NCBI GenBank assembly: GCA_903813345.2
Contig: CAIIXF020000010.1
Span: 5,137,169-5,201,168, forward strand
Length of the DNA stretch: 64,000 nucleotides
Source: Owenia fusiformis
Lineage: Eukaryota; Annelida; Polychaeta; Sabellida; Oweniidae
Direction of reading: 5' to 3'
Under the pieces are notes generated by a model. The model was not told where the DNA came from. It did no database searches and saw nothing but the letters and a program-made list of their open reading frames with translations. Each line of letters opens with the position of its first letter. Position 1 is the first letter of the stretch. Shown piece after piece: positions 1-64,000 of this stretch. A program made the translations under genes and the position numbers.

Positions 1-2
1 CG

Positions 3-448
3 ATATGGTTTGAACTATGTGTGAATCATCAAACTATTTTCTACGCGCTGACATATAAATCAGAAATCGCCTAATATGAGTGTTGATGAAAATAACCAAT
101 TTTTCACCTCTTTATCGAGGGACATCGAAACGGTACAAAGAAAACAACCTACAGCTGTTCTTTTAAACGGCGATTACAATAGCAAACACTTTAGCTGGAA
201 CGAGCACAATTCAGCTAATAATACAGCGGGTACTCAACTTTATAACCTCATAACTAATTTTGGACTTACTCAGCTTGTTACCGAGCCTACCAGAATAAGA
301 CCGACTTCAATGTCATGCATTGATCTTTCAATATGTGATTCCCCGGGACTGGTCGAAGTGACTAAAGTACTCACACCTATCGGTAACTCAGATCATTGTT
401 GTGTTCTAACGAGATTAACTACTGGTCTAACCAGGGAACAGTCAACTA
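3..448 (+). pseudogene. LINE endonuclease domain remnant
   Basis: Frame 3 reads from the window start to about 65 and then passes to frame 1 at about 70 by a one-base indel. The readable part from 76 contains LLNGDYNSKH (matching the GDFN/GDYN motif of exonuclease-endonuclease-phosphatase domains) and later CIDLSICDSPG and NSDHCCV. The last matches the conserved SDH catalytic motif. The N-terminal half of the domain lies outside the window. The frame is lost where a foldback element is inserted at 449-590. Confidence 0.8.
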
Positions 449-590
449 ATGCCTTGGTCACATTTGCTCTGATTTTCACGACGGCGCCCGGCCGATTGAG
501 TATTTTGTACAAAATTGAATACAATATTGAACAAAACACTCAATCGGCCGGGCGCCGGCCGATGGATCGGAGCCTATGTGACCCAGGCAT
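449..590. mobile_element. 142-bp foldback element inside the LINE
   Basis: The left arm starting ATGCCT-TGGTCACAT matches, with scattered mismatches, the reverse complement of the right arm ending ATGTGACCC-AGGCAT. The innermost part, GGCGCCCGGCCGATTGAG, is perfect in both arms, leaving about 40 bp of loop. GC content is far above the surroundings. It separates the LINE endonuclease from the reverse transcriptase and changes frame. No convincing target duplication is visible. Confidence 0.7.
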
Positions 591-2515
591 AAGCGAACTA
601 AGTGGTATTATGACAAAGTAAATCGCACTGTTTTGAATGAAGCTATTTGTAACTCCCACCTTCAAAATATTTCGGAAGGAAATGCTAACATAGATCAAAA
701 AGCATTTTTTAAAACCAGGAGGAAAAGAGAATCGGATAGACCTTGGTTTGATGACACAATTAAACATGAAATTAATGTTCGAAAAAGACTATATGCACAA
801 TTTAAAATTTCAAAAAACGAAATTGATTATCAACTTTACAAAACCCAAATGCTAGTTGTAAACGATTTAGTGAAACAGAAAAAACTTGACTACGATAATA
901 ATGTTACGGAAAGCGTTCTCAGTTCCGAAATTACATCCAAATCTTACTGGTTGCTTATTAAACAACTCCTTGGTAAACGTTTTTGCAATTCCTTCCCCGC
1001 AATGTTTGACCTCGAAAAAAATACCCCAGTACACAGCAACCTAGGTAAGGCTAACCTGTTTCTCGAACATTTTGTTTCCAAATATTCCAATGAAATAACT
1101 GTGATGGAAAGGCCCTTTCCAAGCAGAACCCAATTATATATGCAAGAATTTGAAATTTCTCCACAAATGATTGTGGAAAGTATTATGGAATTAAAACGTG
1201 GAAAATCAGCCGGACATGATCAAATCACAAATGAAATGTTAAAATTAGCAAGTGACTCCCTCGCCATTCCATTATCTAAACTTTTTAATTCGGTTCTCAT
1301 TTCCAAGACTTTTCCTTCAAAATGGAAAGAAGGAGTTGTTTGTCCTATCCATAAAAAAAGATGACAAATCTCTAATAAAAAATTATCGGCCTGTAACTTT
1401 ACTTTGTACAATGTCTAAACTTTTTGAAAAAATAGTAAATTGTAAACTGATGACCCACTTGACATCAAATAACCTAATTTATGAAATGCAATCTGGATTT
1501 CTTAAAGAACACAACACTCAACTCCAACTAACTGCTATAACAAACTACATTCTTCAAAATTTTGAAAATGGTCTCGATGTTCGAGCAATATTTTTGGACA
1601 TTCAATCAGCCTTCGACAAAGTCCCTCATGTACTCCTTCTTCAGAAAATCAAATCCTACGGTATCCCAAAATCACTAATTGACGTTTTTCAATCTTACCT
1701 CACAAACAGAACAATTAAAATTAAGATCAATGATGAATTTTCTAGGTCAAGTAAAGTCGGTCAAATCAACTCTGGAGTCCCCCAAGGCTCAATATGGGGA
1801 CCGATTTTCTTTTGTTATATCTAAATGACGTAACAGACGACTTAAAATCTAAATTTTTATCTATGCGGATGACACGTCACTTTTTTGTCCGGTTGACCCA
1901 ATAAATCACCAAACAGATAGCCAAGTTCTTCAAGAAGACTTAATTCATATCCAAATGTGGTCCCAGAAATGGGGACTAACTTTCGCACCACAAAAAAGTC
2001 ACGAATTGATCTTTAAAACAAATAGATCAATTGAGAGAACATATCCTAAGTTTGTTTTCAACGACACTCCAATAGATCAAATTAAACATCATAAGCACCT
2101 CGGTCTAATTCTTGATGAAAAGTTAACTTTCAAAACCCATATTGAATATCTAGAAGGTAAAGTTCAAAAATTATTAAATCCACTTATGGCACTTAAGCAT
2201 AGATTAAATTCCAAACACCTGGAAAAATTTTACTCTTCCTTTATCCTGTCACATCTGGACTATTGTGATATCATTTATGACGCTGCTCCAGCTACCAGCC
2301 TAGCCCAGTTAGACAAGCTACATTATAGGGCAGCTGTTATTTGTTCTGGTGTTATGCAAGGAGCAAGCACAGAAAAAACCCTTGAAATATTAAATTGGGA
2401 TAATCTTCAAAATAGACGGGATGAACATAAATTGCGCGTTATGTTCAAGATTCATAACAATTCGGCACCATCTTACGTTAAACGGATTTTCGAACGATAT
2501 AAATCGAGTTCTTAG
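591..2515 (+). pseudogene. LINE reverse transcriptase remnant
   Basis: Reads in three frames. Frame 3 to 1364 carries the linker and KRGKSAGHDQITNEML, the usual start of the RT fingers. An extra A in a seven-A run near 1357 shifts to frame 1, which carries KNYRPVTLL, AIFLDIQSAFDKV (motif A aspartate) and SGVPQGSIWGP (motif B). After about 1815 the frame shifts again, and YADDTSLF (catalytic motif C) reads from 1862 in frame 2, continuing into the thumb region to 2515. All catalytic motifs are recognisable, but at least three indels make it non-functional. Confidence 0.9.
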
Positions 2516-2978
2516 AACAACCAACGACTACAAATTACCAGCCTCAATTAGTAAAAAAATGGAAACGGGAACAGTTTGCTCAATGATAACCTTGTGGAAC
2601 CGTCTTCCTAGAGACCACAAGGAAACGAACAGCTTCTCACTTTTTAAAAAACAACTAAACGATCACCTCACCAAAAACACCGAACCTACAATTTCAACCT
2701 CCTACATACAGAATCTTGATAGAAAAGAAGAAATTGTACTAAATAAGATAAGAGTAAATCGATATTTCAAATCCGATCTTTTTGACCATAATTTCTCTTT
2801 CATTAACGATCCATATTGTGACTGTGGAGCTCGAGAGACAGCACAGCATAAACACTTGTCCTGCCCTCTGAGAGAAACAAATGCGCTAGCGATGGTTAAA
2901 CATGAACTAAACTTAGATGTTACTAAATACAAAACATTAAAAGACAAATTTTCCTACTTTTTGGCGACAAAGATCTGA
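2502..2978 (+). pseudogene. LINE ORF2 C-terminal segment
   Basis: Continues the RT protein in frame 3 after a frameshift near 2500. It contains LWNRLPRDHKE and a typical FKKQLNDHL helix, then CDCGARETAQHKHLSC, a C-x-C-x(8)-H-x(3)-C knuckle seen at the C-terminus of many invertebrate LINE ORF2 proteins. It ends at a TGA at 2976-2978. Confidence 0.75.
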
Positions 2979-3358
2979 CAAATGAAAACAATTCCAAAAT
3001 CTTTAAGGCAGTTTTGAATTTCATTAAATAATCGATAACAGTAATTCAAATTCAGGGCACCAACGGGGGTACAGACAGGTAGAAAAACAGATAGTATCTA
3101 AATTATATATTTTTCTTACTCTAATAATGACTTTGACTAAATGTTATATTATATTGTATTTTAAATTCACTTAAAGCGGCAGTAGAAATGCCCTTTCAGG
3201 GCGATTACGCCGTGAATAACAATGAAAATGTATCTATGATTTTAAGAAATAAAGAGTATTTATTATAAAAAAATCATTTGAAATATGAATTCATACTGAT
3301 TACTGAGATTAACATATTATAGGCATGTTAGTCTCAGCTATTATAAAGAGCATGGATA

Positions 3359-3550
3359 TTTGTTTCTTTAGTCTACAGTAGTTACAAACTCATGTGAGAC
3401 AAGTTGTTTGTTTCTTTAGTCTACAGTAGTTACAAGCTCATGTGACACAAGTTGTTTGTTTCTTTAGTCTACAATAGTTACAAGCTCATGTGACACAAGT
3501 TGTTTGTTTCTTTAGTCTACAGTAGTTACAAGCACATGTGACACAAGTTG
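3359..3550. repeat. Tandem repeat, 48 bp x 4
   Basis: Four adjacent copies of a 48-bp unit beginning TTTGTTTCTTTAGTC and ending ACAAGTTG, with only a few substitutions between copies. It sits just upstream of the penultimate exon of the glucuronokinase-like gene, so it is intronic. Confidence 0.95.
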
Positions 3551-3634
3551 TAAGAGTAAGATAGTCCAGGGTCGTGAAGTTATTAAGCCTATTGTTTATT
3601 TTACTTAAGAACATGTTTTTTCTACGTCCAACAG

Positions 3635-4177
3635 GAAGATATATGGCGATGCCTCTCTGGGTGCTGGCAACCTAAGGATGATCCAGATTGCGAGGGAACA
3701 CGGTTCCGCTGTAAAGTTTCCCGGCAGTGGTGGTGCAACAGTTGGACTTTGCCTTGACCAATCAAAGATGGTAACACATCATTCAACTACTGCCATGCAT
3801 CGTTTTTTGTGATAATGTCAAGTATTTCAATAATTGATATGTTTGTGTATTATTTCAATAACTACATATTTCATATTTTTTTCTCTAACTGTAACAAATG
3901 GCAGGTGGTGAGAATTTGCATGTCAATGCTTTGTTTCCCTTCATTTCAGCTATAGATGTTTAATACATTGTTGACACATTATTTACAACAGAAAGTTTAA
4001 AAGATGTTTATTTCACATATACCAAATATGCTCAATATAAAAATATTGTATTATATTGTCTGTACATGTATCATTTTATTCTTATTTCAGGACCAGCTGA
4101 GACAAGCCCTGCAGAGTGAAGGTTTCGTTGTTTGTGATGTTATACCATACACAGCTGACGCGTCAGCTAGTGCGTAA
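3635..4177 (+). CDS. Glucuronokinase-like sugar kinase, last two exons (partial)
   Basis: Glucuronokinases (GHMP kinase superfamily) phosphorylate glucuronate at C1 in the cytosol, feeding UDP-glucuronate synthesis. Exon 3635-3770 follows a CCAACAG acceptor and ends at ATG|GTAACA. It encodes GNLRMIQIAREHG and KFPGSGGATVGLC, the latter being the C-terminal glycine-rich GHMP motif. Exon 4091-4177 follows TTATTTCAG and ends with TAA at 4175-4177. The frame is phase 0 across the intron. Upstream exons are not in the window; the retrotransposon at 1-3270 would lie in an intron or upstream. The family call rests on the GSGG region and general layout, so another GHMP kinase is possible. Confidence 0.7.
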
Positions 4178-6119
4178 TATCATTCATTGACGTGTCATCC
4201 AGTGCATATAATATTGAACTCTGGCCATGCATATGAAAAATAGAATGTGATATTAATTGTATTTATAAATATTTAATTCAACTGTACAGTGTACCAGCTT
4301 TACTAAGAAGTGGACAATTAAATATTTACTTTTAGTCATCAATTGAATATGACATGAGAGAATTTAAAGTGTTGCCATTATATGTGTATAAGACTGTAAG
4401 ATGGGCGTATATGGGGTGCATATGGGCGTGCATGGGGTGTATAAAATGTCTCCAAGTAGACACTAGATTTATTTTTATGTAAATTAGCAAACGATACATA
4501 CTTCTATATATAATACTTATCGCAATCTAATTCTTGTTAATCAGTCATTTAGGATGTAGTAAGATTATGCCCTTTGGAAAAGGGGAGGGTTAATAATCTT
4601 AAAGTTATGTAAGAAATCTACCAATACCTATGAATATCATGAAAAATGGTACACGCGACCAGTCGTTTTAATAAGTTATGATTATCTTCAACATATTCCC
4701 ATTCTTGAGTATACTGTACGAATGTGAGATAAAGTTTAGCATTTTGCAAGTCATGAATAGTGTAGTTTATTACAGTATCCTGAGTTGATCACCATTGTTC
4801 ATTGGTTTATGTTCCAGAGCAAAATCATAAGTGTAGCAAAGTATCAGGTAGGCGGGGAAATTGCCTCGCAAACATTAATAGAAATGATGTTATTCAGACA
4901 CTTTTTTCAATTGAAACTGAAAACGATTTCTAATGATAGTATTGTATTATCGTTAACCAGACCTTTAATCGAGTCGATAAGCCGAAATATTCGGCTAGCA
5001 TCGGGGCTAGCATACAAGGAACAAGTGCAATATCTGAATAATCTCCACAATAAATCATGGAGGGGTCTCGTTTGAACATTATCATCAAAAACTTGAAATT
5101 CGACAATCCAGGGTAACCCCAGGAATATACATGTATTATAAAATGTTACAGGCTCGAGTCATATTTTCTTTATCAACAATGTTTTAGTGTATGGTGTTAA
5201 TCATGGCTTTACTGTCTTGTGTTTCTCATGTGACCTTGTTCGATTCAATCAATCATGCATGTAAATGCACTTAATTATCGAAATGTCATTTTCAAAGATC
5301 ATGATTCATTTTAATCATTTATGATCACACGTTCTTTATTTTAATAGAAATGCGTGGAAAAACTATAAAATAAATTATATGCCGCAATGCTATTTCATCA
5401 TGATCATACTACTACTACTTCCCGGTGAATGATACTTGGGAATATTTTTGAAATTAAAAAGTCCCGCCCAATCCCTCTCACAGAAACCGTATTCACTTCA
5501 CAATCCCGCCCAAGAAAATGATATTCACCTCCCGGGAGTTTTTCCTATTACGTCCAGTTGAGTCGATATAGCGTTCTATGATGATGTTTTATGTGAGAAA
5601 CGATTTTTTCAAAACAAAATTGAAATAGACTTTTTGAAACGTAAGAAGTATGAAGATTGTAAGCCGATTAACTGATTAAAGCGAATTGTAATTTCATCAT
5701 CATGCTCTGACACGGAAAGTCAACGTCATAAACACCTGAGCATGTGATGGACATGTATACGTATTGTCATTTTGATGTTTATATGTTTATGTTATACAAT
5801 AAAATCTTCATATTTCAAAATGTCATTAACCCATATTCCCAGTAAATAACCTCTATATATGCGTTACAAAGACTATATTTTATATAATTTTTCAATAAGA
5901 ATATCAGAAAATAGTTCAGAAACAATGATCAACAACAGAATTAATGAAAAATCCTTCAAACCTCGATGACCACATCACGATCATGTCCATACTACTCTTG
6001 TAGAATGTCACTTCGTACACAAAACCACACTTCATGATTATGTGGTATCATCGGATCACAACTCTCACATTGTCCTTTTTGCATGTTTTGACCATTAAAC
6101 CACATGAAGTGAAAATGAG
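4178..6119. other. Intergenic, between kinase gene and P1
   Basis: No gene found. A 96-codon open frame at 4785-5075 is not conserved in the duplicated copy near 10420-10820, so it is not coding. The stretch 5413-5545 contains an inverted pair, CCCGGTGAATGATAC and GATATTCACCTCCCGGG, with no counterpart in copy 2, and is probably a small foldback insertion. Confidence 0.6.
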
Positions 6120-6127
6120 TATAAAAG
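6120..6127 (+). promoter_or_regulatory. TATA box of P1
   Basis: TATAAAAG lies 91 bp upstream of the P1 ATG and is conserved with flanks (GAGTATAAAAGCCAGAGTGT) in front of P2. Confidence 0.7.
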
Positions 6128-6210
6128 CCAGAGTGTCCTATGGGCCATCACCATTCACCAAAAGGTGCCACAAAGCTGTTGAACTGAGAGGACCTGATAC
6201 TACATTGAAG

Positions 6211-9200
6211 ATGAATCTCATGACAGTTGCCCTAGCATTGATGCTGTCTGTTTTGACAGGTAAGAATTTATTTAAGCTGCTTTTAAGAACGTTTTAATGG
6301 GCACTTTTATACAAGGGGCTTTAAATGTAAATTGAAAGAAAGATCAGAAACAAACGTAAATAAGAAAACTGAAGATCAGAATTCGAATTACGACATTTTT
6401 AATCAAAATTAATAGCATGCCATATCGACTTCATAAGTGCCTTGGACGGACATTTTCCAATCTATTTCTTCCGACGACGATGGTTTCTGAATATTTTGGG
6501 TGTCAGTGTCAGGTTTTGCAAATACTAATATCAGCCAATGTCGCAACATTTTGATTTATGATCACATCAGCACACTGTAATGTCAGTTCGCTACAAACAC
6601 ACACATTTAGGATCGCTCCCTCCAACAAACAAACTATACGTGGAAATGTTATGTTTCTGGTAGTCTATCGTATGGTAGAGACTTATCTAAGATAATAGCA
6701 TTTAAAAAGGTAATATACCTTTTTATTTCCAGTCCATGCTGGAAGACCTAGACCATGTGAAAATGATGGGGAGTGTAAGCTTGGATTCTACTGCAATCCT
6801 AAAACTAGCTTCTGTGAGAAGCAGGTTTTTCCAGGGGACATATGTGAAACGAACCGCCATTGCAAGGGAGCTTCAACTTGTGAAAACACAACAGACAGTG
6901 CACCAGAAGTGAAAGGTGAGAATATTCACTCTACTGCTATTTCCTGTTCTTGTTCCGTCACATACATGTAAGACAGTGGTGATTGGTAACCAAGGGAAAA
7001 ATCAATACCCGGGAAGTTACTTATTTATACCTGAGGAATTGCGTTTATCCCAGACGTACGTAGTGCACGAAACGATAAATCCCCGGGTATTTTAATGCCC
7101 TTGTGTTAACCTGGTGTGTTTTAACTGCTATCAATATTTTTGATTATCATCAATAATAAGTGCATGTAGTTAGAACTATACATGTACGATTCAACACTAT
7201 CTATTTCAAACAGTTTGTACTGAGAGATGCAGAACAGATGTTGACTGCGAGCAGTATGGTAAGAGAAAGCCCAAATTAAAGTACTGTTCTACCGGTGGCC
7301 TGGCAACACTTGAAAAGGGTTACTGTTTAACAACAAAGGAAGAGGGAGATGACTGCAACAGGAGTCCAGAATGTGAAGGCAAACTTTTCTGCAAACATGG
7401 TGTATGTGTAGGTAATAACACATTCATATTATATTAAAGAGGCAACAAGGACTAGACAGAAAATTCGAATTTTTTATATTTTTTCTGAGCTATCAGACCA
7501 ATATTTGGCTTAACACCTTCTTTGACATACCCATTTTCTTAAAATGTATGTATAAACTATCAATTTCAGCATTAAGAAGTGTAAATTCGGTTCAAAGCTT
7601 CTATAAAGGAGAGTCCCACTTTTAGATTTTTAAGATCCACCACGTTTCAAGAGGAATATCAGCTGGAATAATGTTCATCTAGGGGGTTTGTTTGTAGATA
7701 ATGAAAATATATGTTAGTCTTGATGAAAAATCTAAACCTAAATATATTTTGACACTGGTCGATGATCGCTGAATGGCCCTCCTTTACTAATTGTTGCAGT
7801 ATTTTTGTGTTTAGACTTACACTGTCAAGGTCTGAAAACAATGCCTACCTGGTTTGAATAACTTGGTGTTAATATATACAGAGTGGTCCAAAAAAATGGG
7901 ACACTCGTATTTCAAAAATATATATTGATTTTCTTGATGAAAACATGTCATATTGTATACCAGTGGATAGGGAATTTACTTATCTTTAATTTGATATATC
8001 ATAAATTCTAATTTATTATAATGTCTGTCAACCAGCATCCATAATATAAATGACGTCATTTTTTTTTCAAAACAGGTTTTCCAAAACTTAAAAAAAAAAC
8101 AAGTTTTATTGTCAACTTTATTAACATAAACAGATGTTCAATATGTCCACCATTTTGATCAATTGTACCCCTCAATTTTGGCCTTGACTGGCCAATAGCA
8201 TCATTGATATACTGTTAAGGCAATGACTTTGACCTCTCATTAATTCAATTCTGCCCTCAAGATACTGGATAGATGTAAAGGATTCATGGTACACCGATTC
8301 TGTTAGTTCGCCCCATACATGGTAGTGGCAGACGTTGGGTGATAATGTGATCTGGGGGAGGCAGTGATTAGGGGATGAATCTAGGCACATTTTCCTTTAA
8401 ACATTTGACACTCTTGAGAATTCTATTGCTTGGAGCCCCATCTTGTTGGAAAATGTAATGATTCGAAAATGAGCTCATATAAGAATGGTCTAAAAACAAC
8501 ATAATTGGATATTGCAATGTCAACGTCTACGACTACCACGTATTGGGAGAACAGAATTGGTTTATCATGAACACCTTACATCTACCCAGTCCCTTATTAA
8601 GGATAGACTTGCTGAGAAGTGGAATTCATTGTCTCAACAGAATATCAATGGTGTTTTTGACCAGTTTAGGCCAAAATCGAGGGATATAATTGATCAAATG
8701 GTGGACATATTGAACATCTGTTTGTGTAAATAAAGTTGTTTTTTGCAAGTTTTGGAAAATCCGTTTTGAAACTAAAATGACCTCATTTATATAACGCGCG
8801 CTGGTTGACAGACATTATAATAAATTTGAACTTGTGGTATACCAAATTAAAGATAAGTAAATTCCCTATCCACTGGTATATAATATGACTGACATGTTTT
8901 CATCAAGAACATCAATATATATTTTTGAAATACGAGTGTCCCATTTTTTTGGACCACCCTGTACATATACATATGTATACTGTGCATGCTAATAATATAT
9001 ATGTTCATATACAGAGGCAGCAGAAGCTGTAACATGTGAACTTGACTGTAATAGTCCAAGAAAGAACCCAAACAACTTACAACCAGGAGATACAGTGAAT
9101 GTCACTTACTCATGTACCTTTGTTAGAAGGGGAGAGTTTGGACCACTGCCCATCAAAGCTAAGTTACGGTGAGTCATGGTAAAAGTTATGGTAAACGTTT

Positions 9201-9934
9201 GATCTAGTTTGCAATGGTATTTTGTATCATGTTAGTCTTTATAACTTGAACTTCATGTCTCGGTTAATGTGCTGCAAACAAAAAGATTCTACATTAAACG
9301 TTGTTAAAATCAATCACAAATCATCGAGTCTTGAGTTTAAATATTTGAAGACAAGGAGGATTGGCTCCCAGGATCGAAACTCGCCCAACAATGAAACGTC
9401 GTTATTTTCTGAAATTATAACTGACTATGAATTCAAAATAAACAGTCCAAAAGATTCGAACTAATATCTCGGTCATTTCTTCTGAATTTGGGATTTTTTC
9501 GTTAGGAAACAAGACCAAAATTCACGAATCAAATGTTGAAGTGAACAAAATGGTGGCTGTTTGAATTCGAATTTTGTATCACGACATGGCCTTTTATGGG
9601 ACAGAATATCGACGTTGCACTCTGGGAGCCAATCCTCCTTGATTTGAAGATATATTAAGGAAACTTTAATTTGTAAATTGAGAGATCTAGATCAAGTCAA
9701 GATTGAATTAAATGCGACCGTAAATATAATACAAAAAACTTAAAATATTTCAGTCTTAACAAGAAGACCAAGATTGGACAAGCCCAAGGTGAATCACCAG
9801 TGACAATCAGTGGTTCAAGAGCAATGGTAGCCAGAAAGGGGGAATTCTCAGCAGAAATACACGGGATCATGAACAAATGCAGAAACCATCGTAAAATTTG
9901 CAGAGCATCAAGGCGATGTATACTAAAAGCTTAA
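6211..9934 (+). CDS. P1: secreted cysteine-rich protein, five exons, 254 aa
   Basis: Exons: 6211-6259, 6733-6915, 7214-7411, 9015-9168, 9754-9934; all introns GT-AG with phases 1,1,1,2. Exon 1 gives a hydrophobic leader (MNLMTVALALMLSVLTG). Exon 2 is a cysteine-rich module (CENDGECKLGFYC). Exon 3 is a nine-cysteine module with CTERCRTDVDC, GGLATLEKGYC and SPECEGKLFC; spacing loosely resembles EB, Dickkopf or colipase-type folds, but I cannot assign a family. Exons 4-5 encode a C-terminal domain with VNVTYSCTF (N-glycosylation sequon), GEFGPLPIKA and a basic CRASRRCILKA end. Function is unknown; extracellular location is inferred. Intron 3 carries a 1.1-kb palindromic transposon and intron 4 an 8-bp-TSD element. 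Confidence 0.85.
7879..8961. mobile_element. Palindromic Tc1/mariner-type element, 1083 bp, in P1 intron 3
   Basis: Ends CAGAGTGGTCC...GGACCACCCTG, flanked by TA at 7877-7878 and 8962-8963. The left arm (7879 to about 8335) matches the reverse complement of the right arm (about 8521-8961) almost throughout. Both arms encode the same transposase C-terminus reading outwards: minus strand 8390-8172 and plus strand 8512-8733 share WGEL/IGRTEL-VYHE followed by TS-Q-L. The minus strand at 8451-8431 encodes FQQDGAP, typical of IS630/Tc1/mariner DDE transposases. The N-terminal transposase half is absent, so it is non-autonomous. P2 intron 3 lacks it. Confidence 0.85.
9351..9641. mobile_element. hAT-like non-autonomous element, 291 bp, in P1 intron 4
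   Basis: Terminal inverted repeats ACAAGGAGGATTGGCTCCC and GGGAGCCAATCCTCCTTG. Flanked by the 8-bp direct repeat ATTTGAAG at 9343-9350 and 9642-9649. The matching P2 intron has a single ATTTGAAG and no insert. An 8-bp duplication suggests the hAT superfamily. Confidence 0.8.
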
Positions 9935-10060
9935 AAGCAGGGACCGATTTATGATTTCAAAACAACGTTTTGATCAATAGACACAATTGAACCTCACACG
10001 ACAAGACCTCAACAGTGTCACAAAAGCAACACAATTTACCTTTGTTTTGCAAAAATGTTT

Positions 10061-10066
10061 AATAAA
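10061..10066 (+). terminator. Poly(A) signal of P1
   Basis: AATAAA lies about 127 bp after the P1 stop, in a segment (AATAAAAATTATA) repeated after P2. Confidence 0.6.
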
Positions 10067-11628
10067 AATTATATTTTAAACATATATTATTATGGTTTCT
10101 TGTTTTATTTAGATTTCGTTGTATAATCCGCAATTTCCCATGTTTTTATGGACTTTGTTTAGCGTTCGGTGGTTGGTGTTCGGTGGTTAGCGTCATTAAG
10201 AAATGGCAGGTAGTGACATTTTGCATGCTAAAGCCTTGTTTCCATTAATTTCAGGTATAGATGTTTAATACTTTGTTAATTAGACATTGTTTACAGCATA
10301 CCAAAAGGGCTCAAGATCAAAATATCATATTGTCTATTATTTTTTATAAAAGTTTGTAACCGAACTTTAAGATATTCCAATTCCTGACTATACTGTATGA
10401 ATGTATGAAAAGGCTCGACATTTCATGGATGCTATAATTTAGTATCTTTAGTTAATCGCAATTGTTCCAATGTACACTGTTCATGTAAATATTGATGCAA
10501 GACACTTTTTCACTTGAAACTATGACAATGATTCTAATGATAGTATTGTCTTGAAGGTTTTCCTAACCTATTTTCTTACAGTACCTCGCTTATTGCTAGA
10601 TTTAAAAAAAACTAGTTTAGTATATTATAAGAATTCAAACTTAAAGCTCAGTGAGTTGTATGTGATTTAAAGAGCAAGGCTCTTGTTTGGGAGGCTGGTA
10701 GTCTAGCAGACAAGTAACTAGTACAATAATCTCTACGATAATTCATCTAGTCTGGTTGAGCTTGAGATCTTTTCACACATAGCAAAACATTTGAACAATA
10801 TCATCAAACATGCGAAATTCAGCATGCCAGGGTAACTCAGGAATATATTCTACAATGTAATATAGCTTTACTTTATTAACAATGTTATGTTGTTAAATAT
10901 ATCATGGGTTTACCTTGCATGGGCGTAGCCATGGAGGAGCTATGGGTGCGGTCCCCTTAACTCCACAAAAAGCAAGTAAATTTGTTGAAAAAATATCAAC
11001 AAATTATAGTTTGAAATATTTAGATGCGCAATGCATATACAATGTAAATTTTTAAGAATTTCCTGGAGTGAACCCCGTCCCCCTTTTCAGCTTTTTGGGG
11101 CTCGCTTCGCTTGTAATGATGCAAACCCTCAAAATTGTCCCCTTGACAAATGCTGGCTTCGCCCCTGCTGTGTTTTGAATGTGACCTTCATATTCGATTC
11201 GATCATGTTGATGCACTAAATTATCTAAATGTCATAATCCATGATCATGATTCATTTTATGATCAGGCATTCTTTATTTTGATAGCACTGCATGGAAAAA
11301 CTATAAATTAAATTGTGTTGCAATTTCATTTCTTCTGATATGCGATCCAAAACGACTATCGTTTATAATTATTGAATACAAATCAGAATCAATACAATTT
11401 TGTTCCAAGACCAATATACGAATAATTTGATGCATATGATCAATATTAAAATTCATGGAAAATCTTTTAAACTTCGATGAAAATAACCCACTATCCCAAC
11501 GATCATGTCCCTCGTGCTCTAGTAGAATGTCAATGCGTACAAAAACCACAGATCATGATTTTGTGGTATCGTCAGATCACAACTAACACTATGTCCTTTC
11601 TAACTATTATCCACATAAAATAAAAATG
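10067..11628. other. Intergenic, P1 to P2
   Basis: No gene found. It is made of the degraded copy of the P1 upstream region plus one inserted element at 10918-11167. The short open frames here are inside that element or random. Confidence 0.6.
10918..11167. mobile_element. Short hAT-like element (CATGGGCGTAGCC ends)
   Basis: Imperfect terminal repeats CATGGGCGTAGCC and GGCTTCGCCCCTG. Copy 1 at about 5205-5225 reads straight across (TTTACTGTCTTGTGTTT) without the insert, so this is a post-duplication insertion. GGCGTAGCC-type ends are common in animal hAT-derived elements. Confidence 0.6.
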
Positions 11629-11636
11629 AGTATAAA
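11629..11636 (+). promoter_or_regulatory. TATA box of P2
   Basis: TATAAAAG lies 98 bp upstream of the P2 ATG, with the same surroundings as the P1 TATA box. Confidence 0.7.
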
Positions 11637-11726
11637 AGCCAGAGTGTCGCATGGACATCACCGTTCACCAAAGGGTGTCACAAAGACTGAGCTGTTGAAC
11701 TGAGAGGGCCTAATACTACACCGAAG

Positions 11727-13798
11727 ATGAATCTCATGACAGTAGCTTTAGCCTTTATCCTGTCTGTTTTGACAGGTAAGATAACTTAAGCGCTTCCTGA
11801 GATATTAAAGGTAATTTCTATGTTACACCTTGGTCAAGGGGATTTAAATAATCATTGAAAAGTGCAGAAATCAGATCAGACAATCGGGAAAATGGATTAT
11901 CATTGAGCCATCACGGGGGTGGCAATGGTCAAACACTAGGCAGGCAAAGATAAACAGGCAAAGGCTGTTGCCTTCCATTTTATCTCTTTTAATATTGTTC
12001 GATAGAAGAGTACCAACTGTACATTACATTCAAGTTCCGATTTATTGACACCACAGTTAAGAAAATAATTATAAAGTTAATGAAAAAAGATATAATATAT
12101 ATTTGAATTCCCCTGATTAATTAAATTTTACGATTCTTTAAAAATGAGTTAGTATGGGACCAATTTTCTACAGAAACATTCGTATGCCTTTTTAACGCCT
12201 TATACACATTTGGGTCAGCCTCCTCCCTTCAAACAAACTATGCGTGAAAATATGAGGTTATTAGTAGACAAGCTGTTGCAGAAGAGATGATGGTTTTATT
12301 TAACAATATCTTTTTGTTTTATTATCAGTCTATGCTGCCAAATCATGTGACAATGATGATGACTGTAAGCCTGGATCTAAATGTAATGATGCCACTGGCC
12401 TGTGTGCAAAACCTTGTGACAATGATGAGGACTGCAAGCGTGCATTTAACTGCAATAATGCCACTGGCTTTTGTGCAAGACCATGTGACAATGACGGGGA
12501 GTGTAAGCTTGGATTTTATTGCCCTAAAACTAACTTCTGTGAGAAGCAGGTTTTTCCAGGTGATATATGTGAAACGAACCGCCATTGCAAGGGAGCTTCA
12601 ACCTGTGAAAACACAACAGACAGTGCACCAGAAGTGAAAGGTGAGAATATTCAATTACAAATCACTTTATTTCCCGTTCTTGTTCCCTCATACACTGACG
12701 GCGATTGGTTATCTAGCTTGTTTTAACTGATACCAGTTTTTGGGTTGTCATCAATAACAAGTGTACAAAACCTATACATGCATGTTTCTATCACTTTTTA
12801 AACAGTATGTACTGAGAGATGCAGAACAGATGTTGACTGCGAGCAGTATGGTAAAAAATCCGGTAAAGGAAAACCCGGTAAAGGAAAACCCAAATTAAAG
12901 TACTGTACTACTGGTGGGCTGGCATCACTAGAGAAAGGGTACTGTGTGCCAACAAAAGAAGAAGGAGAGGACTGCAACAGGAGCCCAGAATGTGAAGGCA
13001 AACTTTTCTGTAAACATGGCACGTGTTTAGGTAATAGTACACTTAGATCTTTCCCACACATCTCAGTATCTTTGTGCTTAGACTTAAATCATTTCAATGA
13101 AACTTTAATAATTCTTTACAAACTGGGTGTTAACATGTGCATAAAAAACTACTTTAGAAGGAAATGTATTTCATTAGTTCTATATTTTATAAATATATAT
13201 ATATCTGTATGTACAGAGGCAGCAGAAGCTGTTACGTGTGAACTTGATTGTAATGGTCCAAGAGAGAAGAACCCAAAACATATTAAACCAGGAGAAACAG
13301 TGAATGTCACTTACTCATGTACCTTTGTGAGGAGGGGAGAGTTTGGACCACTGCCCATCAAAGCATCTTTGCTGTAAGTTAAAAGTTGTAGAAGTTTGAT
13401 GTAATCTCAAAATTTGAACTTTATGTCACGGTTAATGGGGTGTAAACAAAAACATTTTGCATTAAACATTGTGAAATCGTTCACAAAACATCAAGTCTTG
13501 AGTGTATTTGAAGATATGCGAAAACTTTAATTTGTAATGATGAGAGATCTAGATCAAGTTAGATTGAATTAAATGCGATCGTAAATATAATGCAACAAAC
13601 GTATAATATTACAGTCTTAACAAGAAGACCAAGATTGGACAAGCCCAAGGAGAATCTCCAGTGACAATCAGTGGTTCAAGACTAATGAACGACACAAGAA
13701 CGGGGGAATTTTCAGCAGAAATACACGGGATCATGAAAAGATGTAGAAACCATCGTAAAATATGCAGAGCATCGAGGCGATGTATACTGAAAGCTTGA
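11727..13798 (+). CDS. P2: secreted cysteine-rich protein with expanded exon 2, 308 aa
   Basis: Exons: 11727-11775, 12329-12640, 12806-13030, 13217-13373, 13615-13798; phases 1,1,1,2, all GT-AG. Nearest relative is P1: the leader, exon 2 tail, exon 3, exon 4 and the C-terminus RASRRCILKA are nearly identical. Two in-frame expansions distinguish it. In exon 2 the first cysteine unit is present three times (CDNDDDCKPGSKC, CDNDEDCKRAFNC, CDNDGECKLGFYC). In exon 3 a lysine/glycine-rich loop is added (two GKGKP copies). Exon 4 keeps VNVTYSCTFVRRGEFGPLP. It appears functional; role unknown, secretion inferred from the leader. Confidence 0.85.
12346..12549 (+). repeat. Coding tandem repeat: three cysteine units in P2 exon 2
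   Basis: Units at 12346-12414 and 12415-12483 (69 bp each) and 12484-12549 (66 bp), each with four cysteines in the pattern C-x5-C-x5-C-x5/6-C (shorter in unit 3). P1 and P3 have one unit. Lengths are multiples of three, so the frame is kept. Confidence 0.9.
12862..12891 (+). repeat. Coding 15-bp direct repeat (GKGKP x2) in P2 exon 3
   Basis: GGTAAAGGAAAACCC occurs twice in tandem and adds basic residues between two cysteines. The P1 counterpart has the shorter GKRKPKLKY. Confidence 0.85.
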
Positions 13799-13930
13799 AC
13801 AAAGTTCATAGAACCATTAATGATTTTGAACAAAAAGATACACCGATAGAAGCTGATGAACCTCACATCACAAGACCCGATGTTAACAAAACATATGCGA
13901 CACAATTAATTGTTAATTGCAAAAAAAATT

Positions 13931-13936
13931 AATAAA
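13931..13936 (+). terminator. Poly(A) signal of P2
   Basis: AATAAA lies 133 bp after the P2 stop, in a context shared with the P1 3' end. Confidence 0.6.
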
Positions 13937-15046
13937 AATTATACCGTAAACATATTTTAATATGGTTTGTTGTTTTATTTAACGTGCTTAATGATGGAAT
14001 ATTCTCCATTTTGTGCAGTCTGATATGACTCTATTTTGTTGAAATACGATTCAAACATGACCGTGCTCTATTCGAATTTCTCTAATTCTCCATAGATGCA
14101 AGACCATGCTCTATTCAATCTGCAATTTGCATTGTTTTGAGTGACGTCACATCTCAGCTGCACATCTGGGGCTCTGTCCGGGGATAGCATGCATATTCTT
14201 CCTTCATGCCCGTTCCACAGACACGGCTTTTACTAATTTTTTATGCTTGAATCGGAATAAATAATGATAGGCCATTCAATATGGTGAAATTCAGCACTCG
14301 TTGGACAGAATGTTAGTACAAATGCACTCACCTTCGGTTCGTGCTTTGTACAACATTCTGTCCAACTCGTGCTGAATTTCACCATATTGAATGGCCTATC
14401 ATTATTTATTCCTTAAATTAATCATGTGTTCTGCCTTGATTCACAAACCATGATATCCCCAGTTGGCATTGCCACTTTTGTTTTTCACTAAATCATTATT
14501 TACAAATCTCTTGTCAATGCTACTGTATAGCAATCAAAATATCCTTAAAACGTTTGAAATAAAAGGGTCCAAAGAAAGCAACAGGAAAGTTTAGTTGTAT
14601 ATTTCAGAAAATACGGTCCTTTCAAAATTGGCTAGTTTGGTATGCTAAACGTTGTTGGCTACGAGCACGTCTGGCAAATCTTCCAATTTAGGATCATCTA
14701 AGGATTTTTTGCAATCCACAAGTCGATTATGATCTACTACCAAAACTTCTACAAAAAGCGACACAGAAAATTGACTTGTATCAAACGTTGCAATCGAGTT
14801 CCATCTACAGGCATAATTAATAATAGAAATAAACATAGTACCATTGCTGATTATGACCACATATTCTGTATAATAAAACTAAATCATGAACCATAAAATA
14901 ATGCATGACTTCGTGTAAATAATGATATAACATGAAGTTTTCCTTGTAAAGTATAATAATATCTTCAATAAAACGACCACGTGATCATGAAATAAACACA
15001 ATATCGAAATAAAACAGCTTGGGGTTCTAGTCTCTGCTATAGGAAG
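13937..15046. other. Intergenic, P2 to P3
   Basis: No gene found. It holds the foldback element at 14254-14412; the rest is AT-rich and unremarkable. Confidence 0.6.
14254..14412. mobile_element. Foldback (MITE-like) element, 159 bp
   Basis: The arm GGAATAAATAATGATAGGCC... is mirrored by ...GGCCTATCATTATTTATTCC, with about 65 bp of pairing per arm around a short loop. No certain target duplication. Confidence 0.8.
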
Positions 15047-15053
15047 TATAAAC
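15047..15053 (+). promoter_or_regulatory. TATA box of P3
   Basis: TATAAAC lies 40 bp upstream of the P3 ATG. Confidence 0.5.
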
Positions 15054-15086
15054 TTCTGGAGAACGTTTCATTGTTCGGTACTGAAG

Positions 15087-17231
15087 ATGAATTTTCAAAT
15101 TGTTGCTGCAGTGTTGATTCTTTTTGGTGTATCAGGTAGGAATATTTCTTTAACATGATATTTTAGATATCATAATGTTTACACACACGTTCAGAATACA
15201 TAATATAATATTTCTGGTCATCGTTTATATATTATTGTTCAATTTTAAAAACTACTACCAAAATACTCTTTGACGTAATACCGCAAATAAACAAAGGGTA
15301 TCATCTCAAGATTCCACAAGGACTGATATATTCTATCAAAAACCAAGTGATGAACCCATAGTGTTATCTGGCCTGGCCTTATCTATACAAATAATAAAAA
15401 AATCTCTATATATTTATAGTCCATGCTGCTAGAAAATGTGAGGATAATGGGGTATGTAAAGTGAAAGATTACTGCAATACTGACACTGGTCTGTGTGAGA
15501 GAATGCTCTTAGCGGGGGAGGTGTGTAACAAAAGTCGTCAGTGCAAAGGGTCGTCAACCTGTGAAGAAGTAGAAGGAAGTGATCCAGTTGAGAAAAGTAA
15601 CTATGTTATTGTTAGAGTGGTCTATAGTTCTTTTATTAAAAAAATAACATACTTATGTGAACAATAAACAGATTACACGCTAGATCATGTTTTGGGGTAG
15701 TTGGGATTTGTTTTCATTATTTATGACTGATGTGCTCTTAATCTTTTTTGTTTTTCTTACTGTGTTCTTGGTCCCTTCCCTTTACATTGGCACTTGTGCA
15801 TACATATTTATATTGAAATTAGATGTCATTTTTTTAACAATTTAAAAAATGCATAATCCATATTTGCAAGTTACGGATCGTTAACAATTTTTAAAAGACA
15901 TTTTTTGAGTGTTGAGGCACAGACCTGAAATTTCCTGATCTTTTTTATTCTTCAAAAAGGATGTACTGAGCGATGTCGAACAGACCCTGACTGCAGGCTT
16001 CATGGCAGGAAGAGGTACTGCACCGGTGGTGGCTTTAATACACTGATGAAAGGATATTGTAAACTACAGAAAAAAGAAGGCTCCGACTGTTCCAGAAGCC
16101 CAGAATGTCTCAACGATCTTTACTGCAAGAACAGCAAATGTAAAGGTAAATTGAATAAATGTCCACTCTGCTTTTAAGAAGAATGAATCGCGAATTGATA
16201 GTACGCGTGTTAAAGTTCACACCAACCTTTTGATGGCGCTTTAATGCGGCGTGCAAAGCGGCTCTGCACGCCGCATTAAAGCGCCATCAAAGTGCCATTG
16301 GTGTGAACCTAGCTTTATGGATTACAACAAATAATTTTAAAAGTACATGCAAGTTAATAATGTTCAATCATACATACACATAGAGGCGGAAGAAGCAATA
16401 CAATGTTCACTTAGCTGTAAAGGTCCAAGAGAGAAGAACCCAGTAAACCTTCGACCTGGAGAATATGTCAATGTCACTTATTCATGTACCTTCATGAGAG
16501 TTGGAGAGTTTGGACCACTGCCCATAAAGGCATCTATGCTGTGAGTTAAGCAACAAAAACATAAATAATTACAACAAAAATGACTATACTATTTATTCTA
16601 AGATTATACGTGACGTCACAATAGCTAGTAGAACAATTGATTTACTGGTCCATATTGGAGTATGTATGACCGCTAAAATTCATTAATTGCAAATAGTTGT
16701 GTTTCTTGTCTATTCCTCATATTAGAATCGTAACAAAGACCTCGATTTTATGATCATTTTATGTCAAATATATGACCTCAAATTTCATTCTGGCCATTGC
16801 CAAAGACCTCAATCGCTACGCGATACGCGATTTCGGTCTGTACATTATCTTATTATGATGTTATGAGGGTCATAAATCTAGCCCCGTCTATGAGAGATTA
16901 ACATGTAAAAAAGAGATGTTTGTAACATTACATAGTTCAACTTACTGTTGGCAACAAAGTATTGTATATTTCTTACATCTGATACGTTGATAATTACCAT
17001 ATTTATGGATATACCCTCGTATAGTGCAAAAATGAATTCCAATGTTTCAGTCTGAACAAGAGGATCAAACTTGGAAATGCTGAATGGGAATCTCCAGTAA
17101 CAATCAGTGGTTCAAGACTCATCTTTGCAGACAGGGGGGAATTCGCTGTAGAAATACAAGGGATGATGACAGGATGTAAAAACCATCGGAATTATTGCAG
17201 AGCATCAAGAAGATGTATACTAAAAGCTTGA
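15087..17231 (+). CDS. P3: secreted cysteine-rich protein, 249 aa
   Basis: Exons: 15087-15135, 15420-15596, 15960-16145, 16384-16540, 17051-17231; phases 1,1,1,2. The leader (MNFQIVAAVLILFGVSG) differs from P1/P2. Exon 2 carries CEDNGVCKVKDYC and SSTCEEVEG. Exon 3 is the shortest of the plus-strand set, with CTERCRTDPDC, KRYCTGGGFNTLMKGYC and SPECLNDLYC. Exon 4 has VNVTYSCTFMRVGEFGPLP; exon 5 ends RASRRCILKA as in P1/P2, so P1-P3 form one subfamily. Intact frame throughout. Function unknown. Confidence 0.85.
16211..16317. mobile_element. Foldback element in P3 intron 3
   Basis: AAGTTCACACCAA ... TTGGTGTGAAC ends with inner arms GATGGCGCTTTAATGCGGCG and its complement. A single arm of the same family is at 18290-18342. 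Confidence 0.8.
16590..16830. repeat. Dispersed repeat in P3 intron 4 (second copy 54540-54770)
   Basis: Both copies share ATTAGAATCGTAACAAAGAC and TGTCAAATATATGACCTCA with about 70-80 percent identity in between by eye. Family unknown. Confidence 0.65.
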
Positions 17232-17307
17232 GCAAAATGATACATTGATGATTTCTAAAATATCGGATGACACAATTGAACATCCCGTGTACTGTTTAAA
17301 TAAGTTT

Positions 17308-17313
17308 AATAAA
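17308..17313 (+). terminator. Poly(A) signal of P3
   Basis: AATAAA lies 77 bp after the P3 stop. Confidence 0.55.
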
Positions 17314-17629
17314 TAATATTTGAAACACACATTTATTGTTTTGTTTTGATAATTCAAGATTGTTTAGGGTAAATAACATAAAATGACAGCTGCAGAAAAA
17401 TAAAGTATTTAATTTGAAGCAGACAAGGCCATCACTTGGAAAACGAATGGTGCAAAAGGCCAAAATAGATTATTTATAAATGCTATTAGTTAATTTGACC
17501 AAACAAAGTTATAGACAAGAAGATGTATTTTAGGTTTTGCTCTGTATTTTCAAAGATGTTTTTTGGACTTTTAGAAATAACTGTTCATGAGAAAAAACAA
17601 CACCAATGAAAAGTCCGTCGCCATAGTCC

Positions 17630-18300
17630 ACAAACAGAACATTTTGTCGAAAAGGGTTCCAATACTCTTATGGAGCATTCAGTCTCATAAGGCATGGACA
17701 GACACAATTCGGTTCCAAAGTCCATGGTGTTTCAAAGGGCTAATATTCATTGAAAGATCATCGCCATAGTCCATAAAACATAACAATTTATAAAAAGGCA
17801 ATATTTTTAGCTAGTATTCAATGACATCCAAATACAAAAGACAATTATTTTTTAGCTAGTATTCAATGACATCCAAATACAAAAGACAATAGTTTTTAGC
17901 TTGTAATCAATGACATCCAAATACAGTCGATAGTATTTATACAATATGGAGCATTACGTCTCATATGATATGGGATAGACACAATACAGTTTCGAAGTCC
18001 ATGAGCTTGTCAAAGGTCAACATCTATCCATAAAACATAAAAAAAATTCTGAAAGATTCTTTATACACTTTCAGAGAACAACATGTAGTTTTTTAGTTCT
18101 TGCAATATGGAGTGTGCCGACTCACGTGATAAGGGACAGACATGTACACAATTTGGTTCCGAAATCCATATTGTGTCAAATGGCGTACATCAATCGAAAG
18201 GCCATCACCATAGTCCATAAAGTAAAACATAAAAATGTATTTAAAAGGCTTTCGATATTGTTGACAAGTATTCAATGACATACTATGGCTTTGCACGGCG
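17630..18300. repeat. Degenerate tandem repeat region
   Basis: A unit containing TATGGAGCATT, CAGACACAATTCGG, AAGTCCAT and CCATAGTCCATAAA recurs about three times (starts near 17670, 17945 and 18105). A smaller unit with TAGTATTCAATGACATCC repeats at about 17810-17930. Confidence 0.7.
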
Positions 18301-18342
18301 CTTTAAAGCGCCATCAAAGCGCCCTTGGTGTGAACTTTAAGA
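18290..18342. mobile_element. Lone arm of the 16211-type foldback element
   Basis: Contains GGCGCTTTAAAGCGCCATCAA followed closely by TTGGTGTGAAC, matching the right arm at 16265-16310. Confidence 0.6.
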
Positions 18343-19161
18343 AGTGAAGTTGAACAAATGCAAAGGGGCAGAAGGGCTATACCCATCGAAAGGCTATCGC
18401 CATTAGTCCAATAATAAATAAGTCCATTATAAAACACAGCAATTTATCTAATTGAAGATTTTCAATACTTTTATATAGAAATAGTTTTTTAGATAGTATT
18501 CATAGCATTAAAGTGGTTTATATTTTTGAATGGTCAACATTTAATTATCGTTTCAGTAAAGTAATCTCTTCGTCACCGAATGGACCATATTTATGGATCC
18601 TGGATACGTCAGTTTTCTTTACAGACATGGAAGGCATGGTAGAATGTTCCTCTGTTTTTGCAGGGAGAGTTTTTAGACAGATTATAATACAGAAATTGAA
18701 AAGGAGATATCAAGGATATTTTCCTACATTCCTCAAATTAGATTTTGCAAATTTGTATTTCCTGTCAACGGAATTTTTCTACAAACATTTCTCTGCGGAA
18801 AGGGAAAATTTATTTAATCATGAAACGGAAATCCACTTGCCATGTCTTTAAATGTCAGCAATAAAACAATAAATGTATAATTCCTGATATAGATTTAATA
18901 AAATTTAATGGATACATGACCGATCAACCACAACATGACCAGCAAATAAACATAGGCATGTTACTACCCTCTGCTAACGGATGCTCAACCACACGCCTGA
19001 CAAATAAAACATGCTTCGGGGACATTCTTCTATTCAGTGATGCATCTGTTTTATATATTTGTTTAACAATAATTAACGAGCTACACTTTTAACATTTCTA
19101 GCTTTCATGAACAAAATGTAAACCCCAGTTCCATGAATATTGCAATAAAATGAGTCAAGAC

Positions 19162-20455
19162 CACGGTGTCCAACCCAAACGATCTTACATGCACGACGGA
19201 GCGTTTCATTACTGAAACTAAACAAAGAAACGCTCCGGAGTAGGACAACTGGCGGGCGGGAATGATGAGACGTCTGACGATTTCACCAATAATGGAAATA
19301 AGGGGTATGAGTTACTTATTTCGAGTATACCATTCGATGGGTGTGACATTCATGTTGTACTTGGCTGGCGGTTGGCGTTTGAAGCAATTAGGAAGAGCTG
19401 TGCGAAGCAGTAAAGTTATCAAAATTCAAAAACGTATTTGTCATTCTACCGGTCAAAACCCCTTTTGTCGAAACTTGTGATTAGTTGAGCCAAGATTAGA
19501 GCACCAACGTATATTTTGGTCAAATTTCAATGCTTCAACGCACCATACATTATCGTAATAGTGATTCGATGACCGAAAATCCATTCTTAGAAATGATGAC
19601 ATTCTCATATTCAAGAAACGCTCCGATCTGGTTAATACAGTGAACTGGAAACGCTCCTTTAGTCTAGATCTGTTTAGGAAATATATAGCTTGACTTTTCT
19701 TTTCAGGAAGAGAAAGAAAAGATCTATTATTCCCGTTGGCATCAAAAGAAGAAGGATTAATTCACATATTAACTTTTCGTTTTTCAATAGTTTTATGTTT
19801 TACCACACATGTAGACATGACATCATCTAATGTAGGCTTACGTCAGCTAGTTGCACGTTTAGCACCACCAAGTTCGGACGTTTCAATTTGCCTAACAAGT
19901 ACAACACGTTTTTGAGAGATAAATTCGATTCCAAACTCTTCTCTAATAATCTGAAAATGATATCAAAACAAAATGGTGAAAGTGTATCTAAAATTGTGTC
20001 CTAAATCGACGGAGCGTTTCGAGGAAAACAAGCGATTTTTCGAGAACAAGTAATGGAATTGGACTGGGAATTTAGGAATGAGAATATATGAGTTTGTGAT
20101 CTACTACTTTGACAGAAAGATTGACGTTTTCATGTAAATACTAGTTTATTTCGTAATTTGTGGTCAATTCGTCAACTTCAGATCGATTCGTTCGATCTAC
20201 ACTACGGAGCTTTGATCAAGCAAATAACAGTTTACCACTAGAAGTTAAATAGATAAGATCTTTGCTCACGGTATTGTTCATCGAATGGTACATAATATGT
20301 CACCATAACGTATGATATGTAAGAGAAACGAGTGAAACAATAGTTACGGTCATAGTGGAATCCTCATTACCCGCCATTTTATTTTGCTCTGAAGCGTTTC
20401 CGCGTAAATGAAACGCTCCGTCGTGCATGTAAGAGCGTTTGGGTTGGACACCGTG
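19162..20455. mobile_element. Transib-like non-autonomous element with 5-bp target duplication
   Basis: Ends CACGGTGTCCAACCCAAACG and its complement, with further pairing through CGACGGAGCGTTTCAT. Flanked by AAGAC at 19157-19161 and 20456-20460. A second member is at 29909-30808. Five-base target duplications and CAC-starting ends with a CACNGTG-like heptamer are known for Transib/RAG-type transposons; no transposase motif is visible, so the superfamily is an inference. Confidence 0.75.
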
Positions 20456-20593
20456 AAGACGAAATCGGAAAGTCAAATATTACAGACAATATTCAAATAG
20501 ATATTCACATTCTTCCATACCAGATTTTTATATTATTGAATAACATAGATACTCTCTGATATTCAGATCACAAAACCAATATTCTCACAAATA

Positions 20594-21429
20594 CAGGGCG
20601 TTCAAAAAGTACTGACAAAAATGCAAAGTTACATAACTTTTTTAATTTTTTATATTCCTGACTTACTTTTCTACTGGTCATTGTTGAGTATTGTACTGAT
20701 GTATTGCGAGAGTTACAAGAATGTACGCTAACACGAAGGCAGTCCTAGGTTGAGCCTAAGATGGTTCGTCGGGGCTCAGGTCTGCATGATTTTTTTCAAA
20801 ACAACCGACTTAAAATGTGAATATTTTCATACATAATTTTATTTTTGAATCCATTTTGATAGTCGGTAAATAAACACTGGTACTAAGATACCTTGGTAGC
20901 ACCTACTGATGACATCAAAGAGCAAAATTAGAAGCAGCACCAAGTTTTATAGTATGATCTGTAAAATTAAGCCTTCTGATTGGTCAGTTCTTGTGCTGTA
21001 CCAATCTGTATTGCTACTGAGATTGTCCCCATTGATCATCTCCGTCGCAATACAGAAAATATTGGTTCGGAGGGGACATTCTCAGTAACAATTCAGAGGA
21101 TCACACGATAAAAACGTTATAGAATGATTTGAAGTGCAATACATTTAGAGATGGCATTGGTGTGCGACAAGTTGGTGCGCAAGCAATTGACTGAGGAGCA
21201 ATATTCACATTTTAAGTAGGTCATTTTGAGACTTTTTTCGGGCAGACCTGATCCACCACTAACCACTTTTGGCACAACCAAGCACTACCTTCCTGTTCAA
21301 GCACAGTCCTGTAACTTTCACAGTACATCAGTGTAATACTCAAATATGCACACTAGAAAGATTAGTAAGATATTTGAAAAAATAAAACAAAAGTTACAGC
21401 ATTTTTATCAGTACTTATTGAACGCCTTG
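20594..21429. mobile_element. Palindromic TA-flanked element, 836 bp
   Basis: Ends CAGGGCGTTCAA...TTGAACGCCTTG, flanked by TA at 20592-20593 and 21430-21431. Arms re-pair internally (CTTAAAATGTGAATATT on both strands). A second foldback pair, GATTGTCCCC / GGGGACATTCTCAGTAACA (about 21008-21091), sits in the middle and looks like a nested insertion. Confidence 0.75.
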
Positions 21430-22443
21430 TACTTACAAGCCCCAATATTAGAGAAATAAAAATGATGGATACAAATCATTAAAACAATGCAATGAACAAA
21501 ATCACGCTAAAACATAAAGTGAACATTGATCATGAATTCACAATCAAAACCAATATCCTTAATTAAAAATGCAGGTTTTAAAGAATATACATTTATCGTG
21601 AATAATAAAGTACACGAAATAGGATGTGGTAAAATTTGTGATGTGCAGGTTTTCTTAATAAATAATGGAATCTGTATGGTTAGTTCACTTGCCAGTACTA
21701 TAGAACAACCAAGCTTGGACATGAAGGTTGTAATAATTGGAATCATCCTCGCAGTCACAGGTAAGAGTCGCATTGTAGTAAAATGAACTTTACCTTGAAT
21801 TCTGTTAGTATACAACAATTTATTCCATGATGGTGAAATTCCCTGCAATCTGATTGGTCCATGTGACTTAAATATATCCTGTATTTACACGCACTTTCCA
21901 CTTAGCATTTAATACAGAGTGAAAATGACGTCAGCGTTGGGATACGGTCCAGTATCCCAACGCCCCAGATTTCCATCCAGGATATGACTATTACTGAAAA
22001 AATCAATGGCGATCTGTTTACACCAACGCATGCTAATATTTGCATTTTGCTAGAAATATCTGATTTGAATATCAGGAAATGATATGGTGATCACCACAAT
22101 TTATTATTTTAGGATAAAAAACACTCATCTGTAATTATAAAAAAATCAGTATGAAGCATGCACATTGTTTTCATGAACTAGTAAAAATCCAATATGGCAG
22201 ACGAAAGTCGAAAAAACGTTTCGTTACACTGTTCCAGCTGATGAAATTGAAGAAAAATGTTGAAGAAAATCAAACGTATCGTATAATACAATAAAAGCAA
22301 AACAACAAGGCCGAAAAGATTTTGAAGGAATATCAATGTAAAATATTTTTGAGGTGAGAAGGTTGATCTGTTTCTCCGGTCCCAAGCCAAGGAAATGGAC
22401 TTGATTTAGGGGAGTTTTATCTGAGTAATCATGGAATAAAAAC

Positions 22444-22579
22444 GTTATTCAATGATTTCTCGTGAAATACAGAAAATATTCTTCCCTTGAACGTCTGTAT
22501 TTCACTCTGCTAGCGCATCGTGAAATACGACCTTCTCGGGAAGAATATTTTCTGTATTTCACTCGAATCATTGAATAAC
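22444..22579. mobile_element. Foldback element in P4 intron 1
   Basis: GTTATTCAATGATTTCTCG... and ...CGAATCATTGAATAAC with inner arms TACAGAAAATATTCTTCCC and its complement. Confidence 0.8.
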
Positions 22580-22896
22580 TTATATAGTATTTATTAAGTA
22601 TACGACGCAGCCGAAAGGCATCCACCTTTTCGGTGAATCTAGAATGTGAATTTTCACAGGTTGACCATCATTTAGACCTAGTATCTTCATTGAGCGTGTC
22701 TTTGTCATTTAGATCACAGATTAGGATGTTTGGGATTTGTCTCTTTAACGCTCCTTTCTCTAGCTGTGTTTGATGCTTATGTTTTATCCTTTTTAAGTTG
22801 TGGTTGCGTATTTTACACGACTTCTGTTCTAAGCAGGTGTAGAAGGTAAACGTGAACCAAGGACATGCAGATATAGTTATGAATGCTTGCATAAAC

Positions 22897-24207
22897 CAGT
22901 GGCGTAGGAACAATGTACGCCAAAACGCCAGTGCGTAGTGTTGAAAAGTGAGAATAAAAATTTTCCTATGTTCTTTAATCATATTTTCTCATTGTTCATA
23001 AATTGTAAAAGTAATCTCGAGCACACTAGTCTAAAGAAATGTTTTGTGGATACCATATCATTATTGGTCTGTCTGGCAAATATCATTTAACAGATTGAAT
23101 TCCCTTACCAACATGCTTTATTTCATGAAAATCGAGACTATCTTATGAATTTTAAAAGTAAAATACAATTTCGCCAAATATTCGTGAATCGCGTTCTCTT
23201 CACGAATTTGAGAGAAAAACTGTTTTTTCATTTTTTCTCATGTTCCGTAATGCTTATGCAAACTATGGTATCATATGATTATAATGATGAACCTCTTTAA
23301 AAGATGTATATTTTTTTATTCTCCCCTACCCCGATTTTTCAATTTCACTACATCGATTTATATTCCGTTTCTATGCAAAATCATAGACAGAAATTATAGT
23401 TAAGTCAGCAATTATCTATTTTCTTACTAAATCACTAATTGTTATTAGTAGTACTTCTTGAAATATGAATGTTAAAGACAAAAACAACTTGAAAATGCTG
23501 ATTATTCAATAACACGTTTCATTGATTTCAGTTCTAGAAAAGCGATTACCTAGTTTTTTTCATTTGAAAAATAATAGATTCTTGTTTTATAACATTTTTG
23601 GCACCCCCTAAGTCACGTTGACCTCGATTTGACCTTTGTTGTGGGGGTGTTTATTTGTTTTATTGATCACGAATGCGTTTCTTCATATCAATTGATCAAA
23701 CTAGTTTCTTTAATCTGTACGTATTGTTTTGCACGGTACACGATGGAATCAGAAAATACTACATATCTAAATTCAATTATTCGAAAATTATTAAAAAATC
23801 TCTTATTGTTTTGGAAATTGGTCGTCTCAATCGTTCGAGACATTAGCAAAGTGAGAATGATTTGTGTCGAGATTTAAAAGATAGGCTTTCCAAGGTGATT
23901 TTAAATGATGAAAATCATTCGAACATTTTAAAGCACATTAAAAAGGTATCAGGGATTTAAAGCTTGCATATAAAATCGAAACGCCAACCTATACGTATGA
24001 CCAATCGCCCATACAAATGCATCGCTTAAGTATTTCCGTTCACATTTAGGTTGTGAAAACCATTGCAAGCTTAAAATCTCTGTTTTCATAAAATGACATT
24101 TTACGAGCATAAAATAGGCGTTTTGATATAGAATATTGACACAATTGTTTCATATTTTTGGCGGGATTTTTGGCGTAGTGTTGAATTTACACCTTCCTAC
24201 GCCCCTG
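22897..24207. mobile_element. 1311-bp TIR element inserted in P4 exon 2
   Basis: Ends CAGTGGCGTAGG and CCTACGCCCCTG (imperfect inverted repeats), flanked by TAAAC at 22892-22896 and 24208-24212. CAGNGGCGTAG ends are typical of hAT-type elements, but the duplication is 5 bp rather than 8, so the superfamily is uncertain. No transposase recognised; an 82-codon open frame at 23629-23877 has no visible motif. Confidence 0.8.
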
Positions 24208-25741
24208 TAAACAATGGTGCGACCAGGGAACATGCAAACCGATGAAAGCAATCGGTGAACCGTGCAAGAAAAATGATGAGTGCATTAATTTGTCAAAGTG
24301 TGTGCCACGAGGAAATGGTAAATAATAAACTTCTCATCGAACTATCATAAAATATAATCATGTATACCAAAGAATAGAGATATGGTCAGGATATCTGATA
24401 CAATGTTTTCTTCAAAATAAGAAAACTACAAGACAATAATTGTTGAATTAAAGCTCCAAGAGCGTAATATGAAATACTTTGAGTTCAGATGTCACCCAAT
24501 AAATAGAATTATTTTTAGAGCAGTCTAAGTATACCAGTGATGTAATTATTACAGGAACATGCGAGGAGACTTGTAGAGTTGACAGTGATTGCTTGCAATT
24601 CAAGAATGGCACACGCAAGTACTGCAGTGTGGGAGGAACTGCTGGCACACAGAAGGGAAGATGTGAGATGAAACATGAGAGAGGATATCGCTGTGGGAGA
24701 GGACCAGAATGCGCTGGAAAAATGTTCTGCAAAAATGGACAATGTAAAGGTAAGAGACAGTGTTTATCCTTGTAGCCCAGATGTTTGGTCATTATTTTAC
24801 ACAATTATTTCGCTTTAAAAAAGATGTGGGATTAATAAAATCACTTACACAAAGACCTTAAAACGTTTTGAAACAGGCAAACATTTTAAAGATGTTATGT
24901 CCTTTCTGCTTTACAGTTGCCGAAGAGGTGGTAATATGCAGCCTGAACTGCTATGGACCAGACCCAAGGAAACCTGATCACATCAGGCCAGGATTTATTG
25001 TAAATGTCACCTACAGTTGTGAATTTATCAGGAGGGAAGAGATGGGACATAAACAACTCAGAGGTAGTATCAGGTAGGCTGTTCACTGTTATATTGTATT
25101 GGTAATACCTATGCAGAAACGATGAGTTTGAAATCATTGGTCCAGGAGCTATGCCAATGCCAATCATTAGCCCTTGGTATTTCAATGTAGAATTACTAAC
25201 AAACCAGCCCTATCGAGGTGATCGACCAGCCAGCTGACAATGCACTATCGTTGAAATCCACGTCTTCACTGAGTCTACCTCTGTCTTTCTGGACAAACTA
25301 CAATGCAACAGAAACAGTTTTATGAGTATCAGAACTCTCATTCACAACCCGACGCACTTCGGTCACCTTTTTACACAAACAATGAACTATATAAGTTACA
25401 TGCCGTCTATTTAATATAGTTTTGATATTTTGATTTTATTACATCAGGTTGAACCACAAGGAAGTACTTGGAAAGGTAGATGGAATCTCTCCACAGACCA
25501 TAAGTGGCTCTGTAACTAAAGTGGCGAGGAAGGGCGAGTTTGCGGCGAGTCTGCAGGCAGTTATGCGTAGATGCAAGAACAACAAGCAAAGTTGTTCAGC
25601 CAATAGAAAGTGTACCTTATATGCTGGACAATAGAATGGAACACTTTATTAGCACCATGGGCGTTAAAGAACGGCTCTTATTCAAACCAATATTTCGATT
25701 ATGTTTACCCAGTGTAGACCGACCTGTAAAGATGTGCAAAA

Positions 25742-25747
25742 AATAAA
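25742..25747 (+). terminator. Poly(A) signal of P4
   Basis: AATAAA lies 108 bp after the P4 stop codon. Confidence 0.5.
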
Positions 25748-26888
25748 CAAATATATAAACATCAGAATATTGTAGTTTAGTGAAAATTGCTGTTATTTTT
25801 TTTATTAAAGATACATGTATCATCTTCCAATTTTCATTCAATGCCTAAAAGCGAAATATTTATGCAAGTGGTTATTGCCACTGACCATGATAAATCACCA
25901 GGCTTTTGTTTGAATCAGTTAAGGCCCAATTTTAAAAAGACAAACATGCTTTCACAGTTCCTCTTAGAATAAAATAAAGAATTTATATAAAACATAATTA
26001 TAGCAGTCAGTTGATTAATATAGATATACGGGAAAAACAGAAGGATAATATTGCAAAGGAAAGAAAAAAATGAAGATGGTCTAAAATCCCTGAAACCCCA
26101 TAATAATAAATGTATTTTAATTTGAATAGTATTATTTACATGTTATTTACTATAATTTTGTGAGTAATCCAAAGATATATTTTGTTATTGACAACCCACA
26201 ACTTCATAAGATCCCTTAATTTAAACGACCTTTACAAATTAATGTGTATACCTTCCATTCTGAACTTCATGACAATAAACATTCTATATGCATGATATGT
26301 CATCAACTCCCTTCAAAAGTTTAACAACATAAACTCAATCAACTAATGGACCTACACTAATGACTGTTGGAGATTTCAAAAATTATTTGTGCCATAAACA
26401 TGTCTCAGCGATATTTCATGATGGTAAGCAAAATGTATCATGCTACTTCTTTTAAAGATTTGGGGTAAAACCGTTTTCGAAGAACAATAAAACAAAACTT
26501 GAAACCTCTCATACTAAGCTGGACTGGGTTGTCTAATTACATGTTGATCTTTTTCTGGTGCTGTTTCAGTTCCATTCGTACTTTAATTTATTACGAGAGT
26601 AACCAAAAGCCCTGGACTCAATGTGCAACGTGAAGTTATTTCCCCTCTTGTTCTACAATGCAGTTCTACAGTTACATGTACCTCAAGATATTCAGATTAC
26701 ATTTCAAAGGGAAGATCTTTCACAGGAGTTCCACTCATTTCTCATGCCACTACTTTTATTTGGTTAACCTTCATACAGGGTGGGCCAAAAAAACGCCACT
26801 TTTCCAAGAAACTATAACTTTTTAATTTTCCAAACTATATACCCCAAATTTTGGAGTTATATATTGCCAGGGGTTCATAGTAATAATA

Positions 26889-27160
26889 TATTATCCTACA
26901 CTTAGTGTACTAAATGTATAATAACATTAAAAAATAAATTTGATATTTATTGGCAAAATGAATATCCGGAGGATATCGTAACGATATACTCCGGGCGGAG
27001 GATATCGTGACGATATACTCCGGAAACCCAAATATGCGGAGGATATTGTGACGATATACTCCGCTTGTTGATTTCCCGCCAAATTGACTCTATTTGGCAT
27101 GGAATTAATTTTGCAATGATATTATACATTTAGTACACTCCTTGTAAGTGTAGGATAATA
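26889..27160. mobile_element. Nested MITE with three internal hairpins
   Basis: TATTATCCTACACTTAGTG... and ...AAGTGTAGGATAATA ends with inner TACTAAATGTATAAT pairing. The interior at about 26965-27063 holds three copies of CGGAGGATAT-CGT-ACGATATACTCCG-type hairpins. Confidence 0.75.
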
Positions 27161-27170
27161 AGATCAGAAC

Positions 27171-27282
27171 ATCCTATGATTTTTTCAGAATATCATTTTA
27201 ATCTACTCGGTGATATTGATATATGCACTCGTTCGCTTCGCTCTCTCGTAGATAGAAATGATATTCCTCAAAATCATAGGAT
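27171..27282. mobile_element. Foldback element, 112 bp
   Basis: ATCCTATGATTTTTTCAG... pairs with ...CAAAATCATAGGAT; inner GAATATCATTT pairs with AAATGATATTC. Confidence 0.65.
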
Positions 27283-27975
27283 ATCCTATAAATAACAATT
27301 TCTTCAACTTGGATCATATTTGATCTAAAAGAGGAGTTCAATTGGTCCGCCACTCTCGTTGATGATATATTTTAGTCTTAGTTGCGTTGCTCATATAGCA
27401 GTATCAGTGAAATGTTGGCTAAGTTTCTTTCAACCTGTCATAATATTGCAATCTTTAGTTGGGCAATTTTTTAGATTCAGATCTTCATACCATATCGTGG
27501 AGACCTTCCATACCCTATACTCATTGGGGATTGCATCAGGACCATAAGCTTGGTGGTCATCAGGCAGTATCAGTTCAGGAACATATAGCAAATTATGTTT
27601 ATTTCTCATGGCACACCACATGTTTAAGTGAGACGCTGGTGACATATTTTATTCAAGTAAAAGTGTATAATTCATGATCCATGGCTAGATAGCATCCCCA
27701 AGTTTCATTTGCTATGCAAATTATCAAAAGTTATAGCATTTTGAAAAAGTGGCGTTTTTTGGCCCACCCTGTATATATGAAATTTTAATATATCCTGCTA
27801 GTCACATCATTGTCATCATTTATTTCTTCACCGCAATAATCGTGTTATATTTACTAGGATATGTGGTTTCTATAATAATGATAATAAGCATAAAAATTTG
27901 ATACTATGTACAGCTGATCCATCGAAAACAATAAATGAATATCACGATATTGTTCCTACCGTGCATGGTAACGGT

Positions 27976-27983
27976 TATAAAAA
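27976..27983 (+). promoter_or_regulatory. TATA box of P5
   Basis: TATAAAAA lies 83 bp upstream of the P5 ATG. Confidence 0.6.
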
Positions 27984-28058
27984 CTCTATGATTTTAGGAT
28001 TTAACCTATATTCAATCATAAGTAGCGGTCATCGCAGACAGCATAGCTGAATATAACC

Positions 28059-31000
28059 ATGCAGTATATGATAACATATCTTATAGTTATGGTTGCACTA
28101 ACGGGTAAGGTTTGATGTTTTTTATATTAAATTATATGACAATATTATTCTTATAAAAGAATATACAGCATATACGAAATATATTTCACGTATTCAATAG
28201 TAAAATTTATGTGCCTCGTGATATTCATTAATTCTTTCCTGTGTGCAATACGTTCTGTATTTTCCTGAATCAATTGATAGTTGACTTCGGAGAGTATTAT
28301 ATTGATACTCTGGTTAGTTTATTTGAGGATTCAAGAACGGAACTTGTTGCTTTGTTTGTTGAAAAATATCAGAAATGGATTGTTTCATACTAAAACCAAG
28401 ACCGATGGTCGAGGTATTAAGATAGGCGAACAACCTACAGCAAGTGATATAGAAAACGCAAAAAGCACATCGCAAAAGTCGAAATCAATTTTCATGAAAC
28501 CTCTTTTTCAGGAATGATTTTAATAAATGACTTTGAACCTCTGTGACTTTAATGTTCACAAACTAAGTAAGAGACTTAGCGAGTAAAAACTTAAACAATT
28601 CAATTTTATACAAGTTGTATAAGACTTTTTGGTGAATCCTTTACTGAATAGATAACCTAAGATTTGGTTGCCCAGAACCCACCATTTCGCTTTGGTTTAC
28701 ATGAAAGTGACGATTTTTTTCAGATCAAATTTGTCATAAATTTCTCCACCTATTTTAGTAGAATAATTTTTTTTTCATTTTCACCATGATAGGTTTGACT
28801 TGGAGGTCAATTTTCAAACTAGGCTAATAAGTTACAAAAATAAATAAAACGTTAATTATTTCATTAAGCACAAGCAAAGAAATGTGAAAATCACGGAGAT
28901 TGTAACTCTAATTGGTACTGTGAAAATGAAAAGAGTGGAAATGGAACATGTGTAAAGATGATTAAACCACCAGGGGCTTGTAACAGAAGCGTGGCGTGTC
29001 TAGGAGGATCTCATTGTGAAAATGGTGAGTAACCAGATTTTCAGACAGCATTTTTGTTTTCAATCATAAAATGAGAAACTGTTTCTGTAGTTGTACTTAG
29101 TGTGAAAATCTGTCAATCATCCATTTTACTTTCTCAGAAAATTCCAAACGGAAATATTTACCGAAATGTATGATATCTTGAAGGCACGTGTAGCGAGAGG
29201 TGTCGTTCTGATCCTGACTGTTTGGTGTACAGAAAGGGTAGACATAAATATTGTACATCAGGTGGACTAGTGACCCTTGTGAAAGGCTACTGCGAACTAC
29301 AGAAGAATGATGAGGAAGTCTGCTCTCGCCATCAAGAATGCAAAAAGAAAAGATTCTGCAAAAATGGAACTTGTAAAAGTAAGTTAGATGCATAACAGTT
29401 TGAATGCATTCATGCTTACATAGGCAAGGTTCTTAGAATTGTACAGAGTAGTCCGAATCAGCCAAAAAGTACCATTCGGCTTCTTGCAGCCTCCAGCAAT
29501 GCGTTGCAATGATAACATATGTTAAATGAGAACAAGACCAAAAAGCTCTTTGAAATGCAAGTCATAGCATACCGTGCGTTTAATTAAATACTTGTTGTAG
29601 AGGCGGAAGAAGTTGCTGCATGTACTATTAAGTGCGTAGGCCCACATCTTAACCCACAGAAAATTAAAATCGGTGACCTCGTCAATGTTACATATTCTTG
29701 CACCTTTGGTAGACAAGGCCCATCTGGACCAATGCCAATCGTGGCACAGTTGCTGTAAGTAAGAGACTACAGTGTCTTCATAATTAGATACTATATGTGA
29801 TATAACGGTTTTGTTTTGTGTCAAGTAAATGAATCGTTGCGTAAGAATTGTGGGTGATTTAATGCACCCGTTTCTTGAATGATAGTCATATGCATAGAAG
29901 AACCTCAACACGGCGTCCAACCCAAACGCTCTTAAATGCACGACGGAGCGTTTCATTCACGTGGAAACACTGCGGAGCGAAATAAAATGGCGGCTTTTGA
30001 AGTTCCCACTATGACCGTAAGTATTGTTTCACTCGTTTCTCCTACAATACGTTATGGTGACATACAAGGGCCGATCAAAAAGTTTCTTACCGTTGGCTCT
30101 CAATTTTATAATAAGAGGAGTTGGAAGCTCAAACTTTAACATGAAATGGGATAGTTAGTTTGCGTGAAACTGTACGAGTTTCATATAAATTGAGTTATTG
30201 GTAGTGACACAGAGTCAATTCATATTTTCAATGACAAAGTTAGGTGGAGCAGCGTTATATATATAAAATATCTGCTGAGTTGTGGTTCTGGAAATTTACC
30301 GACATTGTTTCAAATCTCTCATACGAAGGCCTTAAACATGTGTTTTTGGATCGAGTGGACAGATATAGGAGGTGCATTGCAACTGGGGCTGAATATTTTG
30401 AATGAGAATGAATAATAGCAGAAAAACGAATTAAACATGATTAAACTACAGTCTGTTGACAGATGACAAGACTTAGTGTTAGAAATTTCCAAAACTGCAG
30501 CTTAGCACAATTTTTTATAAAAAACGCTGCTCCACCTAATTCAATCATTGAAAATATATATTGACTCTGTGTCACTACCAATATACCAATTTTAATGAAA
30601 CTCAGACAGTCTCAAGCAAACTTACTACCCTGTCTTATGTAAAAGTTTGAGCATCCAACTCCTCTTATTATAAAATTGAGAGCCTACGGTAAGAAACTTT
30701 TTGATCGGCCCTTGTATTATGTACCATTCGATGAACAATACCCCGAGCAGATAAGGATAGAGATGGAGAGGGCGTGGCTTACCACGATGGTTTGGGTTGG
30801 ACACCGTGCTCAATACATTAAACAAACAACGATTCATTGATTCCTAGATACTGTTTGTCTAGTAGATAGTTTTGGCTTAATCCTTTTTGCCAAACTGCCC
30901 ATTGTAATAGCTTCCTTAATCACAGTGTTTATCTCATACCGTAAATAAGTGTTAGACCTTCTTTCACTGACTTCATCATTTTTATTGTAGCTCAAACAGA

Positions 31001-31171
31001 AAGATCAAAGCGGGATCAGCAAACGGCACCTCACCATTGACGATCAGTGGAGAATACAGTGAAATAGCACGTGGAGGAGTGTTCACGCATGAAATACGCG
31101 GGGAAATGAAAAAATGCATTAATAATAGGAAGTTCTGCAAAGCGGGTGAAAGATGCATTCTCCGAACATAA
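28059..31171 (+). CDS. P5: secreted cysteine-rich protein, 243 aa
   Basis: Exons: 28059-28104, 28869-29024, 29184-29378, 29601-29754, 30991-31171; phases 1,1,1,2. Leader MQYMITYLIVMVALTG. Exon 2 CENHGDCNSNWYC and MIKPPGACNRSVAC; exon 3 CSERCRSDPDC and GGLVTLVKGYC; exon 4 VNVTYSCTF with GPSGPMPIVA; exon 5 ends CKAGERCILRT. These details are shared with P6 and P7, not with P1-P3. Frame is intact. Intron 4 contains the Transib-like element 29909-30808. No standard AATAAA was found after the stop; AATATAAA at about 31209 may serve. Confidence 0.85.
29909..30808. mobile_element. Second Transib-like element, in P5 intron 4, interrupted by another transposon
   Basis: Ends CACGGCGTCCAACCCAAACG and ...GGGTTGGACACCGTG, flanked by CTCAA at 29904-29908 and 30809-30813. 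The interior CACTATGACCGTAAGTATTG to CATTCGATGAACAATACC matches the reverse complement of 20260-20365 in the 19162-20455 copy. A separate TA-flanked element at 30065-30714 has inserted within it. Confidence 0.8.
30065..30714. mobile_element. Palindromic TA-flanked element nested in the Transib-like copy, 650 bp
   Basis: Ends CAAGGGCCGATCAAAAAG and its complement, flanked by TA at 30063-30064 and 30715-30716. The arms are reverse complements for about 200 bp each. The other host copy reads GTGACATATTATGTACC without the insert, which confirms the TA target duplication. Confidence 0.85.
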
Positions 31172-32755
31172 AATTGTCATCTTCTGAATATAGATTTCAT
31201 AACACCTGAAATATAAAATGATAATTATGACCACTAGTTTATTTTGTATTTGAGTTATTGTATTAGAATAAGGTGAATCCGTTTGATATTGATATTGCAA
31301 GAAAATTCAAAAAATTCAACCCCGTAATATAAAACTGCCAGCACATGTTTCTCTGTGGGACTTTATTAATCCTTTGTTATGTCCCCAGCATATAATAGTG
31401 TGGGGCCATATTGTCGGCCTAGGCGCGTTCGTCCGTCCGATGGTTTTCTCATAAACTGCTAATCAATGGAAGGATTCACAATATCCTTGACAAAATTAAA
31501 TGTGCAACATTGTAAACACCCTTGAGACTTAAACGGGAAAGAAAAAATGACAGACTTTGACATAAAATGACAATGACTTCACAATATTAATTGCTTCGAC
31601 TGTCATTCACTGTAAGTAGAATGGCATCATTTTGTTTTGGTATTTTGACGCCATAATGTTACGCTAATTGTCCCCAGTTTCGTGCGACGTGTAATACATT
31701 TCTCAGCAAACAAGTTTGTGTTTTTTCTTGAGCTTGTGTTTGTTTTCCTTGTACCCTTGCATGATTTGGATTTTGCCACAGGACGCAAAACAAAGAATCT
31801 ACTTCTTATGGCCTAAACTTTATTTTCAAGTATAATATTTTTATATGTCACAAGCTTCTGAAGTGATCTCATTTTAAGTAGATAAAATCAAAAAGGGCAT
31901 ATGCCATATGGACATATCAATATTTAAAGACCAAAGTCCAGAAGTTCAGTTAGTCTAAAAAAATATGAAAATTAAAGAGGCTCTATGCCATAGGATAGCA
32001 CAATCAAGACCCCTCTGGACTTTTTTGCATATTGAGTTTCACCACATATATACCCATCTAAGTTCCAAATCCCCCTCTTTCAGTGTTAATTTTGCGATTG
32101 TGCTGGCCGATCTAATTATTTTCGAAGAAATTAATTCAATCTGAAGTTTGAATATACCGGGAAAGTCCTCCTGTTATCTGATTGGTCGTTGAATTTGTTT
32201 ATCATAAACCTGATTGGCTGCCTGGTTCAAGGTGCTTGTGGGCGCTTGTGTGACTCAATGGAGATTCCCCTCGCTAGCCGAGGGGTCGATTGTGTTTAAT
32301 TCTGGAGTTTGGTTGTTCTGTTGATTATTTCCGATATTTCGGCAATAATATACCCAAAAGTTATTCTCAAGATATATCCATGGTATGTGAGATATCATAT
32401 GAGCAATAACAATAGGACATCATTGATTGTCTGGGGGAGAAACCTATGGCATAATGCATCTTTAAGTAAACAGGCTTCTCATTCTTCATCTTGAAATAAC
32501 TTAAATATTTTTTCATCAGGTGTACAAACAGAAAAGATCACATTTAAGAGTACAACTAACTATTAGAAAACAACTCTACAGTCAATTCATAACGTTCCTG
32601 TTTATAACGTACACTACATTTTTATTCGAATCAAGAGCGTTTAATTATACCATATTGTCCCATAAGCGTGCCTTAAATTAAAAATCTACATAGGTCTTGC
32701 CCAATATATTTCACCAACAAAGCATATAAGTTCTGTTTATATTGTCTCAATTTGT
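31172..32755. other. Intergenic, P5 to DUF3419 gene
   Basis: No gene found. Convergent gene ends. Contains repeat-like text (GGGGCCATATTG ... CGTCCGTCCGATGG near 31400) and an inverted CCCCTCGCTAGCCGAGGGG at 32268-32286. Confidence 0.5.
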
Positions 32756-34183
32756 CTATACAACAGTTGCAACTCTGAGAGGCTCCCAAAATGGTGACCT
32801 ATCTAGCAGCAATGCTGTGGCTTCTAATTCATGCTCAACCTTGACAGCTTTGTCGATCATGTCACTTGGCCAGTATTTTGGCATACCTTTCAGATTCCAA
32901 AATACTATTCTTCTGCCAGGATTGCAGATTTCGGCAGCTGATTTAATGGTTGCATTGTGATTGGCTAACGACAACCAGTCGGTAATGTTAGATACGCAGA
33001 TCCCATCAAATTTTGGTTGCCCAGTATTTGGGTAGTTGGCTAGCCAGTCTGTTAGTTCTCCATATACCCACTGTATACGTCCAACCCGATCTTTCAGCGT
33101 TGCAAAATTCTCTTCTTGAAGGTAATCTCTGAGGTTATACTTCCCAGAGTAACCACCCGTTAAAAGGTATTCACCAAAGTGGTTTTGCTTCATTGGGATG
33201 CTCTTATAAATATCAACCATTCTTCTGTAGTAGAATGTTCCATAATCCGCATCTGGAATAATAGAGAAATTGAAATCCTTCATCATATGGTACGCCAACC
33301 TGTAAACTGATTTTCTCCAATGTTTATTGTTGATGACATCTTCATAGAAGCTGGCCTGATCTTCAATATTATCACCCATTGTAATAAACTTCTTAATATC
33401 ATGCTTATCAAGCGCTACGTAGACCATGTCTTCTGCAACATTTCTGAACAATTTCTCATAGTATCCACAGTGTATCACACCAAACTCTATTTCAGCTGTC
33501 ATCGAGTCCCAAAACTCTTGCACACCTGGTTCTAGTGCTTTCTTGATGCTGTTGTATATCCGGATACGCTCCTCAGGTGTTACTCTTTCTCTGTCAACTC
33601 CAGCAAAGTCAATAAACTCTTGGTATGTCAGATGTTTGATGCAAGCTGCCTGTAATCTTGCCAAATGCAGCTGTGGAATGGATAAATCTAGGGCCACAAC
33701 TTCAGCAGGATCATCGAGTAGAAGGGTCATAGCATTGGCACCACATGATGCAATCGTGAAGATTCTATCGCCACTTTTGATTTCCATTGCGTGTCTTATT
33801 GGTGCAACATCCTCCCAATTCTAAATCATAAGAAAAGCATTTTTCAAGTCTTACATATGTACATTAATTAATACATTAAATTCACACATTCATATTAATG
33901 ATTAAAATAAAAGTCATCGTTATAAAAGTGCCCCGTAAAAGATTCTCGAAATGGGAGTTGTTAAGTACTGTCTTAATCTGGTTCTCAAATACAGTAATTT
34001 ACATGTTTGCCTAACTGAGATATTGTAAAAAAAACTTACCATACCAAACATAATATCCATATTTTGTGATTCATGTGCTTTTTCAACTTCTTCAGAGTAC
34101 TTCATGTTTTGTACTCCATTCACTGCCCTACAGTATTTCAAACTTCTTCCAAAAAGATTTGAAACACCTCTAAGCATTGCCAT
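32756..34183 (-). CDS. DUF3419 / BtaA-like aminocarboxypropyl transferase homolog, 402 aa
   Basis: Two exons: 34183-34040 and 33820-32756, with a GT-AG phase 0 intron and stop TAG at 32758-32756. BtaA-type enzymes transfer the 3-amino-3-carboxypropyl group of S-adenosylmethionine to diacylglycerol in betaine-lipid synthesis; animal members are mostly uncharacterised. Family signs: NMDIMFGM-NWEDVAPIRHA across the exon junction, then DRIFTIASCGANAMTLLL (SAM-binding loop, residues about 65-82) and VVALDLSIPQLHLARLQAA. Near the C-terminus FDGICVSNITDWL and GRRIVFWNLKG fit a methyltransferase-like fold. Length is as expected and the frame is open, so I call it complete. It is not related to the flanking cysteine-rich family. 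Substrate in this animal is unknown. Confidence 0.85.
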
Positions 34184-35306
34184 TTTCTCAACAGTTTTAA
34201 ATCAGCCTTGTAATCAGTTCTCATACATGAGTGAATAAACGGCATACCTCTCAACCAATTATTTATTTAATTATGGGTGCAAACAAAATTAAGATGTCAA
34301 GGTCTCCAGTTAAAAATCTGGTGATTTATTGGCTTTTGACCCAAAACTATTACTGCTGAAATGAATTCAATTAAAACACTCCTTAAAAATCTTCAAATGA
34401 TCACTAAAACATTTCTATTAAAAATGTTTTGTCTTCCCTGCTTTTGTAGGGCCTCAATTACTGGGCTTTTTGGACTTATTTTTAATTTTAGGCCGAATTA
34501 TCAAGAATGGGCCCTTAAATTTTCAAAAAAATCTGATTTGAAATACGCCCTTCCTTGTTAGCAGGATACGCCTTCCTCTCAAAAATCTCCCGATTAGACT
34601 GGAATTGCAACCTATTTGGGAAAGAATAGCATTTTGATTTAGTTTAGGTTTATAAACAATAATGAAATGCCATATCAGTGAATTCGATGATGAAAAATAC
34701 CATTCTTTGGAAAAAATCAAAAAGAAAACATGCAGACTTTCTCATTTTTTTTTCATTTTGAATCCGTTCCAGTTTAAAGTATGAATCTTTCTAACACTAC
34801 AAATCTAATCATCGGTATGTCTTACATTAATAGTGCACCAAGTTACAATAAAGTTCGAGGTCAGTGTTTCTATATCCATATTGAAATGGTCTGATTTAGG
34901 TTGAAGGCTGCACACAATAAATATTAAACCAAGTCATAAAAGAGTCTTAAAGTAACCATGTTTTGCACATGCAAGATGTTAAAATCTAAATAAGTTTTAT
35001 TCAGGTGGATTTCATTTTATCATACTGTGAAGATGTGCTCGAGGTACATGTGTACTTTCGGCTAATTTGATGCAATCCCTATGCTCAAGAGTCACATGTT
35101 ATTTTATAAATATGAATTCTCCTTCCCCGCATTGTTTTCATCTTCAGTTTTTCACTAAGTGTACTTAGAGTGCAGTGAATGATATTTTTGTAATAAAATG
35201 TACCAAAAATGAGATAATTAAGTGACCTTACATTGATTTATAGGTATTTCTTGACATACCTCACTCAATTAAGACTTTCTGCTATTAATAACTTGTTAAA
35301 TGTACA

Positions 35307-35500
35307 GGGTGAACCAAAAAAGGTAACCCAAACAAATATTAATAACTCTGTCATCCAGCATGGATTCGAAGTCATATTTGGCACGATTGAACCTTGTTTA
35401 ATGTTATTTAAATCTATTTCGTTTTTATTGGCCTTTTTTTTAATGGTCGCGATTTTGTGGCCATTTGAGAAAACATGCTCAAAATATTGAAACATGCAAA
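35307..35500. mobile_element. Single end of a mariner-type repeat
   Basis: CAGGGTGAACCAAAAAAGG after a TA, followed by about 190 bp matching 63076-63270 (TCAGCATGGATTCGAAGTC, TATTTGGCACGATT). Related sequence at 40406. No right end found. Confidence 0.6.
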
Positions 35501-36971
35501 AATCACCCAATATGAATCCCCAAACTTTTATCTTTGGAGCTATTTTAAGGATATTGTAGAAACTTACAACTCTAGAAGCAAAGAAATTATATTTCAGTTG
35601 TACTTAAAGTGTCAGACAAGTAGCGTACTGTAAACTAGACAGCTTAACATTTTAGTGGTAACTTTAACATGAATTAGAACATAAACTGTTCTTTGCTAAT
35701 TTTATTGTAAAAATTGATTTAAGTCATTTCAAATCTCAAAAGTGCATTTGACCTAGTGAAGATGTATATAAAGTTATTGATGTAAAATGCCTGCACATTT
35801 TAATCTTAGTTTCAGTACTGAGTAGGTAAGTAAAAGTTTGAAAAGTTTGGAATAAAGGATATGAGAATTAAAAAAGTAAAAAGTAGTTTCTAAATATTTC
35901 GTTTAAAAACATTTTAGCACAAAATATGGTTTCCCTAAAAGGTTCATAGGACCTTCTGAACTATTACTATAAAAGCATCATTACTCAATATTACTCTTTC
36001 CTGTATGTGACTTAAGGATTTAAGCCCTAGACTCAGTGTAATGTGGAATGACCAATACTTTGAAGGTGTTGCTTTCCAAAATTTGCACGAGATGCACCAG
36101 CATCGAGTGTTAATTTTAAGAAACAACGCCTGAAAGAAATGGTCATTCCTGAATGTATTGAGTCTTGGGCTTAAATACTTTTCACACATTGCAAAATATT
36201 TTATACAATATTACTAAAAAGATATGGAATGACCTAAAAGAATATATTTTCAAGTAAACTTTTTGCCAGGTGGCTAATTTAGGGCTAATAACATTGCAGG
36301 GTATAACAAAGTTCCCATAAACTTGAATATTCAGCAGTTTTAGTGGTTCACTTTTCATATTATCCTTATGTTTCTGATAGTTATATGAATTAAAATATGT
36401 CCAGTAAAAAGAAAATGCTATATGTCCAAAACAAGAAAACATATTTTACTTTTTGTGATTTTACAACATAGAGAATCCCCCCGACCTAGAAATCACATTT
36501 TTAAAGAAAATTAAATTTTCAAAGTTGACAAACTCTTTTTTCAACGACTTAAATCAAGACTATTCTACTCGCATCTAGTCTCTTGGTAAGAGGTTGGGTT
36601 ATGGAAAGTAAAACTCATGCTAAATGTTGTCATTTAATATCCTAACCTGTTTACTCAAAGGCACTGTGGTTTATACTTTTTAGACATGCAAAGGATGGGT
36701 ATCCATATGGTGAACTTTTTGAACACACGTTTCTCTTAAACCAGCCGTCAAAAGATTCTGAAAATTTAACACATTGTCAATTTAATGGTCATATTTTGGA
36801 TGGTAACAATGTAATTTGAAATAGATACTTTTCTCTATATTGTTTTAGAAAACACATCGGACACTTCTTATATTGTTGGTATCATATTCGGAATAAAATG
36901 AAACATCTATCCGAACCTCATTGGAACAAAACGAGATAAACACAACGTGTTTATGTCTCTAAATATTTGTA

Positions 36972-37115
36972 ATTATACAAAGGAAAGTTTGGTTGATTTA
37001 AAAAAAGTATCTTGTTAATGAAATTAAGGTTTATCTTAGTTTTATCTATTTCGGGGGTTTTTGTTTTAATTTTTTGAATACTTTTTGTTAAATCAACCAA
37101 ACTTTCCTTTGTACA
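36972..37115. repeat. Inverted repeat, 35-bp stem with about 70-bp loop
   Basis: TATACAAAGGAAAGTTTGG... pairs with ...CCAAACTTTCCTTTGTACA, continuing through TTGATTTAAAAAAAGTA. Either a small foldback element or a structured transcript region. Confidence 0.7.
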
Positions 37116-38219
37116 ATATTGGGAAGTCTAAGAAAATGTTGTAGATGCTATTTTGTTCCAACTAGCTTAGGAAAGACATTTTATTTCATTCTCAAGGAAT
37201 GGTAAAAAAGGAACAAAAAACAATTGCACTAAAAACAAAAAATGTTAACAAAAACAGTTATATAAACTATGTATACTTTTTTTGCATTAAATTGTTGTCA
37301 GTCAGTCAACATTACATAAATCCACTAAATCGTATTACAGTAAGATAATAGAATGAAAACATAGACAAATAAAATATTTTTAAAATTATAATACTAAGGG
37401 ATGACAGTTTTATACGATTTAAACAAACCCTGAACTTGGGAAGACAAAACCTTGACAAAACACCCCTATAAAATACAGCCAAAATCTCCTTTAGAATAAA
37501 AAAGGTAATGATTGAAACCTCCCAAATAAACTGATATTTGATAAATAAGAATGGTTTAGAAGGTGATTTTCTCTGTAAATATGCATTTACTGAGAAAAAC
37601 AAACATAGAGTCAATGTATTTTAGTTAAAATTCTGTTTTCAAATTGTCTTAGAGAGTGACTAGATCAGTTTGACCTTGGAGTTTTAACACAGTTCATCAA
37701 TTTCACTTCCAAATATGGAAGGTACAAAAATAGAGCTGTCAATCAAAAATCGAACTGTATCAAAGAAAAGGTTATAGCTGTTATTGTTGATCAGATGTGA
37801 TCTTGATTAAGAATTGAGGTTTAATAAATAAATATATTACAGGTCAGCATGACCTTTTTGTAATGAAAAGTTTAAATTTCTATTTCAGCATTATGAAGAA
37901 ATCAAAATCCACATTTAATTTGAAACAATGTCAGAGCCAAGTTCAAACAGTAATTGATTGATTATATATTATTAGACTACTGATTATATTAATAAAAAAT
38001 AATAAAAAATGAATTGTTAAACAAATCATGTCCCCTTGCTCATTCTGATCCTGCTCTTTGTCATTTATCTTTCATCCGTCTCCTATTTCATACATTTCAC
38101 ATAAGATTATGGACAATATATCAATTTATTAAATTCTCTTTCTTCCATCCTATTTTCCATCACATCTCATCCCCTGCTTGTTCCCCTGATCCCCTCTATA
38201 CACTTCATAATATTACAGG

Positions 38220-38474
38220 TTGATTGATTGGTTGGATGAGTACACTCCAGGCGCGTTCAGAAAGGCCAAGCTGAGCTTCTCATCTCGTATTCCGAATGCT
38301 TTCCCAGCTGGGGATGCCATCTCTATGTCCAATAACCTCCTACTCTACTCGTACTACCAGGAGGTGTCTGACCCAGATGTTTCACCCACTGCAATGCCAG
38401 CAAACGCATTGGGAAAATCATCCCCTGGTCAAATGACAACACCCTCATGGGTTAATGCTGTCGAAGCATCTTAA
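38220..38474 (+). CDS. Orphan terminal coding exon, product unknown
   Basis: Preceded by an AATATTACAG acceptor ending at 38219 and ending with TAA at 38472-38474. The frame encodes LIDWLDEYTPGAFRKAKLSF, SNNLLLYSYYQEVSDPDVSP and a serine/threonine/proline-rich tail. Base composition is clearly richer in GC than its surroundings, which supports coding. I do not recognise the protein. No upstream exons were found, so it may be a fragment or the end of a gene with a very long intron. Confidence 0.5.
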   Translation: MIDWLDEYTPGAFRKAKLSFSSRIPNAFPAGDAISMSNNLLLYSYYQEVSDPDVSPTAMPANALGKSSPGQMTTPSWVNAVEAS

Positions 38475-39164
38475 TGGAACATTAAACCAATGGCAGTTGA
38501 GTTTCACTACTATAAGATATTAAATTGGGATTTCATATAATACATCATCACAAGAGCTTAATACATGCACCGAATTATCGACGGTAAAGACCTATGAAAC
38601 GACGACCAAGTGATTAAAGAGTTGAAGCGACGATTATGTCCGCCATTTGTGACAACGGTGTATGACTTTACCAGTTGTCAGGCTATTCCAGTGTGATTCT
38701 GGGGAGTTACTGTCTTCTTGTTCAAAAATTTAAATATTTATAAGGAATGAAATCCAAAATTCAAAATTTTATTCTGCTCAATACAGTTTTATACAAAGTT
38801 TATTTTCTTTAGCCTGACATTGTGTGAAACAACATGTTCATATATTTTGTAGGTGTTGAGTGAATCAAGCAGTAACAGCTCATGTTACGTCATGAACTAC
38901 CCAGAGGAAGTTGAAGCATAGAGCCACCTGGTTAACATCGTGAGATGTATCTTATAACTTGGAGCTATAGCTGAGGCAAAGCAGGTTAGTTCAGTTCCCT
39001 ACTTAGAATTGAGATAGAATTGATTTTATTATCCATAGTTTGGTATTTAGTTTATTTCTTAGTTTTGCCTATTGTGATTTTTTTCTTTTGTTGATATTTA
39101 CATAACTACTTTAACAGAATTGAAGTGCTTACTGATTGCAGTTCTTTCCATAATCAAGTTTGGG

Positions 39165-39345
39165 AGCATGCAAGTTATATCACGCGGAAGTGAAAAGTGA
39201 ATAACACTCAAACTTATGTCACATGGAAGTTTTATCTCATGGAATTGATAAAACCACATAACGTATGTCATGCAAATGATATCACATTGAAGTCACATGG
39301 ATATGCAAGTTATATTACATGGAAATTACCACACGTTGCATGTAT
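39165..39345. repeat. Degenerate short tandem repeat
   Basis: Variations of GTCACATGGAAGTTATATC recur about seven times with indels. Confidence 0.5.
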
Positions 39346-39744
39346 ATATTGTAGAGTTCTTCACTAATCACTCAATTACTACCACTGACTAACCGTCAAC
39401 AATCACTTCCTCTCTCTCCACAAGAGGGCGACACTGATCTGCCACCATTTATCCACGAGTCACCCCTCAAGCACATAAATAAATCCATATTCAACCCCTT
39501 CTCCAACCTTCTTAATATATAGAGTCATACATACACATCCAATGAAATAAAGGGCCTTCCACCTCTACTTTTTCCCAACAACAATTTGTTGTTTAATCCT
39601 CAAAATCCCCATATTTGGTAAAAATATTTGGTCATGCAAGGCATACACAAAACTATTGCCACTTCCTATCACCACTTTTCCTAAAGCAATATTTGCATGG
39701 TTATTTCCTAAATCTCTATTATACAATCTCAATTCATAATCCCA

Positions 39745-39975
39745 AAGGAGCATGTTAGATATGGCAAGTCATTTTCAAAGGGCTATATCTTTAGTTCGAA
39801 GAATAATTTAACCACAAAATCAAATGGTTCTGTTAGATCCATGTCTTATCTTCAATAAATGACATTAGGATGATAATCAAGTTGATTGGATTATCTCTTA
39901 AGCTGTCCCTAATCCACCCATCCTCACCAATTTCCCCTAATTCTGACGCAATTTTCACCAAAAGTGCAGGCCTTT
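39745..39975. repeat. Inverted repeat partner A (with 44490-44705)
   Basis: Contains TTTCAAAGGGCTATATCTTTAG and AATAAATGACATTAGGATGATAATC (pieces), found reverse-complemented at 44490-44705. Could be two copies of one dispersed repeat or ends of a 5-kb inverted structure. Confidence 0.75.
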
Positions 39976-40405
39976 TTAATAATTTTTAGTGCAAAGTTGT
40001 ATTGAATTTTCAAACATGATTTAAACTGTAAAGGGGAAAAGTTAATTATGAACCTACTTTTTGGTATTTTTTCGTGATTTTTTCGGATTTTTTTCTGATA
40101 TTCTAAGGTGCTTCATACTTATATTATACAATTACAAAATAGAGGGCAGCTAAGTGTCATAAATAATATGTTTGTTATGCTGTTTCAAACACTCGGATAG
40201 TGACTTACTCAGCCTTATGGATTGCCTTAATCCTGTATTTTACCTTGACAATTGTTTGTGTATAAAACAGTTGTGTCATTCACGTAGAGCTATTTATATA
40301 CTGAATAGTTCTTTGTAATTACATGTGCCTGGTTTTGGCTATTCAACCTAGACTCTTTGTTTGGGCAGGCTGAAATGAATAAGTGTGAAAATAAAATGAA
40401 TTACA

Positions 40406-40600
40406 GGGTGAGGCAAAAAATGTCATCCAAAGAAATGTTGTTAGCTCATTCATCCAGTATGAGTTGAAACCATATTTAGTTAATTTTACCATGTAAAATC
40501 TTTTTGTATTTAAACATGTTTTAAGGGTCCATTCATCAAGGTCACAATTCTATGGCCATTCTACAAATTTCAGCCTCGTCCCTTCAGGCAGACCTGTACT
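40406..40600. mobile_element. Single end of a mariner-type repeat
   Basis: CAGGGTGAGGCAAAAAATG after a TA, with weak similarity to 35307 and 63076 for about 190 bp. Confidence 0.5.
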
Positions 40601-42199
40601 AGTCGGTTGAGAATGTAAGGTCACCGTCACAGAAATTGTTCTCCTACTTGTTGTAGGGGTTGACATTATCTCAGAGATAGCCCGTAGTCATGAGATGAGG
40701 CTGGCATTTTGGACCATGTTTCGTTTTATAGCCATAAAATCCAAGACTATTTGAACTGAACGTTATCTAATTCCCCGGGGAAAAATTGCCGGTCCAGAAT
40801 ATATTCTAGACCGGTCCATATGGACCATGCACCACTATGACGTCACACATTTCTCAGGTCGACATAGTAAAATGAACGCCTTCTAATTAAACTTGCACTA
40901 AAACCCCTAGAACTGGCCCGGCAAGGTGGTAATAATTAAACTTGGTAAAATGAAAGAACATTAAACAAGGTTTTATTATGCGAAATAACACTTTAACAGA
41001 TGCGGAATTTGTTTGGGCTACATTTTTGGCTCACTCGGTATTAGACTGCACTTTGATAGTATTCATGATGTCATATGTTGGGTAAAAGGCGATGATTTAA
41101 CCTACTGTTGATGGCAAATTCATTTTAATACGAATGAATAGTGGCAGATGCTATTTATATCTAATGAGCCATAAAATAGTAGGTTGATCTGGCAGCTGTT
41201 AGTTGAATTCTCGATACTACTTGTAATGGGGTTTCAAAGCCCGTGGTCACCTATGTTGTTTCTTCATCATATGTCAAATCCACTCAAGAATGCCCTTAAT
41301 TACAATGGTGTTATATTAGATGCAGCATCTATTAATTTCTTGAATCACAGCACCCCTAAGCTTAATCATAATTCCGTTGATTGACCTACAGCATAGGCCT
41401 GGGGAAAAGTAGTAGGAAGGCAGCTTATGAGTGCTCTCGATGTACATAAGCTTACTACTAGTTTTACATAGGCCTATGGCCTATAGATAAGTTTGGGATC
41501 CCTTATTAAAACCAAAACCTCTAATTCTAATTACAGCCCCTTAAAACAACAACCCCGAACCAAGTGCATGTGGCAGCCATTGAACCCAAAAGCATTTTTA
41601 TATGCTAACCTATAATGAGACCCCCTTTAGTGAATAACAACCAGGTAGTCGTCTAAGGTATAGCAACATGTTCAGTTTGTAATTTTATAGAAGGTCACTG
41701 AATCCTCTAATCGTTCATTCAGTTATGGATAAACTATGAGTACTAGGTTTTATGAGAAATAATAGCAAAGGGGCTTGGCCTGAGGCTATTAGTTCTCATA
41801 AGACCCATTTCGAATAATTTATCTAACTTAAAACCCACACTGACTCTTAGGAAGGGTAAATGACCCATGATCCAAGTTTAGAAAAATTCTTTTGTATTAA
41901 CTGTGAGGTAAATGTGTAGAGAAGTGGGTTGTTTTAATTGGTTCAGCTTCAATGCACCGCATGTATCAGGCAGGTACAGTTAAAAAGTGTATTTATTTTG
42001 TGTTTACAATTCAACTATTGGGTGATTGAAAATGGTTTAATAAGTACAGCTTCGGTGCACTGCATGTGACAGTCAAGGTGTAATATTGAGCCAAACACTG
42101 TCAATCATATTTTGTGCCACACTGGTTTAAGATAGCTTACGGTGTCCATTCTTCAAAAACAATACAACAAGAATGCACTCCTCTTTCTTACTACTGTAC

Positions 42200-42500
42200 A
42201 TTCTTGAAGGTGAAAAAGGTCTTCAAATTGATCAGTTTTTCAAAATCAGATCAGCAGGGTCTCAAAAATTCAAATCTGACTTTAGATTTTACAATTATTG
42301 ACCGCCAATGACCTCAAAGTAAAAAGGGTCTAAAAGGTATTTTTCAACTTGCTTCGAATTGACCGAATTTTCAAAATCACCTACAAGTTCTCAAAAGTCA
42401 TATCTGACTTTTGAATTGACATTTGACCTCTCAAGTTCAAAAAGTTTAAAAAGGCATTTTTCAACTTGCTTCAAATAACATTTTCTTTTCAAGATTTGAC
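42200..42500. repeat. Dimeric dispersed repeat (second locus 56800-57060)
   Basis: A unit of about 110-120 bp with CAAAATCA, CTCAAAA-TTCAAATCTGAC, TGACCT and GGTATTTTTCAACTTGCTTC occurs twice here and twice at 56800-57060. Confidence 0.7.
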
Positions 42501-44489
42501 TTAAACTACAAGGTGGTGGCATTCGTATCTCATACCATGTACATAGGTGGTGATACAGTTTTGAAGGGTTCAATTTTTAAAGTTCTAAAAGATTATTCAA
42601 TCTAATGCTATCTGAGGTATAAATACATTCATAGTATCCATAGATGTGAAATTCGTCTAGTCAAAGATAGATAGATATAGAGTCATAAAATAAAGCCAGA
42701 ATTGTTAATTTTAGTTTTTCATTGATTGTCAAAATAGCGCCATTCAAACACGTAGGTCTACAAGTGCATTAATGCACCAACAATTCATATAATCTGAATA
42801 ATCTGAAACGTTAGAATTAAACTCTTCAAAGAATATATCATGCCCCAAGTACGCGGGTAAGTGGGTACGAGGTATAAGGTTTTTCATACAAAGCCCGAGG
42901 TATTGACTAAGAGAATAGAGTGATCGAGTGACAATATCATAATTACACAAGGCAATACACCTATTGTCAAAGGGTAAAACTCATAGCATTAAACTGTTAT
43001 TCCATAAAAATCCCAATCAGCAAAAACAATCCAATAAAAAGAACAGTCGCGTTTATTGGCAAATAATATCCCCATGGTCAAAATAAATAATTCTTAGATG
43101 TAACATGAAGAATAGAATGTTATATAACTCTTTGGAAAATATTAAAGTGCTCGGGCACATATAGGCTGAGATAGGGGCCATTTAGTTCAGTAAGGTTGTA
43201 TTGACTTACATGGGACTGTGCATCATTGACTTAACATGAGGATATCAGCAGATCCCTATAGAGGCCATTGGTTTCCATTGATTATCACCAAAATACTAAA
43301 AATACACTACGACCTGAATCGACTGCAACCTTAATAATTTCATAATATGACACAAATGGTTTATCTCATCAAATGTGCAAATATGAAGTTTGCAATCGAT
43401 TCAGGTCATACTTAAAATTAAATGATTGTGCATTTTTTCATCATTTTTTCCCTACAAAATGGCTATAGAAAAATGCTCCAAAAACAACTTTTACACTTAT
43501 CAAAAATCATACAACTTCGTAAAACCAAAGAATATACTATTATGTTTCATTATGTAGTAACATATGTGGATAAGATGTAGGGATGCTTAGGATGCAAATG
43601 GATTTTGACAGACATAAAAATACTTCCTGGTTTGGAATCTATGCCTCTACACTTCATGATTGAATTATGACCCTAATAAGTGGCCTATACATCAATACAG
43701 TGCTGAATATAGGTCAACAAGATACTAGTGTGCATATAAATGTAATAATTAAAGCAGAATACTCATTTTGAAAAATCAGATGAACTATTTTTTTCTCATA
43801 GGGAGATCCCAATGGAGAGTGCATATGGTCCTTAGAAATGAACAAAAAGTGCAACAAATGTTTGGCCAAACCATTGGAGAAAATTATTATCTGCGTGTAC
43901 TCTGTATACAGTGGTACCTGTATCAATACCTACTACATATAACACTATTCGAAAGATCATTTATGTTTTACTGAACATACTTTACACAACACAGTCATGT
44001 TGACATTATCCATGCTCATTTCTATAATACGCAATTATGCAACATTGAATACACACTCAGGGTATTAGCACTCACCTATGTACAATATATCATGCCATCT
44101 ATGGAACATATATAACTCTATCTATAAACATCATTGCATAAAATAGGGTACATGTACATCAAATGTCGCTCTAAGTGACATCTTTTCATACACTTCACAC
44201 TAAGGTCATGGCCTATGAGGTAAAAATGACAAATGGATTATCAGATAATGCTTATCTCATTTAGATCATTTTTTTCTTTTTGGAAATCAATCATGTGAAA
44301 TAGCTCAATGTTTTCGTGCATTAATTTCATTAAAAAATTGCTTTTTTTAGGTCCAAAATTCGGCCTAAAAAAGTTATTGTTTTTGGATTATCCTAATCCC
44401 AAAGTAATCAAGTTTTCCTTTTTAGAGGTAGATCATTCCTTGCAATAAATTGTAATTTTGCCATAAAAGCTGAAATAAAATGCTGCATT

Positions 44490-44705
44490 TTTGGTGAAAA
44501 TTGCGTCAGAATTAGGGAAAATTGGTGAAGATGGTTGGATTAGGAACAGCTTAAGAGATTATCCATTCAACTTGATTATCATCCTACTGTCATTTATTGA
44601 AGACAAGACATGGCTCTAACAGAACCTTTTGTTTTTGTGGTTAAAGCGTTATTCGAACTAAAGATATAGCCCTTTGAAAATGGCTTGCCATATCTTACGT
44701 GCACC
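44490..44705. repeat. Inverted repeat partner B (with 39745-39975)
   Basis: Reverse complement of the 39745-39975 repeat, including GAATTAGGGAAAATTGGTGA and CATTTATTGAAGACAAGACA. Confidence 0.75.
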
Positions 44706-44870
44706 TTTATTAAACGTCCTTACTATAATGATTTTCACAAAACAAGTGTAAATATGATGTAATGTTCATCAATATATTTTCTATTTCAGGATTTCAAGGG
44801 TCTGATATAGTCAATATGACTTACAAGTAAATTCACTAATCAGAAATATCAATTCATAATGTTGAATGTA

Positions 44871-44876
44871 TTTAAT
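44871..44876 (-). terminator. Possible poly(A) signal of P6
   Basis: ATTAAA on the minus strand, 13 bp past the stop; close to the stop, so weak. Confidence 0.3.
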
Positions 44877-45447
44877 AGAATAGCAGCTTTATGTCCGAAG
44901 AACACATCTTTTCCCCCATCTGCAGAACTTCCTTTTGTTAATACATTTTTTCATTTCCCCACGTATTTCACAAGTGAAAATTCCTCCACGTGCTATTATA
45001 GTATGCTGTCCACTGAGCGTCAATGGTGAGATGCCCGACCCTGATACAACTTTTATCTTTCTATTTACACTACAATGCAATAGTATATTGTGTGAAGCTT
45101 TGGTACTTTTAATGAGATTGAAACTATACGTAATAGACCTTGCAGTTGCATTTGGTTTGAGTTCAATGGCTTGTTTATGAGAAACACATGCGAGTGGTAT
45201 ATGAGAGTGATTCTGAAACAAGTTGACTTTTCTTCAGGTAGCAATATAACATTCGACTATTATATGACTGTATTCACCATCACGTCTTCTATAAACTGTG
45301 AACAAAGTAAGTTTCACCCTGTATTTATTCACGTGGTAATATGAGTAATATTTGGCGTATAATGGCGGACCATAATGACGATTCGGAAAGTTTTGTTGAG
45401 TTTTCATGTTTGAATCGTAATATTGACTTCACATTGAGTAGTAAATA

Positions 45448-45547
45448 AATACCTTAGGGCTAGGCATAAAAGCTTAAGAACCCCTCACTTTCTGTCGTTC
45501 TGGCTACAGAAAACATTTGTGCCTAGCCCTGAAGTATTTATTCATCC
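45448..45547. mobile_element. Foldback element in P6 intron 4
   Basis: AATAAATACCTTAGGGCTAG... pairs with ...CTAGCCCTGAAGTATTTATT. Confidence 0.6.
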
Positions 45548-45987
45548 ATATAATACCTGCTCTTCGGTCTATATTTCTAAATAAATTCAGACTTCAAAGT
45601 ATGACTTAAAAATTAAAAAGTAAAGGAGACTGAAGTCTCTTCTACTCACGTAAGTTCTGCTTCAATGAACATTGGTCCTTGTGGTCCTTCTCTAACAAAG
45701 GTGCATGAGTATGTGACAGTTATGTTATCACCAACCTTGATCTTCTGTGGGTTTTTGGGATAAGGGCCTACACACGAAATAGTACATGTAACAGCTTCTT
45801 CTGCCGCTGAAAGTTATATACATATTTATAATAGTTAAAACCCAGACAATCGTAAATTCATCCGTAATGTCTCGAAAATCTTTATTTAATTTAAAACTAT
45901 TTAGACCACCATTACATTTTCATGAGTTTTGATATTGTTTTTCATTTAAACAGTTTTATGCAAAATTTTTCTTAAACCTTGCCTCTT

Positions 45988-46079
45988 CATGGGCGTAGCG
46001 CTATTTTTATGATAAGTACGCCATCATGGGGATCTGGTACGACTGTGCGTACTAGGCGTACCGGGCGCTACGCCCATGC
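45988..46079. mobile_element. Foldback element with GGGCGTAGCG ends in P6 intron 3
   Basis: TGGGCGTAGCGCTATTTT... and ...GGGCGCTACGCCCA. Ends resemble hAT-type GGCGTAG repeats elsewhere in the window. Confidence 0.6.
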
Positions 46080-46641
46080 TCTTGTTATCAATTTTAAACA
46101 TAATCACATTCAATTGTTAATTGTGGTGTTTACCTTTGCATATTGCATTTTTGCAGAATCTATCCTTTTTACATTCTTGATGACGAGAGCATTGTTCGCC
46201 ATCAACCTTCTGTGGTTCGCAGTAGCCTTTCACAAGGGTCACTAGTCCCCCTGATGTGCAGTATTTTCTATTTCCCCCTTTGTACATCAAGCAGTCAACA
46301 TCAGCACGGCATCTCTCAGTACATCTTTTGTCTATAGTATATAAAATTATTTTAGTATTTAAAAAAATCAAGTTATTAATGAAAAAATTAATTATTTAAT
46401 TAATGCTTCACATTAGATAATTTGTTTTTTTGTTTGTTTGCTTGTTTCAATTAAAGTTACTGGTTTGAATAATGCTCATAAAGTACATTCAGACTATTTC
46501 AATGACATATGTATTACTACATGTATTGTTAGTACCTCAGTTGAAATACTCGATTTTGATTGGTCAACGAGCGGTGAATAATTTTAACTGTACACCGCGC
46601 AATGCATTGCCGGTGAATAATATTCCCAGCATTCCACTAAA

Positions 46642-46926
46642 ATGACGTCATTATCAGACGATAAAATGGCCGCCGCTAGCACTAGCCGTTTCAAAAATGT
46701 TGAAGATGAGGATATCATTAGTCTCTTAGAGAGTAAAGACAGTCAAAATACGAAGAAAAATCTAAAACTGTGTACAAAGCTTTTAGTGGACTTCGCCCAG
46801 GAGAGTAATTTGACTCCATTGAGTGAACTTACTGCCGTGGCAGATGTAGATAATTTTTTGAAAAAGTTTTACGTTGGTATTAGAAAAAAAGACGGTGGAC
46901 TTTATAAGTTGAAATCATTTCATTAA
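46642..46926 (+). pseudogene. Crypton-like tyrosine recombinase N-terminal fragment, 94 aa
   Basis: The open frame encodes KNTKK-like repeats of a SAM-like core (SQNTKKNLKLCTKLLVDF) and FLKKFYVGIRKKDGGLYKL, which matches the FY-x-RKKDG-x-Y signature of the N-terminal domain found in Crypton-derived proteins (DUF3504 proteins, KIAA1958/QRICH1/ZMYM-type). The frame stops at TAA before any recombinase catalytic residues. It lies in intron 2b of P6 on the opposite strand, preceded by a typical CpG-containing repeat promoter-like stretch (GACGTCA, ATGGCCGCC). Likely a mobile-element fragment rather than a host gene. Confidence 0.6.
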
Positions 46927-47062
46927 TAAATTATTTCTTAATTATAATATCAAAATAGCATATTGTGTTTGAAATACAACATGAACATCTCGAGGGTCTG
47001 GATCCAACTTCAAGTCAACTTCAAGGGTCAGAAAAATCTAAGATATTCTTCGGACTAACAAA

Positions 47063-47194
47063 ACAATTATAGACCTCTCCATTCGGTTTACTGTCAAAAT
47101 TATATCCCTCGACTGTAAACCTCGACCTACGGTCTCGGTTTACAGTCTCGGGATATAATTTTGACAGTAAACCTCTGGAGAGGTCAATAATTGT
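47063..47194. mobile_element. Foldback element, 132 bp
   Basis: ACAATTATAGACCTCTCC... and ...GGAGAGGTCAATAATTGT with inner TTTACTGTCAAAATTATATCC and complement. Confidence 0.8.
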
Positions 47195-47408
47195 ATATTA
47201 TCATTAAACATTGTCACTGCGCTTAAATGAGCTTTTCTTTGTTGAAAAGACGAGCATGTGATGAGCGCAGGGCTTATTGTTCTTTTTAGTGATACCTGGG
47301 GAGAAACCTCATTAAAACATTACGCAATTCACCAGCACAGCGGGCATACAAAAATAGAGTGTATATAAATGTTGTAACTTGGATGGTTTCACAATTAAGT
47401 TTACCAAC

Positions 47409-47855
47409 CTGAACAGTAATATCTCACTTCATAATTTTGGCAGCTACTACCTGCCTCCTGTTGGTTATTGGTGCATCCTAACCCCCCTTCTACAGAACAG
47501 TTGGTAGACGTATCAAACACTTGCCCTGTTTCAAAAGCAGGAATATGGGTTTCTACTGTTCTGCATTCAATTGCTGTTGGGTTGTCACATGTCAGCATCT
47601 AGAAAATGACAAAATGTAAGCATTGAATGTCTGTTATAAAATTCAGTTGGATCAGATACATATATCGAATAAACGTATTACTTGCAGATATGTACAATAT
47701 CAATGACCACGTTATATAGAATTTGGATAAGGCAATCAACAAGGCAAGTTATGATCATAGAATTATGCTTACGCCTTCTTCCCTAAAATCCTCTGTTAAC
47801 TCATAATCACCCTTACCACTAGGTTTATCTTGATTTAACCATTCAGACCAGCCAA
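47409..47855 (-). other. Two-exon Mucin2 WxxW domain module inside P6
   Basis: Exon A 47855-47773 encodes GWSEWLNQDKPSGKGDYEL; exon B 47598-47409 encodes NPTAIECRTVET, ETGQVF, GLGCTNNQQ and CQNYEVRYYC. This is the pattern of the WxxW/CILP-type domain (W-x-x-W, D-E/Y-E, IECR, GL-C-N, C-x-x-YEVR-x-C) found in mucins and cartilage intermediate layer proteins. The pair begins in phase 1 and ends in phase 1 (273 nt), like the modules around it. Confidence 0.85.
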
Positions 47856-48358
47856 CTGGAAGGCAGATATTGGGTATTATATCAGGTATTCAGGTACTGA
47901 GTGACTTGGTACTAACATGTTCATTATTTTCTAAAATCCCAAAAACCAAGAAGGTCAAATTTTGCCCATCATTAGCAGGGCTCAAATAATTAAATTATTT
48001 TATTTTCACTTAAATCTGTGATTTATTTATATTAAATTTTTGTACAGTGGAACCAAAATAGATACTACTCTATTGCATTATGAGCAATTACAGCTAATTT
48101 TGATAATCAGTCTAAGTACAACAAAGTTTCTCTTGGTATGTCTAGCAATTGCGTGCGAAGAGATATCTGGACTATATTGTCACGCTCTGTCCACACCAGC
48201 TCTAAGTACATCTTGGCAGGTTCAAACACCTAAAAAAGCGGAGTTCTGAGACCAGTTTGGGATGTGAATATATATATTACTAGGTCTGGATTTAATATAG
48301 TTTATACTACTCACTACTTTCACATTGAGATCCTCCAATACATTCAACACTTCTATTA

Positions 48359-49447
48359 CAGGGTGGTCCAAAAAAAATTGGAACATTTGTTAATTGAACG
48401 CAAAACCTTTATTTTTCTTCTAAAATGCACCAAACTTTCACTGATCATAGTTCAGTCACTTATTTATCTGATGTAAAGTTTATAGGTGAAAACCACAATG
48501 TTAATGCATTAAACCATTCAATGTTGGATAGGAGCCCCCTTTCTTAAATATACACGTGTTAATTTCGCCGTTACTTTTTCAAGTATTCTTTATTTCAAAG
48601 CTTTAATGAACATGTTGATTGCTATAAACATATTATAAAATAATATCCAGTTGACAAGAGGTATTTACATCTGGGGTTTACCAGAAAAATATTGTGTTAA
48701 TACCAAATTAAACGATACCCAGAATGATAATTTTCATTTAAGAGTAGGGAAGAAGGAACATGTCAGAGGTGAGCAATTGCATAACCCTCACAGCTACTAT
48801 AGTAACAAAAGAATTGTTCCCACTTTTCAGTAAAGGCAAAACTGACCAGTTATTCACAAAGTTTTATTAAAAACCTACGCTAAGCACATATAATTATCAT
48901 CTGTGTTATTGGAGACTCTTCTATGATACTGACATGCATATTGATATATCCAATGAATATTATTCATATCAGAACAATAAAGGGGAGGGCCGGCTTCATT
49001 TACCAGTCAAATCAGACTGCCCCGAACTCTTTCTGGAGAATATGCAATCAGTAATATATCCAACGCCATCAGAATATGCTTGATACCCATCAATTTGGGT
49101 AAAAAATGTTGAATATTTTACTAGATTTGATCTTCCAAGGCAAACAAATAGGAAGGTTGATCAAACTGAATTTTTAGTCAAGATTGCTTTGACAAAACAA
49201 ACGATCAGCAAACTTATTGAATATTTACAAATCTGAATCCCAGCTTCAACTTGTAATTCAGGAGAAGAGGGGTCATATCAAACATTGACTAGTTTAATGC
49301 ATTAACTTTGTTGTATGCAACTATAAACTTTACATCAGATAGAAAAGTGGCTGGCCTCTTCTCAGTAAAGTTTTGGTGCATTTTAGAGAAAAAATAAAGA
49401 TTTTGTGTTCAATTAACAAATGTTCCAATTTTTTTTGGACCACCCTG
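48359..49447. mobile_element. Palindromic TA-flanked element, 1089 bp, inside P6 exon 2
   Basis: Ends CAGGGTGGTCCAAAAAAAA and its complement, flanked by TA at 48357-48358 and 49448-49449. Long arms pair (TCTGATGTAAAGTTTATAG, TAATGCATTAAAC on both strands). No transposase motif. P7 exon 2 and P5 exon 2 give the empty site. Confidence 0.9.
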
Positions 49448-49770
49448 TACAAGCCCCTGGAGGTTTAATCATCTTTGCACATTTTCCATCTTTACAGTAC
49501 CATTTTGAGGGACAATAGCCATGGTCATCACAGTCTTTCGCTTTAACTTCAAACAACAAAAGCAAATGTTTATATGTTCTGACCATTATATTTGATTTAG
49601 GTTTTTGATTAATAATGTGTATATAATATTTTTAATTCACAATACCTACCTGTGAACACAACTACACCTATGAGATATATTATTAGACCCTGCATAATTC
49701 TTCCAGCTCCTTAGTAACAAGGAAGCAAATTATGTCTGTGAACCTGAATTCTCTGAGAGTTTATAGTCTT

Positions 49771-49777
49771 CTTTATG
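49771..49777 (-). promoter_or_regulatory. TATA box of P6
   Basis: TATAAAC on the minus strand about 76 bp upstream of the P6 ATG. Confidence 0.5.
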
Positions 49778-51178
49778 GTATGAAATTTCATTGTGATATA
49801 TATTGATAAAAATGTATGGTGCATGACAACTAAATCTTATTTATGAGTTGCATGTTAGTTGGGAGTTGCAGGTTAGGAGTTTATGAACGTGATATAACAC
49901 ATGTTGACTTTGGTAAAGGAATATTCCCCTAAATTGTCTACCTTCTATCTGGAAAATTCAAAGCAAACACGACTTTTAAAATGTCAAGCATGATTGGTAG
50001 TATTTCATGTTAGTTAACATCGATAAACATGTCATGAAATTTCCTCACGCATCAAACCTTACTTGTGGTTTTTAAAATGTTACACGACATGACTTTTATA
50101 GTTTACCATGTTGAAATGATTAAGTTTTATGGTCAATATATTTTTTCACTTCCTGACACTATCATGATTTTCAAAACATCCGATCAGGACTCAGGGCTGC
50201 TCCACTGTACCCTCTGTGGTGACTTTGTCCACATTCTATTACCCAAAACCTCTCCTTTTTTCCTTGTAAGACAAACATTTTGATCCTTTTTTTAAACTTA
50301 TGAGCCGCTTATATCAGACACATTTCCATACAAAAGACAATGGTCATTGATTAGAGTGATTATACATAATCAGTCTGAATTGTTCAATCAAACATTTAGT
50401 TGGAATTTGAAATGTAGGCACATTCCTTCTAAAATAAGTATACTGAACACTTTTCAGCTACCAAGAGTCATTGGACTAGCAGCTGCTATCACTTCACAAC
50501 CAAAAAATGTCAATGGTTAAGAAAATTTTAGTATTACATTTAAATATAAAAGTACTAAAGTGAAAGAAATGGTAAAAACTACCATGTGGCTTAGTTTTAC
50601 TCAAATGTCACCTCATTTCTGAAATTTCTTTGGATTAAAATTTATTTTCAATCTCTATATAAAATTATTCATCATAGCTGTTGAAGCCAGGGTGTTGGGT
50701 TTGGTAAAATAAATGGATAGATAGTATATTTAATTTATATAATGACGAAAAATAACTTATTCCAAGGAAATATTCCCCAGAGTCATACATAGAATAAGCA
50801 AAATATTATGCTTCAATTTAATCATATATTTATTTTCTTAGATTAACTTTTTCATAAAGCATTATATTATATTTCTATCTTCGTTGATTATTTTATATGG
50901 AGATTTATGGGATGTGCTATCCATTGTGAGACGTTGTATATAACAATCTGCTACTTGTCTTATTTTCTATAATATAAGTACTTGTATGATATAGTATAAT
51001 ATAGCGTAAGTATTATCATTTTGTGGCTTGATGGGTATAGCATCTTGGCTTAAAACAGAGTTAAAAATGTTGTGTTTACATTTTTCTAGATAGTATTGTT
51101 GTTCATGCTCAAACTATATTTTAAGAGAATGATAATAATTTCAGCTAAAATTGTCTTATTCAGATAATATGTGAATAC
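49778..51178. other. Intergenic, P6 to P7
   Basis: Very AT-rich; no gene or recognised repeat seen. Confidence 0.5.
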
Positions 51179-53470
51179 CTATTGGCCTATATTATGTATG
51201 CACATTTTGGCTGATCGGCACTGATTTTTATCTCCTCTACAGCGTTTTATTCGACCAATTATTTCTGCTGTGAACTCTCCTTTTCGTGCTATCTGTGAAA
51301 CACGTACTCCCGCTCAACATTAATGGTGAAGTGGCATTCAAAGACCCGACGATGAACTTCCTGTTTAGTCTGAAAGATATGGTGTCACTAAATTAGGATT
51401 TTAGTTTTGTTTCATTAATAACAGTACATTGTAATAAACAAATTTCCATTCAAATATTGATTTCATAATACAAATGCATAGTATATGAACTGTTCATTAA
51501 TAAATATTCACATATAGCTTAACATTATTTATTACATTCTGGCCAATCAGAACATCGCTTAGCCTTTTTATATTTTACAACAGATGAATAGTAAAAAGAA
51601 AATTTGTTATGAGGAAAACATTGACTTTATCACTGTTCCACAACTAGTTACTTTGACGGAACATCAATGTTACAAAATGGATGAACTTCCTGGATACGAA
51701 TTTTTCGTTTCCTCGATTTAAACTTACGTATAAGTCATCTTTCGGATTATCATTTGGCACAAAGTTAGACAATATAGTCTAGCTTTTAGAAATGCTCTCG
51801 TTTTGGAATTTGATTTTTAGATAAAGCTGCAATTTATGCATTTAGATCATTGCTTTTGTTATATTGACGTTACTCTTCAAAGTAACATACATTGGTAATA
51901 TAACGGGGCTAAATATATGAATTGCAACTTCATTTACAAAACAAATTCCAAATCGAACAAACTTTTTACAACAAGATTATATTTTCGAGCTTTGTCCCAA
52001 ATTATAATCTGCAACTTGACTATGTTTAATCGAGAAAATAAAAAAATTGTAACCGGGAAGTTTTATCCATTTTGTTACATCGACGTTCCGTCAAAGTAAC
52101 TAGTTGTGGAACACTCGGGGCTTAAACCGCTTAACAACTTACGTTAATAGTGCTCTCATGGGTAAAGGTCCAAACTCCTCTTTCCTTACAAAGGTACATG
52201 AATATGTAACGTTGATCCCATTACCTAGCTTGATTCTAGGATCCCCTGGTTTAGGACCTACACACTCAATACGGCATGCAGCAGCTTCTTCAGCCTCTTG
52301 TTTGAATCTAAAAGTAGGATACAAGCTTAAAATAGATATTAAAACATGAAGTTGCTCTATTACTGAAAACATTACCTTTACAGATAGAATTTGAGCAAAA
52401 TAAATTCTTTCTACATTCATGAGAACGGGGACATGATTCTCTTTTCTCCCTTTTTGGCATGTAGTAACCTTTCACAATTAGAGCCATCAGCCCCCCCCCC
52501 CGTTGTGCAGTATTTCTGCCTGCCTTCTCTGTATATTATACAATCAGGATCTGCACGACATCTTTCACTGCAATTTCCTTGTAATTACAAATATATGTAA
52601 ACATATTGAAATCATTTATCATTTATTATGTCAGTGCATCATGCAAAAGTTTTGAAAGATATCACTTTCGTTCATTCAGATGAAATTAAGTTCCGAAATT
52701 TTTTGGTCACCCAGTATATGTTCATAAAAATTGATTTATCATATTAAAGGCAAAATGTGGAAGAGCTGACAAAATGGCTTTCTGGCTTTAGAGATGATTG
52801 CATGGTTTAAAACCTTCTCTGATGATTCTTTTTTCAAACTATGCCTGAAGGTCCATTCAAAGTCAGCTGTTGAACCTTGAAAAGCTATATTTAGACTGCG
52901 GATTGAAAGTTCATTTTCAACTCATCTTTATGGCGATAAACCAGAAGTGAATTTTTAAGTCGAGTAAATGGTGATAATGTTCTCTTTATGATTCAAGCGG
53001 GGAAGTCAAAACATTTCTAATAAAAAATCATCGTAATGATTTGAAGATCATATAGAAGTATTTAAAATTGGATCCACAGTAAAATCTGAAATGAATGAAA
53101 TTTTTATTTGCCGATGTGAGAGAATATACTTCCAGTTTTATAACCATTGATTTTATTGATTAACTTTTTCCAAAATGTGCTTAAATATGGTATGCATATT
53201 TGTGTTGATTGTTAAATTACAAATAGGTTGGGTGAAGTCATTTGATCTCGTCCCAGAGGCAATATTTTGTCATTTCTAGCACCGAGAATTCCTTTAATAT
53301 GACTCACCATTTTCACATTGAGATCCTCCAATACATTGTGCACTTCTATTACAAGCCCCTGGTGGTTTAGTCGTCTTTACACATCTTCCATTAAATAATT
53401 CCAGTCTTTTCATCATCACAGTGCCAATTAGATCTGCAGTCTCCATGACTGTCACACTTTCTTGCTTTTG
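51179..53470 (-). pseudogene. P7: frameshifted paralog, exon 1 missing
   Basis: Exon remnants on the minus strand: exon 2 53470-53308, exon 3 52577-52376, exon 4 52296-52143, exon 5 51369-51179. Exon 2 has one extra base after GATGAAAAGACTGG, leading to a stop. Exon 3 has an 11-base G run that shifts frame at the GG-L position, and the usual glycine-tyrosine-cysteine reads GYY. Exon 4 is intact (NVTYSCTFVRKEEFGPLP). Exon 5 shifts near the serine-rich centre. No leader exon was found upstream; the next 250 bp lead into a transposon at 53720. Closest to P5/P6. Three separate lesions make a pseudogene likely; the G run alone could be a sequencing artefact. Confidence 0.8.
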
Positions 53471-53719
53471 CTTAAAAAAGGTGTGACAAGATCCGACAGA
53501 TGTGACAGGTTTTACCTTTTTACATTTTAATGTATTCATGTTCTTCAAATTATTCCTTTTCTTATCTTACTTTCTTTGTAAATTGTGGTGCCATGATAAA
53601 AATCATATACTTTCTATGGGAATCAAATTATAGATTGACCTATGCTAGCTTTTTTATTCAATGTATTATTATTCTAGTGTGCTAAAATTAAATACGCCTG
53701 CCATCTATTTATCCATATA

Positions 53720-54465
53720 CAGGGTGTTCAAAAAAACGCAACCCAAAGAAATCACTATATCTTGGAAAATACTTATCCAATTGCACTCATTTTTTTAAGG
53801 AAAGAAAGAAGAGACTGTGCATGTAGAGAAACTGTAGTTATTTACTTGTAAAACATGAAGCCTTGGACACCTGCTCAAAAGACATTAGTATTAAAAGATA
53901 CAAAAAACGCAGTCAAAGGTGACTGCCACAGCAATAAAACTGAATAAATTTTTAACCATAGTGTTTTGGCACTTCAGATTTGGCATAAATTATCCTCATT
54001 CAATGTGTGGTGAATTTGTGGAGTTTCATCAAAATCACTCCAGGGACTTAAGAGTCATGGTCAAAATGCCTTCTTAAGTCTGCCTGAACCAGGGCGTTTG
54101 GCTGCGTTTTCAACGCATTTCGACCATAACTGTAAAGTCCCTGGAGTGATTTTGATTTCACTCTACAGATTTACCATACTTTGAATGAAGATGATTTGTG
54201 CCAAATTTGAAGAGCTAAAACACTATGCTTAGAAAGTTATTCGGTTTTATTGCTGTGGCAGTCACCCCTGCCTGCGTTTTTCGTATCTTTCCAATTCTAA
54301 TATCTTTTGAGCAGGTGTCCAAGGCATTATGTTTTATAACCAACCAACTAAGGAGCTATACATACACAGTCTTTTCTTTCTTTCCTGAAAAAAAATGAAC
54401 ATAATTGCATTAATATTTTCCAAGATATAGTGATTTCTTTGGGTTGCATTTTTTTGAACACCCTG
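53720..54465. mobile_element. Palindromic TA-flanked element, 746 bp
   Basis: Ends CAGGGTGTTCAAAAAAACGC and its complement, flanked by TA at 53718-53719 and 54466-54467. The arms pair almost to the centre near 54090 (CAAAATCACTCCAGGGACTT and complement). No coding content. Confidence 0.9.
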
Positions 54466-54539
54466 TATTAGCATGTTCTCTATGTGTTGAGAGATGTTTG
54501 ATAAATGTTAGATCTTTGAATTAATGTTTATTTTATTAG

Positions 54540-54770
54540 ATTATCAACTAGATCTATTCTAATTTGTGATGTCACAAACTAGAACAACTGGTCTATAATA
54601 AAGTATGACGTCTAAACATGAGTGCAAATATTTGTTCTCCTGGTTTGTTTAACATATTAGAATCGTAACAAAGACCCTCAATTCTATGATTTACATGTAT
54701 GTCAAATATATGACCTCAGATTTTATTTTGTCAATTGCCAAAAACCTGAAATGCTCTGATATTTTGGTCT
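54540..54770. repeat. Dispersed repeat, second copy of 16590-16830
   Basis: Shares ATTAGAATCGTAACAAAGAC and TCAAATATATGACCTCA with the copy in P3 intron 4. Confidence 0.65.
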
Positions 54771-56223
54771 TCTGACAGTGACCCAAAAAATCACTGGACA
54801 TATATTGTGCCATAAGTCAACAAATCATAGTATTTATTCCTTAACTATAGTACCACTTACCTTATGATGTAGCTAATGTTAAGAAACATATGATTTGTAT
54901 ACCCTTCATTATCCCATTCAGTACATGTACTTTATAATTGCAGTCTCAGATATCTAAACATTAAAAAAAATCTGACCTTTAACATTATGAATTCTATAAA
55001 GTGCGTAACATTTTAATTTCATTTAATTGATATTGCGGCACTGATCAATGACATTATATGTAGATATATGACTTTCTGTCTGCCTGCCAATAACTAAAAT
55101 GGCAAAATTGCAAAATTTCTCATATTTATACATATTTTTTTTCATGTCTCCCTTTTGATTTACAGATATACTATCAAGGATAAATATTTTTCCATCCATG
55201 CCAGTCATCGTGAGCCATTGCTTTGTACCCCTAGGTATATGCTTTCATGTCATGTTGCCTCTCTTACAAGTGCAATGCCCATGTTTACTAAGTTGATCGA
55301 TCCCAGTGATCGTAATGTATCAGTTTTATCAACACTATTTACAATATTTAATGTTTCGTTGAACATAATTATAAACAAATTAACATTTACAAGGAATTTT
55401 AATTAAAGTAATGAACATCATCATCGATGATGTTTGTTAAATTAGACATGGAAGGTTAATAATTTCATAATAAATCAATAGTAATATTTCCTTAATAAAT
55501 AATTGTATAGGCTAGGGTGTCCCAGGCCTCTCCTTGAATGTCTCTTTCCTTAGGGTTCACATGTTATAAAAGTGCATATTATAAATTTTAGGATACAGCT
55601 AGGATTCTAAGCTCTATTTTTGAGGGTTTCAAATGACATGTCTGGTCCATCATGCATATTGTATAGGCCTATGACACAATGTTTCTCAGAGAAACTCTTT
55701 TTCTATGGGTTAGAATAATATGATTGATAATAGATATAGTTGAGGACATGTCTTCGCTAGGTCTCTAAACTTTCTATTACTTGACATGATTTGTGCATAT
55801 TGTATAGGACAGGATGTCTCAGAGCTCTCATGTTCTCTTTTTAAAGGGTCACATGAATTTGCGTACGAGGATGATCAATAAGTAATGGATGCTTTTTTAA
55901 ATAGATGTTTTTTATTGATGAATCGTTCAATTATCTTTCAGACCCCAAAATATATAATACAATTTTTTATATCCGTGAATGAGATATAGGCACTCCGGGA
56001 CTTACAATTATAAAGTTAAAGAAATTATGTCAAAGGATTTGTTTCCAGAATGCAATCTTGATATTTCCCAACAATGAAAATATTTTAATTGTCTGACATT
56101 TAAACTGGCTATAAATTCATAATTAGCAATCCAAAAGATTTGAGTCTACTTCTTCATTATGTAATAAGACTAAAACTCGTGATTCAAAATCTGAATTCGA
56201 AAAATGGCGACAGTTTAATTATT

Positions 56224-56671
56224 AGAGGTGTCACGGGTCAGATATTCTTTTGGCCGGTTCGGGCCCAAAAAGTGTGTGGGTTGGGTAATTTTGAGTCAGG
56301 TCAGAAGACAATAGAAAAATGAATTTAGCACTAGTGTAACTGAAATGACTGGGTGAATATAGAGCACATTATAAGACTGTTTAAGCCTGCATTACTGCAT
56401 ATTATGCTTTGATCGAGGAAAATTGATAAAAAACTTAGCATTAAATTGTAGAGAAGAACTATAAATTATTTAATGTTCGTAATATATATGTTTACAAGAA
56501 ATAGACCAGCTAAAATTTGAAATTATTTCCGGGAATATAAAGCATTTTACGATAATTTAAGATATTCCTGAGTGTTCTAACCCGACCCGAAATTGGTAAG
56601 TAGCTGTTCGTGACCCGACCGAGCCTTCCGACCCGAAATTCGGGTCTACATCAGGTCGGTGTGACACCTCT
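56224..56671. mobile_element. hAT-like element with AGAGGTGTCAC ends
   Basis: AGAGGTGTCACGGGTCAG... and ...GTGTGACACCTCT inverted ends; subterminal GGGTC/GACCC pairs. The target duplication is not clear. Confidence 0.6.
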
Positions 56672-56799
56672 TTTAATAATGTTACCATTAAAAGTGGTGA
56701 CATATGTTATGGTCTCCATTGTTGTGATGGCAGGTGGCGGTTTTAGGTTTGCGTCTGTAAAAAATTCTTAAAACTTCCAATAACTTAACAAATACTTTC

Positions 56800-57060
56800 A
56801 AGATTGACTTCATTTTTTCAAAATCATCTACAAACTCAGAAGTTCACATCTGACTTTAGATTTGAGATTTAACCTTCAATGACCTTCTCAAGGTCAAAAA
56901 GGTATTTTTCCAACTTTCTTAAAATTGACAATTTTTTCAAAATCATCTACAAGTTCTCAGAAGTTCAAATCTAATTTTTAGATTTAATACTTGACCTTCA
57001 CTTACCTTCTCAAGGTAAAAGGGTCAAATATATCGTTTTTAAATTTGCTTCAAATTCCTT
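56800..57060. repeat. Dimeric dispersed repeat, second locus
   Basis: Two units of about 120 bp like those at 42200-42500 (AAAATCATCTACAA, TTCAAATCTAA, GACCTTCA, CTTCTCAAGGT). Confidence 0.7.
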
Positions 57061-57534
57061 GTTATGGTTCTAGATTTAATATTTTGATAATGGAACTTAA
57101 ATGATGGTGGAGGGGGAGTAATATACATTATTTTGGTTTGGGATAGTTGGTTTTTTTTCTGTATGACTGGTGTACTCTTAGATGTGTTCTGTAACAATTG
57201 TTGGTCATTTTCTTTTTGCAGTTGTACCTACATATTTGTATCCAGCCCTACATAGAACCCCTCTTACTACCTTTGTTAAAGGGCAATTGAAATATAATAG
57301 GGACAAACTACTCACTCTCCCTATTGGTAACCTTTGTCTGTTTAAGCTGAATTCATTGATCAATTTATATAGTTTTTGTGGTACTTAAAATTCCTGTCCT
57401 TTCTTGTTCCCTCTTTGTTTGATATAGTTCATATGATTTGTTTCTAACTATTACATCATATTATGTGCTTTCTAATTCTCATTCAAGATGGGGTGAAGAA
57501 GAACATGAATAAATATGTTCAATGCAATGTGATT

Positions 57535-57540
57535 TTATTC
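57535..57540 (-). terminator. Poly(A) signal of P8
   Basis: AATAAA on the minus strand, 73 bp past the P8 stop. Confidence 0.6.
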
Positions 57541-57612
57541 AGATAGATCATAAAGTACAATCTTTGGTCAAGGTTAATTATACTATCGAGTGGATATTCT
57601 GAGTTGATGTTA

Positions 57613-60520
57613 CTACTTTTGACCAGCATATAAGTAACAGTGTCTGTTAGCCTGACAGGATGGCTTTAAGTTTACACATGGCTTCATTACTGCTGCAATA
57701 TTGGCAGTGAACTCTCCCTTCTTGGCCACTTTGGTAAGGTACCCACTGAATATTAATGGTGATAGACCCCGGATTTTGCCAAGTAAATCTTTTTTGTCAT
57801 ATCTAAAGTAGGAATAAAAATAGTTAGTATATTAACATGCTTCATTGCACAAAATTAGGAGCAGATGTGTTATGGTTGTGCTCTTTATTGTTGCGAGTCT
57901 TATTGTCACAATAAATGAGGTTGTAACTTGATACCTGACCATGGCATGGACGACTAATTGTTGTCATATTCAAAATAATGGCCATTTCGTGTGACACAGC
58001 ATATTCAACATGCATTCCAAGTTTTTAAGACCCCAAGTGGCTGTGTATTGCAAGGGGGTTTGAAATGCATTTTGAGATCACCCTACAGTATGGCTTTATT
58101 ACATTATAACTGTAGAGTTAATAATTTGCTGGAGAAGTTCGATTAACATACCTGATCCTAGCTGTTAGATTCTGATGTCCAAACTGCCCTCTGCGTACAA
58201 AGTCACAATGATAGGTGACATTTACAATGGATCCTGGTCTTATGTGATCAGGTCTTTCTAGGTTTGGTCCATAGCAGCTCAGACGGCATTGAACAATTTG
58301 CACTGCCACTGTCATGAGGAAATATTAACAAAGATGAAATATGACATCCAGAAAAATATTACAATGATATTTTGTTTCGTTTATTGATTTAATTGATGAG
58401 ATTGACGTGAAATTGATACAAGGAATACCCATAGAGATGTTATAAGTGTTCAAGATTGTTCTGAATATCTTTTAATTCACCATGACAATGAACTATGGGA
58501 TTTGAAATATGTCTGAAAACTTGATGGTCAGATTGACAGTCATTATCTATAGGCAGGTTATAGTTTGGAAGCTACATTGGTTTCCATTGCGCTTCAATGC
58601 ATTCTTATTGTTACTATTTTGTTTAATGACCAGTGATTCCAAATGTTCTACTCTAATTTATAAACATGTACACATTACAGCTCTATACTTGCCCAGGCAT
58701 TGTCCATTTCTGCAGAACATTTTCCCTTGGCATTCAGCGCTTCTTCCACATCGATATCCTCTCTCGTGCTTCATCTCACATCTGCCTTTCTGTGTTCCAC
58801 CCAACCCTCCAGCAGTACAGTACTTGTTTCTACCATTCCTGTGCTGTAAGCAGTCATTGTCAACTTTGCATGTCTCCTCACATGTTCCTACAAATGTATT
58901 CCATTCTGTTAACATTTATTGAAAATATTTACATTTGTGTCTCGATGGATATAATTAAATAGGTGTAGTATACACATTCAGCAAGTAATGCCTTTGACTG
59001 ATTTATTTTTTGTATCACAGTTATTCTTCAACAAAAACAAATAATTTGATGAATTAAATATTTTGTTTACAGATATACAGATCTTACATGATGAATACTT
59101 CTATGAACTGATTTTGGTTTAAAAAATGTGTTTAAAAATATATATTTATTAGTAGATAAAACTGAAATATATTGTGATAAGGATAACTGACTTATAATTA
59201 ATGTTATGAATGATGAAAACGTATATTACCGTTTCCCAATGGCACACATTTGGAAAGCTGAATACATTCATCATTTTTTCTGCAGGGTTTCCCTATGCCT
59301 ACCATAGGCACGCATTTATGTAATTTTTTGTCACACCAATATTTATATTTGCATTCTCCGCTGAAGTTGCAGTCACTTTGGACTCCCAGCACTCCTAGTT
59401 AGAAAATATGTTTTTATTGTTTCTTATCCATTAACCCTAGAAGCCCTAAGGTAAAAATAGTCACACGAACACCCAAGGGGAGTCAAAAGGGCACCCCCCT
59501 TGTAAAAATTTAATTAGGAGAGCTAGGATGTTCAAACTTTTTCCACATATACTTCATTCAATTATCTACAAGTTTGTGTAATAAGTTTAACAACTACGAT
59601 GATGTAAGATTGCGTAATTTTATTCTTAAGACAACACGTATGGTAGAATTAGTGCTAGCTTTTTTCTGATTTTTGTCTATTGGAGCTGATGATTACATCG
59701 CAATAAATTAATAACACATATGTAAAGTTAGGATGTTCAATTTTTCCCAAAATATACTTCATTCATTTATCTACAACTTGGTGTAATAACTTTAACAACT
59801 ATGATGATGGAAGATTGTGTAATCTTATTCTAAAGATAACACGTATGGTAGAAAAAGTGCTAGCTTTTTTCTGATTTTGTCTATTGCAGCTGATGATTAC
59901 ATCATAATAAATCAATTATCCTATGTACAATTTTGCTGATTTTTTCAGGAAACATTTGTCATATATGTAGCTTTAGCTACTGAAAATTTGAAGACCCTAC
60001 CAGATGCCAATAAAAAGTTATGGGGAAAAACATAACGGGGGGTCATTTTGACCCCCCGCCCCCTTAGGGCTTCTAGGGTTAAAAGAGTCGTAGACTTCTG
60101 ATGCTAACTATATAGCCCAAGATTTTTTTCATAATGATCTGTAAATTGCATTAAGGTTTGTATAATGATTTTATATCTCTCATCTTTTAATTGATTAATT
60201 AATTTATTAATTAAGTCAATTGATTAATTCTCTTTGAAAATTACAGTTAAGCCTCAATGAATTGTGCAAGTTAAATATCTTTACAAATCTATATTTTAGG
60301 GGTAACATTTATATTTTTTGTCAAAATTCAATCTAAAACAAAATTAAAAAATGTAAATCTATGTTTACGAGTAAATATTTCTTTTAAGACCCTGATTACT
60401 AAGTTTTTAAGTCAATGTTAATAAGGAGTTTTAAGTATTACATTTAAGTATGAGATAATAATATAAGTTCCTCTTACCTGTTGTTGCTATGATGACAACT
60501 GCTAATAAGAAGGCACTCAT
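57613..60520 (-). CDS. P8: secreted cysteine-rich protein, 249 aa
   Basis: Exons on the minus strand: 60520-60478, 59394-59230, 58887-58693, 58308-58152, 57802-57613; phases 1,1,1,2. Leader MSAFLLAVVIIATTG. Exon 2 carries DCNFSGECKYKYWC and NDECIQLSKC. Exon 3 carries TCEETCKVDNDC and GTQKGRCEMKHERGYRCG. Exon 4 has VNVTYHCDFVRRGQFG; exon 5 ends CYLYAGQK. These match P4 closely, making an A-type subfamily. The intron after exon 3 appears to use a GC donor (G|GCAAGT). The frame is intact and the gene looks functional. Intron 1 contains a piggyBac-like element. Confidence 0.85.
59435..60078. mobile_element. piggyBac-like non-autonomous element, 644 bp, in P8 intron 1
   Basis: Ends CCCTAGAAGCCCTAAG and its complement, flanked by TTAA at 59431-59434 and 60079-60082, which fits piggyBac target choice and CCCTAGA-type ends. 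The inside is mainly two tandem copies of a unit of about 205 bp (from about 59520 and 59726). Confidence 0.85.
59520..59930. repeat. Tandem repeat, about 205 bp x 2, inside the piggyBac-like element
   Basis: Both copies contain TATACTTCATTCA, TTTAACAACTA, ACACGTATGGTAGAA and AGTGCTAGCTTTTTTCTGAT. Confidence 0.85.
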
Positions 60521-60564
60521 ATTGATTTCAATTCTCTGATGTTTTAGGTGGAAAAAAAGTTATA

Positions 60565-60572
60565 CTTTTATA
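60565..60572 (-). promoter_or_regulatory. TATA box of P8
   Basis: TATAAAAG on the minus strand about 45-52 bp upstream of the P8 ATG. Confidence 0.6.
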
Positions 60573-61076
60573 ATGTTTGGAATTATGTATGTTGATGGAG
60601 GGAACACAGAACATGTGATTTGATTACTAAGTTTATGACCAATAGGAAATCATGATATTTTAAAATCATGGTGACATATCATTTTTAAGTATCGTAATAT
60701 AATTTTTTTTATTACATCCATATAATTGCTTGTGGTTGGATGATTTCACATTGTCAAGGTATCCTTGATATTATGGAATAAATTGTCTATTTACTTGTTA
60801 TACTTTAACATTATATATTGTTCTTTTTCTTCTCTCAGTTTTCCATTTTAGCTATTAATTGCTCTCATATATACAAATACTTTGGTAAACAGGGTTTGAA
60901 ATTGGTCCTATTATTACTCTGATATTATTATCATATTGTCCCAGAAATAAATCCCAAATTCATGTCCACTCAGTGAATAACCTCTTTGAACTTTCTATGA
61001 CATAAGACTTACTGTACCACTGTATATCATTCTGCCATCTCCAGTCACAACAATACCAGTGCGATAATGCGATAAT

Positions 61077-61225
61077 CAGTTCCAACCTCGCGAACTACGT
61101 TCCTTCCAACCGAACCATGGTTCTTACAACGCGAATATCGTTTCTTTAGTCGCGAACCTCTTTTTTCCCTCTCTTAAACATATTTCTCTACTTGCAAACG
61201 GAGTTCCGACATCGCAAACCACACT
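61077..61225. repeat. Degenerate 25-26-bp tandem repeat
   Basis: A GTTCC-x-x-AC-x-CGCGAAC-like unit recurs about five to six times with substitutions. Confidence 0.6.
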
Positions 61226-61601
61226 TTTTAAGCCTGAATACTCAGATACTTATTTTAAAGTATTGCAAATGTTTTTAATAGTCTGCTCACATTTCATTAC
61301 AATTGATGATCACACATATTAAATGAGGTGTCCTAGAACATAGATATGCTTGTATGCATACACGCATGAAGACTAGCAACATACAGACATAGTTATTCTA
61401 TAATGTTTTTGTTTATTCCTCAGTTTACATGGATAACCTTCAAGTGTTTTTATTCTTGTATAAATATAATAATAAATATATCAAATGACTAGTTAAATTC
61501 TCACCTCACTTTTGCTTGTTGTAGATGACAATAAGAAAAATGAATCATGAATCTAGATTATCTCATGAGTCTAGATAAAAACACTATCATTGATATGTAT
61601 A

Positions 61602-61886
61602 TAAATGTATTTCATACCTACTGAGGTACATATGATAACAAGCGGGAATATATCGTGTATCTAGGGACCGGGGTGGATACACGCTGTATCCATCCCGGTC
61701 CCGCTCCTGAAAATTTGATTTTTTTTTCAATTGTTTTTCAATTTTTTCAATTTTTTTTCACATTTAAATTTGAAAATCTCGCAAACTTTAAGACTAAGAA
61801 AACGCCTAGTATCTTAAGTGTGCTTTGGAATTTGGGATCTTTATAAGGTATGATGTACCTAGAACCTCGGTAGGTATGAAATACAT
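61602..61886. mobile_element. Foldback element with nested hairpin
   Basis: AAATGTATTTCATACCTAC... and ...GTAGGTATGAAATACA (allowing small gaps); inside, GGGACCGGGGTGGATACA pairs with TGTATCCATCCCGGTCCC. Confidence 0.7.
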
Positions 61887-61929
61887 CTGTTATGTATGGT
61901 CGGTTTTGGATTTTGGTTTTTGGTTTTGG

Positions 61930-62008
61930 TCGCGTGAAATATGTATATATCCCTCGGTCCCTGCGGTCCCTCGGGAGATACACATATTTCCCTTGGGATA
62001 AACCCTGT
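61930..62008. repeat. Inverted repeat with GGTCCCTGCGGTCCC core
   Basis: GTGAAATATGTATATATCCC pairs imperfectly with GGGAGATACACATATTTCCC. Confidence 0.55.
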
Positions 62009-63075
62009 ATCCAAAACCTCCCAGTACATAACCCTATGTATAATGATTTATTTAGTTTAGATGAAAGCAATCAACAAAGTTTTTTACTGTCCAGCATATA
62101 AAGTGCATTTTCTGTTTGCCACACATCTATCCTTCTTGTTAAAACATCTCTTCAAAACTGCTTTAAGACTTACTGCAAACTCTCTAGGCTAGGCAAATGG
62201 AAGTTTAACATCCCAAAAATTGCAACAGTTTTTAAATTAGGCTTATATTGTATATTGATATCAGTTGAAAAACATATCAAAAATATAGAAAAATGTATGC
62301 AGTGGACAAATATGAAATGTCACGTTCTAGGTACCCCCCTCCAAATTTGAGTATGGGATTGTAAATATTTTTTTATTTCAAAATGGAATGCTCTTGTCAA
62401 CTAAACGAGTAATATTATGATAGTTTACTGACATAAGAGCAACTAAAAATTGTTAACCAACTATTTGAGTGTAAAAATTGGCATTTCTAGCCCCAATTAT
62501 CTGAAAATAGGCCATCAAATAGCCCGAATTTAATTTAACAATGTATTTATTTCTGTATCAATTCATCAGAATTGCATGAAAAAAATCAAGGAGGTTATTG
62601 TACACCTGGCCATTGTATTTGATAAGTATCAGGGTCATAAAGTGAATATTGAGTCTGGAAAAATTATTTGAAATTTCAATATTTTACCACACCCACTTTT
62701 GGGGTGACCTTACTTTTGATTAATTACTTCAAAGATATGTCATATTTGAACTCAATAGCACAACTAAATTATTTGTAAAGGCTTATTTTGTCCTGAAATC
62801 AGTTTTTTGATGTTTTCAGGATAGGATTGTGTAAAAAAAAGTAGAAAAAACAGCAAATGCCAGGTGAAATATAGGGGAAGCCCTACTTTTAGTTGATAAC
62901 TGCTAAATTATCAAATGTTTTTTCCTTTTAAATTCAATTTGATATATAATATACCTTTTCTGGTAAAACAGAGAATGATTTGTTAGAAATTAAGTAGAAT
63001 CAGTGGTCTAAAAATATCCTTGAAAAGGCAACAAAATGTTAAATATCCCTGTCCCTGACATCAGTTTATTAATAC

Positions 63076-63270
63076 AGTATGAGCCAAAAAGGTAACCCAA
63101 CCAAATGTTTGTTAATAACCCAGTCATTCAGCATGGGTTTGACATCATATTTGGCACAATTACCTTGTTCAATGTTCTTTCATTCTGCTAAGTGTCAGTG
63201 ATCTATCCTTAATAGTCACGATTTTATGGCCATTTACAAAATGTGCTCAAAATATCGAAATGTGCCTAAC
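63076..63270. mobile_element. Single end of a mariner-type repeat
   Basis: CAGTATGAGCCAAAAAGGTAA after TA; about 190 bp match to 35307-35500. Confidence 0.6.
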
Positions 63271-63439
63271 TGACTGGATATCAATATCAAGTCCAGTTTT
63301 TTTATCTGTGGACCTTTTTTCTATACTAGCAACACTTGAAACATTAAAACAAGAGATAAGAATGAAGATGAGAGCCATAACACAAGATTTTTATGCTCTT
63401 GATTTGAACAACTACGCACGATACGTTCAAGTTGGCCTC

Positions 63440-64000
63440 CAGGCATGATGTTACGCGGTATATGGCATACATTTATGGTTGCGCGGTATTTGTGATACGG
63501 GTGAATGTGCCATACTCACCTGCGGAATATGGCATATTCCGCAAGTGAGTATGCGATATTCCGCAGTGAATATGCGATACATTGATTTCAGTGAATACCC
63601 GATACTCATCTGCGGAATATGTCATACTCACTTGCGGAATATGCCATACACCGAAGGTGAATATGACATATACCGCAGGTGAAAATGTGATACAGAAAGC
63701 TTTGATTTGATTGGTTACGAGAGTCGACTCTAAATGTAAAACTACGCTGGATTACCAATATAGTTAGTGTGCCGAGTACTAATATATGAATCCTGGATTG
63801 ATTGAGTAAGTTTATTACGTGAGATTGGTGACTGATACTTCTGCTAAGTTAATATATTCGATACACAGTACTGTTGATTCAGTAATCATTATCATAATTA
63901 ATAAAAATTTACTTGTTCGTTCAATCAATACAATTGACAATCCGTACTTCCGTATCACGTTCTCATTGGTTAGTGTGTATGCCATATACCGCAGGTGAAT
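63440..64000. repeat. Palindrome-rich short tandem repeat, running off the window
   Basis: Variations of GTGAATATG-x-x-ATA-x-CCGCAG recur at 63456-63692 and again at 63978-64000. Includes GCGGAATATGGCATATTCCGC-like hairpins. Confidence 0.75.

What the first reader, a model, noticed from the sequence alone, without database searches (positions are those of the whole stretch)
47409..47855. Exon shuffling: a Mucin2 WxxW domain inserted into P6 as a phase 1-1 module
Two exons encoding a WxxW domain sit between exons 2 and 3 of P6 with matching phases, good splice sites and the same strand. No other paralog has them. The intron phases fit classical 1-1 module shuffling, and WxxW domains are extracellular, consistent with a secreted host protein.
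Basis: partly seen in the sequence, partly recalled or inferred. Interest (0 to 1): 0.8.

Follow-up and report, generated by a model that had tools for sequence, protein, structure and literature searches.

The report
Recently shuffled mucin-type CysD (WxxW) domain
A small secreted-type animal gene has gained a mucin-type domain as a roughly 540-base piece of DNA, introns included, that closely matches part of a cartilage-protein-like gene on another chromosome; it is a recent, still traceable case of a known process, exon shuffling.

Summary
The two WxxW exons (Pfam Mucin2_WxxW, the mucin CysD type) are real, at the stated coordinates, with intron phases 1-0-1. The claim that no other paralog has them is wrong for the genome. 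A sister gene 15.2 Mb away on the same contig (C10:20.39 Mb) carries the same module in the same place and reads as one 332-aa frame over seven exons. Of 25 exon-3 matches of this family, only P6 and this sister have a WxxW match beside them. The nearest source is a CILP-like gene on contig C4 (1.504 Mb). The DNA match (76%) covers both exons, the intron between them, 39 bases of left flank and about 22 of right flank, then stops. Silent divergence favours the order: host paralogs split (0.68), module captured (0.42), host block duplicated (0.15-0.25). So exon shuffling is supported, but in the ancestor of P6, not in P6. P6 itself is probably a damaged copy: a 1.09 kb inverted-repeat element interrupts its exon 2. 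One discordance stays open: the C4 gene's CILP body looks younger than its WxxW part, which may be gene conversion or a second module move. No transcript evidence was available.

The parts
49650..49695 (-). P6 exon 1, signal-peptide-like, ends in phase 1
   Evidence: no signal-peptide predictor was run
49448..49546 (-). P6 exon 2, first part (EB/Dickkopf_N-like cysteine module)
   Evidence: all three Pfam matches below cut-off
48358..49447 (.). inverted-repeat element of about 1,090 bases inside exon 2, TA at both edges
   Evidence: repeated family
48315..48356 (-). P6 exon 2, second part, ends in phase 1
47773..47855 (-). WxxW exon 1 (phase 1 to phase 0)
47409..47598 (-). WxxW exon 2 (phase 0 to phase 1)
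46134..46331 (-). P6 exon 3, second EB/Dickkopf_N-like cysteine module
   Evidence: Pfam matches below cut-off
45650..45806 (-). P6 exon 4, first half of an unclassified C-terminal domain
   Evidence: no Pfam match
44889..45069 (-). P6 exon 5, second half of the C-terminal domain and stop

Best explanation
The WxxW/CysD domain of P6 is a class 1-1 exon-shuffled module. In the common ancestor of P6 and its sister at C10:20.39 Mb, a DNA segment of about 540 bases entered the phase-1 intron 2 of a secreted-type gene with two EB/Dickkopf_N-like cysteine modules. The segment held two WxxW exons, their internal intron, about 39 bases of upstream flank with the 3' splice site and about 22 bases of downstream flank with the 5' splice site. 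It came from a CILP-like gene whose nearest relative in this genome is at C4:1.504 Mb. Phase 1 on both sides lets it be read in frame. SHOWN by sequence: the domain, the phases, the open 332-aa frame of the sister, the intron DNA shared with C4:1.504 Mb, and no WxxW match beside the other 23 of 25 exon-3 loci. INFERRED: direction of transfer (CILP-like gene to host), a single origin, the order of events from silent divergence, splicing and secretion of the product. GUESSED: the physical route, for example repair of a break with a copied fragment. Afterwards the host block was duplicated; the window copy then took an element into exon 2 and probably no longer makes a full product. By analogy with mucin CysD domains, the module most likely adds a protein-protein contact surface to a secreted cysteine-rich protein.
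For: WxxW match 82.5 bits. Sister with the whole chimera in frame. DNA match of module plus introns to C4:1504028-1504543, 76%. Internal intron z 29.8 to C4:1.504 against 2.4, -0.3, -0.9 to the three other C4 loci. Homology ends on both sides, with a positive control at z 92.4. C4 gene: signal-peptide-like exon in phase 1, WxxW, then CILP, CILP_C and CILP_5th over their cut-offs. 2 of 25 exon-3 loci have WxxW. Silent divergence 0.685 > 0.418 > 0.249/0.153, in 93.6% and 92.0-98.9% of bootstraps. Exon-2 tree of 40 rows puts P6 and sister with the C4 domains, 97/88.
Against: The CILP bodies of C4:1.504 and C4:1.443 differ by dS 0.37, their WxxW parts by 1.25, so the C4 gene is not of one age throughout. 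The link to C4:1.504 in the exon-2 tree is only 90/68, and the 23-row two-exon tree leaves P6+sister, C4:1.504, the other C4 and the C10 groups unresolved. A repeat lies about 25 bases beyond the left edge on the C4 side, so that edge may be a later break. The bootstraps do not reach 95% for two of the steps. No transcripts.
Confidence: 0.83

Rival explanations
1. Reverse direction: the module sat in the P6-type gene first and was copied from there into the CILP-like gene at C4:1.504, replacing its own WxxW exons.
For: The WxxW part of C4:1.504 is far from that of C4:1.443 (dS 1.25) while the CILP bodies are close (0.37), and it is close to the P6 type (0.40-0.42).
Against: The end of WxxW exon 2 in C4:1.504 has the CILP-type extension (CPEDVHG, compare CPEEDNG in C4:1.443), which P6 and sister lack. 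Only 2 of 25 host exon-3 loci have the module, while all four C4 WxxW loci have it. The C4 body match stops at the exon edges, as exon-limited gene conversion would give.
Confidence: 0.08
2. The WxxW exons are a separate small gene nested in intron 2, with its own ends.
For: Read on past its splice site in P6, WxxW exon 2 meets a stop codon at once (ORF ends ...YYCSGW).
Against: No signal-peptide-like start exon found in the upstream intron of either copy by a simple scan. Matching phases on both sides, and in the sister an open frame across all seven exons with a gtgagt donor after the module.
Confidence: 0.03
3. The module is ancestral in the host family and was lost from the other members.
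For: General knowledge only: members of tandem families do lose exons.
Against: It needs loss in the lineages of the other 23 exon-3 loci, and the intron-level match to one C4 gene would still need a transfer.
Confidence: 0.03

Closest known systems
Class 1-1 module exon shuffling by insertion into an intron (reviewed in PMC8001218; passages seen)
   Same: Domain bounded by introns of the same phase (1-1), a multiple of three bases, placed in a phase-1 intron of a secreted-type protein.
   Different: Recent enough that the internal intron and short flanks still match a donor-type gene in the same genome. WxxW, CILP and mucin are not named in the main text of that review (0 occurrences each).
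Mucin CysD / Mucin2_WxxW domain (MUC2, MUC5AC, MUC5B)
   Same: Full-length match to the Pfam model; the best PDB matches are MUC5B, MUC5AC and MUC2; WxxW motif present and six cysteines aligned with MUC5B.
   Different: A single copy between two other cysteine modules; nothing mucin-like was found in the rest of the protein by Pfam.
CILP-like genes (cartilage intermediate layer protein)
   Same: The module's nearest DNA relative sits in one, after a signal-peptide-like exon, with the same phases.
   Different: The host has no CILP domain.
Dickkopf_N / EB cysteine modules
   Same: Two paralogs without WxxW, P5 and the L009 A gene, score over the Dickkopf_N cut-off (37.9 and 41.7 against 25 bits).
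   Different: The chimera scores below it (17.0), and the C-terminal domain matched no Pfam family and gave only one PDB hit at E 0.68.

Membership tests
Class 1-1 exon-shuffled module | Introns at both domain edges, same phase (1-1), length a multiple of three | tested here: met
   83 + 190 = 273 bases; phase 1 on both sides in P6 and in the sister.
Class 1-1 exon-shuffled module | Present in the recipient, absent from most paralogs, with an identifiable source elsewhere | tested here: met
   2 of 25 exon-3 loci have it; source type at C4:1.504 Mb with shared intron DNA.
Class 1-1 exon-shuffled module | Spliced into the recipient's mRNA | not testable with these tools
   No transcript data; only splice sites and an open frame in the sister.
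Mucin2_WxxW (CysD) domain | Score over the Pfam cut-off over the whole model | tested here: met
   82.5 bits against 22.4, model positions 1-88 of 88; 78.7 bits in the sister.
CILP family (for the donor-type gene) | CILP domains downstream of WxxW | tested here: met
   CILP 73.8, CILP_C 53.9, CILP_5th 39.3 bits, each over its cut-off of 27. That WxxW and body are one transcript is inferred.
Dickkopf family (for the host) | Dickkopf_N over cut-off plus a C-terminal colipase-like domain (second feature recalled) | tested here: not met
   Dickkopf_N over cut-off in two non-WxxW paralogs, not in the chimera; no colipase-like match in any of the three proteins scanned. Not filed as Dickkopf.

The most novel reading that the evidence does not exclude
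The WxxW cassette is itself unusually mobile. The age mismatch inside the C4:1.504 CILP-like gene (WxxW part dS 1.25, body dS 0.37 to its neighbour at 1.443 Mb) would mean that the two-exon cassette has moved between unlinked genes more than once, as short DNA pieces cut close to the splice sites, so that shuffling of one domain can be followed within a single genome.
Probability: 0.1. Interest if true: 0.75.

Novelty: new member of a known kind. Interest (0 to 1): 0.5.

Why it matters
Insertion of exons into introns is mostly inferred from intron phases in old genes; a survey of animal domain gains put it below 10% of high-confidence cases (PMC2926785, abstract and other passages seen). Here the recipient, a donor-type gene, the matching intron DNA and paralogs without the module lie in one genome, so the size of the moved piece, its edges and the order of events can be measured instead of assumed. 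I did not search the literature for this domain combination in annelids or other animals beyond the searches named under Tried and rejected.

Tried and rejected
A second WxxW trace in the window at 58018-58068 (+) was rejected as chance: it is on the strand opposite to the neighbouring host exons (58882-58154, -), covers 17 residues, and is not in the PF13330 list.

The C10:28.5 Mb cluster (21 of the 50 PF13330 matches) was considered as donor; rejected because its members match only around exon 2 and lie in other branches of the exon-2 tree.

A COX1 search meant to identify the organism found nothing (0 matches in 1 genome). The species is inferred from size only: 498.26 Mb, large contigs seen up to number C12, against 505.8 Mb and 12 chromosome-scale scaffolds for Owenia fusiformis (PMC9977687, passages). 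Not proven.

A target-site duplication at the module edges was sought: longest exact repeat 5 bases, uninformative. Stronger purifying selection on the module than on host exons was tested between P6 and sister: not significant (p 0.06, and 0.18 without exon 5). No fold was predicted: the protein is readable only across introns. The PDB search of the C-terminal domain gave one hit at E 0.68, not used.

Rows dropped: 40 of the 50 PF13330 matches went into the domain collection. Of the other ten, six were not fetched and four gave no usable exon-2 hit (L027 was left out by name). All 40 are in the exon-2 tree; 23 are in the two-exon tree, 17 being left out (8 without an exon 1 found, 1 with a stop in it, 8 with doubtful pairing).

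Paper searches: 'WxxW domain' 3 papers, listing only; 'CysD domain' + mucin + CILP 0 papers; 'CysD' + 'exon shuffling' 1 paper, whose passages name exon shuffling only for other protein families. Searches for exon shuffling and gel-forming mucins gave listings.

Full report
Observation. On the minus strand P6 runs from 49695 to 44889. Two exons at 47855-47773 and 47598-47409 lie between exon 2 (ends 48315) and exon 3 (starts 46331). The flanking introns are phase 1, the internal intron phase 0, and the 273-base module keeps the frame. Its translation matches Mucin2_WxxW over the whole model at 82.5 bits. Among solved structures the nine best of eleven listed matches are mucins, led by MUC5B, MUC5AC and MUC2.

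Not unique. A genome search with WxxW exon 2 gave 44 matches; after P6 itself the best, at 95%, is C10:20390041-20390232. A search with P6 exons 3-5 gave 70 matches, 25 of which begin at the start of exon 3 (one, at P7, is a 26-residue fragment). Only P6 and the C10:20.39 locus have a WxxW match beside them. The C10:20.39 gene (L009 4180-7001) has the exons of P6 in the same order and phases, with an uninterrupted exon 2, and reads as 332 aa without a stop. Upstream of it lies a copy of the window's P7 in the same order and relative orientation, so P7-P6 is a duplicated block.

Source. A DNA search with the sister's module and introns gave 21 rows: the sister itself, P6 (87%), C4:1504028-1504543 (76%) and 18 shorter matches around exon 2. 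The C4 match covers both exons and the intron between them. The internal intron scores far above shuffles against C4:1.504 (z 29.8) but not against the three other C4 loci (z 2.4, -0.3, -0.9). Homology reaches 39 bases upstream of exon 1 and about 22 bases downstream of exon 2, counted by eye on the printed flanks; the first 60 bases on the right score z 5.9. Beyond that nothing is found on either side (z between -1.1 and 1.2), while the same test recovers P6 against its sister at z 92.4. On the C4 side a repeat family comes within about 25 bases of the left edge, so that edge could be a later break. The sister's own left flank matched only itself and P6 in the genome.

The C4 gene. About 2.9 kb downstream of the C4 module is a 769-aa open frame with CILP, CILP_C and CILP_5th domains over cut-off. 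Upstream is a signal-peptide-like exon that ends in phase 1. Three other C4 loci have the same WxxW type; CILP_5th was scored for the one at 1.443 Mb, and frames with the same kind of body are seen in L012, L013 and L031. WxxW exon 2 of C4:1.504 carries a short end (CPEDVHG) like that of C4:1.443 (CPEEDNG). P6 and sister lack it: their exon is 12 bases shorter and still ends in phase 1.

Timing. Silent divergence (NG86, 2,000 codon bootstraps): sister against the L009 A gene 1.174, against P5 0.685 (0.50-0.95); module, C4 against sister 0.418 (0.22-0.73); host exons 3-5, sister against P6 0.249 (0.16-0.36); module, sister against P6 0.153 (0.06-0.28). The order host split, capture, duplication is favoured, not proven. 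Host split before capture holds in 93.6% of bootstraps. Capture before duplication holds in 92.0% by host exons and 98.9% by the module. Between P6 and sister the module has 4 non-synonymous and 8 synonymous changes; the contrast with host exons is not significant (p 0.06; 0.18 without exon 5).

Against a simple story. The CILP bodies of C4:1.504 and C4:1.443 differ by dS 0.37 (0.15-0.83 along the exon), their WxxW parts by 1.25. The body aligns at 85% but only within the exon. I read this as gene conversion of the large exon within a tandem cluster, because intron DNA at a similar silent distance still aligns elsewhere here (the module's own intron). Replacement of the WxxW part, with reverse direction, remains possible at about 8%. 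In the exon-2 tree of 40 rows P6 and sister join the C4 domains (97/88); the special link to C4:1.504 is weaker (90/68). In the two-exon tree of 23 rows these groups are unresolved.

State of P6. An element of about 1,090 bases with near-perfect inverted ends and TA at both edges lies in exon 2, and the frame meets a stop shortly inside it. Of 452 candidate places for its first 133 bases, 40 were scored; one elsewhere (C11) is identical, which suggests a recent insertion. Whether transcripts tolerate it is not known. The donor site after WxxW exon 2 is weaker in P6 than in the sister. The neighbouring P7 looks broken as well, while its partner in L009 is open. The window block is therefore probably the decaying copy.

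How it most likely works. A class 1-1 module placed in a phase-1 intron is spliced in without disturbing the frame, the standard logic of module shuffling (PMC8001218, passages). The product would be a small secreted protein with a CysD domain between two cysteine modules and an unclassified C-terminal domain. CysD domains make protein-protein contacts in mucin assembly (PMC9169620, passages); the same role here is an analogy. Secretion and splicing were not tested.

Verdict. Exon shuffling: supported, with a donor-type gene, measurable edges and an intact second copy. Specific to P6: wrong. Kind of process: known. Value: a recent case in which the moved piece can be measured.

Noticed in passing
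window 49447-48358: Element of about 1,090 bases with near-perfect terminal inverted repeats and TA at both edges, inside a coding exon; a 133-base end is identical to one at C11:19288671.
   Followed up: partly
window 53470-51180 (-), P7: Neighbouring paralog that looks like a pseudogene (frame breaks in exons 2, 3 and 5 by reading against its intact partner in L009 317-2352).
   Followed up: partly
window 47200-47060 and 46926-46621: The intron after the module is 1,077 bases in P6 against 213 in the sister; it holds a palindromic stretch and a 101-aa + strand frame without a Pfam match over cut-off. It looks like repeat DNA.
   Followed up: partly
L029, L031 with L013 (C4:1.44-1.50 Mb): CILP-like genes whose large exons are much closer (dS 0.37) than their WxxW parts (1.25) and than their introns, which do not align beside the exon.
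   Followed up: partly
C10:28.50-28.63 Mb (L010, L019-L025): Dense cluster with 21 of the 50 PF13330 matches of the genome, some loci with short tandem partial copies of WxxW exon 2 (L021, L024).
   Followed up: no
C7:8.22-8.25 Mb (L001-L008): 14 of the 50 PF13330 matches, most of them reading exon 1 and exon 2 of the domain in one open frame, without the internal intron.
   Followed up: no
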